NCBI GenBank assembly: GCA_002724185.1
Contig: PBOB01000061.1
Location: 1 to 64,000 of the forward strand
Length of the DNA: 64,000 nucleotides
Origin: Acidiferrobacteraceae bacterium
GTDB taxonomy: Bacteria > Pseudomonadota > Gammaproteobacteria > Arenicellales > UBA868
Direction of reading: 5' to 3'
Shown piece by piece: positions 1-64,000 of the stretch; position 1 is the first letter of the stretch; every line of letters starts with the position of its first letter. The notes under the pieces were generated by a model. It saw only the letters and a list, made by a program, of their open reading frames with translations, had not been told where the DNA came from and did not search any database. Both the position numbers and the translations under genes were made by a program.

Positions 1-30
1 GCTACAGATCTTTGAATACAAAGAGTTAAA

Positions 31-105
31 TGGTGGGCGCGACTGGGATTGAACCAGTGACCCCTGCCGTGTGAAGGCAGTGCTCTCCCGCTGAGCTACG
101 CGCCC
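31..105 (-). tRNA. tRNA-Val (CAC)
   Basis: Read on the minus strand the sequence folds as a full cloverleaf: a seven-pair acceptor stem (GGGCGCG with CGCGCCC), D-arm GCTC/GAGC, anticodon stem CTGCC/GGCAG around loop TTCACAC, and T-arm ACTGG-TTCAATC-CCAGT. The anticodon is CAC (valine, codon GUG). The 3' CCA is encoded at 33-31. The gene is transcribed away from gltX. Confidence 0.95.
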
Positions 106-126
106 ACATTAATACAATAAATAATC

Positions 127-504
127 TTAGCTGCTTTTATGTCGAGCACCCATTACAAAGAAAAGAATAGCAAAAATGATTGTCAGGATGAGATTGATTA
201 TTGCACCCGAACCACTGATAAAATCAGAATTGAGATCATAAAGTATGTTGACTAGGAAGGCTGTGTTGATTGCCCCACCGATCAAAGCCGGCTCTTTAAG
301 GTTATTACCGACCCATGTTGGGATTCGGACAGCAATTACACCCAATACCAATTGACTCAGCGAGAATCCTCGATTCAGTGTGAGGGTTTCCCGAGTTGAT
401 TCCCAACCAAAGCTAGACAGGGCGCTATCACCATCAAGCATCCCCCAGCCGCCCAAGATAATTAGAAGCGCACCTTGAATCCAGAATAGTACTTTAATAT
501 TCAT
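127..504 (-). CDS. Small four-helix membrane protein, unknown function
   Basis: A 125-residue protein made almost entirely of hydrophobic segments, with about four predicted membrane helices (roughly residues 5-22, 45-62, 72-92 and 98-120). The N-terminus looks like an uncleaved signal anchor and the C-terminus is short and basic. I do not recognise a named family. It resembles in length, topology and general pattern the protein at 18052-18423, so the two may be distant paralogues. It lies between tRNA-Val and the divergent gltX and is probably a single-gene unit. Confidence 0.75.
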   Translation of the reverse strand: MNIKVLFWIQGALLIILGGWGMLDGDSALSSFGWESTRETLTLNRGFSLSQLVLGVIAVRIPTWVGNNLKEPALIGGAINTAFLVNILYDLNSDFISGSGAIINLILTIIFAILFFVMGARHKSS

Positions 505-626
505 GCTTTGACCTCAATAGTTAGTAAGTTACAGTAGAGAAATTAAGCGTTGTGCTACTACACCTCAAACTTGTAGTAGTAAGCGTATTATAATCCAAGC
601 ACCTACTGCTCTAAGAGATATTGTTA

Positions 627-2048
627 ATGATTGTCCGCACAAGATTTGCGCCTAGCCCCACGGGTTATCTCCACATCGGTGGTGCAAGAACAGCACTTTT
701 TGCTTGGTTGTTCGCTCGACACCATAACGGTGAATTTGTTCTCAGAGTGGAAGACACTGACATAGAACGCTCTACAGAAGCGTCGGTCAAGGCAATTACT
801 GATGGCTTATCGTGGCTTGGGCTTGACGTGGATAAAGGGCCGATTTTCCAGTCAGATCGAGTAGATCGTTATAGAGACTTGCTGCAGCAGCTACTCCAAA
901 ATGGCAATGCATATCATTGTTATTGTAGTCGCGAACAGCTTGATCAAGAAAGGCAACAACAAAAAGCACAAGGACTAAAGCCACGATATAGTGGTCGTTG
1001 CCGGGATCTAGCAGGCACTCATCACCAAGAAGCTAAAGAGCCGGTCATAAGATTCCGTAATCCATCGCAGGGTGTGGTTGTTTTCGAAGATCAAGTGCGT
1101 GGTAGGATCGCTATCAGCAACCAAGAGTTAGACGATCTCGTTATTGCGAGGGCAAATGGTATGCCGACTTATAATTTCGCTGTTGTTGCCGATGATTTAG
1201 ATATGGAAATTAGCCACGTCATCCGAGGCGATGATCATATCAATAACACCCCAAGACAAATTAATATCCTTGAGGCGCTTGGAGCAAGGCCTCCGATATA
1301 CGCTCATGTACCTATGATAGTTAATTCGGATGGACAGCGTCTGTCGAAGCGCCATGAGGCGGTTAGCGTGCTGGAGTATAAAGAACAAGGATTCTTGCCC
1401 GAAGCGTTGCGAAACTACTTGATTCGGCTAGGTTGGTCAGCAGGTGATCAGGAAATATTCTCACTCAAGGAAATGATCGAAAAGTTTGACATTTTAAATG
1501 TTAATGGCGCCGCTGCCGCATTTGATATCGATAAATTACGCTGGTTCAATCAGCATTATATAAAGAATGCAGACGTTAGTCGCCTTAGTTTAGAACTAGC
1601 ACATCGTCTAAAGGGCGATGGCGTTGACATCAATAGCGGGCCTGCATTAATCAACGTAGTTGAAGTCTTGCAAGAACGATGTGAAACACTGGTAGAATTA
1701 ACTAATAAGAGTAAGTACTTTTTTGAAGAATTCGAAGAGTATGATGAAATAGCTGCAAAAAAACATCTTCGGTCGTCAGCAGAAAAGATTTTGATTAGTC
1801 TTCGAGATGAGTTTATCTTAGTTGATGCATGGGAGGTATTTGCTATCAAGGAAGTGGTGTATCGTGTGGCTGAAAATAATGCTGTGAAGTTGGGTAAAAT
1901 TGCACAACCTCTGAGAGTTGCTGTGTCAGGAAACTCAGCAACGCCACCAATTGATGAGACAGTTGCACTTGTCGGCAAAGATAGGACGATTAGTCGAATT
2001 GGTCGCGCTCTTAAATACATAGAAGATCGCCAAAGGGGGGCTGCTTGA
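627..2048 (+). CDS. gltX: Glutamate--tRNA ligase
   Basis: Class I aminoacyl-tRNA synthetase that charges tRNA-Glu in the cytoplasm. The N-terminus carries the HIGH-type signature (PSPTGYLHIGGAR, first ~20 residues) and residues near 238-243 carry the KMSKS-type signature as RLSKR. The length of about 473 residues is normal for bacterial GltX. The frame is open from a TTG at 621, but the ATG at 627 (MIVRTRFAPSP) fits the family start better. The gene is followed by tRNA-Ala and by tRNA-Glu, the substrate of the enzyme. Confidence 0.97.
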   Translation: MIVRTRFAPSPTGYLHIGGARTALFAWLFARHHNGEFVLRVEDTDIERSTEASVKAITDGLSWLGLDVDKGPIFQSDRVDRYRDLLQQLLQNGNAYHCYCSREQLDQERQQQKAQGLKPRYSGRCRDLAGTHHQEAKEPVIRFRNPSQGVVVFEDQVRGRIAISNQELDDLVIARANGMPTYNFAVVADDLDMEISHVIRGDDHINNTPRQINILEALGARPPIYAHVPMIVNSDGQRLSKRHEAVSVLEYKEQGFLPEALRNYLIRLGWSAGDQEIFSLKEMIEKFDILNVNGAAAAFDIDKLRWFNQHYIKNADVSRLSLELAHRLKGDGVDINSGPALINVVEVLQERCETLVELTNKSKYFFEEFEEYDEIAAKKHLRSSAEKILISLRDEFILVDAWEVFAIKEVVYRVAENNAVKLGKIAQPLRVAVSGNSATPPIDETVALVGKDRTISRIGRALKYIEDRQRGAA

Positions 2049-2087
2049 CCCTTTGTGTCTTGGCGCGCACAATACTCCACCGTTTGT

Positions 2088-2163
<76 letters not shown>

Positions 2164-2187
2164 GTATTATAGAGACCTGTTCTGTGC

Positions 2188-2262
2188 GTCCCCTTCGTCT
2201 AGCGGTTAGGACACCGCCCTTTCACGGCGGCAACAGGGGTTCGATTCCCCTAGGGGACGCCA
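2188..2262 (+). tRNA. tRNA-Glu (TTC)
   Basis: Complete cloverleaf: acceptor GTCCCCT with AGGGGAC, anticodon stem CCGCC/GGCGG around CTTTCAC, T-loop TTCGATT and encoded CCA. The anticodon is TTC (glutamate). It is followed by a run of seven T at 2264-2270, which may help to end the tRNA transcript. Confidence 0.96.
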
Positions 2263-2404
2263 TTTTTTTGTGTCTAGTAGTTAAATTATGCGGTATTAGA
2301 GAAAAGCCGGAGTTTGTACTGTTATGCCTTGCCTGCTTGCAGAGGCTTTCTGATGTTGACTGTCTAAAATTACACCAATATTTCCAGTATAGACGGAGTA
2401 TCTG

Positions 2405-5260
2405 ATGTTGTTATCGAGGCCCAAGCTGTGGATTATTTTCATGGTGCTGATTGTTGTTATTTCTGACGCAGCAAGCGCTGAAATTATATCTAGTCCGTCA
2501 GATGATCGAAAATATGCTGCTCAGGAACTGTCAAACGGGTTAAAAGTGCTTTTAATCTCAGATCCAAACACTGATAAGTCGGCTGCAGCTCTAGATGTTA
2601 GAGTTGGCAGTGGCGATGATCCTGAGAATCGAGATGGGCTCGCACATTTTCTAGAGCACATGTTGTTCCTTGGAACTGAGCGTTATCCAGAGGCTGGGGA
2701 GTACCAAGCATTTATTCAGCAGTATGGAGGAAGTGACAATGCATATACAATGCCCGACCACACTAACTATTATTTTGATATCCAAACTGCATATCTTTAT
2801 GAAGCACTAGATAGGTTCTCACAGTTTTTTGTAGCACCTTTGTTTAATGCCGAATTTGTTGAGCGGGAACGTGCAGTTGTCGCGGCAGAATTTAGTTCAA
2901 AGTTACAATCTGATGGACGTCGTTTTTTAGCAGCTCGTCGTCAAGCATTTAATCCTTTACATCCTGAATTTGGCTTTGCAGTTGGTAATGAGAAGACGTT
3001 AGCAGACCGAGAAGAAGATTTAGTTCGTAACGATCTTATTAATTTCTTCAATGAGCGCTATCACGCACATCGTATGACACTCGTTGTTTTGGGCCAAGAA
3101 CCAATTGATACTTTGGAAGGCTGGGTAACGGAAATGTTTGAAGCCATTCCAGCTGGCGAAGCGTCCAATGATTTGGCCAATGTACCTATTTATCTAGAAT
3201 CTACTTTGCCAGCAGTTCATAAGATTAAGCCGGTAAAAGAAATTCGACAAGCAATTTTTTCCTTTGCGATCCCCTCAGCAAGAGATCGGTATGCTGAAAA
3301 ACCGTTATCGTATATTGCAAACTTATTGGGCCATGAGGGTCCTGGTTCGTTGTTGGCAGCGTTGAAGAAGCGAGGCTGGGCAGATGCATTGTCGGCGGGT
3401 GGAGGCCTAAATTATGACAAGTATGGAACCTTTGAGGTAAATATCTCTTTAACTAAAGAGGGCCTAGATCACTACCAACAAATTGGTTCTTTATTATTCG
3501 CTATGATTCGTGAAATCAGAGGGGGTGGTGTAGCCGATTGGATGTTTGAAGAGCAAAAACGACTTGCTGAAATAGATTTTAGTTTCCGAGAGGATGTAGA
3601 TGCATATACCCTAGTACGGGCATTCGCTGCTCGTATGCATCAGTATCCAGTTAGAGATCTTTATTTTGCGCCATACCGATATGATGCATTTAATCAGGAT
3701 CTTATAGATTCTTATTTAGGATATTTGCAGCCTGAAAATTTACATTTACTTTTGTTGGGTCCCGAATTGGAGACTGACCAAATAGAGATGCATTATGGCG
3801 TTGAATATAGTCTAGAAAAGGCCCATTCAGACCTAATTCGTCTATGGGAAAGCGCATCTTTACATGAGGATTTATATATTCCAAAGGCTAACCCTTTTAT
3901 TCCTATTGATTTGGTTGTGCGCCCAGATGAAGCTAACGTAGAAGTGCCAGTACCTCACGATATTTCTGATGGTTTTACTCTATGGTTTGATAGTGATCCG
4001 TCCTACGAAGCGCCTCGAGGAAATTTTTATGTCAGCATTAGGTCGCCCATATCGCGATTAACCCCTAGGGCAGCAGTGCTGACAGATTTATACACTAAAG
4101 TTGTTTCCGATCAGTTGGTAGAATTCTCTTATCCAGCCCAGCTTGCCGGGCTTGGCTATGATCTCTATGACCATCAACGTGGGTTCACACTAAAAATCTC
4201 TGGTTATACCGATAAGCAAGATGTGTTGTTGGAAGCAATTATGCAGGTACTCAGTGCTCCTGACGTGACGCCAGAGCGGTTTGAGCGTCTCCGTACAGAT
4301 CTTATCCGACAATTCCGGAATATTTCACTTGAGCATCCTTATGCGCAGGGACTAGCTGACCTTCGTCGCTTATTGATCGACAATGCGTGGTGGCCAGACC
4401 AACAGATTGACGTTGCTAAAACACTTACCCCGGATCAATTGGTGCAATACATACCTAAGCTATTGAAAAGCACTGAATCAGTCGCACTTACTCACGGTAG
4501 TTATACCGAGGAAGAAGCATTAGCTTTGGCGAACATTGTCCACAATAAACTTCTTCGAGGGCGTCAGACTGTTTCTGTTCCACATGCCCAGGTTATTCGT
4601 TTGCCGAAAGGCGAGACATTTTTCCGCACGCTTGAAATTGAGTCTCCTGACTCCCTATCGATTGTCTATTTACAAGGAAGTAGCCGCAGCATTGATGAGA
4701 GAGCGCGCTTCTATCTAGCAGGACAGGTATTGAATGCGCCTTTTTATCAGAGACTTCGGACGGAGAAGCAGATGGGTTATATTGTATTTTGTGGTGCTAT
4801 TGACATAATGGAGGTTCCAGGGTTTGCGTTGGTAGTTCAATCGCCCAATAGAAATCCAGAGAACATACAGAAGGAGATGGAGCAGTTCCTAGAAGAATTC
4901 TTATTAGGCATGGTTAATTTAGAGGAGATAGACTTTGTACAGCACCGTGACAGTCTAGTTGGGGATATTATGCGGCGCGAAGAACAACTACGGGATCGAA
5001 GTAACCGCTATTGGCTTGAGATTGATAGACAAAATTATTCGTTCGACTATCGAGAAAAGCTTGTCAACGCAATCAATAAAATATCTCTTAAAGAGTTCCG
5101 TGAATTTTTTAGTGAATCGTTAGTGCACCATAACGTACCACGAATAGTTTTAAGAAGTTATGGTGCTATGCAAGATTCAGCGGTTAGAAATTCTAATGGG
5201 GAGATAGATAGTGTGGGGGAATTTCGCGCACGCATGGATAGATTTGTGCTTTCTGATTAG
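2405..5260 (+). CDS. Exported M16 (pitrilysin/insulinase-type) zinc metallopeptidase
   Basis: A 951-residue protein with an N-terminal signal peptide (hydrophobic stretch at residues 8-20, likely cleavage after ASA near 26), so a periplasmic location is expected. The inverted zinc motif HxxEH is present as HFLEH at residues 81-85 in the usual context GLAHFLEHMLFLGT, followed by the conserved segment ERAVVAAEF that supplies the third ligand. The length and the inactive C-terminal half (RTEKQMGY signature) match pitrilysin/PtrA and insulysin, which degrade peptides inside a clam-shell of four repeated domains. It stands alone after the tRNAs. Confidence 0.93.
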   Translation: MLLSRPKLWIIFMVLIVVISDAASAEIISSPSDDRKYAAQELSNGLKVLLISDPNTDKSAAALDVRVGSGDDPENRDGLAHFLEHMLFLGTERYPEAGEYQAFIQQYGGSDNAYTMPDHTNYYFDIQTAYLYEALDRFSQFFVAPLFNAEFVERERAVVAAEFSSKLQSDGRRFLAARRQAFNPLHPEFGFAVGNEKTLADREEDLVRNDLINFFNERYHAHRMTLVVLGQEPIDTLEGWVTEMFEAIPAGEASNDLANVPIYLESTLPAVHKIKPVKEIRQAIFSFAIPSARDRYAEKPLSYIANLLGHEGPGSLLAALKKRGWADALSAGGGLNYDKYGTFEVNISLTKEGLDHYQQIGSLLFAMIREIRGGGVADWMFEEQKRLAEIDFSFREDVDAYTLVRAFAARMHQYPVRDLYFAPYRYDAFNQDLIDSYLGYLQPENLHLLLLGPELETDQIEMHYGVEYSLEKAHSDLIRLWESASLHEDLYIPKANPFIPIDLVVRPDEANVEVPVPHDISDGFTLWFDSDPSYEAPRGNFYVSIRSPISRLTPRAAVLTDLYTKVVSDQLVEFSYPAQLAGLGYDLYDHQRGFTLKISGYTDKQDVLLEAIMQVLSAPDVTPERFERLRTDLIRQFRNISLEHPYAQGLADLRRLLIDNAWWPDQQIDVAKTLTPDQLVQYIPKLLKSTESVALTHGSYTEEEALALANIVHNKLLRGRQTVSVPHAQVIRLPKGETFFRTLEIESPDSLSIVYLQGSSRSIDERARFYLAGQVLNAPFYQRLRTEKQMGYIVFCGAIDIMEVPGFALVVQSPNRNPENIQKEMEQFLEEFLLGMVNLEEIDFVQHRDSLVGDIMRREEQLRDRSNRYWLEIDRQNYSFDYREKLVNAINKISLKEFREFFSESLVHHNVPRIVLRSYGAMQDSAVRNSNGEIDSVGEFRARMDRFVLSD

Positions 5261-5303
5261 ATGGCGCTAGGCAATATAGTAGATTCAGGCTGAGATTGTA
5301 GTC

Positions 5304-5801
5304 GTGGAGCACTTACAGAAACTTGCAACTACTGTTGGACAGCTATTGGTTGAGAAGAATCAGCGAATTTCTACAGTTGAATCGTGCACTGGTGGTTGGT
5401 TAGGTAAAACTCTCACCGACGTAGTAGGTAGTTCGAGATGGTATGAGTGTGGATTTGTGACATACAGCAATGCTTCTAAAACTAAGCTTGTTGGGGTAAA
5501 TGAGAAACTGATTCAGGAGTGTGGCGCGGTTAGCGAGCCTGTTGCTAAGGCCATGGCTTGTGGTGCGCTAGAATATACTGACACGGATATAGCTATAGCT
5601 ATAACGGGGGTAGCTGGGCCCGACGGAGGAACTATTGATAAACCAGTCGGGACTGTTTGGCTGGCTTGGGCAGCTAGGAACTATTACTGTAAGGCTGAAT
5701 GCCAGCTTTTGAATGGTGACAGAACCTCAGTTCGTGAGCAAAGTGTCTCACAGGCGCTAACAGGATTAATATTATTACTAGAGAGGGATTTGTTTCGCTA
5801 G
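5304..5801 (+). CDS. pncC: Nicotinamide-nucleotide amidohydrolase (CinA C-terminal domain family)
   Basis: Stand-alone CinA C-terminal domain of 165 residues. It has the family signature VESCTGGWLGK near residues 25-35, the segment SNASKTKLVGV and the AITGVAGPDGG loop. PncC deamidates NMN to nicotinate mononucleotide in the pyridine nucleotide cycle. It starts with GTG. In gammaproteobacteria pncC commonly lies just before recA, as here, with a broken thpR in between. The 3' end touches that remnant. Confidence 0.93.
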   Translation: MEHLQKLATTVGQLLVEKNQRISTVESCTGGWLGKTLTDVVGSSRWYECGFVTYSNASKTKLVGVNEKLIQECGAVSEPVAKAMACGALEYTDTDIAIAITGVAGPDGGTIDKPVGTVWLAWAARNYYCKAECQLLNGDRTSVREQSVSQALTGLILLLERDLFR

Positions 5802-6345
5802 ATAATAAGTCAAAGAGGTATCGTATCTTTATTGCGCTATGGCCTAGCCTGCTAGTACGACAAGAAATAGTAAGACTTCAGCAGCGCTTCAGCTCCCAAG
5901 CAGTCACGAGGCTTGCTCCTTTCGACAACCTTCATCTCACACTCTTTTTTCTAGGATCAATTACTGATTTGCAGAGAAAAGCCTGCGTGCAGCTAATAAG
6001 TAATCTTTTTTTGGGCCAGTTACCTTGAATCTGAATCAAATTGGTTACTGGCCGAATCCGGGAATAACATGGTTGGGCCTCCAGGTCACTCCACCGGCTT
6101 TGATATCGACGATGCAGCGATTATCGGATCAGCTGAGGAATGTTGTTTCTCTTTCCAAGAATAGCGGGTTTCGACCACATGTTACTTTGTTTCGAAATTC
6201 ACCGCCTCCCGAGGTTTTTAACTTTGACCCCGTTACTTGGCACGCCACTAATTTAGTGGCTGTGGAGTCACAGTTGCTACCGGTAGGGGCCCGTTATACC
6301 CAAATAGCACGAACTAGGCTTGTGAAAACAGTGACGTTTTACTAG
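5801..6345 (+). pseudogene. thpR: RNA 2',3'-cyclic phosphodiesterase (ThpR/LigT, 2H family), frameshifted
   Basis: Two halves of one 2H phosphodiesterase lie in adjacent frames. The first (5801-6025) reads RYRIFIALWP and contains HLTLFFLG, the first HxT motif. The second (from about 6012) reads GYWPNPGITWLGL and contains HVTLFR, the second HxT motif. The break falls at seven T's (about 6005-6011), and one extra T, or a -1 slip there, would join them into a normal protein of about 180 residues. In the first frame no ATG, GTG or TTG is visible between the upstream stop at 5735 and the conserved N-terminus. This favours a dead gene, although a homopolymer sequencing error could explain the break alone. 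Confidence 0.8.
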
Positions 6346-6514
6346 GCTGTTGGTATAGGGTGTGGAATAATGTCACCTGTAGAGTGGCTGTTTAATCAAG
6401 TTTAGCGAGGGGCTGGTACCTATAAAGACTCATCTTCTGGTCCCATAGGCTCATCTGGCGGGACACTTGCTAGATAATAATGTCGGCCATCATGGATAAA
6501 CGAGGGCAAAGCAG

Positions 6515-7564
6515 ATGAATGAAAATAAACAAAAAGCACTGGACGCAGCATTAGGGCAGATCGAGCGACAGTTTGGCAAGGGATCGGTCATGCGATTGGG
6601 CGATGCTGAGGTTGGTGAAGATATTCAAGCAATATCTACTGGTTCATTGGGGCTTGATATTGCATTAGGAATAGGTGGGTTACCCCGCGGCCGGGTGGTA
6701 GAAATCTATGGGCCAGAATCTTCGGGAAAAACTACCTTAACTCTTTCAGTGGTCGCGGAAGCGCAGAAAGCCGGTGGAACCGCAGCATTTATAGACGCCG
6801 AGCACGCGCTTGACCCAGCTTATGCTGAGCGCTTGGGAGTTGATGTAGAGGAGTTGCTTATTTCTCAGCCTGATACAGGCGAACAAGCGCTTGAAATAGT
6901 AGATATGCTGGTGCGCTCGACTGCAATTGATGTTGTTGTAGTCGACTCTGTAGCTGCCCTAACTCCGAAAGCAGAAATTGAGGGAGAGATGGGCGATTCA
7001 CACGTTGGCCTACATGCACGCTTGATGTCGCAAGCACTGCGAAAACTGACTGCTAATATTAAGCGGTCTAACACCACCGTTATTTTTATTAACCAGATCA
7101 GGATGAAGATTGGAGTTATGTTCGGTAACCCTGAGACTACCACTGGGGGCAATGCGCTTAAATTCTATTCATCAGCGCGTTTGGATATTCGCCGAATTGG
7201 TGCGGTAAAGAAGGGAGATGAAGTGCTTGGAAATCAGACGAGAGTTAAAGTTGTTAAGAATAAGGTAGCTCCTCCTTTCAAGAAATGTGAGTTCGATATT
7301 CTCTATGATGAAGGCATTTCAAAAGAAGGAGAGATTATTGATATGGGTGTGGAACTTAACTTGGTAGAGAAAGCTGGCTCATGGTACTCATATAGCGGTG
7401 AGCGCATTGGTCAGGGACGTGATAATGCTCGTGAGTTTCTCAAAGAACACGCCGACGTAGCGAATGCAATTGAGGCTTCAGTTCGCGAGCGTGTTGGACT
7501 CTCTTCTCCCGGAAGGGAAGCGCCCCAGGGAGAAGCTGCGCCAGCTAAAACTGCTGAAGCCTGA
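6515..7564 (+). CDS. recA: Recombinase A
   Basis: DNA-dependent ATPase that forms the strand-exchange filament and stimulates LexA cleavage. The Walker A motif GPESSGKTT is at residues 66-74 and a Walker B-type [10 protein letters not shown] follows. The NQIR loop and the [11 protein letters not shown]2 region are intact. At 349 residues with an acidic/alanine-rich tail, it is normal in length. The 170 bp upstream contains no CTG-N10-CAG SOS box that I can see. The stop overlaps the recX start. Confidence 0.99.
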
Positions 7565-8037
7565 TGTCAGAAACTAGTAATGATGCTACTGCCTGTAGAA
7601 GTGTGGCCATGCGTTTCCTTGAAAGACGGGAGTATAGTCGTGTGGAGCTATATACTAAACTGCTCAAGCGTGGCTTTGAGACCCAGGTTATCGATAATCT
7701 TCTAGGCAAGTTAGAAGATCAGGAGTTATTATCTGATTGGAGATTTGCAAAGACTCTGATCGTGACACGCGCGGAGTCAGGCTATGGTCCACAGCGAATA
7801 AGACGTGAATTGTCCGACAGAGGAGTTTCACAGGAGATAGTAGGAGAAGCTATGGCCGATGCAGATATCGATTGGAATGTATGCGTACTTACTCAGGCTA
7901 AGAAGAAGTTTGGCGAACAATCTGCTCGTGATTTTCCAGAGTGGGCTCGAAGGGCTCGCTATTTGGAATATAGAGGTTTTGATAGAGCGTCCATACAGCT
8001 GGCTATTGGCGAAGCTGAAGACCATTCCAACCTTTGA
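7564..8037 (+). CDS. recX: Regulatory protein RecX
   Basis: 157-residue RecX family protein made of three-helix repeats, with the recognisable segments AMRFLERREYSRVEL and RAESGYGPQRIRREL. RecX binds the RecA filament and limits its extension. Its ATG overlaps the recA stop (TGATG), which implies translational coupling in a recA-recX operon. Confidence 0.93.
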   Translation: MSETSNDATACRSVAMRFLERREYSRVELYTKLLKRGFETQVIDNLLGKLEDQELLSDWRFAKTLIVTRAESGYGPQRIRRELSDRGVSQEIVGEAMADADIDWNVCVLTQAKKKFGEQSARDFPEWARRARYLEYRGFDRASIQLAIGEAEDHSNL

Positions 8038-8061
8038 CATAAGCTTTCTTAAGGTCAGTTT

Positions 8062-10662
8062 ATGAAAACAAGTGATATACGCACGTTGTTTCTTGATTAT
8101 TTTGAGGGTCGTGGACATGAAATTGTCCCAAGCAGTTCGTTAGTGCCTGATGACGACCCCACGTTGCTATTTACCAATGCGGGTATGGTCCAGTTTAAGG
8201 AAGTATTTTTGGGTCGGGAAAATCGAGAGTGCGCGCGGGCAGTAACAGATCAGCGCTGTGTTCGTGCCGGTGGAAAACACAACGACTTGGAAAATGTTGG
8301 TTACACGGCTCGACACCATACATTTTTTGAAATGCTTGGTAATTTTAGTTTCGGAGATTATTTTAAGAGAGACGCAATTGGGTATGCTTGGGAATTGTTG
8401 ACAGATGGTTTTGGATTGCCAGCCGATAGATTGTGGGTGACCGTATATGAGGAAGACGATGAGGCAGCCGGTATCTGGTTAGATGAGATTGGAATATCTA
8501 GAAATCGCTTTTCAAGAATTGGCGCGCAAGACAATTTTTGGGCAATGGGAGATACTGGACCATGCGGCCCTTGTAGTGAGATATTTTATGACCATGGCTC
8601 AGCGGTTTCTGGAGGCCCTCCTGGTTCACCTGAATCAGAGGGAGATCGCTATGTAGAAATTTGGAATCTGGTTTTTATGCAATTTAATCGCGACAATAAT
8701 GGTACAGACATTTTGTTGCCACGGCCATCCGTTGATACTGGCTTAGGACTTGAGCGTTTGGCTGCGGTGTTACAGGGTGTTCACAGTAACTACGAGACTG
8801 ATCTGTTTGTCTCATTAATCGCTGCAGCAGCAAATGCTGTAGAGACCGACAAAATAGATGATCACTCCTTAAAGGTTATCGCAGATCACATCCGCTCGAC
8901 TGCCTTCCTAATTGTTGATGGTGTGATTCCATCAAATGAAGGTCGGGGGTATGTTCTCCGGCGTATTATTCGGCGCGCGATACGTCACGGCTATCGATTG
9001 GGCCAAAAAGATCCGTTTCTACATCGTTTGGTTGCCCCATTGGCTGCTGAGATGGGTATGGCATATCCAGAGATTTCCAATAAGCTCCATCATGTAGAGA
9101 CCGTTCTCCAAGCAGAGGGAGAAAGATTTTTGGATACACTAGAGCAGGGACTCCGTATTCTGGATAACGAGATATCAAACTTAGTCGGAAATGTTATTCC
9201 GGGCGAGACTGTCTTCCGGCTTTATGATACCTATGGCTTCCCTGCAGATTTAACAGCTGACGTTGCACGTGAGCAAGGCCTCACACTGGATCTAGCTAGT
9301 TTTGACCATGCTATGAAGGAGCAGAGAGAGCGTGCGAGAGCCGCAAGTCAATTTCAGTCGGCTGATGTCTTGGAGGTTAGCGTAAAATCTCCAACTGAAT
9401 TCTTGGGATATACAACAACTACAGCACCCGGCCAGGTATTGTCGCTATTTAGAGAGAGTAAAGAGGTTGATTCCTTATCTATGGGTGACGCTGGATCAAT
9501 TATCCTCGATAGGACACCATTCTATGCTGAGTCGGGTGGGCAGGTTGGAGATGGGGGGTTGATTGAGACGCAAGACGCAAGTTTTCGCGTAACAAGCGTT
9601 CAATATTTAGGTCAGAAGGTCATTGTGCATACTGGTGTTATGGAGCGCGGCAATGTTTGTTTGGCTGGTAACGTAACCGCTTCAGTAGACCGTGAAACAC
9701 GCAATGCGACAATGGGTAATCACTCAGCAACACATTTGCTAGGTGCTGTTCTCCAAGAAGTTATTGGCAAGCATGTAGAACAAAAAGGCTCTCTGGTGGA
9801 GCAAGATCGTTTGCGCTTTGACTTTTCTCATGGAGAAGCTATTAATCCTGATACTTTAGATGTTATCGAGCGGCGGGTGAATGAAGAAATTCGCAATAAT
9901 CACGAGGTTGTGACGCGCGAGATGCATTTTAATGAAGCAAAAGCTGAAGGCGCTATCGCTGTTTTTAATGAAAAATATGATGATACTGTGCGTGTTGTTG
10001 GGATGGGTAGCTACTCATTAGAGCTTTGTGGTGGAACGCATGTTCAGAGAACAGGTGATATTGGAGCTTTCCGTCTTGTGAGTGAGTCTGGAATTTCAGC
10101 CGGAGTACGGCGCATTGAAGCTATTACAGGAGAATCTGCACGGAAATACACGAGTGAAAATAGCTCTCTGCTTGATAGAGTGGCCAACATAATGCGTACG
10201 AGTGTGATTGAGATTGAATCCAAGGCCAAGCAAATACAGATTCGTATCCGGGAATTAGATCGTGAAGTTAAGCGGCTGCATGAACAGATTGCTATCGGAA
10301 CTGATACATCAATAAGCCCTGAAGTGAAAGATGTTGGTGGTGTTTCTGTTATCGTTCTAAGAAAGGACGATGTTGAGGTGGGTGTGTTGCGCGCACTACT
10401 CGACAAGCTTCGTGATCGATTAGGCACGGGCATCGTTGTTATTGGTGGCATACGAGAGGGAAAAGTAACATTATTGGCGGGAGTGACCAAATCTTTGACA
10501 CACACATATTCAGCAGGCCAACTCATTTCTTATTTAGCACCGTTAGTTGGTGGGCGTGGGGGCGGTAAACCAGAGATGGCTCAGGGTGGTGGTTCGGATA
10601 CTGAAGGGATAGATAACGCGCTTACAGCTGTTACTGGATGGGTCAGTAATCAACAGGAATAG
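8062..10662 (+). CDS. alaS: Alanine--tRNA ligase
   Basis: Class II synthetase of 866 residues with the full AlaRS layout: an N-terminal catalytic core (FLDYFEGRGHEIVPSSSLVP, TNAGMVQFKEVFLG), a tRNA-binding middle, an editing domain with the zinc motifs NHSATHLLGAVL and CGGTHV, and a C-Ala domain ending in GGRGGGKPEMAQGGG. It charges tRNA-Ala and clears mischarged Ser/Gly. The gene lies 24 bp after recX, the usual place in this class. Confidence 0.98.
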   Translation: MKTSDIRTLFLDYFEGRGHEIVPSSSLVPDDDPTLLFTNAGMVQFKEVFLGRENRECARAVTDQRCVRAGGKHNDLENVGYTARHHTFFEMLGNFSFGDYFKRDAIGYAWELLTDGFGLPADRLWVTVYEEDDEAAGIWLDEIGISRNRFSRIGAQDNFWAMGDTGPCGPCSEIFYDHGSAVSGGPPGSPESEGDRYVEIWNLVFMQFNRDNNGTDILLPRPSVDTGLGLERLAAVLQGVHSNYETDLFVSLIAAAANAVETDKIDDHSLKVIADHIRSTAFLIVDGVIPSNEGRGYVLRRIIRRAIRHGYRLGQKDPFLHRLVAPLAAEMGMAYPEISNKLHHVETVLQAEGERFLDTLEQGLRILDNEISNLVGNVIPGETVFRLYDTYGFPADLTADVAREQGLTLDLASFDHAMKEQRERARAASQFQSADVLEVSVKSPTEFLGYTTTTAPGQVLSLFRESKEVDSLSMGDAGSIILDRTPFYAESGGQVGDGGLIETQDASFRVTSVQYLGQKVIVHTGVMERGNVCLAGNVTASVDRETRNATMGNHSATHLLGAVLQEVIGKHVEQKGSLVEQDRLRFDFSHGEAINPDTLDVIERRVNEEIRNNHEVVTREMHFNEAKAEGAIAVFNEKYDDTVRVVGMGSYSLELCGGTHVQRTGDIGAFRLVSESGISAGVRRIEAITGESARKYTSENSSLLDRVANIMRTSVIEIESKAKQIQIRIRELDREVKRLHEQIAIGTDTSISPEVKDVGGVSVIVLRKDDVEVGVLRALLDKLRDRLGTGIVVIGGIREGKVTLLAGVTKSLTHTYSAGQLISYLAPLVGGRGGGKPEMAQGGGSDTEGIDNALTAVTGWVSNQQE

Positions 10663-10728
10663 CTCGACTTTACCCATCAATCTAAATTGTGTTTAATGTG
10701 CCTAGTTGCACAATCTATGAGATAGATA

Positions 10729-12030
10729 ATGGCCTTAGTTGTTGAAAAATATGGTGGGACCTCAGTTGGCACGTTGGATCGCATCGACGCGGTAGCTGAT
10801 CGTGTAGCTCGGTCAAGAGGGGCGGGTGACGATATAGTTGTCGTGGTTTCTGCAATGGCAGGTGAGACGGATCGCCTTTTGGATCTTGCACACAATATCA
10901 AACTTGAGTCTGGAGACGGGAGAGAAGAAAAGGTCGCGCGATCTACCGCAACAACAGGAGTCGCCGCTCGGGAGCTTGATGTGCTTTTATCGACAGGCGA
11001 ACAGGTGACAATTGCGTTGCTCGTTCTGGCGCTGCATTCAAAGGGAATACAGGCAAAGTCATATACTGGCGCTCAGGTGCCCATCCAAACTGATTCCATC
11101 TATGGTAAAGCTCGAATTTTAGATATTGATCCGGCTAATGTTCGAACTGATCTTGAAACTGGCAAAGTAGTCGTGATTGCTGGATTTCAGGGTGTAGATG
11201 TCGATGGAAACATTACAACATTGGGAAGAGGTGGAACTGACACAACAGCGGTCGCAATGGCTGCGTCGCTTCAGGCAGACGAATGTCGTATCTACACGGA
11301 TGTAGAAGGTGTATATACTGCAGATCCACGAATCGTGCCGAACGCACGTCGTCTTGAGCGTATTACTGCGGAAGAAATGTTGGAGTTAGCAAGCCTCGGA
11401 GCTAAAGTGCTGCAGACTCGCTCTGTTGAGTTTGCTGGAAAATACCACGTGCCTTTGCGAGTTCTTTCTTCTTTTGTTGATGGCCCTGGCACACTTATAA
11501 CTCATGAGGTGGGAGATATGGAACAACCCCTAATTGCAGGCATCGCATACAATGGTGATGAGGCAAAATTAACGATTCGTGGAGTTCCTGATCAGCCTGG
11601 AGTGGCTTCTCGAATATTCGGGCCGATCTCAAAGGCGCACATCAATGTGGATATGATAATTCAGAATGTAGGTCTCGATCAAACTACAGATCTTACATTT
11701 ACAGTCAAGCGCGACGAATACGAGACTGCTAGATCAATTTTAACTCAAGTAGCTGAAGATCTTGGAGCACATGATGTTGTCGGTGATAATACTTTAGCAA
11801 AGATTTCAATCGTTGGGGTAGGGATGCGGTCTCACGCCGGTATTGCCTCAACTATGTTCGAAGTGTTAGCTAACGAAGGAATTAATATTGAATTGATTTC
11901 AACGTCTGAAATTAAGGTTTCGGTTGGTATTGCAGACAAGTATCTAGAGTTAGCTGTGAGGTCACTCCACAAGGAGTTCAATTTAGATACGACCCCATTA
12001 GAGGATCCACTGGAGCCTGCTGAGTCTTAA
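10729..12030 (+). CDS. lysC: Aspartate kinase
   Basis: First enzyme of the aspartate pathway to Lys, Thr and Met. The N-terminal kinase domain has VEKYGGTSVG at residues 5-14 and GRGGTDTTAVAMA, and two ACT domains follow (residues ~270-420). It is about 20 residues longer than the Pseudomonas-type enzyme because of a hydrophilic insertion near residues 56-76, just before ARELDVLLSTGEQV. This is a monofunctional kinase, probably feedback-controlled through the ACT pair. It ends the recA block, and a hairpin follows at once. Confidence 0.95.
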   Translation: MALVVEKYGGTSVGTLDRIDAVADRVARSRGAGDDIVVVVSAMAGETDRLLDLAHNIKLESGDGREEKVARSTATTGVAARELDVLLSTGEQVTIALLVLALHSKGIQAKSYTGAQVPIQTDSIYGKARILDIDPANVRTDLETGKVVVIAGFQGVDVDGNITTLGRGGTDTTAVAMAASLQADECRIYTDVEGVYTADPRIVPNARRLERITAEEMLELASLGAKVLQTRSVEFAGKYHVPLRVLSSFVDGPGTLITHEVGDMEQPLIAGIAYNGDEAKLTIRGVPDQPGVASRIFGPISKAHINVDMIIQNVGLDQTTDLTFTVKRDEYETARSILTQVAEDLGAHDVVGDNTLAKISIVGVGMRSHAGIASTMFEVLANEGINIELISTSEIKVSVGIADKYLELAVRSLHKEFNLDTTPLEDPLEPAES

Positions 12031-12067
12031 GAGCAAAGACCAGGAGGCCTTGTTAGGGTCTTTGCTC
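12031..12067. terminator. Hairpin between lysC and the convergent cupin gene
   Basis: Perfect 11-bp inverted repeat GAGCAAAGACC / GGTCTTTGCTC with a 15-nt spacer, starting just after the lysC stop. There is no clear T tract on the plus side. Its position between convergent genes suggests a bidirectional transcript end. Confidence 0.65.
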
Positions 12068-12083
12068 TCATAGATATTATTTC

Positions 12084-12452
12084 TTATCCTTCTTGCCACA
12101 CTGCGTATGTCTTGCCGCTGTTATTGAACTCATAGAGCTCTGCCGCCTCATCTCCTTCTACCCATGCATCATGCCCAGGGGCAAGTGAGTAGGCGTCGCC
12201 TGCTTCAATCACTAATTCTGTCCCATCGTCGTGCCGAACTCGAACAGATCCCTTTAGAACCATGCCAACATGACCAGCTTGACAGCTATTACCACCGACG
12301 TGGGGTTTAATGCAGCTAGACCAGCTCCACCCTGGCTCGACTCTAATTCTTGACGCGGCCACGGAGCCAAAATTTACTGTGGCAGCATGTGTTTTATCAG
12401 GCGTTTTTGCTTCATCCGGATTATCAAAAGATTTTTTTTCGAGACTCGCCAT
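12084..12452 (-). CDS. Cupin-domain protein
   Basis: 122-residue single-domain cupin. The metal-binding motifs are seen in loose form: WSSCIKPHVGG...HVGMVLKG (motif 1) and PGHDAWVEGDEAAELYEF (motif 2). The spacing of the beta strands fits small conserved cupins of unknown substrate. There is no signal peptide. It converges on lysC and is probably monocistronic. Cupins catalyse or bind too many things for a function to be given. Confidence 0.8.
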   Translation of the reverse strand: MASLEKKSFDNPDEAKTPDKTHAATVNFGSVAASRIRVEPGWSWSSCIKPHVGGNSCQAGHVGMVLKGSVRVRHDDGTELVIEAGDAYSLAPGHDAWVEGDEAAELYEFNNSGKTYAVWQEG

Positions 12453-12765
12453 CGTTATACCCTCCCATAAAGTGTGTTTAGCGCAATTTACTGCATTATC
12501 GTATGTAGGAATATGCCGAATCAGCGTAACATAAGTATTCAGAGCATTAAAGAAAAATAGTGATTTTATTTGTAAATAATAACTTTATTTGGGAATTACA
12601 GATGGGTGAGTTTTTAGATTGATAGCTGTTTTCTAGTGTCTATGCACAACTCAGCAGATTTCGGAGATGCTGCTATCAGAAGGTTCAATAATTCTAGATC
12701 CATGTGAAGACTGATATAGCTAGAATCGACAATGTGATGAGCGCTGAAACAGAAATGTATTTATC

Positions 12766-13058
12766 TCAGCCTCTACGTTTACTAGTATGCACAGTTGCAA
12801 ATAAAACAATAACACTAGTACTAAGGGCGAGTAATAGCATTCGAGCTTCACCTGCTAGAAAGTTTCTACAAGAGAGGGCTATTAGTCCGATAGCAATTAC
12901 ACAGGATTGAATTACAAGGCGCCCTGAAGAGCCAATTGTTTTCTTACCTGCAAGCTCGCCGAAAGATATTTGTTCACGATCTTCGGAATGACTGCAGAGA
13001 GCATATCAGTTACGATCAGAATGGTACCGCTAATCGTTAGCAATACCAGTGTGTTCAT
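12766..13058 (-). pseudogene. Possible broken small membrane protein gene
   Basis: On the minus strand an ATG at 13058 opens MNTLVLLTISGTILIVTDML, a clear membrane helix. That frame then goes on as unconvincing sequence to a stop near the middle. The adjacent frame becomes protein-like from about 13010 (EQISFGELAGKKTIG) and runs through another hydrophobic stretch to a stop at 12768. Together they would make a protein of about 97 residues with two or three helices, broken by one frameshift. No family is recognised. This is an inference from composition only. Confidence 0.35.
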
Positions 13059-13165
13059 GCATGACCGAGGCTCTTGCAGTTTTCTTGCTCAATCATATCG
13101 ATAGAAACACTAGACCTTGATGTAGTCCAATAGCTTGGGGTTACACTCTAGTCTGTTAATCATAC

Positions 13166-13194
13166 TTTACATTAACTGCTAATATGGGTAGTAT
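13166..13194 (+). promoter_or_regulatory. Sigma-70 promoter of the metZ leader
   Basis: A -35 box TTTACA (13166-13171), a 17-bp spacer and a -10 box TAGTAT (13189-13194). The expected start is near 13201, which is exactly where the SAM-II aptamer begins. Confidence 0.7.
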
Positions 13195-13201
13195 ATGTCG
13201 T

Positions 13202-13254
13202 ACAGCGCCGATTTGACTGCTTGCGGGCGCTAAAGAAATACGGCTAAAACGTGG
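13202..13254 (+). promoter_or_regulatory. SAM-II riboswitch (metA-type) upstream of metZ
   Basis: The leader holds a P1 stem AGCGCC (13204-13209) with GGCGCT (13226-13231) enclosing a 16-nt loop that begins GATTTGAC and ends TTGCG. After P1 comes the tail ending GGCTAAAACG (13242-13251). These are the conserved SAM-II elements (GAUUU loop start, UUGC before the 3' side of P1, GCUAAA tail) in the right order and spacing. The class binds S-adenosylmethionine as an H-type pseudoknot and turns methionine genes down. It is followed directly by a terminator and then metZ, a methionine biosynthesis gene, so context supports the call. Confidence 0.85.
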
Positions 13255-13289
13255 AAAACCCGCGCCAGCGTAAGCAGCAGCGGGTTTTT
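13255..13289 (+). terminator. Intrinsic terminator in the metZ leader
   Basis: Stem AAAACCCGC / GCGGGTTTT (13255-13263 with 13280-13288) followed by T's. It lies between the SAM-II aptamer and the metZ start, so it is likely the expression platform: transcription would stop here when SAM is bound. Its A-rich left arm is next to the pseudoknot tail. Confidence 0.75.
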
Positions 13290-13325
13290 GCATTATCAGA
13301 ACTTTTAAGGCTAGGTAAAATTAGA

Positions 13326-14519
13326 GTGAGACAATCAGATAATTTCGTAAGCAACGAGACTCTCGCTATTAGAGCCGGACAAGTTCGAACTATGGAAGGA
13401 GAGCATAGCGACCCAATATTTGCGACTTCCAGCTATATTTTTGAAAATGCAGCACAAGCAGCCGCAAGGTTTTCTGGTACAGAATCAGGTAACGTATATT
13501 CACGATTTACGAATCCTACAGTGAGGGCGTTTGAGCAGCGCCTGGCAGCTTTAGAGGGCGGCTTATATGCAGTTGCTACAGCGTCAGGTATGTCGGCTAT
13601 AACTTTGTTGCTCCTATCGTTAGTGAAAGAGGGAGACCATGTAGTTTGCTCTAATGAAGTTTTTGGATCGACTATCTCTGTATTTGCAAAGGTATTGCCG
13701 CGATTTGGTATTGAGGTAGAGTTTGCTCCTGTTTCTGATGTCCGAGCATGGCAAAGCGTGGTTCGTGCCAATACGAGACTCTTATTTATTGAGACACCTA
13801 CTAATCCATTATGCAATATCAGCGACATTAAGGCGCTATCTGAAATAGCTCATGATATCGGAGGTCTCTTGGTGGTAGACAATGCGTTTTGTACTCCGGC
13901 CTTACAGAAACCCCTTGCATTAGGGGCGGATATCATAGTGCACTCGGCGACAAAATATCTAGATGGTCAAGGGAGATGCGTTGGAGGAGCTGTCGTCACT
14001 AGCAATGAAGAGATATATCAGAAAATTTTTAAGATGTTGCGAATCACAGGTCCCGCAATGAGCCCCTTCAATGCCTGGGTTTTTCATAAGGGGCTAGAAA
14101 CGTTACCGATTAGAATGCAGTTACACTCAGACAATGCTGAGAAGCTAGCAAAATGGTTGCTTACGCAGCCCGACGTTGACCGCGTCTATTATCCGGGTCT
14201 TACTGACCACCCTGGTCACGTACTGGCAAAGACTCAGCAGGAAGGGTTTGGTGGTATTTTGTCTTTTGAGGTTAAGGGTGGAAGAACTGAGGCGTGGCAG
14301 GTCATCGACCGTACAAGTCTAATTTCGATTACAGCAAATCTCGGAGATGTGAAAACCACAATCACACATCCTGCCTCTACTACTCACGCCCACATTACGA
14401 CCGAGCAACGTGCAGCGGCTGGAATCAAGGAAAACCTCATACGTATAGCTGCAGGTCTAGAGGCTGTAGCTGATATCATAGACGATTTGTCACGCGCTTT
14501 CCTCAGGCCTGAACAATAG
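13326..14519 (+). CDS. metZ: O-succinylhomoserine sulfhydrylase
   Basis: PLP-dependent Cys/Met-metabolism enzyme that makes homocysteine from O-succinylhomoserine and sulfide. It has TLAIRAGQ-like N-terminal residues, NVYSRFTNPTV, the PLP lysine in HSATKYLDGQG, and the C-terminal segment that ends IRIAAGLE. An open frame extends to 13251, but that part is the riboswitch terminator. The GTG at 13326 (VRQSDNFVSNE) gives the normal ~397 residues and is the better start. It is a single gene controlled by the SAM-II leader. Confidence 0.93.
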   Translation: MRQSDNFVSNETLAIRAGQVRTMEGEHSDPIFATSSYIFENAAQAAARFSGTESGNVYSRFTNPTVRAFEQRLAALEGGLYAVATASGMSAITLLLLSLVKEGDHVVCSNEVFGSTISVFAKVLPRFGIEVEFAPVSDVRAWQSVVRANTRLLFIETPTNPLCNISDIKALSEIAHDIGGLLVVDNAFCTPALQKPLALGADIIVHSATKYLDGQGRCVGGAVVTSNEEIYQKIFKMLRITGPAMSPFNAWVFHKGLETLPIRMQLHSDNAEKLAKWLLTQPDVDRVYYPGLTDHPGHVLAKTQQEGFGGILSFEVKGGRTEAWQVIDRTSLISITANLGDVKTTITHPASTTHAHITTEQRAAAGIKENLIRIAAGLEAVADIIDDLSRAFLRPEQ

Positions 14520-14572
14520 ATGCCATATTGATGACTGCGGAGATGCATATTTGATTAGACTAGGCAGTGCGT

Positions 14573-14986
14573 ATGTCCAATGGGAATCCCATGTCTACCA
14601 AAGATAATGATTGCTTGTTTTGCAGAGCCTACACAAACCAGTTGATTGCTGAAGATGATTTTTGCTATGCATCCAGGGATAGTTTCCCCGTTTCGACTGG
14701 CCACTCGTTAATTATCCCGAAGAGGCATGTGGCGAATTACTTTGACTTAACTGAATCAGAAGTTATCGCGATCCATAATATGCTTTTGTACACAAAGCAA
14801 TGGGTCGAACTGAATAACAGGGATGTAACCGCATTTAATATTGGTGTAAATGCAGGTCACGATGCAGGTCAGTCTATTCACCACGTCCATGTTCATTTGA
14901 TACCGCGTCGTAAAGGGGATGTTGCGAATCCGCAAGGCGGAGTGCGTGGAGTCATTCCACACAAGCAGCACTATGTTAAAGACTAG
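14573..14986 (+). CDS. HIT-family nucleotide hydrolase/transferase
   Basis: Histidine-triad protein of about 137 residues. The catalytic motif HxHxHxx is present as HVHVHLI within SIHHVHVHLIPRR near the C-terminus, and the N-terminus has the CLFC pair often seen in HIT proteins. Members hydrolyse nucleoside phosphoramidates or dinucleotides. The start is uncertain (ATG at 14573 or 14591; a GTG lies at 14567). It is 50 bp downstream of metZ on the same strand. Confidence 0.88.
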   Translation: MSNGNPMSTKDNDCLFCRAYTNQLIAEDDFCYASRDSFPVSTGHSLIIPKRHVANYFDLTESEVIAIHNMLLYTKQWVELNNRDVTAFNIGVNAGHDAGQSIHHVHVHLIPRRKGDVANPQGGVRGVIPHKQHYVKD

Positions 14987-15052
14987 TTCTTACATTACGT
15001 ATTCCTTATTAGCTTGCTAGATAGCATATTTTCTAGTACGGTGACTGCTATC

Positions 15053-15244
15053 ATGAACGAAAACGTAGAATTTAGTAACGAATTGAATGAGGTGACGGCA
15101 AAGTGGGTTCCTTATGAGGGTAAAGTCTACCTCTATGGCATCGGGGAAGACGAACGTGTACTGGAGGCCGAAACTGCTGAAAGAGCCGAAGAGATTTATT
15201 GGAATTTTGTTTACCAGTTTGAGCAAGGCCACCATGGTCATTAG
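15053..15244 (+). CDS. Small acidic protein, unknown function
   Basis: 63 residues from the ATG at 15053, rich in Glu and ending in a Gly/His tail (EQGHHGH). The frame extends upstream to 15014, but that part is less protein-like. No family is recognised. It lies between the HIT and oxygenase genes on the same strand and could be co-transcribed with the latter. The opposite strand is also open over the same length; the plus frame is preferred for its amphipathic, acidic composition. Confidence 0.5.
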   Translation: MNENVEFSNELNEVTAKWVPYEGKVYLYGIGEDERVLEAETAERAEEIYWNFVYQFEQGHHGH

Positions 15245-15288
15245 CTCAGGATTAGAATAATCTGAATAGTGTATTTCTTGAATGATCT

Positions 15289-16119
15289 ATGAAGCCAATT
15301 GATCTGATTAATCTTGATTTATACCCCCTTGACCGACTAGAGACACCAGCCGGCCATAAACTGGTAACGAGCATCAGAGATAGTTTGGAACTGGATGGAA
15401 GTTGCACACTTCCAGATTTTGTAACTGCCAATGCCCTCCAGGCTATGAGATCTCAGGCTATCTCCCTTGCTGATAAGGCTTATTCGGGACCTACATCTGC
15501 ATCGCCCTATTTTTTCAATTACGATCTCGAAAAAGAGTTAGATATAGATGTGGATCGAAAGCATCCACTGCGACGAAAGGGGAAGAGAAATCTTCGTCAA
15601 ATTGCAGCCGATCTTATTCCAGGAGATCATCTACTTTCTGTTTTGTATTGCTCAGATTTGATGACACAATTTCTTAGCAGGGTACTCGACAAAGAGGTTT
15701 TTCGTAATCAAGATAAATATCAGTCACTGAACATAAGCTTGCAGAATGAGGGCGGCTGCCAGCAGTGGCACTTTGATACTGGTGATATGGTGACAACACT
15801 GCTACTTCAGTCATCTGAGTCAGGTGGAATATTCGAATATTATCCAAGAATACGATCAGAAGACGATGAAAACTTTGAAGAGGTCAGAAAGGTTTTAGAC
15901 GGTATATCGAACCGAGTGAAACAGTTACATCTTCGACCTGGCATGCTAAGTCTTTTTCAGGGTCGTAATTCAATTCACCGAGTTACTGAGATCCGTGGTT
16001 CCACATGTCGCATACAAGCAATTCTTGGTTATGCTACTAGTCCAAATGTAGTTGGAAGCACAAAGTCGAGCATTCTTCATTATGGCCCACGAGTTGCCTT
16101 GAGGGAAAACACGCGTTAA
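15289..16119 (+). CDS. BesD/HalD-related Fe(II)/2-oxoglutarate oxygenase (hydroxylase-type metal site)
   Basis: 276-residue jelly-roll oxygenase similar to the BesD group of free-amino-acid halogenases and hydroxylases. The metal motif is H161-F-D163, with the distal H230 in GRNSIHRVT, and Arg near 241 is placed to bind 2-oxoglutarate. The halogenases have Gly in place of the Asp. Here Asp is present, so hydroxylation rather than chlorination is expected. The GGIFEYYPRIRSEDDENF segment is typical of the group. The substrate is unknown; free amino acids are used by characterised members. An orphan SAM-II riboswitch downstream points at its 3' end. Confidence 0.75.
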   Translation: MKPIDLINLDLYPLDRLETPAGHKLVTSIRDSLELDGSCTLPDFVTANALQAMRSQAISLADKAYSGPTSASPYFFNYDLEKELDIDVDRKHPLRRKGKRNLRQIAADLIPGDHLLSVLYCSDLMTQFLSRVLDKEVFRNQDKYQSLNISLQNEGGCQQWHFDTGDMVTTLLLQSSESGGIFEYYPRIRSEDDENFEEVRKVLDGISNRVKQLHLRPGMLSLFQGRNSIHRVTEIRGSTCRIQAILGYATSPNVVGSTKSSILHYGPRVALRENTR

Positions 16120-16125
16120 CGTCTG

Positions 16126-16218
16126 CTAATCGTATTTTACGATGACTTCTGACCGCGCACAGATGGAGGCGTGTCGTTGTATACATCTCCTTACTCCTAT
16201 TAGATTGACTGGACCCAT
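16126..16218 (-). CDS. Possible 30-codon ORF behind the orphan SAM-II leader
   Basis: Minus-strand ATG (16218) with a good ribosome site AAGGAG six bases upstream, encoding MGPVNLIGVRRCIQRHASIC and ten more residues. It is the first ORF downstream of the orphan SAM-II terminator (about 190 nt away) and ends just before the 3' end of the convergent oxygenase gene. No homologue is known to me. It may be a chance ORF; the Shine-Dalgarno site and location are the only support. Confidence 0.3.
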   Translation of the reverse strand: MGPVNLIGVRRCIQRHASICARSEVIVKYD

Positions 16219-16403
16219 AAATTGCTCCTTAATTGTTTTAATTGTGCTGAGAAGTAGAGCCTTATCTGTTCTATGTAGGTTTTCATGACAGTGCATACAT
16301 CTCCGAGTTTAAAGCAAAGATCATTGTGATTTCTATCTCAAAAATGAAGTTTTTATCCGCTCTAGAGTAGGTTTCAAGATTAATAATCAGCACTTTGTTA
16401 GAC

Positions 16404-16438
16404 AAAAAAAACCCACTCCTACTTGCGTAGGTGCGGGT
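16404..16438 (-). terminator. Intrinsic terminator of the orphan SAM-II leader
   Basis: On the minus strand ACCCGCACCTAC, a GCAA loop, GTAGGAGTGGGT (one mismatch, one G-U pair) and eight T's. It is a textbook rho-independent terminator directly after the aptamer. Confidence 0.85.
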
Positions 16439-16445
16439 CGAATTA

Positions 16446-16495
16446 CGTTTTAGCTGTACTTGGTAGAGCGCTCGCAATCAGTCAAATCAGCGCAC
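16446..16495 (-). promoter_or_regulatory. Orphan SAM-II riboswitch
   Basis: Minus strand: P1 GCGCT (16493-16489) pairs with AGCGC (16472-16468) around a 16-nt loop starting GATTTGAC and ending TTGCG. The tail ends with AGCTAAAACG (16455-16446). Loop and tail are nearly identical to the metZ riboswitch at 13202-13254, while the stems differ by covarying bases, so it is an independent functional copy rather than a recent duplicate. No methionine gene lies downstream. The next features are a 30-codon ORF and the antisense side of the oxygenase gene. Confidence 0.85.
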
Positions 16496-16499
16496 GCCA

Positions 16500-16528
16500 A
16501 TAATATCTAGGTTCTTGTCACATGTCAT
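16500..16528 (-). promoter_or_regulatory. Promoter of the orphan SAM-II leader
   Basis: Minus-strand -35 ATGACA (16528-16523), 17-bp spacer, -10 TATTAT (16505-16500). Each box is one base from consensus. The predicted start at about 16493 coincides with the aptamer P1 stem. Confidence 0.7.
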
Positions 16529-16813
16529 CAGTTATTTATGGTGATTAGGTGGTAGTGCATGCGCGTACACGTACACACACATTCTACTATGTAGTGTGTC
16601 ATATTTAGCCAGCCACTAGATGCTGTATGCCAGATAATATAAAGAAATTATTTTGAACGAGTCGGGCTTAATCAGGAGTATTTAAAATGTTCCATTAGTC
16701 TCCTGACCTTAAAGCAACTATGTGGTTTGCATAGTTGAGACACGTCTAAGCAATACTGTGTTAATTTCACTTTTGTTGAAGTAGCAGAACGCAATCTAGC
16801 AATTAATAATACC

Positions 16814-17353
16814 GTGAAAAAAGAACAGAAACTTGTAGTAACAATAGAGCGCTTAAGTATAGATAACTGGTACGTGTTCGAAGACTCAATTTATTCAATA
16901 GAAGAAGATAGCTATGAGGCGGAGCGACAGCATTCTAAGGAAATGATTAATAAAACAGTACGTAATACCGCTGGTGTTTCGGTAGTGGCGTTGATCGATA
17001 ACATAGCTGCCGGATTTTGTATTGGTGGTCCAATTTCAGATTTTACTCATCTCATTGGGCCATCTGCAGAAGTAGCAGATAGTTATAATGAGATCTTGTA
17101 TGCTGCAGATTTATGTGTTGCAGAGAAGCATAGAGGGCTAGGGGTTGCACGACAGCTTAAGGCCGCGCAAATTCGTTATGCAAAGCAGGAAGGCTATAGA
17201 TTATTAGCCGGTCGAAATAGACTCGGATTTGCAGATATTATGTGGCGCCTAAATCGATCATTAGGCGCTAGACCTGTCAGTGTGATTAACGATGCTTATA
17301 ACGACGATTTAAAACCCAATAGTACGATCTATTATCACATCAAGCTTCGTTAG
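16814..17353 (+). CDS. GNAT-family N-acetyltransferase
   Basis: 179 residues with one GNAT domain. The acetyl-CoA loop is R107-G-L-G110-V-A in CVAEKHRGLGVARQL, after the beta-4 strand YAADLCV. The substrate cannot be told. It starts with GTG or follows a weak site, and the upstream 690 bp has no other plus-strand gene. Likely a single-gene unit. No terminator is seen directly downstream. Confidence 0.82.
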   Translation: MKKEQKLVVTIERLSIDNWYVFEDSIYSIEEDSYEAERQHSKEMINKTVRNTAGVSVVALIDNIAAGFCIGGPISDFTHLIGPSAEVADSYNEILYAADLCVAEKHRGLGVARQLKAAQIRYAKQEGYRLLAGRNRLGFADIMWRLNRSLGARPVSVINDAYNDDLKPNSTIYYHIKLR

Positions 17354-17733
17354 TGTTAATTGTATTGCTATAGGAATTATAGATCACAAAAGACTCCAAC
17401 CTATTCTAGGAATCGCCACCAGGGCCATATTACAAATATCTTCATCAGCGGTAGCCTATTTCATTCAACGATACGTGATCTCCACAGAATATGCACAAGA
17501 ACTCAGCGGTAATTGCACAGGACCAGGATAGAGTTACGTGCACGCCTAGAGAGGATCCGGGCGTATGTGGGTGAATAGCTAACCGTGGAGTAAGTATGAC
17601 AATAATTACTGTTCAAATGCCTACATCCACCGCCGGTTATTGGCCATCTTTTATCCGGCAATTTAAAGTTGTAGTAGCGGTTCAAGATATTTCTTGTATT
17701 AAGGCCTTCGTATGGGAGAGGTTAGTGCGGTGA
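17354..17733. other. Gene-free spacer
   Basis: I see no supported gene here. A 60-codon minus-strand frame inside it has no ribosome site or protein-like pattern. Confidence 0.5.
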
Positions 17734-17804
17734 ACGGTGGCATCGATACGGTGAAAAAAGTCTCCCCTTTGTAGTATCTCCTTCTTTTTTCAGCGATCCA
17801 CCGT
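17734..17804. repeat. Long imperfect inverted repeat
   Basis: Left arm ACGGTGG-C-ATCG...GTGAAAAAAG and right arm CTTcTTTTTTCA-GCGAT-CCACCGT pair over about 25 bases with small bulges, around a ~25-nt centre. It lies in a gene-free spacer, so it could be a structured RNA, a decayed MITE-like element or a transcript end. Confidence 0.55.
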
Positions 17805-17889
17805 GTTATCTATCACATATAGTTATTTGGAATAGGTGATAGAGTTTTCAATACCCCCATCTCTGCGTTCCTATCACGAGTAGTTCAGT

Positions 17890-17898
17890 TGGTATAAT
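17890..17898 (+). promoter_or_regulatory. Extended -10 promoter element
   Basis: TGGTATAAT: a perfect TATAAT preceded by the TGn extension. It would start a transcript near 17905 that meets the palindrome at 17951-17974 about 50 nt later, with no ORF between. Confidence 0.45.
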
Positions 17899-17950
17899 AG
17901 CTTTTAGCCTAATTGAACCTAAACTTAGATGGCCTGATAGTCATGATAAC

Positions 17951-17974
17951 GAAACCCCGCCTAGGCGGGGTTTC
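17951..17974. terminator. Perfect 24-bp palindromic terminator
   Basis: GAAACCCCGCC followed by its exact reverse complement forms a GC-rich hairpin with short T runs on both strands. It is 78 bp beyond the stop of the minus-strand gene at 18052 and can also end a short plus-strand RNA. Confidence 0.75.
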
Positions 17975-18051
17975 AACACAGTTAATTATGCAGCACGAGA
18001 CGAACGTAGCGTTTATATTACAAAAGTTTATGACGCCTATTATTATATGCC

Positions 18052-18423
18052 TTAGTCAGACTTCTTGGATGCCGTTAGATACAAGATACCGAGGATGCCT
18101 GTAATAATAATATTTACATAGGCTGTTGCTCCACCAGCGGCGCCGGTCAAAATATGAAATCCAATTATCACGAACCACATAGCGTGGCCGAGTGCCCATA
18201 GTTTACCTAGTGCTGCAATTGCTTCTCCAGCAATATCCGGAGTTCTCCATAAAAGAATTGCTAAAAATAAGAATGTTACCCCAACAAATTGACCAAATGT
18301 CACAAGAGATTCAGTCGCCGTGAAGTTTGCCATTTCTACGAATGTTGTTGTTGCAAAGAGCAGCCCTAACCCATTTAAAAGTGAAATAACAGCATCAATA
18401 CGAAATACTGATTTAAGGTTCAT
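18052..18423 (-). CDS. Small four-helix membrane protein, unknown function
   Basis: 123 residues with about four membrane helices (roughly 10-28, 42-60, 75-93 and 98-115) and a basic tail. It is the same size and topology as the protein at 127-504, with a similar MNxKxxFxIxxxxxxxxGxG opening, so the two probably belong to one family. The name is unknown to me. It is transcribed toward the palindromic terminator at 17951-17974. Confidence 0.75.
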   Translation of the reverse strand: MNLKSVFRIDAVISLLNGLGLLFATTTFVEMANFTATESLVTFGQFVGVTFLFLAILLWRTPDIAGEAIAALGKLWALGHAMWFVIIGFHILTGAAGGATAYVNIIITGILGILYLTASKKSD

Positions 18424-18598
18424 ATTATTCCCGATCCTCTAGCAGTTAGTTGAAAATGAATTTTATCATGGGAGTCGCAATGCTTGCCAATGTAGCTGTC
18501 ATATAATATGTGTATCAAGTATTATGCTCTGAGCGGGTCTTATGCTGTTGTTCAACATAAAATCCAAATGTTTCGGACAACAAACTGAGTCTGTCGCT

Positions 18599-19381
18599 AT
18601 GGAAATCTTTAAAGACCGTCTAGCAATTACTAAGGATTGGTTGCCAAGATACACTGGTATGGAAATTGATCAATTTGGTGATTATGTTCTTTTAACAAAC
18701 TTTGGACAATATATTGCGCGATTTGCCGACATCTTTGGGTGTGATATACACGGGGAAACGCGTCCAATGCAAGCCGCGACTAATTCTGCAGGGTTAAGTA
18801 TAGTGAATTTTGGAATTGGCTCACCAAACGCTGCAATAATAATGGATCTTCTCACCGCCAGAGCGCCAGATGGTGTTCTTTTTCTGGGAAAGTGTGGCGG
18901 CCTTAAGAACTCAAGTGAAATTGGCCATTTTATCTTGCCTATCGCTGCGATTCGCGGTGAAGGTACGAGTAATGACTATTATCCTCCAGAAATACCGGCC
19001 CTCCCTTCTTTTAAGTTGCATAAGTTTGTGTCACAAAAAGTGTTAGAAGAGCAGCACGAGTACAGAACGGGGGTGGTTTATACAACCAATAGGAGAATCT
19101 GGGAGCATGATAATGAGTTCAGGAACAGGTTAAGGGATACTACATCTATCGGTATCGATATGGAGACAGCGACTATTTTCATAGTAGGGCATTACAATCA
19201 GATTGCTCGAGGCGCGTTGTTGTTGGTCTCTGATACTCCGATTGCTCCGGATGGAATAAAGACGGAAGAATCAGATCGATCGGTTACTAAAAACTGGCTA
19301 GAGACACACCTCACGATCGGCATCAAGGCGATGACAGAAATTGGGAAGTCAGGTGAGAAAATACGACATTATCAGTATTAG
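18599..19381 (+). CDS. amn: AMP nucleosidase (short form)
   Basis: Phosphorylase-type fold that hydrolyses AMP to adenine and ribose 5-phosphate. It shows WLPRYTGMEIDQFGDYVLLTNF at the start, FLGKCGGLK, GIDMETATIF (purine/active-site region) and SDTPIAPDGIKT near the end. The E. coli enzyme has about 480 residues; this one lacks the N-terminal regulatory domain, as in the short forms of other phyla. The frame is open from 18542, but homology starts near the ATG at 18599. Confidence 0.88.
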   Translation: MEIFKDRLAITKDWLPRYTGMEIDQFGDYVLLTNFGQYIARFADIFGCDIHGETRPMQAATNSAGLSIVNFGIGSPNAAIIMDLLTARAPDGVLFLGKCGGLKNSSEIGHFILPIAAIRGEGTSNDYYPPEIPALPSFKLHKFVSQKVLEEQHEYRTGVVYTTNRRIWEHDNEFRNRLRDTTSIGIDMETATIFIVGHYNQIARGALLLVSDTPIAPDGIKTEESDRSVTKNWLETHLTIGIKAMTEIGKSGEKIRHYQY

Positions 19382-19451
19382 TTAGAGCTACGAACTGTAG
19401 GGTGACTGAGGCCTAGTCAATGTAGCCTCCTTGCTAGGTGGGGGTACGCTT

Positions 19452-20084
19452 TCATTTCATTATATCGCCCATAGACCAAAGAAAAATACCAAGCACTGCA
19501 ATCAACATCAACAGTGAAAAACCTACATTCAAGCAACGAGCCCAGATCGGACTTGAAAGGATACGCTTCAACTGTTTGCCTAAGAATAACCACAGCGTAT
19601 TAGTGATCGCTAGAATTACCAGAGACAGAACTACTTCAATCACTGCAGAAAAAGCAGGAGACCTTGGCGATAATTCATATGCTGCGAGTGGCGCGGCGAA
19701 TGATACGTAAGCTTTGGGATTAGCCACATTAATCAGGAAGCCGGCGATAAAACCCGGAGCCTTATGATACTTTTTCCCAGTAGCTACCGAAGATGCGGTT
19801 CCAATTCGATAAGCAATGTAGAGCATAACAACAGTAGAAATCCCCAATAGCATAATAGCTGCGTAGGGGATCGTAAGCATCGCGGCAAGCAGTCCACCGG
19901 CCACTATGATGCTGACCAAGGTTGCGCTACAGATGGTGCCAAATAGATACGGGCGACAATTCTGAAACGAAAATGCTGCACCCATTCCGGCAAGACTTAT
20001 AGTAGCTGGTCCAGGACTGGCGATTAATGCTATGGCAGCTGCCATAAAAACCAACGTTTCATGGGAAAAGAAGTCAAAATTCAT
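19452..20084 (-). CDS. LysE/RhtB-family amino-acid exporter
   Basis: 210-residue inner-membrane protein with about six helices. The family signature SPGPATISLAGMGAAFS lies at residues 24-40 and the second motif NPKAYVSFAAPL at about 123-134. Members export lysine, homoserine, threonine or related amino acids. It converges on the AMP nucleosidase gene. Confidence 0.9.
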   Translation of the reverse strand: MNFDFFSHETLVFMAAAIALIASPGPATISLAGMGAAFSFQNCRPYLFGTICSATLVSIIVAGGLLAAMLTIPYAAIMLLGISTVVMLYIAYRIGTASSVATGKKYHKAPGFIAGFLINVANPKAYVSFAAPLAAYELSPRSPAFSAVIEVVLSLVILAITNTLWLFLGKQLKRILSSPIWARCLNVGFSLLMLIAVLGIFLWSMGDIMK

Positions 20085-20331
20085 TGCTAGTTTCGCGATT
20101 CATGGACTGAAATTCCAAGGCTACATGTAAATGATTAATGATAGGTTTGCTGTCTCTTTAGGGGGTGCGAAGGGCGTCCAAAAATGTTATATCAGTGGTC
20201 TGTGAGCTCAGTAAAGGGCAATCAGCCAGGAGTTAGATAGTTCGAATCTTGGGTTGTGTAGGGTTTATGCAAATTAAACAGGAATTTTGGCATGACGTTA
20301 GAGCTCATTGTAAACCAACAATTAAATTATT

Positions 20332-21099
20332 ATGGTCCTTGAAAAACAGAAAAAGTTTCGCAAAAACTACCGATCCAGCTTAGTTGGTTGGTATAGTGGC
20401 TACATTCATCTACTGATTATCTATAGCATTGGATTTGGTCTAATTTATTTCTTTGCCAGTCATTTACAAAGTATACGCTGGTGGGAGTGGTTGACGGTTC
20501 CAATTGTTTTTGTCTCGTGTAATTTATTTGAATGGTATTTGCATCGTTATGTTATGCATCGGCCAGTAAATATTCCAGGACTGAAAGCTATATATGACAG
20601 GCATACTCTAAATCATCATCAGTTTTTTACCGACAGTGAGATGCGTTTTCTTAATCATAGAGATTGGCGAGTAACAGTTTTTCCTACTTACGCCTTAGTT
20701 GTTTTCACGCTGATTTCAATTCCACCAGCTTTGATAGTCGGATTGATGGTCGCATCTAATGTTGGCTGGCTGTTCATTTCTACTACAGTTAGTATGTATC
20801 TCGTCTATGAATTCATGCATTTTTGTTGCCACGTTAATGAAAATGTCTTTGTAGCCAATTGCCCCTTTGTGAATACATTGAGACGACATCATACCGCCCA
20901 TCACAATCAATCAATGATGATGGATAGGAATATGAATCTTACGTTTCCTATTGCAGACTGGCTATTTGGGACTTCAGACCTAGATTGTGGTCTACTTCGT
21001 CATCTTTTTAATGGGTACAGTAGTAAATTTGTGCGTAACGATCTCCCTGTAATGCCGAAAACACCAGTTCAGGCAACTTCTGCTTCCGAGATTCTTTAA
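20332..21099 (+). CDS. Fatty acid hydroxylase / sterol desaturase superfamily membrane protein
   Basis: 255 residues with four or so helices and the eight-histidine di-iron pattern of the superfamily: HRYVMH, DRHTLNHHQFF and RRHHTAHHN. Such enzymes hydroxylate or desaturate lipids in the membrane using O2. It is followed 13 bp later by a tiny membrane protein and then by a Rieske oxygenase, so the three may act together. Confidence 0.85.
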   Translation: MVLEKQKKFRKNYRSSLVGWYSGYIHLLIIYSIGFGLIYFFASHLQSIRWWEWLTVPIVFVSCNLFEWYLHRYVMHRPVNIPGLKAIYDRHTLNHHQFFTDSEMRFLNHRDWRVTVFPTYALVVFTLISIPPALIVGLMVASNVGWLFISTTVSMYLVYEFMHFCCHVNENVFVANCPFVNTLRRHHTAHHNQSMMMDRNMNLTFPIADWLFGTSDLDCGLLRHLFNGYSSKFVRNDLPVMPKTPVQATSASEIL

Positions 21100-21112
21100 T
21101 TGGGATTAGTCG

Positions 21113-21295
21113 ATGCCGAAAAACATCAAGATTGTAGTTTCGATAATCACAATTTTAGTTGCTCTAATTACGTATTATGTCGAGCATTATTTAGGTAATG
21201 AATTTATGAAGTGGTTCGTTCTTAGTCTGGGTATATTTATGGCGTTATCCCTGTGGTTGTTTCCAGAGCCCAAAAAATTAAAATCACTTGATTGA
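21113..21295 (+). CDS. Small two-helix membrane protein
   Basis: 60 residues with two hydrophobic helices (about 5-24 and 33-50) and a short charged tail. It is close behind the hydroxylase-type gene on the same strand. Unknown function; a small partner of the neighbouring enzyme is possible but only inferred. Confidence 0.6.
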   Translation: MPKNIKIVVSIITILVALITYYVEHYLGNEFMKWFVLSLGIFMALSLWLFPEPKKLKSLD

Positions 21296-21328
21296 TGTCT
21301 CACGAGTAAGGTTTTAGGAAATTACGAG

Positions 21329-22432
21329 ATGAAGGGCCTTGCGAACCGATATTATGATAATAAAGAAGATTTTCTAGTCGAGCGAGCAAAAATCTTTGCG
21401 CCGATGTGGGTATGTATTGGATTCGCAAGTGATGCGCCACTTCCTGGGTACGTTTATCGAGTCGAATTTATGGAGCTCCCGCTCATTATCGTTCGAGATT
21501 ACGATAACGCAGTACACGTTTTTCATAATGTATGCCGTCATCGTGGACATATACTAGTTACTGAATCGGGAGAGCTAGGCGCATCGTTGCGCTGCCCCTA
21601 CCATTCGTGGACTTACGCGCTTAATGGTTCTTTGATGAGAACACCTCACATAGGTGGTTTAGGTATACATGATTGCGAAGCATTTGAACGTAATGAGGCG
21701 GGACTGATATCAGTTGATTGTCGCGTGTGGAATGATCTGCTATTTATTAATCTAGACGGCTCAGCAGATTCTTTCGAGAAATTTATTCATCCATTGGAAG
21801 AGCGGTGGTCAAGATTATGGGGCACTTCCGGCAGTGACAAATTACGACGCCACGAAGATTTTCAGCCCATCTGCTTTGACATAGACGCTAACTGGAAGTT
21901 GGCTATTGAGAATTATCTTGAGGCATATCATCTGCCTACTGTGCATTCGGAACTCAATCGGGTGTCTCCTATGCAAGATCACGATATACAAGTTGCGGAA
22001 CAGTTTGCGGGTCAAGTTTCCCACTGTTATCAACTAGGAGCGGAGAGTGAGAACCGCCTCCCTATTTTTCCAGATTGGCCATCGCCATTGCTAACAGAAG
22101 CAGATTATCCTGCTCTTTTCCCTAATACACTGCTCGGCTTGCAAGCAGACCATCTTTTCGTGATGGTGGTTATTCCCATTCACTTTAATCAAATACGGGA
22201 AGAGACTCGCCTTTACTTTGTCGGTGATGAATCCTTAACACTAGAATACGAAACGTTGAGACAGGAGCAAGCCGTCTTTTGGAGGCATGTTTTCGAGGAA
22301 GATGTAAGTGTTGTTACAGGTATGCAAAAAGGTAGAGCATCATCAGGGTTTGATGGAGGTATTCTGTCGCCGGTTCAAGACCGCGCGACCCAAGCGTTTC
22401 ATGAGTGGGTGAGTATCCGTCTTGGTATCTAG
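21329..22432 (+). CDS. Rieske-type non-heme iron oxygenase, alpha subunit
   Basis: 367 residues. The Rieske [2Fe-2S] site is C69-x-H71 ... C89-x2-H92 (VCRHRGH, CPYHSW). The catalytic iron site is in NYLEAYHLPTVH, with His201 and His206. The layout matches mononuclear ring-hydroxylating and amine-demethylating oxygenases (choline/carnitine/betaine type). A reductase is not encoded nearby. The 33-bp gap to the small membrane gene suggests co-transcription with the 20332 gene. Confidence 0.9.
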   Translation: MKGLANRYYDNKEDFLVERAKIFAPMWVCIGFASDAPLPGYVYRVEFMELPLIIVRDYDNAVHVFHNVCRHRGHILVTESGELGASLRCPYHSWTYALNGSLMRTPHIGGLGIHDCEAFERNEAGLISVDCRVWNDLLFINLDGSADSFEKFIHPLEERWSRLWGTSGSDKLRRHEDFQPICFDIDANWKLAIENYLEAYHLPTVHSELNRVSPMQDHDIQVAEQFAGQVSHCYQLGAESENRLPIFPDWPSPLLTEADYPALFPNTLLGLQADHLFVMVVIPIHFNQIREETRLYFVGDESLTLEYETLRQEQAVFWRHVFEEDVSVVTGMQKGRASSGFDGGILSPVQDRATQAFHEWVSIRLGI

Positions 22433-22499
22433 ATCCGTGTAAACATAGTCATCTACTCTATAGAATGTATTAGGTCGGACACGAATTGGAGAAATAATT

Positions 22500-22733
22500 A
22501 TGGCGCTGAATAAAATTACTGCAGCAGTTCAGGCTGCTAAGGCGATTAAGAGTATGTTGCCAGAGAGTTTTTATGAAGATATGAAAAAATATGTTGAAAC
22601 TCAAGTGCAGTCTGTTATTGGAAGGATGAATCTAGTGACTAGAGAGGAATTTGAGCTGCAGAAAGATGAATTGCAACAATTGCGTGAGCAAATCGAGACG
22701 CTAGAGAAATCAAAAATGAAGCCTTATCAGTGA
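22500..22733 (+). CDS. ubiK: Ubiquinone biosynthesis accessory factor UbiK
   Basis: 77-residue protein of the BMFP/YqiC family: a short amphipathic N-terminal part followed by a coiled coil (about residues 40-70, LVTREEFELQKDELQQLREQIETLE). UbiK forms trimers that help the aerobic ubiquinone hydroxylases. The family and length fit well. It starts at ATG with GGAGAAA upstream. Confidence 0.9.
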   Translation: MALNKITAAVQAAKAIKSMLPESFYEDMKKYVETQVQSVIGRMNLVTREEFELQKDELQQLREQIETLEKSKMKPYQ

Positions 22734-22750
22734 TGTACTAGCGCCAGTAT

Positions 22751-23221
22751 TTATTCGGGGTTTTGTGGCAGGCCTTGATGATCAATAGGCCGCTCTCCAG
22801 GAGCATCCCAGAGAAAGCGACGTTCATTTTGTTTGATGTCAAGATCATTGATGCTCGCTTCTCTTCTTTGCATGAGGCCATTGCCCGAAAATTCCCACAA
22901 TTCATTTCCATAGGATCGATGCCATAACCCTTGCACATCATGCCATTCATATTGGAAGCGAACTGCGATGCGGTTATCTAAATACGCCCACAATTCCTTG
23001 ATCAGACGATAGTCAAGTTCTTTCCTCCATTTTCTGGCGAGAAATTCGACAATAGCTTCCCGTCCCTGAAAATGTTCAGAACGATTTCTCCACACACTAT
23101 CTTCGGTATAAGCTAGGGAAACTTTTTCGGGATTACGAGTGTTCCATGCGTTTTCAGCCATCCGCACTTTGAGCAATGCGGTTTCTTTATCGAATGGTGG
23201 TTTAATGTCGGTTGGTTTCAT
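22751..23221 (-). CDS. DUF1348 protein (NTF2-like fold)
   Basis: 156 residues with the DUF1348 hallmarks: [40 protein letters not shown] and the [15 protein letters not shown] end. The NTF2-like fold makes a cone-shaped pocket, but the family has no assigned reaction. The stop is 17 bp from the convergent ubiK stop. Confidence 0.85.
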
Positions 23222-23400
23222 TTATTTGACCATGGCTTGGGCTAATAATGGGAAAATACCATAGTAATTATTAGTAGTTTCGCTAGCAAAGATCACAATG
23301 ATAGACGCGATGATTGCTACTTTACAAGATTTTATTATCAGGCATGCATCCATTGTTGTGATTAAGTGGGGGCTTTATGATCTCTAACTTCTAATTGGAT

Positions 23401-23733
23401 CTAAGTTTTTTCAGAATGATTTGCGAGGATCTCTCCAATTAAAAATACGTGGTCGTCTAGCATCTTCTCGACACCACTTCTTAACTCTGCTTGGAATTGC
23501 GGTTCGTAGAACACTTCTTTAAAAAGGTCCATATTGGGCCATTCAGCAGTTGTCATAAACCGATAACGTGGTTTAGTTTTTTCTGGCCAAGCGAGATTAT
23601 TGAGAGAAAAATCTGTGTGTACTACTCCCGACATTGAGCTATTAGCCTTCTGATGATCGGTTAGTCGCCACTCTAAAAACTCATCCTCATCAACTTCAGG
23701 TTTCAGGTTATACAAAACAGTTAGTCGTATCAT
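23401..23733 (-). CDS. EthD-like dimeric alpha/beta-barrel protein
   Basis: 110 residues with the small ferredoxin-like fold of EthD and related proteins (IRLTVLYNLKPEVDEDEFLEWRLTDHQKAN opening). No catalytic residues can be assigned. It is one of eight such small proteins between 23 and 41 kb. Confidence 0.7.
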   Translation of the reverse strand: MIRLTVLYNLKPEVDEDEFLEWRLTDHQKANSSMSGVVHTDFSLNNLAWPEKTKPRYRFMTTAEWPNMDLFKEVFYEPQFQAELRSGVEKMLDDHVFLIGEILANHSEKT

Positions 23734-23879
23734 TTGGAGAGCTCCCTAAAATTGTTCTTAATTGTATAATTCTATGCCAACTAGAAATATGATACCTTTA
23801 TACATTATCTCTTCGCACATAACTTTTTATTAATCCTGTAGATGGTTGAATATCCCGATTGAGGTTTACTAATAACTAT

Positions 23880-24902
23880 ATGGTAAGAATAGTAAGATTT
23901 CATCGAACGGGCGGTCCTGATGTTTTGCAAATAGATGAGTGTCCATCGCCCACGCCAGGACCCAATGAAGTTGTAATAAAAATTAGAGCATTTGGAATTA
24001 ATCGTGCAGAATGCATGCTGAGGAATGGTTCCTACGTTGTACAGCCAACTATGCCTTGTCGTATCGGATTTGAAGGAACTGGTACTATTGAAGCTACTGG
24101 GGAAAATGTCACTATGCATGCTGTTGGTGATAATGTGTCAATTATTCCATTCGCTGTTGCCGACCCGCACGGCTATTGGCTGCCTGTATTGGAAGGTCAT
24201 GGTTGCTATGGAGAGCTGACTACCGTTCCCGAGACTGCGGTTATTAAGATTCCAGATGCTATTTCACCAGTCATCAATGCTGCGGCGTGGCATCAATATC
24301 TTACGGCCTGGGGCGGTCTTGTGGACTTTGGTCGCGTTACTTCTGAAGATATTGTTTTGGTTACAGCATCGAGTAGTAGTGCAGCAATAGGTGGTATACA
24401 TTTGTGTAAAGATAAGGGAGCCATGGTAATTGCTGCTACAAGATCCCAAGAGAAGTTAGATAAGATCCAGTCTACTGGTGCAGATCATGTTCTTCTAATA
24501 AATGACGTCCATTTTGAACAAGAGGTCGATGAGATTACAAGAGGTAAAGGTGCAACTCTAATTTATGATCCAGTTGCAGGTAACTTAACTCGTACCTTAA
24601 TTAGTGTTGCTGCTCCTGAGGCAAAAATAATTTGCTATGGAAACCTCGATCAAGATGACAGCTGTCTTTATGCCCACGATGCACTATCAAAAAGAATTAC
24701 AATTAACTATTATAGCTGGGGCGATATAGCGCGGCGACCCAATCGATTACGAGAGGCGCATAGTTATGTATATTCGCGCCTGAATAGCGGAGCCTTCTAT
24801 CCTATTATTGATACGGTATTTTATGGTCTCGAATCATGCGTGGAAGCACATAAGCGAATGGAAAGCAATGCCCACTTTGGAAAGATTGTGATTGAGTTAT
24901 AA
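23880..24902 (+). CDS. MDR-superfamily NAD(P)H:quinone reductase-like oxidoreductase
   Basis: 340 residues from ATG 23880 (MVRIVRFHRTGGPDVL), a better start than the upstream frame extension at 23859. The GroES-like N-terminal domain (INRAECMLRNG, PCRIGFEGTGTIEATG) is followed by a nucleotide-binding domain (VLVTASSSSAAIG). The structural-zinc cysteines are absent, as in quinone oxidoreductases. The substrate is unknown. Confidence 0.85.
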   Translation: MVRIVRFHRTGGPDVLQIDECPSPTPGPNEVVIKIRAFGINRAECMLRNGSYVVQPTMPCRIGFEGTGTIEATGENVTMHAVGDNVSIIPFAVADPHGYWLPVLEGHGCYGELTTVPETAVIKIPDAISPVINAAAWHQYLTAWGGLVDFGRVTSEDIVLVTASSSSAAIGGIHLCKDKGAMVIAATRSQEKLDKIQSTGADHVLLINDVHFEQEVDEITRGKGATLIYDPVAGNLTRTLISVAAPEAKIICYGNLDQDDSCLYAHDALSKRITINYYSWGDIARRPNRLREAHSYVYSRLNSGAFYPIIDTVFYGLESCVEAHKRMESNAHFGKIVIEL

Positions 24903-24958
24903 CGATTATAGATTAGCTGTTCGTGTAATTTTTAATGACTAATTTGGAGTAAATCGTA

Positions 24959-25297
24959 ATGATAAAAGTTGTATGGTTCCTAAAAAAAGCAAAACATCTT
25001 TCTATGGAAGAGTTTCGTGATTGGTGGATCAATGGGCATGCACCAGAGGTAGTAGATAAGCAAGGTGCGATGTTGCAACGTTATATAATCAACATTCGCC
25101 ATGAGAATGACAATTTTCCAGGCATGCCCGAAGCACCATTTGATTGGGATGGCATGGCTGAGGAATGGTTTAGTAGCGCAGAAGCAGCTTACGCAGCATT
25201 TTCTTTGCCATCAGCATTAGAAATGAGGGCGGATGTTTTGCAACATGTGGATAGCATATCAAGGTGCATCATGAATGAACATCACATCATCGAATGA
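24959..25297 (+). CDS. EthD-domain protein
   Basis: 112 residues with the EthD pattern (VVWFLKKAKHLSMEEFRDWWINGHAPEVV), a His in the conserved WxxxHAP segment, and an FSS..A-A-F region. It probably forms a dimeric barrel. It lies 57 bp after the quinone-reductase-like gene on the same strand and could serve the same pathway. Confidence 0.8.
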   Translation: MIKVVWFLKKAKHLSMEEFRDWWINGHAPEVVDKQGAMLQRYIINIRHENDNFPGMPEAPFDWDGMAEEWFSSAEAAYAAFSLPSALEMRADVLQHVDSISRCIMNEHHIIE

Positions 25298-25384
25298 TAT
25301 TGTTATTGATGCCTTTAGAGCGTAGCTATACTGATTAGAGTATTTGGAGCGAGTATAAAACAGCTTGGTAGTTATGAGTGGCGC

Positions 25385-25873
25385 ATGAAAATACTCATGA
25401 AAATACTGAAGCTGACGATTTTATTAATAACCTTGATGGTTAGTCGTGTCGCAGTTGCCGATATAACAGGGTATGCCTTAGTAGTGGATGGTGACACTAT
25501 AACTATCGAGGGTACAAAAGTGAGGCTTCATGGTATAGATACGCCAGAGAGCGAGCAAATGTGCGAGAGGAACGGTGTTAAATGGGAATGTGGCTATGAG
25601 GTCGCTGAGATATTAAAGAGGTGGCTCAAGGCCAAAGAGGTGCGCTGCATGGGAGATACCCATGACATCTATGGCCGACTTATCGCAGATTGCTTCGTTG
25701 ACGGCTACAACGTAAACGCTAGGCTTGTGTATGAGGGGCTTGCACTTGCCTACCGAAAGTATTCAGATAGATATGTAGCTGAAGAGATACAAGCAAGGAT
25801 AGCTGGTCGAGGATTATGGTCTGGAGACTTTATTATGCCCTGGGAGTGGAGAAGGGGGAAGAGATTAGAGTGA
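25385..25873 (+). CDS. Exported thermonuclease-family (SNase-like) nuclease
   Basis: 162 residues with a signal peptide (hydrophobic residues 8-22, cleavage near VAVA-D). The OB-fold SNase domain is clear: VDGDTITIEGTKVRLHGIDTPE, DIYGRLIADCFVDG and a WSGDF end. Catalytic Arg/Glu/Asp positions appear conserved (R in KVRLHGIDTPE, R in YGRLIA). Four cysteines could form disulfides. It likely degrades nucleic acids in the periplasm or outside. Two in-frame ATGs (25385, 25397) are possible starts. Confidence 0.88.
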   Translation: MKILMKILKLTILLITLMVSRVAVADITGYALVVDGDTITIEGTKVRLHGIDTPESEQMCERNGVKWECGYEVAEILKRWLKAKEVRCMGDTHDIYGRLIADCFVDGYNVNARLVYEGLALAYRKYSDRYVAEEIQARIAGRGLWSGDFIMPWEWRRGKRLE

Positions 25874-26037
25874 CGTTACTAGTAACCTTATAATTTAATG
25901 TTCTTGTGATGAAGGCACAAAGAAGACTCCGAAATGACGAAGAGTTTGAGAGTTTTGCAGAAGAGGGATGCAATGAAACATGGATGTCCATTCTTGAGAT
26001 AGTGCTGGTGGAGTCAATAATGGTCACAACGGTTTCA

Positions 26038-27141
26038 TTACCACAGTTTATTTGTAAATCGATTTTTCAGATTAGATAGTCCAAGCTTATGCCTGTATGG
26101 GTAAGAATAATGCAAAATCTTTTCATATAGATAGTGTGGTTGAACCCAGCGAGAATATTCATGACGTCGAAGTGCTCGCGATAACTCTGTATATTCCGGC
26201 ATGATTTCGGCGTGGCTTGGACTCCTTTTCTCGAATAAGGCTAATATTTCCCGATTATCAGAGTTGCTTTCCGTTACGATATGATTGAAATTGCAATTGG
26301 TCATTAAATTATTTAGAGACTGAGGGGTGAAATTGAACAGGTGTACAAATTGAACGATATTCATCAGATCAGAATATGTCCCTATAAATGTATCGAGCAC
26401 ATTAGGAACGTTAATAAATAGTTTTCCAGCATCGCTCATTTTTCTAGCTATGTCATAGATAACTTTAGTAGGGTTTGGCATATGTTCTAAACTATGGGAC
26501 ATTATTACTAGATCAAAGTTGCCTTCCTCAATGTCATTTAAATCGCCCTTCAATAATTGGAGTCCATGTGCTTGACCAAAGGCAATCACTTTTTCATCGT
26601 AATCTGTGCCTATGCATTCACAGCCATCTTTACTTAAACGGTATAGTAGCTCACCTTTACCGCAGCCTAGTTCAAGCACCTTAGTCTTATTATCCATTAC
26701 CAAATTTTTTTGTAAGAGCGTATATTGGTCTACAACTCTAGGTCTGTTATGAGCGATCGTTTCATAATCCTCGGAAAGTTCTTGGCCATTGCTATTTGTT
26801 TGGATGTCTTTATAGATGTTACGGTAATGATGAAAATAGAAGTCGCTATAGTCCTCAGGACGGAAACATGGGTTGGTCATTAACAGGCCACAGCTAGTAC
26901 ATATTGTTGTCGAGCATGGAAGGCCATGACGGTCCACTTCGCCGATTACTTCATATTTGTCACTGTTGCATGAGGGACATGGATGCTCTTGCAGCTTATA
27001 GAAGCCGGTACGAATCTTATTGTGCACACAGTTCAAGTGTTCTTCTTGCTCCGGCGTCGGATTGTAGTTTGGCCGTGATGCATATCTGAACCGCCTGGAA
27101 AGTAGAGATCTGTTGTAACTAGACATGTTATCCCTGGCCAT
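26038..27141 (-). CDS. SAM-dependent methyltransferase with N-terminal zinc ribbon
   Basis: 367 residues. The N-terminal third carries paired cysteines (CPSC at ~57 and CTSC about 25 residues later) that look like a zinc ribbon, as in C-methyltransferases of the sugar/polyketide type. The class I fold follows: motif I VLELGCGKGELLYRLS, then LVIMSHSLEHMPNP, as in Methyltransf_11/13 domains. The substrate cannot be deduced. It is flanked by oppositely oriented genes and no partner is evident. Confidence 0.83.
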   Translation of the reverse strand: MARDNMSSYNRSLLSRRFRYASRPNYNPTPEQEEHLNCVHNKIRTGFYKLQEHPCPSCNSDKYEVIGEVDRHGLPCSTTICTSCGLLMTNPCFRPEDYSDFYFHHYRNIYKDIQTNSNGQELSEDYETIAHNRPRVVDQYTLLQKNLVMDNKTKVLELGCGKGELLYRLSKDGCECIGTDYDEKVIAFGQAHGLQLLKGDLNDIEEGNFDLVIMSHSLEHMPNPTKVIYDIARKMSDAGKLFINVPNVLDTFIGTYSDLMNIVQFVHLFNFTPQSLNNLMTNCNFNHIVTESNSDNREILALFEKRSPSHAEIMPEYTELSRALRRHEYSRWVQPHYLYEKILHYSYPYRHKLGLSNLKNRFTNKLW

Positions 27142-27242
27142 AAACCTTGCTCAGTTCGAATTATTGGACAGTTAACTGAACTTACGTGGTTATGGCGTAA
27201 TATGTTTTTCTAAGTAATCTAGTTATATTATATCTATAATTT

Positions 27243-27515
27243 GTGTACTTGCTTCCACTGGAGCGATATCTCAAGTATCCTTCACTTTTCCAACTTGCTA
27301 ATCAGTTAATGCGCAAACCACTACGAGTAATATATTGGCTTGGAATAGTTGCGATCTGGGTAGTCGCAGTATTCTGGCTAATTTTTAGCGCTGTTCTTTA
27401 TATCCAAGATAGCAATAGTGCGGCTCGCTATATAGCTGGCAGTGCGTTTATTTTGGGGCTTTTTTGTCATTTTGCGTGGCGTTGGGTTTTGCGCCAACAA
27501 TTTAGCGATAATTAA
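27243..27515 (+). CDS. Small membrane protein, unknown
   Basis: 90 residues from a GTG start, with two hydrophobic helices (about 30-52 and 60-78). It reads divergently from the methyltransferase gene. No family is recognised. Confidence 0.55.
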   Translation: MYLLPLERYLKYPSLFQLANQLMRKPLRVIYWLGIVAIWVVAVFWLIFSAVLYIQDSNSAARYIAGSAFILGLFCHFAWRWVLRQQFSDN

Positions 27516-27562
27516 CAATTATAAAGATCTACCATTTGTACCGATAAATTGGAGAGTAAAGT

Positions 27563-27976
27563 ATGAAAGTGGATGGAAGCTGTTTATGCAAGCACGTTAC
27601 TTATGAGGCGACAGTAGACCCTCAAAAGGTGATTGTTTGTCATTGTACGGATTGCCAGACTCATAGTGGAACTGCATATAGAGTTTCTACGGGGATTGTT
27701 AATGAAGAGTTTCGGCTATTAACTGGCAGGCTAAAGAGCTATGAGAAAATTGCCGAAAGTGGAACTATCAGAGCTCTTGCATTCTGCCCAGAGTGCGGTA
27801 CGAATATTTATTCCAAAACAGTTGGAGAGGGCTCGCCATTTTTTGCTTTGCGTGTTGGGACCGTAAAGCAGCGCGCTCAACTGATTCCGAAACAACAGGT
27901 TTGGTGTCGTTCCGCAGAGGAATGGTCGGCTGATCTGACCGCCCTTCCAAGGCATGAAAACCAGCCATTTAGTTAA
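27563..27976 (+). CDS. GFA/CENP-V-family zinc protein
   Basis: 137 residues of the glutathione-dependent formaldehyde-activating (GFA) fold. Cysteine motifs: GSCLCKHVTYEA, CHCTDCQTHSGTAYR and FCPECGTNIYS. These bind structural and catalytic zinc. The family name comes from one enzyme and does not prove formaldehyde chemistry. A second member lies at 30793-31242. Confidence 0.88.
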   Translation: MKVDGSCLCKHVTYEATVDPQKVIVCHCTDCQTHSGTAYRVSTGIVNEEFRLLTGRLKSYEKIAESGTIRALAFCPECGTNIYSKTVGEGSPFFALRVGTVKQRAQLIPKQQVWCRSAEEWSADLTALPRHENQPFS

Positions 27977-28001
27977 TTGCTATTAGTATTGGAGAGCTCA
28001 T

Positions 28002-28136
28002 ATGACTGAAGAGAAAAAAGATGATTTAACTAGTAGAAAAAAAAAGAGTAATACTTTTACACATTTGTTTGGAAGAAATCCGCTATGGTGGGTACTAACA
28101 ATTATTGTTATCTTGTGGTTGATCTATAGCAGGTAA
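28002..28136 (+). CDS. 44-residue single-helix membrane protein
   Basis: ATG preceded by GGAGAG about 5 bases upstream. It encodes a charged Lys-rich N-terminus (TEEKKDDLTSRKKKS) and one C-terminal helix (WWVLTIIVILWLIY). The composition and ribosome site make a real small gene likely. It sits 25 bp after the GFA gene. Confidence 0.6.
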   Translation: MTEEKKDDLTSRKKKSNTFTHLFGRNPLWWVLTIIVILWLIYSR

Positions 28137-28355
28137 TCTAACTTTATTATTTATTACTAGGGGAGGCCTAATCCGGCGACCCCATAAGTGGAGCTTGAAG
28201 TTATCCGGGTTTCGAGGAAAGTTATTCTAAGCGTGAGCTTAGAATTCTCTAAATAGCTAGATTTCCTGACTCTCGTGAGGTGCAGCCACGAGCACCGCCG
28301 GCGTCTATTCAGTTAGAATTGCTTGATTCCTAGGAGCCCACCATCGAATAAGATT

Positions 28356-28625
28356 TTATTCGCCTTCCAGGAAGGTTATATCTGGTGGTGCAAGTACCCC
28401 AGCATCTTTTTGAATTTGCTGTATTTCCGGTCGTGCGAAGAAGGCGATAAACGCTTCCTTAGATGGCGCTGTGCCCATTGCAATAGCATTATTAGGGTTA
28501 TCTATATTTTGATAAGCCTTAGCATTTATATTGGCATTTTGTCTGTCACTTGCGTTCGCATCAAACACGGTCTTCCAGTCATCAAAGTCTGCAACTTTCA
28601 ATGAGACGATTACAGTCACGCTCAT
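28356..28625 (-). CDS. Small dimeric alpha/beta-barrel protein (monooxygenase-like)
   Basis: 89 residues (SVTVIVSLKVADFDDWKTVFDAN, then FIAFFARPEIQQ). It has the two-fold beta-alpha-beta pattern of ABM-like proteins, but no motif identifies a substrate. It precedes the zinc-ribbon gene's downstream region on the same strand. Confidence 0.7.
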   Translation of the reverse strand: MSVTVIVSLKVADFDDWKTVFDANASDRQNANINAKAYQNIDNPNNAIAMGTAPSKEAFIAFFARPEIQQIQKDAGVLAPPDITFLEGE

Positions 28626-28722
28626 ATTGGTTATCTCCTATTTTAAGTTTATACATTGTTGATGGGGATAATAATGCCAAATCGTTTACCTAGGGTTAAG
28701 TTGGGTTAGCGATCAATAATTC

Positions 28723-28914
28723 CTAGGTACCGCAGGCCATATCTGTTCCACAACAAGACGGCGATTTTATTTTTCCGTGACCATTGGGGCATCTTGATAC
28801 TGCTACGCTTGTACCATCGTCAGTAGTGATATGGTCATGTACAAGGTCATTGCCACACTTAACACATTTAAGTCCAGTTACACCCATTCCACATGTTCCG
28901 CAAATATAATCCAT
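28723..28914 (-). CDS. Small multi-cysteine zinc-ribbon protein
   Basis: 63 residues with nine cysteines in CxxC-type pairs (CGTCG, CVKCG, then CPNGHG and CCGTDMACG). Rubredoxin/zinc-ribbon-like metal binding is likely. The function is unknown. Confidence 0.7.
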   Translation of the reverse strand: MDYICGTCGMGVTGLKCVKCGNDLVHDHITTDDGTSVAVSRCPNGHGKIKSPSCCGTDMACGT

Positions 28915-29043
28915 TGTTTCCTCCTATTTGCAGTTGTTTAAGTCCATTTGACTATAGTTGAAGGCGCTACGTCGTAGTAGTGTATTTCACCTGTTGATTA
29001 GAGTATAGTGACTTGATGGTAGCTGCCATTAGAGCGGAAAACA

Positions 29044-29472
29044 ATGACTGGGACTCAGATTCTTCTTATTTATTTGCGAAGAGCATTTATTCTTTGCTGC
29101 ATACCCCTGATTCTTGGCCAAGAAGGGTGCGACGGCGGAACGAACAGTGGAATTACCGCTGATGTCAGTGGCGTATGGACTGGAACATGGACGTCTTCTA
29201 GCGGCCAAAAGGGTCGAGTGACCGGGAAATTTTCTCAAGAGGCGAATACATTTTCTGGCCCGATGACTATTTCTAGGTCACCTTGTTTTGATTATGAATA
29301 TGTTGCCGGAACCATTAGTGGTTCAGATATAGAGTTTGGAATTGTTAACAATGCAATTATTTTTGAAGCCTCTGTGAAAGGCTCAAGAATATCTGGTATT
29401 TATTACGTATATAGTAGTCCTGGTGGTTACTGTACAGGAGACAGCGGTACCGTAGTTCTCAGGCGTTACTAA
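29044..29472 (+). CDS. Exported beta-rich protein, possible lipoprotein
   Basis: 142 residues with a hydrophobic N-terminal segment (LLIYLRRAFILCCIPLILG) then a cysteine in QEGC, which is a poor lipobox. The rest is beta-rich with GVWTGTWTSSSGQKG and repeated G-x-IxG strands, like lipocalin/calycin-type small secreted proteins. No family is named. It is preceded by a promoter-sized gap and followed by 145 bp. Confidence 0.6.
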   Translation: MTGTQILLIYLRRAFILCCIPLILGQEGCDGGTNSGITADVSGVWTGTWTSSSGQKGRVTGKFSQEANTFSGPMTISRSPCFDYEYVAGTISGSDIEFGIVNNAIIFEASVKGSRISGIYYVYSSPGGYCTGDSGTVVLRRY

Positions 29473-29617
29473 ATGCGACAGTGATCAGAAGAATATGGCC
29501 AAGAGTACTGTGTATCCTATATCTGTGATATTCCTTCTATGCTATAGATAATGACTGCCACTGCAACTTGGTAGTGTGTCTTAGAGAAATTAAGCCAATG
29601 ATCTATAGATACATACT

Positions 29618-30772
29618 ATGACTAACCTGCATTTCTCACTCTCAGAATATGAACGTCGCATGAATGCCACTGTAGATGCGCTAATACGAAAGGGCATGCA
29701 TGGTGTGGTTCTCTTTCGTCAGGAAAGTATGTATTACTTGAGTGGTTATGATACCAGTGGTTACACCATGTTTCAGGCTATGTATGTTGATATAGATGGT
29801 CGCATGGCGCTTTTGACTCGTTCAGCAGATCGGATTCAATCTCGAGTAACATCAATTATCCCAGATATTCGTATTTGGCTTGATCATGAAGAGGCATCAC
29901 CTACTACTGAGTTGCGAGAGATGTTGCGCGATTACAATTGTGATAGCCAAACTATTGGTGTTGAATATCATGCTTATGGCCTTACTGGTCAGCGTGCTAT
30001 TGCTGTTAATGCAGCCCTTGAGGGTTTCTGCACGCTAATTGACGCATCAGACTTAGTTCGACTTGTCAGGTTGGTAAAGAGCGCGCCGGAGCTTGATTAT
30101 GTTCGTAAAGCGGGCGAGCTTTGTGATGCAATGCTTGACGTCAGCATCAAACATACCCGACCTGGCAATACCGTCAAGTCAGTTTATGGGGACATGATGC
30201 AGGCTGTAATGAGAGGGGGTGGTGATCCATCAGCGAGTCGTTGGCCAATGGGTGCAGGTGAGTCTGCGGTCTTTTGTAGATACCATACAGGCGACGAAAT
30301 TATTCAAGAAAACGACCAGATCATTTTTGAACCAGCAGCTGCATATCGTCATTACCATGCTTGCATGATGTACAACATTGTTACAGGTCAGGTAAATCCA
30401 AGGCATCGGGCAATGTATGAGTCGTGTGCTGAAGCACTGGAGAGCTGCCAGGATCTACTACGACCCGGATATACTGTCGGAGAATTATATGCAGCGCATG
30501 CAAATGTGTTTGAGCGTAGAGGATATGCTGATGCTGCACTCGCTGCCTGCGGATATAGTGTAGGAATCAGTTACCCTCCAACCTGGATGGATTGGCCTAT
30601 GATTTGGCCTAATAATCCACAAGTGCTAGAGCCTGGCATGGTCTTTTTCTTACACATGATATTGCTAGATGATCGTACTGGAGTCAGCATGTGCCTAGGA
30701 GAAACTGCAATTGTTACCGAAGCGGATTGCGAACGAGTCAATCACATGCCGAGACGCATAATTCAAGCCTGA
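29618..30772 (+). CDS. M24-family hydrolase (creatinase/ectoine-hydrolase-like pita-bread fold)
   Basis: 384 residues with a creatinase N-terminal domain and a C-terminal pita-bread domain. The canonical Asp-Asp metal pair is not seen: the usual GDxxxxDxG...D segment reads NDQIIFEPAAAYRHYHACMM, with Glu and His. This pattern is like the metal-free or atypical members that act on ectoine, creatine and similar small amides, not on Xaa-Pro peptides. The exact substrate is unknown. The GFA gene follows after 20 bp. Confidence 0.8.
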   Translation: MTNLHFSLSEYERRMNATVDALIRKGMHGVVLFRQESMYYLSGYDTSGYTMFQAMYVDIDGRMALLTRSADRIQSRVTSIIPDIRIWLDHEEASPTTELREMLRDYNCDSQTIGVEYHAYGLTGQRAIAVNAALEGFCTLIDASDLVRLVRLVKSAPELDYVRKAGELCDAMLDVSIKHTRPGNTVKSVYGDMMQAVMRGGGDPSASRWPMGAGESAVFCRYHTGDEIIQENDQIIFEPAAAYRHYHACMMYNIVTGQVNPRHRAMYESCAEALESCQDLLRPGYTVGELYAAHANVFERRGYADAALAACGYSVGISYPPTWMDWPMIWPNNPQVLEPGMVFFLHMILLDDRTGVSMCLGETAIVTEADCERVNHMPRRIIQA

Positions 30773-30792
30773 TTGTTAGGGCTAGCTAGAGC

Positions 30793-31242
30793 ATGCTAAC
30801 TCTCAAAGCTTTTCCTGATATGTCAAATCTATATATTCATGAAGGAGGTTGTCTGTGTGGTGCGATCCGATTCCATACTACTGATAAGGCAGTGGCTGTG
30901 ATGGTATGCCACTGCGCAGCATGCAAACAACGCACGGGTGCAGCTTATGGGCTTGGCGTATATTTTAATGATGATGATATTGAATTCACCAAGGGTAGCA
31001 AGCAGCTTTTCCAGTTTGTATCGGATGAGAGTGGCCGATGGTTACGTACTGAATTTTGCGGGCGCTGTGGCACTACAGTAAGTTGTGTTGTTGAGAAACG
31101 ACCTGGAATGAGAGGTGTCGCAGGCGGCTCCTACGATGATCTAAACTGGTTTACAGTTGAAAGTCATATCTGGACTCGCTCGGCACGAAGCGATATGTGC
31201 TATCCAGATCACGCTAAGTTGTACGAACAAGGCACGCCATGA
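30793..31242 (+). CDS. GFA-family zinc protein (second copy)
   Basis: 149 residues. The cysteine motifs GGCLCGAIRFH, CHCAACKQRTG and FCGRCGTTVS match GFA proteins. It is about 20 residues longer at the N-terminus than the copy at 27563, and a start further in (MSNLYIHEGG) is equally possible. It is 20 bp downstream of the M24 hydrolase, so likely one operon. Confidence 0.86.
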   Translation: MLTLKAFPDMSNLYIHEGGCLCGAIRFHTTDKAVAVMVCHCAACKQRTGAAYGLGVYFNDDDIEFTKGSKQLFQFVSDESGRWLRTEFCGRCGTTVSCVVEKRPGMRGVAGGSYDDLNWFTVESHIWTRSARSDMCYPDHAKLYEQGTP

Positions 31243-31373
31243 TAGTGGAAGGGACGCATCCTTCTCCGGCTAAACTGCTCCGAAATCTTTATATCCTGAT
31301 CTTATATCGATACAGATTTTAGATACAAATAATCCCATGACATGTTTTGAGCGTCATAGGTAGTCCCTGGAAT

Positions 31374-31502
31374 CTAATCATCGGTCGATTCGCTCTTTAT
31401 GAGGTTATATATTAATCGACATACAAAAATTCCAGCAGCAATTACTGCGCCACTGATAATAACGCCGAAGACGGTTATCCAAATAATTCCTGCGACGTCC
31501 AT
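31374..31502 (-). CDS. 42-residue single-helix membrane protein
   Basis: Minus-strand ATG at 31502 with GGAAGG about 9 bases upstream, coding MDVAGIIWITVFGVIISGAV and a Lys/Ser/Asp-rich tail (KSESTDD). One clear membrane helix. The composition is protein-like, so a small gene is plausible. Confidence 0.55.
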   Translation of the reverse strand: MDVAGIIWITVFGVIISGAVIAAGIFVCRLIYNLIKSESTDD

Positions 31503-31779
31503 TGATAATAACCTTCCATGGTGATGCCTGAGGTTTTATTGTCGATCTTATTGGAGATCAAGTATCGCGGTTTTGAGTTAGTAAGGTCTAATTTTATCCC
31601 GAAGAGAGCGAAAAATATCTAATCTGTTCATCAGTCTAAGCAAATTTATTGAAATGACAATAAATAGACCGCCTATTTACCTTGTAAGGGTTCATTTATC
31701 CGCCTCCGCTGTTTCATAATAAGGCTTCTATTAATGTGATAAGTAGCATGCCGCAAAAAAATAGAAATCAGATAGCGAT
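31503..31779. other. Spacer with no supported gene
   Basis: AT-rich. Short open stretches exist on the minus strand but none has a start and ribosome site together. Confidence 0.4.
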
Positions 31780-32166
31780 ATGGAAATTATGACGGCCGGC
31801 GTTATCAGAAATAATGCTCAGCAAGTATTGCTAGTTCGAAGAACGCCGGACCAATTACTTGGTGGGTATTGGGAGTTCCCAGGCCGCAAAGTTGAATCCA
31901 ATGAAACTGAGAAAGACTGTTTGAAGAGAGAGCTTAAGGAGGAATTATCTATTGATGTAAATGTTGGCCAATTGTTTTATGACAGCCGTTATGTTTACGA
32001 TCATGGAGAACTATTGCTTAAAGCATGTGAGGCGGAGTTGATCAACGGCGAGGCAACCCTTCATGTTCATGACATGCTAGATTGGGTGAAACCACAGGCA
32101 TTGCAGCACTATCGTCGTGCGCCAGCTGATATTCCAATTGCAATTAGATTGGTAGAGGTGCCCTAA
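31780..32166 (+). CDS. NUDIX hydrolase (MutT-like)
   Basis: 128 residues. The Nudix box is GRKVESNETEKDCLKRELKEEL, with REL/EEL catalytic glutamates, but the first glycine of the usual GGKxExGE is Arg here. The RRTPDQLLGGYWEFPG lead matches 8-oxo-dGTP/MutT-type and related pyrophosphatases. The gene is isolated and not paired with secA or another housekeeping gene. Confidence 0.85.
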   Translation: MEIMTAGVIRNNAQQVLLVRRTPDQLLGGYWEFPGRKVESNETEKDCLKRELKEELSIDVNVGQLFYDSRYVYDHGELLLKACEAELINGEATLHVHDMLDWVKPQALQHYRRAPADIPIAIRLVEVP

Positions 32167-32274
32167 ATGGGAGATATCAAGGTAGGAATTATATCCGTTC
32201 TAATTGAAAGGTCGGATATTACTTAAGAGATTATACTTCAATCATGATAGGCTGAAGTAAGAGCGTTAATCCAA

Positions 32275-32817
32275 ATGACTGAATTAGATCAGATTTCGGA
32301 CCTAGAGATTCTTGTTGCAGATTTTCGGCGCGCATCGGTGGCTGATGATGCGACATCGGCAGTCAGAATACTCATGGAAGATGTGGTTAGTGATCCGCAA
32401 TCCATTCACGATATAGTGCCAGAGTCCTTTCCGAACGATATGTTGCTCTATGAGGATGAATCTATCTCAATCTGGCATTGCCGTTTCGTGCCAGGACAAA
32501 CGACACCACCTCATGACCACCAGGTAACAGCTATTATTGGTATATACCAAGGAACTGAGTGCAATGATCTTTATGAGATGTATTCTGGCATCAGTCTTCG
32601 CAAAACTGATGAGATTATTTTGTCAGCTGGTGGGGTTCTGGAGATGAGTCCATCCACAATTCACGCTGTTAGTTGCGTGAGTATTGAACCATGTTGTGGA
32701 ATCCATGTCTATTTAGGAAGGCTGACTGTTGTTGAAAGGTCGATTTTTGATCTGGACAATGGTTGTGTTTTGCCATATACGGAAGAAGACTACTATCGCA
32801 TCATGAACGCCGACTGA
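32275..32817 (+). CDS. Cupin metal-binding protein (COG5553/cysteine-dioxygenase-like)
   Basis: 180 residues. Metal ligands of a thiol-dioxygenase-like cupin are visible: TTPPHDHQVTAIIGIYQG (His-x-His near residues 80-82) and STIHAVSC (third His). The family includes predicted metal enzymes of the double-stranded beta helix, some related to cysteine dioxygenase. A thiol substrate is possible but not shown. It is 80 bp upstream of a DMT exporter on the same strand. Confidence 0.75.
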   Translation: MTELDQISDLEILVADFRRASVADDATSAVRILMEDVVSDPQSIHDIVPESFPNDMLLYEDESISIWHCRFVPGQTTPPHDHQVTAIIGIYQGTECNDLYEMYSGISLRKTDEIILSAGGVLEMSPSTIHAVSCVSIEPCCGIHVYLGRLTVVERSIFDLDNGCVLPYTEEDYYRIMNAD

Positions 32818-32896
32818 TTTGGGATGTGCATTAATAGTTTAGATTCATATGGCGGCGAATGTCTGTTTTATAGCCTCGTCGCATGCATAGCAGACT

Positions 32897-33826
32897 ATGG
32901 AAAACAACGGACAAACATTGATCTGTGATACAGAAGTAACTAGCCGACGATTTTGGCTTGGCAGCTTCGCTGCGTTGATGTCGGCTATTGCATTTTCATC
33001 AAATGTCGCGCTGTCAAAACTTGCTTATGATTTTGGCACAAACCTGCATGCACTCAATTTAATTCGGGCTGCGTTTTTCTTAGGCTGTCTTCTGGTCGCG
33101 GTATGGCTTTCTAATACAATATTTTCTATAAAACGTAATGAACTGTATCGCTGTTTACTTCTTGGAGTGTTGCTTTGTGCCGAGATGTATCTGTTATTGG
33201 CCTCGATTCTCTTCGTTCCCATCGCCCTAACAATACTAGTTTTCTATACTTATCCGATAATGATCGCAATTTGGATCTGGCGCACGAGGCGAAACCATTT
33301 CTCTTACATTGGTCTGGGTGCCATGGCGCTAGCCTTCATAGGCTTGATCATTGTGTTGACCGGGTCAGATGCGTTATTGATCGGCTGGGATGGTAGAGTT
33401 GGCATTGCGCTTTCCGTTATTGCTGCGGCCTGTCTGGCAGCTATATTGCTGCTTAGCGAGCGAGTTTTGGCAAGGCAGGCAGCAACAGTTATGATGCTCT
33501 ATATGTTGCTGAGCGCAACAGCAGTTGTAGGTTTTGTGTCCCTATTTATTGCTGATTTAACATGGCCAGCAGCCTTGCCAGGGTGGTACGCTTTGTGTGG
33601 TAGCGCTATCTTGTACGTTGTAGCCACGATGTTGTTATTCAAGGCAGTTGAGCTCATTGGCTCTCTACAGACAGCTATTATTGATAACACCTCGCCTGTA
33701 TGGGCAATGATTCTTGGGGCGGTCATATTGGGGCAGTGGCTCACCCTACAACAGGTGGCGGGGGCAAGCGTTACGATTGGTGCCGTGATGTTTCTGCAGT
33801 GGATAGCACGGTCAAGAATCCGATAA
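32897..33826 (+). CDS. EamA/DMT-family transporter
   Basis: 309 residues, ten membrane helices in two EamA repeats (about residues 18-155 and 168-300), with NLIRAAFF and SVIAAACLAAILLL segments. It is likely a metabolite exporter of the drug/metabolite superfamily. Two other EamA proteins occur at 40918 and 55190. Confidence 0.87.
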   Translation: MENNGQTLICDTEVTSRRFWLGSFAALMSAIAFSSNVALSKLAYDFGTNLHALNLIRAAFFLGCLLVAVWLSNTIFSIKRNELYRCLLLGVLLCAEMYLLLASILFVPIALTILVFYTYPIMIAIWIWRTRRNHFSYIGLGAMALAFIGLIIVLTGSDALLIGWDGRVGIALSVIAAACLAAILLLSERVLARQAATVMMLYMLLSATAVVGFVSLFIADLTWPAALPGWYALCGSAILYVVATMLLFKAVELIGSLQTAIIDNTSPVWAMILGAVILGQWLTLQQVAGASVTIGAVMFLQWIARSRIR

Positions 33827-33999
33827 ATACTACACGACCGTTGCCAAGAGTCTTCCAAATAACCTGATTTTACTTCAGAATGGTCCTATAGGTGCCCCTG
33901 CAAGGCGATTGGCATATCAGGAAAATCGGATTTAGATAGCGATAGATTTGGAACAAAATATGTTCTTAAAAATTATTTCATTTTAAGGAGGAGCCTCCT

Positions 34000-34317
34000 A
34001 TGTCTAGATATATAACTTTAGGAATCTATACTAATCAAGGTGCCGCAGGACTTGTTGATGGTGATTCTGACCGAAGGGCAGCAATGGAAGCTGCACATAG
34101 TAGTGTTGGAGCTAAATTGGTGGACTATTACATTACCCGTGGACAGTATGACTTCTGTGTCATTGCTGATGCTGATTCGTTTGAGGTAATGGCAGCTATG
34201 CACCTAAAAGCCAAGGGAAGTGGTACCGTTGATAATTTAGTCACTCTAGAGTCCGTTGATATCGATGTAGTACGTAGTGTCGCAAAGAATGTTCAGTTTA
34301 CACCGCCCACAGCGTAA
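34000..34317 (+). CDS. GYD-domain protein
   Basis: 105 residues. The pattern YITLGIYTNQGAAGLVDG...YYITRGQYDFCVIADADSF fits the GYD family of small dimeric barrels (YITRGxYDxxxxxxxPD). The function is unknown. A strong ribosome site AAGGAGGAG is 8-16 bp before the start. Confidence 0.85.
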   Translation: MSRYITLGIYTNQGAAGLVDGDSDRRAAMEAAHSSVGAKLVDYYITRGQYDFCVIADADSFEVMAAMHLKAKGSGTVDNLVTLESVDIDVVRSVAKNVQFTPPTA

Positions 34318-34438
34318 TCACGATAAGCGCCCTATATCGTAGGGCACTTTGTGATCACAGTATATTTTTCAAAGAATCTAAAAAAGATGCCGATAATATT
34401 GTTTAGTTTTAGATTTTTCATAGAGACAGGATTTTTTT

Positions 34439-35056
34439 ATGACATATAGGCTAAGTGCTATGCAGCGACAGCGCTTTCTAGATGAATGCGTAGTTGAATT
34501 TTCGAGAGGTGTGAGTGTTGCAGCGCAGCGAACTGCACGGCTTCTCGACACTATCGATTTACCGGCTATAAACAATGTGCCGGGATCTACTTTAACGGGC
34601 CAGAAGTTGTGGGATTACGAAACGGCTATTTCGCCTCCTGAGTGCATCGCACAAATGACGGCTGGCCAGCCTCATTCTCCGTGCTTGACCATAGTTCAGG
34701 GTATTTACCGTGAATTAGACTGGTACCAGTCAGCAAAATCTAACTCACCATATTCTCAGATTGTGGGGCCCCTATGTCCTATTGCCTCCGAAGATTTGCG
34801 TCTTGGGTTATTTCTACTGCCAGAAAATACTATCTATCCCAACCACCAGCATTCTCCAGATGAGGTCTATATTGTACTTGCCGGTAGCGGCGACTGGTCG
34901 CTAAATCAGGGTATCTTTGATAATAAAATTGCTGGAAACATAATTGATATACCGACGATGACGATACATGCTATGCGCACTTCGGCGGTTCCGGCGCTAA
35001 TGTTGTGGTCATGGACTGGAGATGATCTTTCTCCCGACAGTTATCGATTTTGCTGA
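34439..35056 (+). CDS. Cupin related to DMSP lyases (DddQ/DddL family)
   Basis: 205 residues with the C-terminal cupin of the DMSP-lyase family. Predicted metal ligands are His136, His138 and Glu142 in YPNHQHSPDEVY, and His177 in HAMRTSAVPALMLWSWTGDDL; Tyr144 is the candidate base. These enzymes cleave dimethylsulfoniopropionate to DMS and acrylate. Other substrates are possible within this fold, so the call rests on motif spacing. The following YbaK-like gene is 40 bp away on the same strand. Confidence 0.7.
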   Translation: MTYRLSAMQRQRFLDECVVEFSRGVSVAAQRTARLLDTIDLPAINNVPGSTLTGQKLWDYETAISPPECIAQMTAGQPHSPCLTIVQGIYRELDWYQSAKSNSPYSQIVGPLCPIASEDLRLGLFLLPENTIYPNHQHSPDEVYIVLAGSGDWSLNQGIFDNKIAGNIIDIPTMTIHAMRTSAVPALMLWSWTGDDLSPDSYRFC

Positions 35057-35097
35057 CAGGAGAGGTAGAGATAGGCATTCGGAAGGGGTAAATTAGC

Positions 35098-35592
35098 ATG
35101 TCGAATTTAGAAAGAAAGTCAGTAATAAAAGTCTCTGCTATATTGGATCGAATCAACCATCCGGAAAAAGTAATTGAACTTACTAAAACAGCAAGATCAG
35201 CACTCGATGCTGCGCATGCACTCAAGGTGCCTGTCGGTGCAATAGTTAAGACATTAGTTTTTATTATTAATAGTAAAACTAAAGAAGTTCCGGTTGTGAC
35301 CTTAGTTGCAGGTGACAAGAAATGTAACACAGAGATGTTGCCTAATATTTTAGATATTGAGGGAATTGTGGTAAGGCCTGATGCAAGGAGGGTCAAAGAG
35401 ATCACTGGATATTCGATTGGAGGTGTTTCTCCACTAGGATTGCCCAAAGAATTAGATTTGATAATTGATACCTCTTTAAAGAGATTCCAAAAGCTATGGT
35501 CAGCAGCTGGTCATCCACATTGTGTGTTTGCTGCGACATTTGCACAGCTGAGTCAAATTACAGGAGCCATAGAGTCTGACGATGTTATCTAA
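35098..35592 (+). CDS. YbaK/EbsC-type aminoacyl-tRNA deacylase
   Basis: 164 residues with the editing-domain fold: ALKVPVGAIVKTLVFI (Lys near 59), VTLVAGDKKCN and the YSIGGVSPLGL loop, as in YbaK and ProX. Such proteins hydrolyse Cys-tRNA(Pro) or Ala-tRNA(Pro). The exact substrate is not determinable. Confidence 0.85.
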   Translation: MSNLERKSVIKVSAILDRINHPEKVIELTKTARSALDAAHALKVPVGAIVKTLVFIINSKTKEVPVVTLVAGDKKCNTEMLPNILDIEGIVVRPDARRVKEITGYSIGGVSPLGLPKELDLIIDTSLKRFQKLWSAAGHPHCVFAATFAQLSQITGAIESDDVI

Positions 35593-35622
35593 AACAACTA
35601 AATCGCTCTAGAATATTTTCTA

Positions 35623-35961
35623 GCCTGTTGACGAACTTGCCACGCTTTTGCTGCGCACGTGGCAATAGCTATCTTGGAGAAAGCTCCAGATCGAGTTGAG
35701 AGTCTAGTTGTTGTTGCTACTGCCACTGATCCTGAAGTAATTGATGGTCGAATGGATGCAATGCTGCATCGACTTGACACCGAGGGCTACCAGGCAGTGG
35801 TCGATAGTTATTATGAAAACTATATTGACGCGAGGCAGGAATTATCGCTGGCACGAGACTCTGACTACAAAGAAATACCCTCCTGTAGCCATGCGATTCC
35901 CACTGAAAAACCTGCTGAACTGGTTGCGCAAATTACTGCATGGTGGACGCTCACTCCCTAA
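35623..35961 (+). pseudogene. Remnant of an alpha/beta-hydrolase gene
   Basis: Protein-like fragments of an alpha/beta-fold hydrolase: VDELATLLLR (one frame, about 35627-35656), then, in another frame from 35659, VAIAILEKAPDRVESLVVVATATDP and a C-terminal KPAELVAQITAWW. The nucleophile elbow (GxSxGG) that should lie between them is missing and the frame changes, so a deletion has removed the catalytic core. There is no start of its own. Confidence 0.6.
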
Positions 35962-36008
35962 CAAACAGAATAGCCTATGAGCCTCTTAAATAAGTTAAAT
36001 GCCTAAAT

Positions 36009-36293
36009 TTAGGCAGGCATATAGTGCTCACCTATCGGCGAGATGACTGTAGTGCTTGCAACGTCTACACCTGCTTCGGCACGTATTTTAGCAATATCTT
36101 CTCTTTCGCCAAACGTTTTCATCTGTTCAGGGTCTTGCATTTCTATCAGCGCAAACACTTTACTCTCATCAGGGTTGGTGCCTGCCCATATTAGTTTTAT
36201 ACCTACTTTTTCCATTTCCAATGCAATGCTATCTTGCATTTTTACCCACGCTGCAAACCCTTTTGAAATGTTGCCGGTAACTAATATTTTCAT
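36009..36293 (-). CDS. DUF3764-like dimeric barrel protein
   Basis: 94 residues (KILVTGNISKGFAAWVKM... IWAGTNPDESKVFALIEM). It matches the DUF3764 pattern of small barrels that lack assigned chemistry. It reads away from the repeat-bearing genes downstream. Confidence 0.75.
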   Translation of the reverse strand: MKILVTGNISKGFAAWVKMQDSIALEMEKVGIKLIWAGTNPDESKVFALIEMQDPEQMKTFGEREDIAKIRAEAGVDVASTTVISPIGEHYMPA

Positions 36294-36370
36294 CGTTGCT
36301 CTCTCTGTCGGTTGGTTGTTTCAGCCGAATAGTAGTAAACCAGCCATATGGAGCCATGTAAAGACCAATT

Positions 36371-36440
36371 TCTACCCACCAAATACTCTGCTCTTAACTG
36401 GATGTAGCGTATCAGCATCGATAGGCATAAGATAGTGATC
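36371..36440 (+). repeat. Copy R1 of a ~65-bp promoter-like repeat
   Basis: The core reads ACCAAATACTCTGCTCTTAA, CTGGATGTAGCGTATCAGC, then AGGCATAAGATAGTGATC. Copy R2 at 36851 differs at few positions. It lies about 70 bp before the gene at 36510. Confidence 0.75.
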
Positions 36441-36509
36441 TAAGCTTCTATTTATGCTGATTAGAGAGTATTTGTAGAGTTCCACTAATAGAGGGCAGGG
36501 GGCTAACTA

Positions 36510-36815
36510 ATGGTGATTGTAATTTTCGAGTTCGAGATGGATTGTGTTGGACAGGACCGGTACTTCGAACTTGCTACAGCGCTTCGCGACGAGGTTGAGA
36601 AAATCGAAGGCTTCATATCAGTCGAGCGTTTTGAAAACATTCGCAAGCCAGGTTTGTTTGTCTCGATCTCGACCTGGGAGAATATGGAAGCGGTCAGCGT
36701 GTGGAAAGAGCATGTTGAGCATTTTTCAACCCAGCAAGAGGCCAAGGCTACGGGTATTTTCAAGCATTATAGGATTCGTGTCGCTGAAGTCATCCGCGAC
36801 TACGGCTCAGACTGA
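36510..36815 (+). CDS. Antibiotic-biosynthesis-monooxygenase (ABM) domain protein
   Basis: 101 residues with the ABM pattern: ALRDEVEKIEGFISVERFENI and STWENMEAVSVWKEHVEH. Members are small cofactor-free or heme-degrading dimers. The substrate is unknown. The repeat copy R1 is upstream. Confidence 0.85.
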   Translation: MVIVIFEFEMDCVGQDRYFELATALRDEVEKIEGFISVERFENIRKPGLFVSISTWENMEAVSVWKEHVEHFSTQQEAKATGIFKHYRIRVAEVIRDYGSD

Positions 36816-36850
36816 GCTAGCCAGATAGCTGTTGGTAGTAGGCACCGTAG

Positions 36851-36920
36851 TCTCTCCAACAAATCCTCTATTCTTAAATGGTTGTAGCGCATTAGCTTGG
36901 ACAGGCATAAGATAGCGGTA
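36851..36920 (+). repeat. Copy R2 of the promoter-like repeat
   Basis: AACAAATCCTCTATTCTTAA, ATGGTTGTAGCGCATTAGC, AGGCATAAGATAGCGG. It ends about 25 bp before the esterase start at 36945, so the TAAGAT block could be its -10 element. Confidence 0.78.
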
Positions 36921-36944
36921 TGAAACTTCTCATTCAAAAAGATC

Positions 36945-37583
36945 ATGACAGTAGGAAAATTTGAAGCTGTATATCAAGAATCATTTAGAGGTGAATACAA
37001 TGTGTTCCTGCCCGATGGGTATGGAATCCACAAGCAACTCTACCCATTGTTGGTTTACTTACATGGTTATTATGGAGAATACATCCCTCCAGATATCATG
37101 GAAGAAAATATTCCCTACGGCCTGAAAGAGAATTCGAATAAGTTTCAGTTTGTTCTAGCGTGCCCTTTATGCCCTTTTGAATTCTATTGGCGCACGACTT
37201 ACGTTATGTCATTTATCCGTTATTTGATTGAGACGCATCATGTGGATGAGCGAAAGACGTTTCTCACCGGGACCAGTATGGGAGGGTTTGGCGCTTGGGC
37301 GACCGCGCATGAATTCCCAGATGCGTTTGCCGGTATTGCACCTGTCTCCGGGGGGATTTCCGAGATTAACCAATACCAAGCCCATCGTTTTAAAGATCTG
37401 CCGGTCCGCGCCTTCCACAATAGGGGTGACGACATCGTTCGGTACGATGACTCCGAACGAATGATTACATCTATCAATAATCACGGAGGCGATCCGAAGC
37501 TAACTATCTATGAGGCAGACAGTCACGATGCCGATGTAACTTATCAGGCTATCCAGCTATATGAGTGGTTCTCAGGCTTGTGA
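36945..37583 (+). CDS. Alpha/beta-hydrolase esterase (PHB-depolymerase/phospholipase type)
   Basis: 212 residues, no signal peptide. The nucleophile elbow is GTSMGGFG (Ser near 110). Asp in NRGDDIVRYDDSERM and His in DSHDADVT complete the triad. LLVYLHGYYGEY is the oxyanion region. It belongs with cytosolic carboxylesterases. It follows repeat R2. Confidence 0.85.
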   Translation: MTVGKFEAVYQESFRGEYNVFLPDGYGIHKQLYPLLVYLHGYYGEYIPPDIMEENIPYGLKENSNKFQFVLACPLCPFEFYWRTTYVMSFIRYLIETHHVDERKTFLTGTSMGGFGAWATAHEFPDAFAGIAPVSGGISEINQYQAHRFKDLPVRAFHNRGDDIVRYDDSERMITSINNHGGDPKLTIYEADSHDADVTYQAIQLYEWFSGL

Positions 37584-37610
37584 GACATCTCTAGATATTG
37601 ATTTACGCCA

Positions 37611-37704
37611 ACTTCCTCACCAGATTCTTTGTTCTTAAGTAGGTATAGCAGATCAGTATCACCTCCCTGGTCACCTCTTTGCATGAGGTATAAGATATAC
37701 GCGT
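37611..37704 (+). repeat. Copy R3 of the promoter-like repeat (with insertion)
   Basis: CACCAGATTCTTTGTTCTTAA, GTAGGTATAGCAGATCAG, then a ~26-bp insertion and GAGGTATAAGATATACG. The two conserved halves flank the insert. The start of the next gene is 26 bp on. Confidence 0.6.
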
Positions 37705-37729
37705 TCTTAAGCTATCAAAGGAAGAAATA

Positions 37730-38020
37730 ATGAAAAAGCTATCCATCATTCGCTTCAAGCCAAAGCCTGAGTGCTTCGACGAGTTTCTTGGAAATCTTCA
37801 AGCATATTCACACGAGGCCGCTACAGCTAACCCACCAACTCATTTCTTAATGATCCACGGTGAAGAAATTTATACAATCGTTATTCGCGACGCTAACGTG
37901 CTTCAAGAGTCAGCATCAGAGGGTGTGGAATGGCTTGATGCTCAGCGTCATCTATTACAGGAGTACAATGAAGTGGATCGGCATACAATTCCTATGTCAG
38001 GCGACCTCGTGGAGTACTGA
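37730..38020 (+). CDS. Small dimeric-barrel protein, unknown
   Basis: 96 residues (KKLSIIRFKPKPECFDEFLGNL... ESASEGVEWLDAQRHLLQEYN). The pattern is like ABM proteins, but no motif is decisive. A ribosome site GGAAGAAA lies before the start. Confidence 0.65.
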   Translation: MKKLSIIRFKPKPECFDEFLGNLQAYSHEAATANPPTHFLMIHGEEIYTIVIRDANVLQESASEGVEWLDAQRHLLQEYNEVDRHTIPMSGDLVEY

Positions 38021-38060
38021 TTGGCGTCGCCATTAAGAATATTTATAGTGGTTTTGCTAT

Positions 38061-38122
38061 GATCGTTCTTTTAATTGCCTCATGTAGCATTAATGTGCCT
38101 AATAGGCATAAGTGAAAGTGAT
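38061..38122 (+). repeat. Copy R4, divergent, of the promoter-like repeat
   Basis: TGATCGTTCTTTTAATT..CATGTAGCATTAATG..AATAGGCATAAGTGAAAGTG. It keeps TGTAGC and AGGCATAAG. It precedes the 33-codon ORF and tenA-like gene. Confidence 0.5.
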
Positions 38123-38140
38123 CCGGAATAAGATTGCGGC

Positions 38141-38242
38141 ATGAAAAGACTAAAACTAATATTGGTAGTGATTATTCCCAATATCGTATCGACATTCGCA
38201 AGCGTATATCGCCGTCTAGTGATCGATCCTAATTTGCGATGA
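38141..38242 (+). CDS. Possible 33-residue peptide
   Basis: ATG ORF coding MKRLKLILVVIIPNIVSTFA plus a basic tail. One hydrophobic helix. There is no clear ribosome site, so it may be spurious. It lies between repeat R4 and tenA. Confidence 0.3.
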   Translation: MKRLKLILVVIIPNIVSTFASVYRRLVIDPNLR

Positions 38243-38288
38243 TCTGGATAAGACATTAAGACAGAAAATAGATGACAACAACTAACCC

Positions 38289-38966
38289 ATGCATCACCAT
38301 CTAATCAATTATTGTAAGACGGAATGGACTGCATTCTTGAGTCATGATTTTGTCTGTCGGGTGGCCGACGGCAGTTTGGCTGAAGTCAGTTTTCATCATT
38401 ACCTACAACAAGATTTCCTGTTCCTTAAACACTACGCTCGTGCCTTCGCATTGACTATATACAAAAGTCAATCTCTGGTGGATATACGCTCAACATTAAC
38501 GATCTTAGCTAACGTTATCGAGAATGAAATTGCTTCGCATGTTGCGTATTGTAAAAGTTGGGGATTGTCAGAGCATATCCTGGAAAACACGCCGGAGGAT
38601 GTGGCTACTGTAGCTTATACCAGGTATGTGCTTGACCGCGGCATTAGTGGCGATCTGGCTGACCTCCATGCAGCACTGGCTCCATGCGCATTAGGATATG
38701 CAGAAATTGGTCGACGACTGATCAATGATCCGATAACTAAGCTAGAAGGGAATCCATATCGATCGTGGATCGAGCTGTATGCCAGTGAAAACTCTCAACA
38801 TTTTGCAAGAACACAAGGTCTATTACTGGACCGTTTAGTTATGGATATAAAACCTGATTCAGCGCGTTGGGTGCACATCTGCGAAACGTTTAAAACTGCA
38901 ACACGTATGGAAATTGCTTTCTGGCAACAAGCACTTGATATCGAATATAGTGAAGCTACGCAATGA
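38289..38966 (+). CDS. TenA-family thiaminase II-type protein
   Basis: 225 residues, all-helical TenA fold. The catalytic Cys133 is in APCALGYAEIG, and Glu residues sit in the ASENSQ segment. TenA hydrolyses aminopyrimidine in thiamin salvage, but many relatives process other amines. No TPP riboswitch is seen upstream. It overlaps the next gene by 4 bp (ATGA), so coupled translation. Confidence 0.83.
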   Translation: MHHHLINYCKTEWTAFLSHDFVCRVADGSLAEVSFHHYLQQDFLFLKHYARAFALTIYKSQSLVDIRSTLTILANVIENEIASHVAYCKSWGLSEHILENTPEDVATVAYTRYVLDRGISGDLADLHAALAPCALGYAEIGRRLINDPITKLEGNPYRSWIELYASENSQHFARTQGLLLDRLVMDIKPDSARWVHICETFKTATRMEIAFWQQALDIEYSEATQ

Positions 38967-40006
38967 GACGCTATGATGTTGACTGGTTGCGTACTTTTGC
39001 ATTGGGCCTGCTGATTCTCTACCACGTGGTCGTGGGGTTTCAGCCCTGGGCCAAGGACATTCTCTTTATACAAAATGATCAGACCCTCGAGAGTTTGTGG
39101 CCTCTCATGGGTATGCTCAACGTGTGGCGTATCCCCATTCTTTTTGTGGTGTCCGGTATGTGTGTTGGCTTTGCCTTGGAACGCCGGACTTGGAAATTGT
39201 TTCTAAAAGATCGAACATTACGGATTTTCGTTCCGTTTGTTTTTGGCCTCTTTTTCATTTGCCCGATTAGCCTTTATATCGCCATGATGCATTATGGGAT
39301 GGAGGCCGTATACTGGCCCAATCCGGGGCATCTATGGTTCCTTGTCAACATTTATCTATATGTTTTACTGCTCCTGCCACTACTGTTCTATCTTAGAAAC
39401 CGACCCCAGCACGTAATTTTTAGATTTCTCTTAAGAGCTTTTCGACATCCCGTGGGTCTGTATGTTCTGACCTTGCCCCTGATAGCGGAAGCAGTGTTGT
39501 TGCAGCCAGAATATTTTTCACTTTACGTTGGGACACTCCATGGCTTTTTGTTAGGTCTGATATGTTTTCTAGTCGGATTTCTTTTTGTTTCTCTGAAGCA
39601 AGTGTTTTGGCGTGCTGCAGAGGAAATTCGGCATGTTGCGTTAGTGCTGGCTTTTGTTCTCTATCTGGTTCGACTTCTAGTGTTTGAGTTGGAGGGCCCC
39701 AGCGGTCTCATCGCTTTCGAATCCATGAATTGGATGTTCGCCATTTTGGGGTACGGATCGGTCTATCTCAACAAACCATCGCAAATGCTGACGTATTTAA
39801 GTAAAGCGGTATACCCAATATACATTGTTCACATGCCTGTGCAATTCTTCTTCTCGTATTACCTGCTGCCCCTGTCCTTGCCTGCATCCGTAAAACTGGT
39901 AATGCTATTGATAGCTACCTTTTGCTTGAGCCTGCTTCTTTATGAATTGCTAATAAAGCGTATGAGATGGATTCGACCTTTGTTTGGTATGAAGCTGCCG
40001 GCGTAA
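38963..40006 (+). CDS. Acyltransferase-3 family membrane protein
   Basis: 347 residues with about ten membrane helices. The MRRYDVDWLRTFALGLLILYHV start is typical of the acyltransferase-3/OafA family, including the essential His in the first helix region. Members acylate sugars, glycans or polymers at the inner membrane. It is coupled to tenA. Confidence 0.85.
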   Translation: MRRYDVDWLRTFALGLLILYHVVVGFQPWAKDILFIQNDQTLESLWPLMGMLNVWRIPILFVVSGMCVGFALERRTWKLFLKDRTLRIFVPFVFGLFFICPISLYIAMMHYGMEAVYWPNPGHLWFLVNIYLYVLLLLPLLFYLRNRPQHVIFRFLLRAFRHPVGLYVLTLPLIAEAVLLQPEYFSLYVGTLHGFLLGLICFLVGFLFVSLKQVFWRAAEEIRHVALVLAFVLYLVRLLVFELEGPSGLIAFESMNWMFAILGYGSVYLNKPSQMLTYLSKAVYPIYIVHMPVQFFFSYYLLPLSLPASVKLVMLLIATFCLSLLLYELLIKRMRWIRPLFGMKLPA

Positions 40007-40035
40007 TTCTTATTGATCTTGGGGTAACTACCTCA

Positions 40036-40098
40036 ACTTCTCCACCCAATCTTCTACTCTTAAATGGGTGTAGCGTATTCGTATTTTTAGGCCCAAAT
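40036..40098 (+). repeat. Copy R5 of the promoter-like repeat
   Basis: CCACCCAATCTTCTACTCTTAA, ATGGGTGTAGCGTATTC, then AGGCCCAAATAAGC. Here it serves as the left arm of a large hairpin, see next entry. Confidence 0.6.
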
Positions 40099-40152
40099 AA
40101 GCACCGAGAAGCAGGGCACTTTTCCTGAATTTGCTACGCCCACCCTTTTTTT
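40066..40152 (+). terminator. Long-loop terminator hairpin after the acyltransferase gene
   Basis: GGGTG-TAGCGTATTC (40066-40080) and GAATTTGCTACGCCCACCC (40127-40145) pair with two small bulges over a ~46-nt loop, followed by T7. It stands before tRNA-Ser. Confidence 0.6.
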
Positions 40153-40190
40153 GAAAAGCGAAAACTCGTAAACTATTGATATGTATAGAT

Positions 40191-40280
40191 GGAGAGGTGG
40201 CCGAGCGGCTGAAGGCGGGCCCCTGCTAAGGGTCTAAAGGTTAACCCCTTTCGAGGGTTCGAATCCCTCCCTCTCCGCCA
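40191..40280 (+). tRNA. tRNA-Ser (GCT)
   Basis: 90-nt tRNA with the long variable arm of class II tRNAs. Acceptor GGAGAGG with CCTCTCC, anticodon loop CTGCTAA (GCT) and encoded CCA. In other gammaproteobacteria this gene sits close to lysC and csrA; here it is 28 kb from lysC. Confidence 0.95.
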
Positions 40281-40355
40281 TATCAGCCTTTCAGTCAAAT
40301 TGCGGCCTTCTTTAATTTGCTCCACTACTAGCTTTCAGTTTTTTACATCAAGCGC

Positions 40356-40691
40356 TTATGCGCGGCTGTCATAGACAAGATCCGGCAGCGGTGGTGGCGC
40401 CGGACCCTTCATGTCGAAACCATGTACGTCCAGCACGAATTCAGCAAATCCGTCTGGCATGGCCGCCACCATTTTCCCAAAGCCCTCAGCAGGGTTTTCG
40501 CCTTCTAAAGTTATGATGACCAAGTCACCATTAGGCGTTTTCTGCAAAAAGGTACGCTCGTGTATGCCGGCTCCCTCACGGATCTTATCCGTTTCGGCTT
40601 TATTTGAGGGGTCAGCCCAACTGTCAATCATCTCTTGCCACTTGTCTAATTTCCCCGGTAGGATTGGGAAACACATAGAAAGTAAAGCCAT
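40356..40691 (-). CDS. Small dimeric-barrel-like protein
   Basis: 111 residues (LSMCFPILPGKLDKWQEMID... HERTFLQKTPNGDLVIITLEG). It is related in pattern to the small alpha/beta-barrel proteins of this region. Unknown function. The ribosome site GGAGAGAAAG lies before the start. Confidence 0.65.
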   Translation of the reverse strand: MALLSMCFPILPGKLDKWQEMIDSWADPSNKAETDKIREGAGIHERTFLQKTPNGDLVIITLEGENPAEGFGKMVAAMPDGFAEFVLDVHGFDMKGPAPPPLPDLVYDSRA

Positions 40692-40917
40692 GTTCTTTCT
40701 CTCCTGTAACCCGTGATAAAGATTTGTACTTCTTGCTCAGTCAATGATTGTACTATAACAATCGTAATTCTATAGTGAGATAGAATCGCGAGCCGTTCAG
40801 GACATAGAGCCCTTGCTTCGTTCTACCTAATAAGATGTAGCAAGCATACAAGGTGGATCCTAACAGCTAGAATATTATGAGCGTTAGGATGAAATGTATG
40901 TGTCGTATTATTACAAG

Positions 40918-41790
40918 CTAGTTTTCAGGTATCTTCTGTTTCTGGCGAATACGATATATTGCCATGCAACTTACGGAAAGAATCACGATAGTACCTCCCA
41001 ACAGAGAATTTGCGCTTGGAATTTCAGCTAGAACTATCCAAGCTAAGAGAACAGATAAAATTGATTCCAAAGGCACAGCTAGCATCAGCTCTGCTGCAGG
41101 TATATGTCGAGATGCGACAACAAACAATGAATAATAGAGTGGAGAAATTAGACCGGCCCAAAAAAAGAGTAGTGTGATCTGTGGTCTGTTTAGTGTGAGA
41201 TCGTTAAATGAGAAAGGAAAGGCAATAACAGCTGCGATCAAAGTGCCTATCGCAAACATAGGAATCATATTTATCTTGCGTCCCCAGCGCAGAATAATTG
41301 CAAAAAAAGAGACGGTAATTGCACATCCGAGACTTAGAGCAGTGCCTTTTATGTTTCCGCTGTTTAAATACCCAAGCACCATTAACGAGATACCAATTAT
41401 GGACCCGACTATAGCGATCCAAGTTATCTTCTGAATTTTTTCCCTTAGAATAATCCAGCCCAGCAAGGCAGTCATGATCGGGACTAAGGCCAGAATAAAC
41501 ATGACGTTAGCAATGGATGAATGGTGAAGCGCCATGGTGAGGAAGATCAAGCTCAAACCAAATGCTGTCGACCCGACAAGTCCTGTGTATCCGATGGCTT
41601 TAAGAGCCCCTATAAAGTTTGATCGATAATAAAAGATAAGGCCAAAGCAAAGTGTGACCCCAATCAGGAAGTGTCGCCAAAATACAATCTGCCAATCTGT
41701 CATATCCGCCAGCCAACGAATAAAAATTCCATTGAAACTCGACAATGTCGCAGCAACAATTAGAATCGTAAAGGCCAGTTGATGTCGCAT
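40918..41790 (-). CDS. EamA/DMT-family transporter
   Basis: 290 residues, about ten helices in two EamA repeats (WRHFLIGVTLCFG in the first, FFWAGLISPLYYSLF in the second). Its substrate is unknown. It reads divergently from the cupin gene at 41930. Confidence 0.85.
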   Translation of the reverse strand: MRHQLAFTILIVAATLSSFNGIFIRWLADMTDWQIVFWRHFLIGVTLCFGLIFYYRSNFIGALKAIGYTGLVGSTAFGLSLIFLTMALHHSSIANVMFILALVPIMTALLGWIILREKIQKITWIAIVGSIIGISLMVLGYLNSGNIKGTALSLGCAITVSFFAIILRWGRKINMIPMFAIGTLIAAVIAFPFSFNDLTLNRPQITLLFFWAGLISPLYYSLFVVASRHIPAAELMLAVPLESILSVLLAWIVLAEIPSANSLLGGTIVILSVSCMAIYRIRQKQKIPEN

Positions 41791-41929
41791 GGTAATAATT
41801 AGTCTTGGGGATATTGTTCGAGAGCTATAAGGATATCAGTTATATTGCAGTCGGCGTAAAGGTTAAGAAATTGTTCATATAGTCAAGAGTATAAATGTCA
41901 TTTAATTCTGCATGAGAAGCGAGAACGAT

Positions 41930-42391
41930 ATGCCAAAAATAGATTATGCTGCAATCGAGACACAATATGGAAGCTCATATCCAGGCAGGCTAAAGAAAGT
42001 TTGCGATGGCTGTGAGAGGAAAAATATTAGCGGCCATGTTGATTTAACACAATTCGGATGTAATTACACGCTGCTACGGCCGGGGGCGGCAACTTCCTTG
42101 CGACATTGGCATGAGAAAGAAGATGAATTAGTGATTATTTTTAAGGGTGAAGTAGTGCTTGTTGATGACTACGGTGAAACTACATTACGTCCTGGAGAAA
42201 GCGCGGGGTTCAAGGCGGGAGAGCCCAATGGCCATCAATTTATCAATCGAGCCAATTGCGATGCAATTCTGTTCGAAGTTGGTACCCGGATGACTGAAGA
42301 AACTGCGCACTATTCTGATGAAGATCTAATTCTTAGATCGAAGAATGGCAAATTTAGTTTTTCTAGGCGTGACGGCACTAAAATAGTCTGA
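41930..42391 (+). CDS. Cupin-domain protein
   Basis: 153 residues from ATG 41930 (MPKIDYAAIETQYGS; the frame is open from 41912). Motif 1 is RHWHEKEDELVIIFKGEV with His-x-His and Glu, and motif 2 is NGHQFINR. It resembles small cupins that often bind metal and act on sugars or unknown ligands. Confidence 0.8.
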   Translation: MPKIDYAAIETQYGSSYPGRLKKVCDGCERKNISGHVDLTQFGCNYTLLRPGAATSLRHWHEKEDELVIIFKGEVVLVDDYGETTLRPGESAGFKAGEPNGHQFINRANCDAILFEVGTRMTEETAHYSDEDLILRSKNGKFSFSRRDGTKIV

Positions 42392-42428
42392 ATTACTATA
42401 AGCTGCTTGATTTCCTGTAACATGTTAC

Positions 42429-43727
42429 CTAAGCAGCTTTCCGTACTCTTGTTTGTTTTGTTTTCTGAAGTGCTGAAGAATGTCCTCGTCTGCGTTTAGA
42501 TTTAGATGACTTGGTTTTCTTAACGTCTTGGGCCAAACCGCTTTTAGTTTTGGGGCGAGCCTTAGCGCGCCGCTTCACCTTAGGTTCCGAGCCTGTTGGT
42601 TCTAGGCCTTCTATGACTTCACGATTTATCTTGCGCCCAGTCAGTTTTTCAATCTGCGCTAGTTTTTGCCAGTCCGACGAGCCAACAAGTGAGATAGCGC
42701 AACCAGCAGCGCCAGCACGGCCCGTGCGTCCGATCCTATGTATGTAGTCCTCTGCAACTGTTGGCAGATCAAAATTGATCACGTGGCTTATACCTTTAAT
42801 GTCAAGGCCTCGGGCTGCAACATCGGTGGCAACCAACATTTCTACTCGGCCTTTCCTGAGATTCTCAACGGTCTGCCGACGTTTGTTTTGACTCATGTCA
42901 CCATGTAGTGATGCAGTTTTGTGATCTTTTAAACGAAGGTTCCTAGCAAGTTGATCAGCTCCTCGTTTGGTTGAGGTGAAAATCAGCGCTTTGGTTAGTT
43001 GGTTATTTTCGAGGTGATGTGCCAACAGCTTGTGTTTATGAGCTTTACTGTCTGCTTGATGCATATGCTGTCGAATCGATCGATGCCGATCATGGTTAGT
43101 AGCCAAACTTATTCTTTGTGGTTTTCTCAGTAACTTTTTTGCGATGTTTAAGACGCTGCCTTCAAGCGTTGCAGAAAAGAGTAAAGTTTGTCGATTTTGA
43201 GGCATCACTGCAGCAATATCTTTAACATCATCAATGAATCCCATGTCTAGCATCCGGTCTGCTTCATCCAGAATAAAAATTTCGAGCCTGGAAAAATCTA
43301 CCTTGCCCCGTTCCATGTGATCCATCAGGCGGCCAGGAGTTGCCACTAGAATATCGACCCGATTTCGGAGTATTTTGAGTTGGGGGGAATAAGCCATTCC
43401 GCCAACAATCAAGCCGGTCACTATTTTGGAGAACCGGTTGAACTGTCGGATATTCTTATCGATCTGAATCGCAAGCTCACGGGTTGGGGTCAATACTAAT
43501 ACGCGGGGGCCTAGCCCAGAGTTTTTTGGACGGCGAAAAAGATGTTGGAGAGTTGGTAATACAAATGCTGCTGTTTTTCCGGTGCCTGTTTGTGCCGATG
43601 CCATTAAGTCTGCTCCAGACAATGCCGCAGGGATTGCTTTCCGTTGAATTTCTGTAGGCTTCGTAAAGCCAAGTTTGCTTATTGCCTTAAGCAGTCGAGG
43701 ATCAAGATCGAATTCGTTAAATAGCAC
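42429..43727 (-). CDS. DEAD-box RNA helicase (SrmB/RhlE-like)
   Basis: 432 residues with all helicase motifs: Q motif FTKPTEIQ, Walker A AQTGTGKT, DEAD in FILDEADRMLDMGF, SAT in LLFSATLEG, and HRIGRTGRAG in domain 2. The C-terminal 70 residues are very basic (KRRAKARPKTKSG...), a likely RNA-binding tail. The starting segment resembles SrmB, which aids 50S ribosome assembly. The gene has no operon partners. Confidence 0.92.
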   Translation of the reverse strand: MLFNEFDLDPRLLKAISKLGFTKPTEIQRKAIPAALSGADLMASAQTGTGKTAAFVLPTLQHLFRRPKNSGLGPRVLVLTPTRELAIQIDKNIRQFNRFSKIVTGLIVGGMAYSPQLKILRNRVDILVATPGRLMDHMERGKVDFSRLEIFILDEADRMLDMGFIDDVKDIAAVMPQNRQTLLFSATLEGSVLNIAKKLLRKPQRISLATNHDRHRSIRQHMHQADSKAHKHKLLAHHLENNQLTKALIFTSTKRGADQLARNLRLKDHKTASLHGDMSQNKRRQTVENLRKGRVEMLVATDVAARGLDIKGISHVINFDLPTVAEDYIHRIGRTGRAGAAGCAISLVGSSDWQKLAQIEKLTGRKINREVIEGLEPTGSEPKVKRRAKARPKTKSGLAQDVKKTKSSKSKRRRGHSSALQKTKQTRVRKAA

Positions 43728-44315
43728 AATGTCTCCAGCCCGGCCATGTGCCGGATCATATAGATGTACAGGAAGGGAGAGATTTATTTGGTCTCGCCGA
43801 CCGCAGAACGTCGCTGACTACAGCGCAAGCAATGAAAGAGTTCATCGATGGTCAGAAACGCACTAACCCACTATCGTAGGAAGAGCGAATATACAGTGCT
43901 TGACTGGAAATTGCGAGGCCACTTCGTGAGTTCACGTCACTGATTTGATTGTGAGCGGTAATGTTAGTTCTTTTCGATCGCGATATAAGTGCCACAATAA
44001 TTAGAAGTGGGGAGTCTTTATAGTGCTATCCTATTTTGGTTTCAGCCCCAGCAAGTATATGTATGCCATCAATGTAATAGACGGAGCCCGGACTAGATTC
44101 AGTGCTAAAATTGTTGCAAGTTTTGGAGGCGTGTTGTAATAAGCGGAGGGTTCTAGCCGTTAATTTAAAGCGTTTATACTAAATTAGGCAACCTCCCGTT
44201 CATCGGACTATAGACTTGAAAGATAGGGGAGGGAGAAAACGCTCAATCTGCTCATGGTCTCCATGACATAGACATAATAGGTAATCAAGTTAAGCGTCCT
44301 GACCAGCCATATCAA
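43728..44315. other. Spacer without a recognised gene
   Basis: Open frames are short and unconvincing on both strands. One place, TCAC-TGATTTGAT-TGTGA near 43940-43955, recalls a SAM-II loop but has no P1 stem or GCTAAA tail. Confidence 0.45.
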
Positions 44316-45602
44316 GTGAAAAATTATCAGACAAAGCCACCGAGGAGGTTGGCATGCGGAATTTGGATTCTCGGCGCTAGCTTCTTTTTGCTTGGATTTT
44401 TTCACCGGGTAGCTCCTGGAGTGTTAACGCGTGAACTAACCCACGCATTTGAACTTACTGCAACTTCGCTCGGTGGACTTTCTAGCCTTTATTTTTATGC
44501 TTATGTTGCCATGCAAATACCAACAGGCATGCTAGTTGACCGTATCGGTCCTCGGCGTTTGCTGATTTTCGGAGGACTTATAACAGCTCTTGGGACTGTA
44601 TTATTCGCCTTTGCGCCAACATTGTTATGGGCAGGAGTAGGTAGGTTTATTATTGGTGGTTCAGTTGCTGTTGCATTTGTGTCGACGCTAAAGTTGACTG
44701 CACATTGGTTTCCAGAAAATCGCTATTCATTGGCGACGGGATTCTTGCTCGTGGCGGGGATGATTGGTGCGATTTTTGCTGGAGTTCCTCTTCAGTGGTT
44801 GTCGGACACATTTGGGTGGCGATCGGTCATCGGCTGGTCAGCTTCCATCGGCATTCTCATTTGCTTTATTGCTAATTGGTTAGTTCGTGACGATCCAACT
44901 GAGAGAGGGTATAAGTCTTACTACTTTGCCAGCCCAACAAGTCCGACTATTGGTATGTTTGCGGGCTTAAGGAAGGTACTTGCGTATCGCAATACATGGA
45001 TTATGACACTTGTACCAGGAGGTGTAGTAGGAGCAGTTCTTGCTTTCGCCGGCTTGTGGGGAGTTCCTTTTCTTACTGATATCTATAATTTGAGCCCAGC
45101 GCTGGCAGCCACACTATGTTCGGGAGTCATGCTTTCATGGGCAGTGGGTGGCCCATTTTTCAGCGTGATATCTGAGAGATTATTTAGGCGTCGTTCTCTC
45201 TATCTGCTTGGCACGGTTCTCGCACTCTTTTCATGGTTGATAGTATTGCTTATACCGAATCTACCGATCTGGATGCTCGCATCGTTTCTTTTGTGCGCAG
45301 GTCTGTTTTCCGGTGGCATGGTTCTTGGGTTTTCGCTAGCCAAAGAATCAGTGCCAAGTAGCTTGAGCGGCACAGTCACAGGTCTCGTCAATGCAGGTGT
45401 TATGTGTGGTCCTATGCTGCTGCAACCAATAGTAGGGCGGTTTCTGGATAGCATGTGGGATGGCCGGCTTGAAGGAAGTATTCGGATCTATGATGCCGCT
45501 GCGTACCGTGTTGGATTTAGCGTAATGTTAGTTTGGTTGGTGATTTCAGTTCTGTTGCTAATTGTTGCTCGTGAGTCATTTTGTCGACAGATTGTCGAAT
45601 AG
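44316..45602 (+). CDS. Major facilitator superfamily transporter
   Basis: 428 residues, twelve helices. The loop 2-3 signature is MLVDRIGPRRLLIFGG and the fourth helix region is RFIIGGSVAVAFVSTLKL. It resembles the nitrate/nitrite or oxalate-type and hexuronate-type clades (RVAPGVLTREL) but the substrate is not clear. GTG start. Confidence 0.88.
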   Translation: MKNYQTKPPRRLACGIWILGASFFLLGFFHRVAPGVLTRELTHAFELTATSLGGLSSLYFYAYVAMQIPTGMLVDRIGPRRLLIFGGLITALGTVLFAFAPTLLWAGVGRFIIGGSVAVAFVSTLKLTAHWFPENRYSLATGFLLVAGMIGAIFAGVPLQWLSDTFGWRSVIGWSASIGILICFIANWLVRDDPTERGYKSYYFASPTSPTIGMFAGLRKVLAYRNTWIMTLVPGGVVGAVLAFAGLWGVPFLTDIYNLSPALAATLCSGVMLSWAVGGPFFSVISERLFRRRSLYLLGTVLALFSWLIVLLIPNLPIWMLASFLLCAGLFSGGMVLGFSLAKESVPSSLSGTVTGLVNAGVMCGPMLLQPIVGRFLDSMWDGRLEGSIRIYDAAAYRVGFSVMLVWLVISVLLLIVARESFCRQIVE

Positions 45603-45782
45603 AATTGGCTGGATCAAACTATGATTCCAGGGAAATTACCAATTATTAACTCATTTCAAGCAGTTGCGTGCTACAATTTTATTCAGAACCAATCGGTTTA
45701 GGTGCGGGGCTTGCTTTTGCTATTTTCAAATACGAAGTTACTAACGTTTTCGAATACCAACTAGGGTCAACTATAAGAGTTA

Positions 45783-46586
45783 GTGTCTATGATCATGCAT
45801 AACAGTCTACGCAACGTCTTTGCGAGTGGCGCGCCAACATTAGGGACACATTTCTTATCTAATGATCCTGATATCCCCGAGGTTATAGGTGATTTGGGTC
45901 TTTTCGACTACGGGGAATATTGTGCTGAATACTCCTCCTTTGATATGACTCTCCTTTATCATATGGCCCGGGCAGCTCAGTGTGCTGACCTGCCATTAAT
46001 GATTAAGCTGGATCAAATGAGCCAAGCCTTTTGGTCGCAGGCTGCGATCGGTGCAGGATTTAAAGCGCTACTCTTTACTGATATCAGAAATAAGGATGAT
46101 ATTGATCGATGCCATAGATCTATTCGTCCAGACAATCCGAAACATGACGGCCTCATGGGTGTCAAGCTGCGTCGTCCAGCGCTTGGCGGTTATAACGTCG
46201 AGGGTTACCTTGAAGACTTGCAGTCTGTTTTATTTTTAATAATGATCGAAAAGAACATTGCTGTAGAAAACATAGATGCAATATTGATAAAAGCTAAAGA
46301 GAAGGGAGTTGATATGACGCAGTGGGGGCCAGTTGACTTCGCGTTTTCTCGAGGCACGGATGTAAATTCCATAGATATGGATGTAAATAGCGCTGAAGAA
46401 CTAGTAATCAGAAAATCTATTGAATATGGAATAGCGCCAAGAATAGAGATTGATTCGGTAGAGGCTGCGACAAGATATATAGATCTCGGAGTCAGACATT
46501 TTTGTATCGGTTGGGATAGATTTATTTACCAGGCAGGCTTGACAGCTATTGGAGAGGGAATGCGCAAGCTTCTTTCCGATATTTGA
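45783..46586 (+). CDS. HpcH/HpaI-family aldolase-like protein
   Basis: 267 residues, a TIM-barrel aldolase/lyase pattern (RNVFASGAPTLGTHFLSNDPDIPEVIGDLGLFD, later FAFSRGTDVNS and FCIGWDRFIY). The usual catalytic Arg/His and metal-binding Glu can be partly traced (LIMIEKN; VDFAFSRG). Members cleave 2-oxo-3-deoxy sugars acids or oxaloacetate-like compounds. It lies 180 bp after the MFS gene, perhaps a transporter-enzyme pair. Confidence 0.72.
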   Translation: MSMIMHNSLRNVFASGAPTLGTHFLSNDPDIPEVIGDLGLFDYGEYCAEYSSFDMTLLYHMARAAQCADLPLMIKLDQMSQAFWSQAAIGAGFKALLFTDIRNKDDIDRCHRSIRPDNPKHDGLMGVKLRRPALGGYNVEGYLEDLQSVLFLIMIEKNIAVENIDAILIKAKEKGVDMTQWGPVDFAFSRGTDVNSIDMDVNSAEELVIRKSIEYGIAPRIEIDSVEAATRYIDLGVRHFCIGWDRFIYQAGLTAIGEGMRKLLSDI

Positions 46587-46710
46587 ATTGTAAACAACGC
46601 TTGGTTCCAGAGTGTTCGTAGCATACGATTAAGGAACTAGTAAAAACGCCATTAAATAGGATGTAAAATTAGAAATGATTTGTGCGGTAGGCCTGTAAGA
46701 TGCCCTGTAA

Positions 46711-46787
46711 GCGCCCGTAGCTCAGTTGGATAGAGTGCATGGCTACGAACCATGAGGTCGGGAGTTCGAATCTCTCCGGGCGCGCCA
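46711..46787 (+). tRNA. tRNA-Arg (ACG)
   Basis: Complete cloverleaf: acceptor GCGCCCG/CGGGCGC, anticodon stem CATGG/CCATG with loop CTACGAA, T-loop TTCGAAT, CCA encoded. Anticodon ACG, which needs TadA editing to inosine to read CGU, CGC and CGA. Confidence 0.96.
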
Positions 46788-46890
46788 ACTTGGTGAGGTT
46801 AGTCCGTTTCGTAGACAGGCGTTATTTTCGAGGCTGGATTATATTGTGGTTGAATAGATTTTGATATTTCTAGCAAGCGACAGGAGCGTG

Positions 46891-47859
46891 ATGGTAGATC
46901 AGACATCCATTCTAGACTCATTGAACTTTCCAGTTGCCTTGGTTGATCTAGATTCTCAGCAATTGATCTTCATTAATAGAGCATTTTGTTTTTTGTCCGA
47001 TATTTTTGTAGACGGATCTGAAGCCCCAGATTTAGGTGATCTGGACAAGTTTTTTGATGGTCGTTTGTCGAACCTACTTAAGACAAAAGATATGTGTCTT
47101 GTTAAGGAGATTGCATCAGATCAAGCTGCTATGACGTTTTATGAGTTTACTTTAAGATTATCGAGCGACAGTGATTCAACTGCTATCTTGATCGGTTTTG
47201 ACAAATCGGATTTGAATGAAGCACGAACTAGCATAGACGCCCATTTGATGACCATCGAAGAGCAATCTAAAGATATAGCGTTGATCGAACAGCGAAATAA
47301 GGAGTTATATAGATTGGCACATACGGACTCACTAACGGGTGTAGCTAATCGCAGGGCGTTATTTAGACAGTTTAAGGCTATAGCTACCACCTCAAAGGAT
47401 TTTCATTGTATCGTGAGTATTCTTGATATAGACCACTTCAAAGTTTATAACGATCAATATGGTCATGAATTTGGCGATTTTGTGTTACGGACATTCGCAA
47501 GGCAGGTGAGAGGGCAGATCGCGGAAGATTCGATTATCGCGCGACTAGGGGGTGAGGAGTTCTGTGTAGTAGATTTCCATAATACACGCTCAAGTGCTAC
47601 AGAAAGGCTAGAAACTGCGCTTGATATTGTCAAGGATCTGCAACTAAAGACGCCAAAGGTTGACTCAGTGAATATATCTTTTAGTGCTGGTGTCGCTGAA
47701 TATGCTGTTGATGGTTTAACGCTTGATGAGTTATTAAGAAATGCTGATAAAGCTCTATATTTTGCGAAAGCAAATGGTCGGTCGTGTGTGATCCCGTATT
47801 CTGCAGATCTCTTTGAGAAGCGTGATATGACTTTAATTGCTAAGCTACACGGAACGTAA
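46891..47859 (+). CDS. Diguanylate cyclase (GGDEF) with N-terminal sensor
   Basis: 322 residues from ATG 46891 (AGGAG four bases upstream). The N-terminal ~110 residues look PAS-like (NFPVALVDLDSQQLIFINRAF), followed by a short coiled-coil linker (~125-150) and the GGDEF domain with signature LGGEEFCV. An RxxD inhibitory site before it is not obvious. It makes cyclic di-GMP, no EAL partner is near. Confidence 0.9.
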   Translation: MVDQTSILDSLNFPVALVDLDSQQLIFINRAFCFLSDIFVDGSEAPDLGDLDKFFDGRLSNLLKTKDMCLVKEIASDQAAMTFYEFTLRLSSDSDSTAILIGFDKSDLNEARTSIDAHLMTIEEQSKDIALIEQRNKELYRLAHTDSLTGVANRRALFRQFKAIATTSKDFHCIVSILDIDHFKVYNDQYGHEFGDFVLRTFARQVRGQIAEDSIIARLGGEEFCVVDFHNTRSSATERLETALDIVKDLQLKTPKVDSVNISFSAGVAEYAVDGLTLDELLRNADKALYFAKANGRSCVIPYSADLFEKRDMTLIAKLHGT

Positions 47860-47957
47860 CTAGTTATCATTGTCTTGATCATGGGTTTTTACAGGCCATT
47901 CTCCTTATATCTGACTTTATGTAGTTATATACTATCGGCACGGTACCAACAGGGTAT

Positions 47958-48659
47958 TTGGTTGTGATCTATAGCAAATATTGGATGCCAGAACTCGTTG
48001 GGATAGCAACACTTGTACTCGTGGCAACAATCCCATTTTGGCTTAGTCCCATCGATCTCGTTATTGCCCATTGGTTTTTCCATCCAGCCGATCCTGGAAA
48101 GGGCTGGGTCTTCGCTGATTATTGGCTCTGGCAATTCTTTTTCTGGCTAGCACCATGGTTAGCTCTAGGAGTGGGACTTAGCGGCGTTATGATCTTCTTA
48201 GTTGGAGCGAGTAGGAAGGTTAATAATCGCATGCGTGTCTATGGCGTATATTTATTGCTTAGTGTTGTTGTAGGTCCTGGTCTAATAGTTAATGCGATTT
48301 TTAAAGATCATTGGGAACGCCCACGGCCACGCGATATTCAGGTGTTTGGTGGGACAGAACACTACATACCTCCCTTAGCTATCGGCACCGAAGGCAACTC
48401 TTTTCCTTGCGGCCACTGTTCAGTAGCATTTTTGTTGGGCGGTTTCTACCTAGTTTGGAGACGAAGATTTCCGAATAGGGCTTATACCGCTTTAGCAGTT
48501 TCTATTGTTCTTGGTTTTACTATGGGCATTGCCAGGATGGCAGCTGGTGGCCATTTCTTATCGGATGTTCTTTGGTCAGCTATTTTCACTTGGTCCACTC
48601 TTCTCTTTTTATATTGGATCGTATTACGGATACCTTGGCGGGAAGACGCTATAAGATAG
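47958..48659 (+). CDS. PAP2-family membrane phosphatase
   Basis: 233 residues with about five helices. The phosphatase motifs are KDHWERPRP, PCGHCSVAF and ARMAAGGHFLSDVLWS (catalytic His residues). Such enzymes dephosphorylate lipid A, undecaprenyl pyrophosphate or phosphatidate. The start is TTG or the GTG at 47964. It lies 12 bp upstream of the manC-like gene; co-transcription fits a role in envelope glycan metabolism. Confidence 0.88.
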   Translation: MVVIYSKYWMPELVGIATLVLVATIPFWLSPIDLVIAHWFFHPADPGKGWVFADYWLWQFFFWLAPWLALGVGLSGVMIFLVGASRKVNNRMRVYGVYLLLSVVVGPGLIVNAIFKDHWERPRPRDIQVFGGTEHYIPPLAIGTEGNSFPCGHCSVAFLLGGFYLVWRRRFPNRAYTALAVSIVLGFTMGIARMAAGGHFLSDVLWSAIFTWSTLLFLYWIVLRIPWREDAIR

Positions 48660-48671
48660 GAGAGCTTCTAC

Positions 48672-50105
48672 GTGTCCAAGCAAATAATCATACCAGTTGT
48701 TCTAGCGGGGGGTATCGGTACGAGATTGTGGCCGTTATCTCGAGAGCAAGCGTCGAAACAGTTTCTTCGGTTAACGGGAAAACAGTCAATGTTGCAGTAT
48801 ACAGTACAGAGATTACTGAATCTGCCACATACTACACCACCAATTATTACATGCAATAAAGATCATCAATTTTTAGTAAGAGGACAGATGAGAGAGCTGT
48901 CACTCGAATATCGAACGATCTTTCTTGAGCCTATAGGTCGGGGTACTGGACCAGCTGCTCTGATAGCTTGCTTAGAAACACTTTCAGACAATATTGATCC
49001 ACTAGTTCTAATTGTTCCTGCAGATCATGTAATTCAAAATGAGGCCGAGTTTGGCGCTGCATTAGAGGTAGGTGTAACGTCGGCTGAAGCTGGTTATCTA
49101 GTGACTTTTGGCGTCTTGCCAACAAGAACTGAAAGCGGCTATGGTTACATACAGCGTGGTCAAGAGCTACAGCCTGGGGTTTTTCAGCTAGCCTCGTTTG
49201 TGGAGAAGCCAAATTTATCTGCCGCTACGGACTATGGAAAAGATAGCCGATGGTTCTGGAACAGTGGCATGTTTTTGTTTAAGGCAAATCAATATATTGA
49301 AGAAGCCAAACAATATCAACCAGAAATGTTTGCTTGTTGTCGTCAGGCTCTTGAAGAATCAGAGAACGCTCATGGGTGCGTTCATATACCTCAGTCAAGT
49401 TTGACGCAATGTGATTCAGGCTCGATCGATACCATGATTATGGAAAAAACAACAAAGGGCGTGCTCGTACCTTTGGATGCGATGTGGAGCGATGTCGGTT
49501 CCTGGAAAGCTATGTGGGAAATAAATAAGCCGGATAGTAATGGTAATGTGGTTCATGGTGACGCAATAACGCGAAATACTTCCAACACGCTTGTCTATGC
49601 CGATCATAAGTTAATTGCGACTGTTGGCGTTGAGAATTTAGTTATAGTGGATTCATCTGATGCTTTGCTAGTTTGCCATCTAGATAAGGCGCAGGAAGTG
49701 CAAGATGTTGTCGCAAGCCTTAAGAGTGATAATCGCGAAGAATATAGGCAGCATCGTAAGGTAGATCGTCCGTGGGGCACCTATGAAACGGTAGATGCAG
49801 GTGAGGAATTTAGAGTCAAGAGAATTACTGTTTACCCAGGATGCCGATTATCGCTACAGTCACATAGCAAAAGAGCCGAACATTGGATTGTTGTGAGTGG
49901 GTGTGCGCAAGTTACGAGGGGCAGAGAGCAGTTCGCATTGAGCAAGAATGAGTCAACATATATTCCGGCTAATACTAAGCATCGACTCGAAAATTCAGGC
50001 CAAACTAACCTAGTATTAGTTGAAGTACAAACTGGAAGTTATCTTGAGGAAGATGACATCGTGCGCTACGAGGACGACTTTGACCGTCAATCAGGAGATT
50101 TCTAG
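48672..50105 (+). CDS. manC: Mannose-1-phosphate guanylyltransferase / mannose-6-phosphate isomerase
   Basis: 477 residues, bifunctional type II enzyme. The nucleotidyltransferase signature GGIGTRLWPLSREQASKQFL is at residues 13-32 and the FVEKP motif is present. The C-terminal cupin isomerase domain has PWGTYETV, QSHSKRAEHWIVVSGCAQV. It makes GDP-mannose for surface polysaccharide. GTG start. It converges on the exporter operon. Confidence 0.93.
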   Translation: MSKQIIIPVVLAGGIGTRLWPLSREQASKQFLRLTGKQSMLQYTVQRLLNLPHTTPPIITCNKDHQFLVRGQMRELSLEYRTIFLEPIGRGTGPAALIACLETLSDNIDPLVLIVPADHVIQNEAEFGAALEVGVTSAEAGYLVTFGVLPTRTESGYGYIQRGQELQPGVFQLASFVEKPNLSAATDYGKDSRWFWNSGMFLFKANQYIEEAKQYQPEMFACCRQALEESENAHGCVHIPQSSLTQCDSGSIDTMIMEKTTKGVLVPLDAMWSDVGSWKAMWEINKPDSNGNVVHGDAITRNTSNTLVYADHKLIATVGVENLVIVDSSDALLVCHLDKAQEVQDVVASLKSDNREEYRQHRKVDRPWGTYETVDAGEEFRVKRITVYPGCRLSLQSHSKRAEHWIVVSGCAQVTRGREQFALSKNESTYIPANTKHRLENSGQTNLVLVEVQTGSYLEEDDIVRYEDDFDRQSGDF

Positions 50106-50126
50106 TCCATACTATATTTCTGTATT

Positions 50127-50840
50127 CTAGAGTTCAGTGTAGTTACGAATAGTGATATTACTAGATGATGCGACTGCAAGAGCAGTTCGGTATGCGTTTG
50201 GCGCCGGTAAGTCTATGAGCTGTGTTTCCTGAACATCGCTAGGCAACCAGGGTGTTGCAATTAGACGTGCAGATTCGCTTGGACTTACATTAACGACGAA
50301 TGATGCTAAGTGTCGCGACAAACCTATGCCGTGACGTTTTAAATAGGCTTCTTTGCGTGACCAGCATGTGAAGAAAAGATCGGTTGAGTTATGATCTTTA
50401 GTATAAAGCATGCTGCTGAACTCATGCGCCGAGAAAAATCTTTTTGCTATACGTAAATAATAATTGGGTTTTGATTCTCTAATTTCTTCAATATCGACCC
50501 CTATGGGCATGCTATTTGTTACTCCGTATATTAGGTATTTCCCTGATTTGGAAGCGTTAAATTCAATTTTGGAATTATGACATTTTGCGAGTTGAGGCTT
50601 GCCATGCGCACCATAAGCAAATTGAATTGATTGTTCAGTGATGTTTAGATATTTGTTCAGGATAATACGTAGCACACCGCGTGAGAGGTAGAATTGTTTT
50701 CCCGCATACGGAACTACTAAACGATCTGCGCGCATTCGTTCTTCTGGGGAGAGCAGTTCTTTGCAGTCCGAAACAAGATGCTGAACTGAGTCTATGGAAA
50801 TGGTCCAAACATCAATAGACCCATTATTAATAACAGGCAT
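50127..50840 (-). CDS. 4'-phosphopantetheinyl transferase (Sfp type)
   Basis: 237 residues with the Sfp-type motifs: AYGAHGKPQL, GVDIEEIR (Mg ligands) and WSRKEAYLKRHG. It installs phosphopantetheine on acyl- or peptidyl-carrier proteins. The start is only 8 bp after the last permease gene of the exporter operon, so it is probably the last gene of that operon. No PKS, NRPS or other carrier protein is in the window. Confidence 0.9.
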   Translation of the reverse strand: MPVINNGSIDVWTISIDSVQHLVSDCKELLSPEERMRADRLVVPYAGKQFYLSRGVLRIILNKYLNITEQSIQFAYGAHGKPQLAKCHNSKIEFNASKSGKYLIYGVTNSMPIGVDIEEIRESKPNYYLRIAKRFFSAHEFSSMLYTKDHNSTDLFFTCWSRKEAYLKRHGIGLSRHLASFVVNVSPSESARLIATPWLPSDVQETQLIDLPAPNAYRTALAVASSSNITIRNYTEL

Positions 50841-50847
50841 TACGAGG

Positions 50848-52047
50848 TTATTCTGCTCTTAAGGCCTCTACTGGATCAAGCTTAGCTGCTTTCCATGCAG
50901 GCGCCACACCGGCCAGCAATCCAATAATCGCAGCAACCGATTCTGCTATCAAAACATAGGTCCAGGAGGTATGAGTTGGTAATGCGGGTATGGCTGTACC
51001 GATGAGCCAAGCACCTCCAGCGCCCAATATAAGGCCTGCTAGTCCACCAATGGCTGCAAGTACGATTGCTTCGCCGAGGAACAGCATCAACACCTGGCCC
51101 CTGCCTGCGCCTAATGCCCGTAGTAGGCCAACCTCATTTGTTCTTTCATTAACTGCGATAGTCATAATAGTAAGAATCCCAACGGCCCCGACAAGCAAGG
51201 AAATTGCACCCAAACCACCTACAGCTGCTGTCACCGCTCCAAGGATTGAGTCGAGTACCGATAGCATTTCGTCCATTGTTCGAATCGTGAAGTCTTCATT
51301 ACCATGTCGATTTACCAAGAGATTATGTATTCGCTTCGAAATGTGTTCGCTATTCGCTGAGGGCGAATACGCGATGTTAATTTCCATTAAGCCCTCACGA
51401 TTAAACATCGTTTGCGCGCGATGTACAGGTATAAATACCGCATCGTCTAGATCTACGCCCATCATTTGACCTTTTGACTCCATTACGCCGATGACGCGAA
51501 AGGTACTGCTTCCAATGCGGACACGTTCTCCTAAGGGATTTGATTTGCCAAAAAGTTCATTTCGCACAGTGCTACCTAGCACTACAAACGCACGTGCATT
51601 TCTAGGATTGTCGTCTGGTAAGAATTGTCCGACTGAAGGCCCCATTGTCCAGACATCAGGCACCGATGGTCCCACACCATATATATTGGTGTAACGCGTA
51701 AATTCGTTGTACTCCACTGGAGCATTTCCAAGGACCATCGGCGTAACGGCCTCGATCTGAGGTAGATCAGCAATTGATTCTGCGTCTGAAAGAGTGAGCG
51801 GTTTAACGGTATTAACTACCGCGCCTGATACGCCAAATGTACTGGCTTTGCCTGGCGACACTGCAATGAGGTGAGTTCCAAATTGACTAAATTCCGTGAC
51901 AACAAATCGATTGATTCCTTCGCCGATTGATGTTAGTAAGACAACTGCCGAAATGCCAACTGTTATACCAAGTCCTGTTAAAAAACTGCGCAGCCTGTTA
52001 GAGGCTACCGATGCTAAGCATAGGCGAATATAGTCTGTTAAATGCAT
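50848..52047 (-). CDS. MacB-like ABC transporter permease
   Basis: 399 residues. One N-terminal helix, a large periplasmic MacB_PCD domain (about 45-270) and three C-terminal helices with the FtsX pattern (NERTNEVGLLRALGAGRGQVL). It pairs with the second permease at 52050. Confidence 0.9.
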   Translation of the reverse strand: MHLTDYIRLCLASVASNRLRSFLTGLGITVGISAVVLLTSIGEGINRFVVTEFSQFGTHLIAVSPGKASTFGVSGAVVNTVKPLTLSDAESIADLPQIEAVTPMVLGNAPVEYNEFTRYTNIYGVGPSVPDVWTMGPSVGQFLPDDNPRNARAFVVLGSTVRNELFGKSNPLGERVRIGSSTFRVIGVMESKGQMMGVDLDDAVFIPVHRAQTMFNREGLMEINIAYSPSANSEHISKRIHNLLVNRHGNEDFTIRTMDEMLSVLDSILGAVTAAVGGLGAISLLVGAVGILTIMTIAVNERTNEVGLLRALGAGRGQVLMLFLGEAIVLAAIGGLAGLILGAGGAWLIGTAIPALPTHTSWTYVLIAESVAAIIGLLAGVAPAWKAAKLDPVEALRAE

Positions 52048-52049
52048 TG

Positions 52050-53258
52050 TTAATGACCTGCGAGCGCTAATACAGGGTCAAGTTTTGCCGCACGGCGAGC
52101 TGGCAGGAAGCAGAAAATTACGCTTGTGCCTAGCGAAGTGCCTGCTGCAGCAAGAGGCGCCCAGTATGGAATCCCAATTGGAAAATCCGGCAACGCTTTG
52201 GCTAGTCCGTAGACTCCTGCAAATCCTATAATTAGCCCCACTAAGGCTCCAAGAAGAGCAAGCATTGATGCCTCTGCCAGAAATAGTTGAAGTATTTGAC
52301 GGCCTGGGGATCCGATTGCCTTTAATAGACCAATTTCCGTTTTGCGCTGCGCTACTGCCACAAGCATGACGTTCATTATCAATACGCCGGCAACCGCAAG
52401 CGAGATCGCAGCGATTCCACCAACAGCTAGAGTGAGAGATCCTAGTATATTATCAAAGGTTGCTAGCATCGCGTTCTGAGTTATGACAGTCACGTCTTCT
52501 TCGCCATTATGGCGCATCCGCATAATATCAATGATTGCACGTTCAGCTCTGGATATAGCGCTATGTCCATCAGCTTCAACCATTACTCGAAACAGGGATG
52601 GACTATCAAATAAATTTTGTGCAGTTGCAACGGGTATTACTGCTGCATCACGAAGATCCATACCGACTCCGGCACCGCCAGCGTCTTCCAACACGCCAAT
52701 AATTTGAAATTTTTGCCCATCGATCCGGATACGTTCTCCAAGTGCTGCCGTGTTGCCAAAAAGTTCCGCTTTTAGTGTGTCTCCAATTACAGCAACTGGG
52801 GCGCCTCGAGTTGGGTCTCCAGTTGGCAAGAATCGGCCGGATGCCATAGTAAGTTTTCGGACGTCATAAAGATCAGCAGTTGATCCGATGACATTTACAG
52901 TTCTTTCGCGTTGATTCCAAGATGCAGGCGCTGAACCTAGAACCATAGGTGCAACTCGCCGTATAGAGGGGCTTCTGCTTATGGCAATAGCGTCATCAAT
53001 AGTAATATCAACCTCAGTAGCGCTCAATATTGGAGGTTGACCACCGGTTGTTTCCAGCTTTCCTGGCATTACTATGAGTAGGTGACTTCCCAAATCCATG
53101 AATTGATTGTTGACATAGTGTCGCGTTCCTTCGCCGACCGCAGTAAGCAACAATACTGAAGAGACACCTATAGACATCGCAAGCAACATTAACCATGTAC
53201 GGGTACGAGCCCCACCCAAAGCACCCAGGCTAAATTTGAAAAGATCGCTTAATCTCAT
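52050..53258 (-). CDS. MacB-like ABC transporter permease
   Basis: 402 residues with the same architecture as its neighbour (AVAQRKTEIGLLKAIGSPGRQI) but divergent in sequence. The two genes probably arose by duplication and form a heterodimer. The ATPase gene is upstream, 10 bp away. Confidence 0.9.
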   Translation of the reverse strand: MRLSDLFKFSLGALGGARTRTWLMLLAMSIGVSSVLLLTAVGEGTRHYVNNQFMDLGSHLLIVMPGKLETTGGQPPILSATEVDITIDDAIAISRSPSIRRVAPMVLGSAPASWNQRERTVNVIGSTADLYDVRKLTMASGRFLPTGDPTRGAPVAVIGDTLKAELFGNTAALGERIRIDGQKFQIIGVLEDAGGAGVGMDLRDAAVIPVATAQNLFDSPSLFRVMVEADGHSAISRAERAIIDIMRMRHNGEEDVTVITQNAMLATFDNILGSLTLAVGGIAAISLAVAGVLIMNVMLVAVAQRKTEIGLLKAIGSPGRQILQLFLAEASMLALLGALVGLIIGFAGVYGLAKALPDFPIGIPYWAPLAAAGTSLGTSVIFCFLPARRAAKLDPVLALAGH

Positions 53259-53268
53259 TTTATGCTGG

Positions 53269-53946
53269 TTAATTTAGGGTGATATCTTGGTCAATTTTTC
53301 CATCTTGCATGACAATTTTTCGGTTTGCACGATCGCCAATAGAAGGGTCGTGCGTTATAACGACTAATGTAATACCAGCTAAATTGAGCGTCTCAAGAGC
53401 TTGTATTACTTCTTTGCTAGACTTGCTGTCTAAATTCCCCGTTGGTTCGTCGGCAAGAAGAACACTCGGTTTCATTATTGTGGCCCTTGCTATGGCGACG
53501 CGTTGTCTTTGACCTCCTGAAAGCTGGCTCGGCTTATGATTTGCACGATCTGCAAGACCCATGGAATCTAACGCTGCTCCGACCCTATCACGTCTTTCTC
53601 GGGGTGATACGCCATCGAGATTAAGGGGTAGCTCGACGTTTTGTGCAGCTGTCATGCGTGGAACAAGGTGAAAGCTTTGGAAGACAAATCCGAACTGCCG
53701 ACGTCTAAGTGCAGCACGTTTTGTCTCAGATAAGGTTGTTGTATCTTGATCGTCGAGATGGTATTGCCCGCTATCTGCTCGGTCGAGCAGGCCAAGGATA
53801 TTTAGCATTGTTGACTTACCAGAGCCAGAGGGACCCATAATGGCAGCGTATTCGCCATCATGAATCTCCATATCTATCTCACGAAGCGCAAGGACACGTT
53901 CTTCGCCCACCTCAAACTGACGACTGACTTTAGAGAATCGAATCAT
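53269..53946 (-). CDS. MacB/LolD-type ABC transporter ATPase
   Basis: 225 residues with Walker A GPSGSGKST, signature LSGGQRQRVAIARA and Walker B VLLADEPTGNLD. Type VII ABC exporters use such ATPases with FtsX-like permeases. The ATG overlaps the adaptor stop (TGATG). Confidence 0.95.
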   Translation of the reverse strand: MIRFSKVSRQFEVGEERVLALREIDMEIHDGEYAAIMGPSGSGKSTMLNILGLLDRADSGQYHLDDQDTTTLSETKRAALRRRQFGFVFQSFHLVPRMTAAQNVELPLNLDGVSPRERRDRVGAALDSMGLADRANHKPSQLSGGQRQRVAIARATIMKPSVLLADEPTGNLDSKSSKEVIQALETLNLAGITLVVITHDPSIGDRANRKIVMQDGKIDQDITLN

Positions 53947-55082
53947 CAGTCTGTTGGCTCAGTACTCGCCAAAGCTCCATCTTCAACGCCTTCTGTGTCA
54001 ATTGATGTAATAACGGACTCGCCTGGCGCTACGCCGTCAATGATTTCGGTCCAGCTCCAATTAGAAAGACCGGTCGTCACGATTCTCTCTTCGATCGTGT
54101 TGCCTGACAGGATAAAGACTCGCTCTCCTTCGAGAACCGTTTCACTTGGCACACGTACGGGCGTATCTCTTCTAGCTAGTATTACTTCGACATCGGCTGA
54201 GTAACCCGCTAGTAATTCACTAATGTCAGATATATTTGTGAGCTCAACCTCAATCTCGACAGTTCTAGCCTTTGAGGCTATATCCAATACATAGGGTGCG
54301 ATGCGATTTACTATACCCGCGAACTCGCGATCGCCAAACGCATCTAGTGTGACACGGGCAGGTTGACCGACTGCGACGCGTGGCGCATCAACTTCATCAA
54401 TTGGAGCTGTCACATAGAAGCAAGTTGTATCGATCAGGTCAACCGCAGGTGCGCCTCCCATTGTAGGCGTTACATATTCATAGAGTTCTCCATTAATTGA
54501 TCCGACTATCCCATCGAATGGTGCTACTAGTCGAGTGCGATCTAGTCGTGCCTTGATCAGATTCACTCGTGCTGCGGCAATGGTCGTGCTAGCCTGTGCT
54601 GCGTCACAACTAGCTTTCCGTGCAGAAGCATCTGTTACCGCACGATCAACTGTTTCCTCGGACACAGCACCACTTTTCTTAAGTTTTAGCAGTCGCTTTG
54701 ATTCTCGTGCTGAAGAATCAGCAGTGAGACAACTGGCTCTAGCATTTGCTCGAGCAGATAGTGCTTCTGCGCGCGCTAACTCCATCTCTGCCATAATGTC
54801 GTTATTCCACAGCGACATCAATAGATCTCCTTTTTTTACCAGATCACCTTTGGCAATATTCAAGACCGAGATTAGACCGCTCGTGCTTGGGGAGAGTTGG
54901 GCGCGCTTGCAAGCCTCTATCGTTCCTGCTCGAGTATTTGCAATAGTATTTTCTACAATACCTTGACTAGCTTGTGTAACGGCGACTATAACGGGTCTTG
55001 GTTTTGTTGATTGCCAGTAGAGAAGCACGATGACTGCGGTAATGACTAATATAACAATTAACCACTTAATAAGGCGTCGCAT
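53946..55082 (-). CDS. HlyD/MacA-family periplasmic adaptor
   Basis: 378 residues with an N-terminal anchor helix (6-26), two lipoyl halves (SPSTSGLISVLNIAKGDLVKKGD), a coiled coil (about 95-165, rich in Ala/Arg/Glu) and a beta-barrel part. It links the inner-membrane pump to an outer-membrane TolC-like channel, which is not encoded here. First gene of the operon. Confidence 0.92.
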   Translation of the reverse strand: MRRLIKWLIVILVITAVIVLLYWQSTKPRPVIVAVTQASQGIVENTIANTRAGTIEACKRAQLSPSTSGLISVLNIAKGDLVKKGDLLMSLWNNDIMAEMELARAEALSARANARASCLTADSSARESKRLLKLKKSGAVSEETVDRAVTDASARKASCDAAQASTTIAAARVNLIKARLDRTRLVAPFDGIVGSINGELYEYVTPTMGGAPAVDLIDTTCFYVTAPIDEVDAPRVAVGQPARVTLDAFGDREFAGIVNRIAPYVLDIASKARTVEIEVELTNISDISELLAGYSADVEVILARRDTPVRVPSETVLEGERVFILSGNTIEERIVTTGLSNWSWTEIIDGVAPGESVITSIDTEGVEDGALASTEPTD

Positions 55083-55189
55083 AAGGATACTGTCTCCTTA
55101 GGATTTAACGTAGAAAAACAAAATAATTTAAGTCCTACAGTAGGGTGATTGGCACATTATGATTAATACCGTGAAGAGCCAGTGAATGA

Positions 55190-56068
55190 TTATTTCGGCA
55201 CAGTTTTTGCAAGTTCTGGGTTATCCCGCTTCATCACAATGATGGCAACACCTACCAGGACAATTATTCCTCCAAGTATTATAACCGTAGATGGTCGTTC
55301 TCCGAGGAGCACTACGCTCAAAATAATTGTAATAACTGGCATAAGCAGTAAAACTGGCATAAGTTGCGACACAGGATTTCTACTAAGCACCCGATACCAG
55401 ATACCATAACCCAGTGCCGTCATAATTAGTCCAAGATACAATACGGTACCCCATCCAATCCACGTGGCATTTTTTATCGCAGCTATTTGACCTCCCTCGA
55501 TAATTAACGAGGCGAGCAGCATTTGCGGGCCAGCAAAGACTCCTACCCAGGCGATTAGCGAGAAACTATTAACTCCTGTGTCTAAATTCTTCACCATAAT
55601 CTGACCCATTGCCCACATTAATGCTCCTGCGGCGGTTAGAGCTATAGGAAATAACTGTCCTCGAATATCGGGTTGTCCAGCAATAAGTGCTATTCCGGCA
55701 AATGCAACGGCTATGCCAATCATCCGTTGAACGCCTGGTACTTCACGAAGAAATACATATGCTAATAGAACTGCAAATGGCACTTCGAGATGTATAACAA
55801 TTACAGCAAGCGACGCATCGATTAGAGATAAACCCGTAAATGTCAATCCATATTGAAGTGTTGCACTAACTAGGGAAATTAGGAGTATCGCTTTGAAATA
55901 GCCGTGCGGCCTTGGCACAAACCATACTAATATCATGGCTGCTATACAGAAGCGCATGCCCATTAACATGAGTGGTGGAAACTCAGCTAGTGCCGCTTTT
56001 GCAAAGGTAAAGCCTAAAGCCCAATTCAGTGGAACAGAAAGGGCTAATATTAAGTCTCGTGATTTCAC
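55190..56068 (-). CDS. EamA/DMT-family transporter
   Basis: 292 residues, ten helices in two EamA repeats (GMRFCIAAMILVWFVPRP; WAMGQIMVKNLD). The third such exporter in the window. It reads toward the exporter operon but the 108-bp gap suggests its own promoter or readthrough. Confidence 0.85.
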   Translation of the reverse strand: MKSRDLILALSVPLNWALGFTFAKAALAEFPPLMLMGMRFCIAAMILVWFVPRPHGYFKAILLISLVSATLQYGLTFTGLSLIDASLAVIVIHLEVPFAVLLAYVFLREVPGVQRMIGIAVAFAGIALIAGQPDIRGQLFPIALTAAGALMWAMGQIMVKNLDTGVNSFSLIAWVGVFAGPQMLLASLIIEGGQIAAIKNATWIGWGTVLYLGLIMTALGYGIWYRVLSRNPVSQLMPVLLLMPVITIILSVVLLGERPSTVIILGGIIVLVGVAIIVMKRDNPELAKTVPK

Positions 56069-56244
56069 ATACTTGATTTGTGTTGTTGGTGGTCGGTTTT
56101 TTGATATTGTACAGGCTTGTAGAGGTTAGTTCTTTACTTAACATCGCAATAAAGAATTGTATATATTAGTCACTGGTACGCTTAAGATCAGTTACTATCG
56201 CTATCAATAATTCTATCAATAGAAAAATGTTTTGAAGAAGAGTC

Positions 56245-57597
56245 ATGGCTAATCTAAAAAAGTTCTTAGAGTCTAACCGAGATTTAGAGTACGTTGATAT
56301 ATTGATACCTGACCTGTGCAATATATTTCGTGGTAAACGGTTGCCTATTGCAGATCTCAATAAGTTGTTTGTTGGTGAGTTTCAAATTCCAAGTTCGATA
56401 ATGTTGTTGGATATTACCGGCGAAGGTAGTGACCCTGGCGGTCGAGGATTTAGCGATGGTGATCCAGATGTTTGTGTTTGGCCGATCAAAGACACTCTAG
56501 TTCGTATACCGTGGTCAGATGAGCCTATTGGGCAAGTTTTAGGCTCATTGTGGGAGCTTGATGGATCTCCCTGCAGTGTCGACCCTAGGCAAGTTCTAAA
56601 TTCGGTTTGGCAAGCTTTAGTAACTGATGGTTTGTTCCCGACAGTGGCGTTTGAGCTTGAATTTTATCTTGTAGATGCAGATTACCCAAAGACAAAACAA
56701 CTTAGACCTCCGGTTCTACCAGGCTCTAAAGATCGGTTGCATGATACGCAGGTATATAGTATTCGTGAACTCGAAGAGATTTCTGGATTTCTTGGGACTG
56801 TGAGTAAAGCTTGTGTGCAGCAAGGCATTCCCCTGGGAGCGGCAAGCGCTGAATATGCTAGCGGTCAATATGAAATCAACCTCCACCACACTACTGACGT
56901 TCTTGTTGCCGCAGATCAAGCTATGCTAATGCAGCGGGCTGTACGTGCAATAGCCAAGAAATTCGATACACTTGCTACGTTTATGGCAAAACCATATAAA
57001 GATTCTGCCGGCAATGGAGGCCATGTTCACTTTGGCCTTCAAGACGAGAGCGGACTAAATATTTTTGACGATGGTACAGAGCGCGGTACCTCTCTCATGA
57101 GACATGCGATAGGAGGCTTGATGCATACATTGCCTGAGGCAATGGCTTTCTTTGCACCAAATGCTAATTCGTATCGGCGATTTGCGCCGGATATGTATGT
57201 GCCAGTAACACCATCTTGGGGTTACAACAATCGCTCAGTCGCATTACGCGTCCCTGGAGGCGATCAGTCCTCACGTCGCATAGAGCATCGAGTTCCTGGA
57301 GCTGATGTAAATCCTTATTTAGCTCTAGCCGCAATCATGGCTGGGGTGCATTATGGAATTAGAAATAGGATAGATCCTGGGCCACCAAGTGAAGGAGACG
57401 AAAAAAGAAGGGCAGGTTTGGCATTTCCTGCAACCTGGGAACTGGCGTTTGAAAGATTGGCCGATGCAAAAGTTCTACCGAACTATTTCGGCTCCGACTA
57501 CGTAAGGTTGTATCGTATGACGAAAGAGTTCGAACACAATCGATTCCTGCGTGAGATTAATCCATTAGAGCTTGATTGGTACTTAAGTCCGGGTTGA
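56245..57597 (+). CDS. Glutamine-synthetase-family enzyme (gamma-glutamyl-amine synthetase type)
   Basis: 450 residues with the GS fold: AFELEFYL (metal Glu pair), AEYASGQYEINLHH, GNGGHVHFGL and the ATP/Arg region RRIEHRVPGADVNPYLALAA. The tyrosine adenylylation site region of housekeeping GlnA is absent. It resembles PuuA-like enzymes that glutamylate polyamines or other amines. With the FAD oxidase of the cluster it would form a gamma-glutamylation route. Start ATG with AAGAAG upstream. Confidence 0.85.
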   Translation: MANLKKFLESNRDLEYVDILIPDLCNIFRGKRLPIADLNKLFVGEFQIPSSIMLLDITGEGSDPGGRGFSDGDPDVCVWPIKDTLVRIPWSDEPIGQVLGSLWELDGSPCSVDPRQVLNSVWQALVTDGLFPTVAFELEFYLVDADYPKTKQLRPPVLPGSKDRLHDTQVYSIRELEEISGFLGTVSKACVQQGIPLGAASAEYASGQYEINLHHTTDVLVAADQAMLMQRAVRAIAKKFDTLATFMAKPYKDSAGNGGHVHFGLQDESGLNIFDDGTERGTSLMRHAIGGLMHTLPEAMAFFAPNANSYRRFAPDMYVPVTPSWGYNNRSVALRVPGGDQSSRRIEHRVPGADVNPYLALAAIMAGVHYGIRNRIDPGPPSEGDEKRRAGLAFPATWELAFERLADAKVLPNYFGSDYVRLYRMTKEFEHNRFLREINPLELDWYLSPG

Positions 57598-57654
57598 GTT
57601 CGACACTACCTTTTATCGAATCATTACCTTGCTAGCTATACAGGAGATTTTGTT

Positions 57655-58734
57655 GTGAAAGCCGCAGTTTGTAGAAAATTCAATGCACCGTTGACAATAG
57701 AAGATCTGAGCCTTAGGTCGCCGGGTCCGGATGAAGTTCGAGTAAGACTTGCCGCATGTGCAATATGTCATAGTGACATCACTTATATACGCGGTCACTG
57801 GGGAGGAACTTTGCCTGCTGTTTATGGTCATGAGGCAGCCGGGCATGTTATTGAAGCTGGCATTAATATAGATTTTTTGAATGAAGGTGCACCTGTTCTT
57901 GTCACGCTTCTAAGGTCGTGTGGTAACTGTTTTTATTGTCTAAGAAATCAGGATAGTCTATGTGAAGCGAAGTTCCCACTTGATGAGTTGTCACCACTAA
58001 AGGATGCCGATAACGCTATTGTTGATCAAGGCCTCCGTACGGCGGGCTTTGCTGAGGAGGTGATTGTCCACAAATCTCAGATAATTGAGATTCCCGTTAG
58101 CATGGCCATGGATAGTGCATGCCTGCTGGCTTGTGGTGTGATCACCGGTGTTGGTGCAGTTAGAAACGTTGCTTCTGTTGTTTCCGGCTCTAGTGTAGTC
58201 ACCATAGGCGTTGGTGGTGTGGGAATTAACTGCATCCAAGGAGCATTTTTATCTAACGTGGAGCGCAATATTGCGATTGATCTCGATGACAATAAGCTAA
58301 AAATGACATATCAGTTTGGTGCAACCGATGTGGTAAATGCAAAAATACAAAATGTAAATGAAGTCGTGAGATATTTGACGAATGGGCGTGGTGCAGATTA
58401 TGTATTTGTGGCTGCTGGTAGTCCCTCCGCCATTGAGCAAAGTACGCAGCTAATCCGACGGGGCGGAATGGTTGTTTTAGTTGGAATGACTGCGGAGGGA
58501 GTCAGAACTGAGTTAGAGCCGCTGGTGCTTGCAAATGACGCAATTAAGCTAATAGGTAGCAAGATGGGCTCTAGTCAGCTGAAGGTCGATATTCCTTTCC
58601 TTATTGATGCATACAATCATGGCTTGCTAAAGTTAGATGAACTTATTTCGCACCGTTTTCCGTTATCAGAAATAAATAGTGCTATTTTAGAGGTTGAGAA
58701 AGGTTTAGTGATGCGTAACGTTATAATCTTTTAA
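57655..58734 (+). CDS. Zinc-dependent alcohol dehydrogenase (MDR)
   Basis: 359 residues. Catalytic zinc: CAICHSDITYIRGHWGGTLP and GHEAAGHV. The structural-zinc loop is CGNCFYCLRNQDSLC. The Rossmann fold has GVGGVGINCIQGA. It is like class III/S-hydroxymethylglutathione-type dehydrogenases. GTG start. Confidence 0.9.
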   Translation: MKAAVCRKFNAPLTIEDLSLRSPGPDEVRVRLAACAICHSDITYIRGHWGGTLPAVYGHEAAGHVIEAGINIDFLNEGAPVLVTLLRSCGNCFYCLRNQDSLCEAKFPLDELSPLKDADNAIVDQGLRTAGFAEEVIVHKSQIIEIPVSMAMDSACLLACGVITGVGAVRNVASVVSGSSVVTIGVGGVGINCIQGAFLSNVERNIAIDLDDNKLKMTYQFGATDVVNAKIQNVNEVVRYLTNGRGADYVFVAAGSPSAIEQSTQLIRRGGMVVLVGMTAEGVRTELEPLVLANDAIKLIGSKMGSSQLKVDIPFLIDAYNHGLLKLDELISHRFPLSEINSAILEVEKGLVMRNVIIF

Positions 58735-58762
58735 CGGGTAGTTATCATCTGGCGTGCATTTG

Positions 58763-59860
58763 ATGAAGATTCGAAAAATAGAGACCTTCAGCAAAAGATA
58801 TGTGTCTTTTGTTCGGGTCACTGCGGAAAATGAAGCTTCGGGTTGGGGTCAGGTTGCACCGTATAATGCTGATATTACAGCGCAGGTTCTCCACCGCCAA
58901 GTGGCACCCTGGTCAATTGGCGAGGATATTTTTGATGTCAAGGCGCTAATACGATCTATTCCGATTAAAGAGCATAAATTTCCTGGATCGTATCTTTGCC
59001 GGGCAATGTCAGGGCTTGAAACAGCGCTGTGGGATTTACAAGGCAAATTGTCTGGAAAAAGTGTTTGTGAGTTACTTGGAGGCACACCTGGCAAGCTGCG
59101 CGCTTATGGATCCAGTATGCGACGAGATCTCCAGCCACTTGCCGAAGCAAAAAGATTTGCCAATCTGCGTGATAAATACGGGTTCGATGCATTTAAATTT
59201 AGGGTTGGCTCAGAGTGTGGACAAGATAAAGACGAGTGGCCTGGCCGGACAGAAGAAATTGTGCCACTAGTTCGTCGCACTTTAGGCGACGACGTATCTT
59301 TGCTTGTTGATGCTAATAGCGGATTTACAGTTGCGAGAGCGATAGAGGTAGGGCAGTTACTTGAGGATAATGGTGTTGAGCATTTTGAAGAACCCTGTCC
59401 ATATTGGAACCTTGAGGAGACCATGAGTGTTACGCGTGCTTTGTCAGTCAATGTAGCTGGTGGCGAGCAGGATTGTGATTTAACGACTTGGGGTCGTATT
59501 ATTAATCTACCAGTCGTTGATGTTGTCCAGCCAGACGTATGTTATATGGGTGGCATGGTTCGGACTATGCAAGTTGCTGCTATGGCTGATGAAGCTGGCT
59601 TAATGTGCACGCCACATTGCGCAAATCTTTCAATGGTTACCTTGTTTGCCATGCATTTGTTGCGAGCTATTACAAATCCGGGACTGTATCTAGAATACTC
59701 AATTGAAGATTCCGATTATTATCCATGGCAGGTTGGCCTTTTTGAGGAATCTCCATATCTTATTGAAGATGGTTGGGTTACGGTGTCAGATGTTCCCGGC
59801 TGGGGCGTTGACATAAGTCCGACATGGCTTGAATCTAGTAGTTATCAAGTGAGTGAGTAG
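58763..59860 (+). CDS. Enolase-superfamily (mandelate-racemase-like) protein
   Basis: About 365 residues from ATG 58763 (MKIRKIETF; a GTG at 58754 is open). The metal ligands appear as LVDANSG, HFEEPCP and GGEQD. Catalytic K in AFKFRVG and a His-Asp dyad (VVQPDV, TPHCAN) indicate the mandelate-racemase subgroup, including acid-sugar dehydratases. The substrate is unknown. Confidence 0.86.
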   Translation: MKIRKIETFSKRYVSFVRVTAENEASGWGQVAPYNADITAQVLHRQVAPWSIGEDIFDVKALIRSIPIKEHKFPGSYLCRAMSGLETALWDLQGKLSGKSVCELLGGTPGKLRAYGSSMRRDLQPLAEAKRFANLRDKYGFDAFKFRVGSECGQDKDEWPGRTEEIVPLVRRTLGDDVSLLVDANSGFTVARAIEVGQLLEDNGVEHFEEPCPYWNLEETMSVTRALSVNVAGGEQDCDLTTWGRIINLPVVDVVQPDVCYMGGMVRTMQVAAMADEAGLMCTPHCANLSMVTLFAMHLLRAITNPGLYLEYSIEDSDYYPWQVGLFEESPYLIEDGWVTVSDVPGWGVDISPTWLESSSYQVSE

Positions 59861-59886
59861 TAAATTGCAAGGTTCTGTTCTATAAA

Positions 59887-61191
59887 GTGGCTACGGATCT
59901 TTTTTCTTCTAACTTTTCTGACAATTCATATTGGTGGGATGAGAACCCACGTAGTCGAGAACCGAGCGAAAGGATACCGTCAGAAATTGATACACTTATC
60001 ATCGGCTCAGGATATACGGGAACTTCCGCCGCAATTGAAATTGCTCGTGGTGGTCGATCAACGTTTGTTATAGATTCGCAAGAGATTGGTTGGGGTTGTA
60101 GCTCTAGAAATGGAGGCCAGGTCAGCACTGGGATAAAGTCAGACATTGACCAACTGTCAAAGAATTATGGTCTCGATATAGCTAACAGCATTCTCAGAGA
60201 AGGGCACAACGCCCTTGCCTGGATTGGTGATTTTATTGACAAAGAAAACATAGAATGTGACTTTGTCGTTGGAGGAAAATTTCATGGAGCACACACCGCT
60301 AGACATTATGAGCGCTTTGGAAGGCAATTAGCAAAATATCCAGTCGCATTAAAGTCTGATGCTTATTTAGTGCCGCGCTCAGAACAGATTTCTGAAATTG
60401 GTACTGATTTTTATCATGGGGGGTTAGTATTTGAAAAGCATGCATCCCTTGATCCGGCTGCATATCATAGTGCTATGGTGCAGATAGCTGAGTCTGCTGG
60501 TGCTCGTTTTGTAAGTTACTGCACTGCGGAATCTATTCATCGATTACGCGGTAGTAGAGGGTTCCGAGTCAAAACAGGGCAGGGCGAGGTTAGGGCTCGT
60601 GACGTTGTCATTGCAACAAATGGTTATACTCAAAGAGCCACACCTTGGCACCAGCGTAGAATAATTCCTATTGGGAGCTATATTATTGCGACAGAAGACT
60701 TCGGAGCGGAAACAGGTTCCCGACTTATACCTCGCGCTCGCAATGTAACAGATTCGCGCCGGTTGGTTGTTTACTACCGATTGGCTCCTGGCGGAAATCG
60801 ACTGATATTTGGTGGGAGAGTATCTTTAGCAGAAACTAATCCAAGGCGAAGCGCGCCGCGATTGTATCGACAGATGCTTACAATCTTTCCTGAACTAGCG
60901 GGCATTCAAGTTAGTCATTCATGGATGGGCTTTGTTGGATGGACATTTTCCGGTATTCCGCATATTCATCGATATGATGGAGTATGGTGCTCCATGGGCT
61001 ACTGTGGTTCTGGTATCGCATTATCAGGGTATTTGGGCGCCAAGCTCGGGCAGCAGGTTTTGGGTTTAGGGGAGGGCGTTACGGCATTTGATGCAATTCG
61101 ATTTCAAGCAAGGCCATACTATTTTAGTTATCCGTGGTTTCTTGGTCCGTCGATATGGTGGTATGGTCAGTTGGATCGAATGGGTATTTGA
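59887..61191 (+). CDS. FAD-dependent amine oxidoreductase (DAO family, PuuB-like)
   Basis: 434 residues. The FAD-binding dinucleotide motif is TLIIGSGYTGTSAAIEIARGG (residues ~35-55), then GCSSRNGGQVSTG and C-terminal GYCGSGIALSGYLGAKLG, as in gamma-glutamylputrescine oxidase and glycine oxidase. It likely oxidises a secondary or gamma-glutamylated amine. GTG start. It is the last gene of the cluster. Confidence 0.88.
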   Translation: MATDLFSSNFSDNSYWWDENPRSREPSERIPSEIDTLIIGSGYTGTSAAIEIARGGRSTFVIDSQEIGWGCSSRNGGQVSTGIKSDIDQLSKNYGLDIANSILREGHNALAWIGDFIDKENIECDFVVGGKFHGAHTARHYERFGRQLAKYPVALKSDAYLVPRSEQISEIGTDFYHGGLVFEKHASLDPAAYHSAMVQIAESAGARFVSYCTAESIHRLRGSRGFRVKTGQGEVRARDVVIATNGYTQRATPWHQRRIIPIGSYIIATEDFGAETGSRLIPRARNVTDSRRLVVYYRLAPGGNRLIFGGRVSLAETNPRRSAPRLYRQMLTIFPELAGIQVSHSWMGFVGWTFSGIPHIHRYDGVWCSMGYCGSGIALSGYLGAKLGQQVLGLGEGVTAFDAIRFQARPYYFSYPWFLGPSIWWYGQLDRMGI

Positions 61192-61341
61192 ACAGCAGGC
61201 TCAACTTGCGTCAATTGCCTTTCTTATGCCCCATTGGCGTTGCAGTGTAAAATCTGAAGATTACGTATGCGTTTCTAGAACTTGGAATAAATCAAATGTC
61301 AACATGCGACCTGTTTATCTATAACAAGAGATGCCCAATCT

Positions 61342-62697
61342 ATGTTTAATCAATTAGGAGATAGACTCAAGGCAACCCTCGATGACCTCCGAGGGCGTGG
61401 CCGATTAACCGAGGATGATGTGAACAAAGCTCTTCGCAATGTAAGAGTGGCTTTGCTTGAAGCTGATGTTGCACTTTCAGTTGTCAAGGAATTCATCGAA
61501 GGCATTAGAAAGCGAGCTTTAGGGAAGGAAGTTAGTCGTAGTGTGAACCCCGGACATCTTGTTGTAAAGATTGTTCATGATGAACTTGTTGAGCTGATGG
61601 GCAAAAAAAATGATGCCCTTGATCTTTCAGTCAGACCGCCGGCAGTTATTTTAGTTACTGGTTTACAGGGCGCAGGAAAAACAACAACAGTTGGCAAGCT
61701 AGCTCGTTATTTGCACTCACTTCGTGGTAAACGCATCTTGGTGACAAGTGTTGATATATATAGGCCCGCTGCGATAGATCAGCTTAAGCGTCTAGCGGGT
61801 GAAGTCGAGGTCGCGTATTGTGATGTAAAGCTTACAGATCCGATGCAAATGGCTACTGACGCGCTTGAATACGCACAAACGAAAGGTTTTGATGTATTGA
61901 TTATTGATACCGCTGGCCGACTGCATGTTGATCAGGAAATGATGATTGAGGTAAAAAATATCAAGACAGCCGTTAATCCTACCGAGATACTTTTCATTGT
62001 AGACAGCATGACTGGCCAAGATGCAATTAATAGTGCGCAAGCGTTCAATAAAGAGCTTCAATTGACAGGAGTTATTCTTACAAAGACAGACGGAGATGCC
62101 CGTGGAGGCGCAGCGTTGTCTATACGATATCAGACGGGGTGTGCAATAAAGTTTATTGGTACAGGAGAAGGTAATTCTGATCTCGAACCCTTTCACCCAG
62201 AACGAATTGCTTCTCGAATTCTAGGAATGGGAGATGTGCTGACTCTAGTCGAGGAGGCTGAGCGAAATGTTGATCGTGAAGGAGTCAAGCGAGTAGCGCG
62301 TAAATTAGCGAAAGGCAAAGGATTTGATTTGGTTGACTTTAGAGAGCAGTTGGAGCAGATGCATCAGATGGGTGGGCTTAGCGCCATTGTTGACAAATTA
62401 CCGGGCATGGGAGGCTTACCAGCTGGCGCTTTACATCAGGCAGATAACGTCAACACAAAGCGGTTGGTTGCAATTATCAACTCGATGACGCCACGAGAGC
62501 GGGCTTATCCAGCATTGATCAAGGGGGCGCGAAAACGCCGAATTGCCGGGGGATCTGGTACTCAAGTTCAGGAAGTCAATCGGTTGCTAAAGCAGTTTGC
62601 TCAGCTTCAGAAGATAATGAAAAAGGCTAAGGGCAAACGAGGCCTAAGTCAGATGATGGATCAATTGAAAAGTAGCGGAGGATCACCGTTTGGCTAA
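61342..62697 (+). CDS. ffh: Signal recognition particle protein (SRP54)
   Basis: 451 residues with N, G and M domains. GTPase motifs: GLQGAGKTTTVGKLA, DTAGR and LTKTDGDARGG. The M domain carries methionines (residues ~300-430) for signal-peptide and 4.5S RNA binding. It cotranslationally targets membrane proteins with FtsY. First gene of the ffh-rpsP-rimM-trmD block. Confidence 0.99.
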   Translation: MFNQLGDRLKATLDDLRGRGRLTEDDVNKALRNVRVALLEADVALSVVKEFIEGIRKRALGKEVSRSVNPGHLVVKIVHDELVELMGKKNDALDLSVRPPAVILVTGLQGAGKTTTVGKLARYLHSLRGKRILVTSVDIYRPAAIDQLKRLAGEVEVAYCDVKLTDPMQMATDALEYAQTKGFDVLIIDTAGRLHVDQEMMIEVKNIKTAVNPTEILFIVDSMTGQDAINSAQAFNKELQLTGVILTKTDGDARGGAALSIRYQTGCAIKFIGTGEGNSDLEPFHPERIASRILGMGDVLTLVEEAERNVDREGVKRVARKLAKGKGFDLVDFREQLEQMHQMGGLSAIVDKLPGMGGLPAGALHQADNVNTKRLVAIINSMTPRERAYPALIKGARKRRIAGGSGTQVQEVNRLLKQFAQLQKIMKKAKGKRGLSQMMDQLKSSGGSPFG

Positions 62698-62785
62698 TAT
62701 AATAGTATTTTAATATGGTAAGAATGGTGTAACAGTGTGTTAAAATTGGCCTAATTACATTGTTAGGTGCAGTTCGGAGAAAAGC

Positions 62786-63043
62786 ATGGTTACGATACGA
62801 CTAGCACGGGGTGGTGCGAAAAAGCGACCGTTTTACTCTATTGTGGTGTCCGATCAAAGGCGTCAACCGAGAGGCCGTTTCATTGAACGTGTTGGATTTT
62901 TTAATCCGATGGCGAACGAGAGCGAGGAAAAGTTGCGTGTGGATCTAAGCAGGGTTGATTACTGGATAAGCAAGGGTGCAAAGCCATCTGATCGGGTTGG
63001 GCGCATTCTTAAACAGATTAGGAGCGAAGCGGTGCTAACCTGA
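62786..63043 (+). CDS. rpsP: 30S ribosomal protein bS16
   Basis: 85 residues matching S16: [21 protein letters not shown] start and [14 protein letters not shown]. Length normal. It follows ffh by 88 bp, and upstream there is an AT-rich possible promoter. Confidence 0.98.
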
Positions 63044-63091
63044 TAACAAAGAGGCATTAGTATGTCTTTTTTGGTTTGTTAAGGGGGGCTA

Positions 63092-63601
63092 GTGTACCAA
63101 GCGCCAAATTCGCCGATTATTGTGGGTCGAATTTCAGGCCTCTTTGGCGTTAATGGGGCAGTTCGTGTTTTTGATTTCTCGCGGCGCCGTGGAGATATTC
63201 TCAATTACACCCCCTGGCTTTTGAAACTTGAAAGTGGGTGGACTCAAGTAGCCACTGCGAATGGTTGTCTGAATCACGATATAGTAGTTGTTCAGCTGGA
63301 AGGGTGGAATAGCAGAGATGTTGCTCGTGAACTTATCGGAACGGAAATAGGTATCCAGCCGAGCCAGCTTGGAAAGCTGAAGGAAGGTGAATTTTATTGG
63401 CATGATTTAGAAGGATTGAATGTAGTAAACATGGAAGGGGATGAGCTTGGAGTTGTTGAATATCTAATTGAGACAGGGGCAAATGATGTACTCGTTGTGC
63501 AAGGATCCGAAGAGAGGCTTATTCCTTATACGTCTAATACAATTGTTGATGTAAACCTATCTTTGCGGCAAATTCGAGTAAACTGGAGGCTTGACTACTA
63601 A
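63092..63601 (+). CDS. rimM: Ribosome maturation factor RimM
   Basis: 169 residues, with the N-terminal beta-barrel domain (VGRISGLFGVNGAVRVFDF) and the PRC-like barrel (GEFYWHDLEGLNVVN). It binds S19 and helps 30S head assembly. GTG start, 48 bp after rpsP. Confidence 0.96.
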   Translation: MYQAPNSPIIVGRISGLFGVNGAVRVFDFSRRRGDILNYTPWLLKLESGWTQVATANGCLNHDIVVVQLEGWNSRDVARELIGTEIGIQPSQLGKLKEGEFYWHDLEGLNVVNMEGDELGVVEYLIETGANDVLVVQGSEERLIPYTSNTIVDVNLSLRQIRVNWRLDY

Positions 63602-63614
63602 TTCAAGATAAGGC

Positions 63615-64000
63615 ATGCGAATAGATGTAATTAGTATATTTCCAGAAATGTTTAAGGCGTTAACATGCTGTGGCATGGCGCTAAGAGCGATTGAGCGCGG
63701 CGCATTAGACTTGCGATTATGGGATCCAAGAGATACTACTAAAGACAAACATAGACGAATCGATGATCGGCCATATGGTGGTGGACCCGGAATGGTCATG
63801 TTGGCGCAGCCACTTATGGATACTTTAAGCCGCCTTAGACAAGATGACGGCGCTAGTAAAGTGATTTATTTGACTCCACAGGGCACGCGACTAAAGCAGG
63901 ATAAGATTCGAGATTTGGCGGGACAGTCTCGTTTAATATTGCTCTCTGGGCGCTATGAGGGAATTGATGAGAGGGTAATTGACCGAGAGGTTGATGAAGA
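63615..64000 (+). CDS. trmD: tRNA (guanine-N1)-methyltransferase, partial (cut by the window end)
   Basis: The first 128 codons are present and the gene runs off the window. MRIDVISIFPEMF, DDRPYGGGPGMVM and LLSGRYEGIDERVID are standard TrmD segments of the SAM-binding deep-knot fold. It methylates G37 of tRNAs. Start ATG is 13 bp after the rimM stop. Confidence 0.97.
   Translation, partial: MRIDVISIFPEMFKALTCCGMALRAIERGALDLRLWDPRDTTKDKHRRIDDRPYGGGPGMVMLAQPLMDTLSRLRQDDGASKVIYLTPQGTRLKQDKIRDLAGQSRLILLSGRYEGIDERVIDREVDE

Follow-up and report, generated by a model that had tools for sequence, protein, structure and literature searches.

A SAM-II aptamer with promoter and terminator and no methionine gene behind it: a possible stranded leader in a gammaproteobacterial genome

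The window analysed here, meaning the whole stretch of 64,000 nucleotides (contig PBOB01000061.1, positions 1 to 64,000) from the genome of an Acidiferrobacteraceae bacterium, holds two SAM-II elements. One belongs to the ordinary leader of metZ on the plus strand, with the aptamer at 13205-13251, its terminator next, and the metZ ORF at 13251-14519 or starting slightly downstream. The other, which we call the orphan, lies on the minus strand at 16528-16404, where promoter-like hexamers, a SAM-II aptamer and a terminator follow one another in that order. It is flanked by two plus-strand genes, a Fe(II)/2-oxoglutarate oxygenase-like gene of the HalD family (PF23169; 15289-16119), with which it is convergent, and a GNAT acetyltransferase gene (16814-17353). 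Retention of an H-x-D motif (WHFD) suggests that the HalD-family protein is a hydroxylase and not a halogenase. No methionine gene lies downstream of the orphan, as the preliminary description had stated; what comes first on that side is the 3' end of the oxygenase gene, which is convergent and has its stop at 16119, and the minus-strand ORFs between 16404 and 16120 (ATG ORFs of 28 and 56 aa and a TTG ORF of 64 aa) are of a size expected by chance.

Read 5' to 3' on the minus strand, the orphan aptamer (16493-16446) runs GCGCU-GAUUUGACUGAUUGC-G-AGCGC-...-GCUAAAACG. The P1 stem (16493-16468) is formed by GCGCU (16493-16489) and AGCGC (16472-16468), and the P2 pseudoknot core (16477-16450) by UUGC (16477-16474) and the GCUAA of GCUAAA (16454-16449). 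In a search of the whole genome with a covariance model built from other genomes without any sequence of the window (R2), the orphan scored 47.3 bits (E 1.2e-9) and the metZ copy 63.7 bits, and the best match after these two reached 16.5 bits. A second model made from SAM-II sequences of the same lineage (R1), which detects SAM-II in 32 of the family's 33 genomes and in 78 of the order's 109, gave the orphan 55.3 bits. The Rfam models tell a different story: at gathering thresholds a scan of the window returned tRNAs only, and the orphan's 23.4 bits with RF01726 fall well under the threshold of 44. The preliminary description had proposed just such an Rfam search as its check and took a score far below threshold as grounds for abandoning the assignment. 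The low score is real, but it does not refute the assignment, since the ordinary metZ copy also stays below threshold (RF00521, 25.4 against 36; RF01726, 22.5 against 44) and none of 61 relatives exceeds the RF01726 cut-off; it is a property of the lineage and a limit of the models, not a defining trait of the RNA class. The sub-threshold Rfam scores are what could speak for a chance resemblance, and this we consider a negligible prospect, given the independent model's score and the low ceiling of the genome's chance matches. Judged by its sequence, 16493-16446 is a genuine SAM-II aptamer, one that can fold and probably bind SAM.

The core of this aptamer has been closely kept. In an alignment of 100 SAM-II matches, the orphan agrees with the consensus of 81 distinct relatives at 31 of 33 core columns, and its P2 core pairs are identical to those kept in 32 of 32 relatives. 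Its two departures are an A at column 58, after GCUAAA, which is common to metZ and rhodanese leaders, and the compensated partner in P1, where a U-A inner pair replaces the usual C-G. Set against the metZ copy, the core is identical at 32 of 33 columns and the remaining columns at only 7 of 15 (Fisher p 1.3e-4), and the single core difference belongs to that compensated pair, so the earlier remark that the P1 stem differs from the metZ copy and still pairs describes a real substitution. As the core was kept while other columns diverged, selection probably acted on the aptamer during most of the period after the orphan and the metZ copy separated. A recent duplication of the metZ leader can be discarded as the orphan's source: the repeats end at the aptamer, and the 60 bases upstream of each are identical at 15 of 60 positions, which is the level of chance.

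SAM-II elements have their promoter just upstream of P1 and often a terminator (PMC1273637), and the orphan conforms to this plan. Its sigma-70-like candidate promoter (16528-16500) consists of ATGACA (16528-16523), a 17-nt spacer and TATTAT (16505-16500), with 10 of 12 matches, and the start predicted from it falls at about 16493-16495, on the base that opens P1. Hexamer matches of this quality are equally common in shuffled sequence (2 found in the region, 3.0 expected), so what supports the promoter call is its place directly ahead of P1, which it shares with the promoters in the leaders of relatives, and its activity is presumed from that. The intrinsic terminator (16439-16404) has a 12-pair stem at 16439-16410, of -18 to -19 kcal/mol, and eight T's at 16411-16404. 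To this extent the preliminary description of a SAM-II element complete with promoter and terminator holds, given the order of the elements and the R2 score.

Whether this terminator could respond to SAM is another matter. By folding, the GCUAAA strand of leaders in the family, which is a partner in the SAM-bound pseudoknot, can alternatively pair with the 5' arm of the terminator, forming a classical antiterminator. In the 39 leaders of the family for which a terminator was detected, this hairpin has a predicted energy of -8.6 to -19.5 kcal/mol, against -1.0 for the orphan, a comparison made by thermodynamic folding without the pseudoknot. A measure of arm sequestration over the whole leader places the orphan at -2.5, near the weak end, and separates the classes poorly, so that it lends weak support and the local hairpin is the more informative. 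On these models the orphan appears to lack an antiterminator, and because of this termination should not depend on SAM. The orphan thus belongs among the SAM-II aptamers, yet lacks both tested features of a cis-regulator, the downstream gene and the antiterminator.

For nearly all SAM-II matches of the order, those cut by a contig end being left unjudged, we read which gene comes next and named it by blastp to reference proteins (metZ, bmt) or from a reading of the sequence (the others). Among about 100 leaders, every one that is not cut in this way precedes an ORF on its own strand, save the orphan and one decayed element (L135), and the genes that follow are metZ, bmt, aspartokinase, metK, the rhodanese gene and a few unusual others. 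No intact SAM-II counterpart lacking a gene was found among the 109 genomes of the order, which include one other member of the genus. The survey also bears on annotation: most of the SAM-II leaders in this gammaproteobacterial order, where they stand before the first five genes just named, escape the Rfam SAM-II models.

Several arrangements met in this survey deserve mention in their own right. SAM-II has been reported in Alpha-, Beta- and Gammaproteobacteria, and a SAM-II/SAM-V element precedes bhmt in Pelagibacter (PMC2704228). Leaders of rhodanese-domain genes in the family are tandem (L128:6651-6798, minus; L130:976-1125, plus; L131:2974-3123, minus; L132:4305-4454, minus), consisting of a short-loop SAM-II with terminator and then a second, SAM-II/SAM-V-like aptamer; in L129 the same tandem precedes a different, ATPase-like ORF. 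The family's second orphan is a decayed tandem leader with no evident gene (L135:4219-4264, minus, G010:C1; 31.5 bits with R2). In a related family (f10; L227, L238, L239 and L245), a SAM-II/SAM-V-like element without terminator stands directly before a small uncharacterised protein that begins MQVSTIHN and has 77-82 aa, or 175 aa in L227. At L218:2009-2166 (plus), two SAM-II-type aptamers in tandem lie upstream of an ADP-ribosylglycohydrolase-like ORF, an unexpected target, and a sub-cut-off match there to RF02424 (Burkholderia sRNA Bp2_287; 1982-2102, minus) covers a SAM-II leader and its terminator in reverse complement, so that RF02424 may represent such a leader assigned to the wrong strand.

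The surroundings of the orphan have themselves been reshuffled. In relatives the order is SAM-II and metZ on one strand, usually followed by a lyase gene and then the GNAT gene on the other; here the GNAT gene is flipped with respect to its orthologues, which adjoin metZ in relatives, and lies 2.3 kb from metZ. The space between the two holds a HIT protein, a 76-aa ORF, the oxygenase gene and the orphan. The oxygenase gene looks acquired, as its closest relatives (57-62%) occur mainly in other gammaproteobacterial MAGs and those within the family reach only 30-37%. The ancestral metZ-GNAT order by itself puts no SAM-II at the site of the orphan. A clean joint loss can be seen in several genomes of the family (L183, L185, L188 and L193), where metZ and its SAM-II are both gone and the order HAD, lyase, GNAT is kept. 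In this genome the bmt leader (L264:1344-1391, plus, G000:C86) looks like a decayed SAM-II: it reaches 8.9 bits with R1, and a perfect CTAAAACG/CGTTTTAG hairpin remains. That of the other genome of the genus is intact at 79.1 bits. That the orphan is a bmt leader moved by inversion is ruled out, both because bmt, preceded by a decayed leader of its own, is still present in the genome and because bmt leaders belong to the long-loop class.

What, then, might the orphan do? The preliminary description had offered SAM-dependent antisense control of the oxygenase gene, in which low SAM would permit readthrough into its 3' end and lower its expression. We regard this as improbable: by folding, the antiterminator hairpin of 39 family leaders is missing from the orphan, and no link is known between the oxygenase and SAM metabolism. 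Less probable still is a role as leader of a gene on the minus strand, small or unrecognised, within 16404-16120. That interval does contain ORFs of 28, 56 and 64 codons, and the f10 elements before proteins of 77 to 175 aa offer a precedent; the ORFs, however, are chance-sized and resemble none of the proteins encoded at the neighbourhood loci, and the terminator in front of them would need to be controlled. Control of a tiny peptide encoded by a 30-codon ORF, also suggested earlier, finds no support in one of several ORFs of this kind. A stronger contender, though an unlikely one, is a free-standing gene for a SAM-binding small RNA of about 90 nt, always terminated, in which SAM would alter stability or the exposed bases and which would act in trans or on an overlapping 3' UTR of the oxygenase mRNA. 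All core aptamer bases were retained while the sequence diverged elsewhere, a promoter and strong terminator are present, and the missing antiterminator fits an RNA meant always to terminate. The two transcripts may indeed overlap, because we found no plus-strand terminator between the oxygenase and GNAT genes, and terminated SAM-II leaders of Sinorhizobium meliloti accumulate as stable RNAs (PMC9373788). Against this stand the lack of any known target and the finding that no other genome of the order has an intact gene-less SAM-II, hence no sign of a conserved small RNA. The earlier proposal of a SAM-sensing RNA that ends at the terminator thus keeps its standing as a candidate and has gained no counterpart elsewhere in the order. 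That a SAM-II aptamer has left its cis role to become such a constitutively terminated gene, possibly acting on the oxygenase 3' UTR or in trans, we put a little lower again.

With modest confidence, we favour the view that the orphan is a leader stranded by the loss of its gene, the identity of that gene and the lack of a present function being what we infer. A stranded leader is likelier than a SAM-binding small RNA because other genomes of the order have no intact gene-less counterpart. The orphan would have been a short-loop SAM-II leader, of the class that serves metZ here and the rhodanese gene in the family, and its gene would have been lost during the local rearrangement of the metZ-GNAT neighbourhood and the arrival of the oxygenase gene. 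Its promoter would still start transcription at P1, the strong and unopposed terminator would end the RNA at about 90 nt at any SAM level, and since termination would not depend on SAM the orphan would control nothing adjacent. The lost gene was perhaps the rhodanese gene, also served by the short-loop class, to go by sequence resemblance. Among the loci compared, with the metZ copy omitted, the orphan's best blastn match is the rhodanese leader of genome G003 (74% over 94 nt, E 1.6e-9), the alignment score of which is slightly above that of the metZ copy, and over aptamer and terminator together the rhodanese leaders of G003 and G048 are its best matches in other genomes. We found no rhodanese orthologue in this genome, the assembly of which is 93% complete. 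SAM-II leaders do decay, as the bmt leader of this genome illustrates. Yet a relic should decay likewise, as that leader and L135 have, whereas the orphan's aptamer, promoter and terminator are all intact. Moreover, tblastn and blastn searches of 16120-16814 found no trace of a rhodanese gene or of any other gene of the neighbourhood, which makes the lost gene a guess, and the antiterminator verdict comes from pseudoknot-free folding, backed by a whole-leader measure of poor resolution. If a stranded leader it is, the orphan represents a clean case of an intact aptamer parted from both its gene and its switching platform, and a test of whether stranded riboswitches just decay or turn into small RNAs.

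The closest parallels illustrate how far the orphan stands apart. Two antisense-acting riboswitches have been described (PMC9943018; PMC8079631), the SAM riboswitch of the Clostridium acetobutylicum ubiG operon and the B12 riboswitch of Listeria AspocR. Like these the orphan lies at the 3' end of a convergent gene and points into it; unlike them, it has no predicted antiterminator with which to achieve the ligand-controlled readthrough that they need. SreA of Listeria is likewise a terminated SAM riboswitch, possibly trans-acting, although it is of another SAM riboswitch class and retains its cis operon, and the orphan has no known target. Nearer at hand are the RZ and RA1/RA2 RNAs of S. meliloti, from the metZ and metA leaders, which also consist of a SAM-II aptamer and terminator and accumulate at about 70-110 nt, a role in trans being merely speculated (PMC9373788); those RNAs are still followed by metZ and metA, whereas the orphan leads into nothing. 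From SAM-II as it is known (RF00521/RF01726; the metA motif) the orphan differs in having neither downstream gene nor antiterminator and in falling under the Rfam cut-offs, as do all copies of the lineage that were tested, and it shares with SAM-II the P1 stem, the pseudoknot core, the loop GAUUUGA, UUGC and GCUAAA, a promoter just before P1 and a terminator after it.
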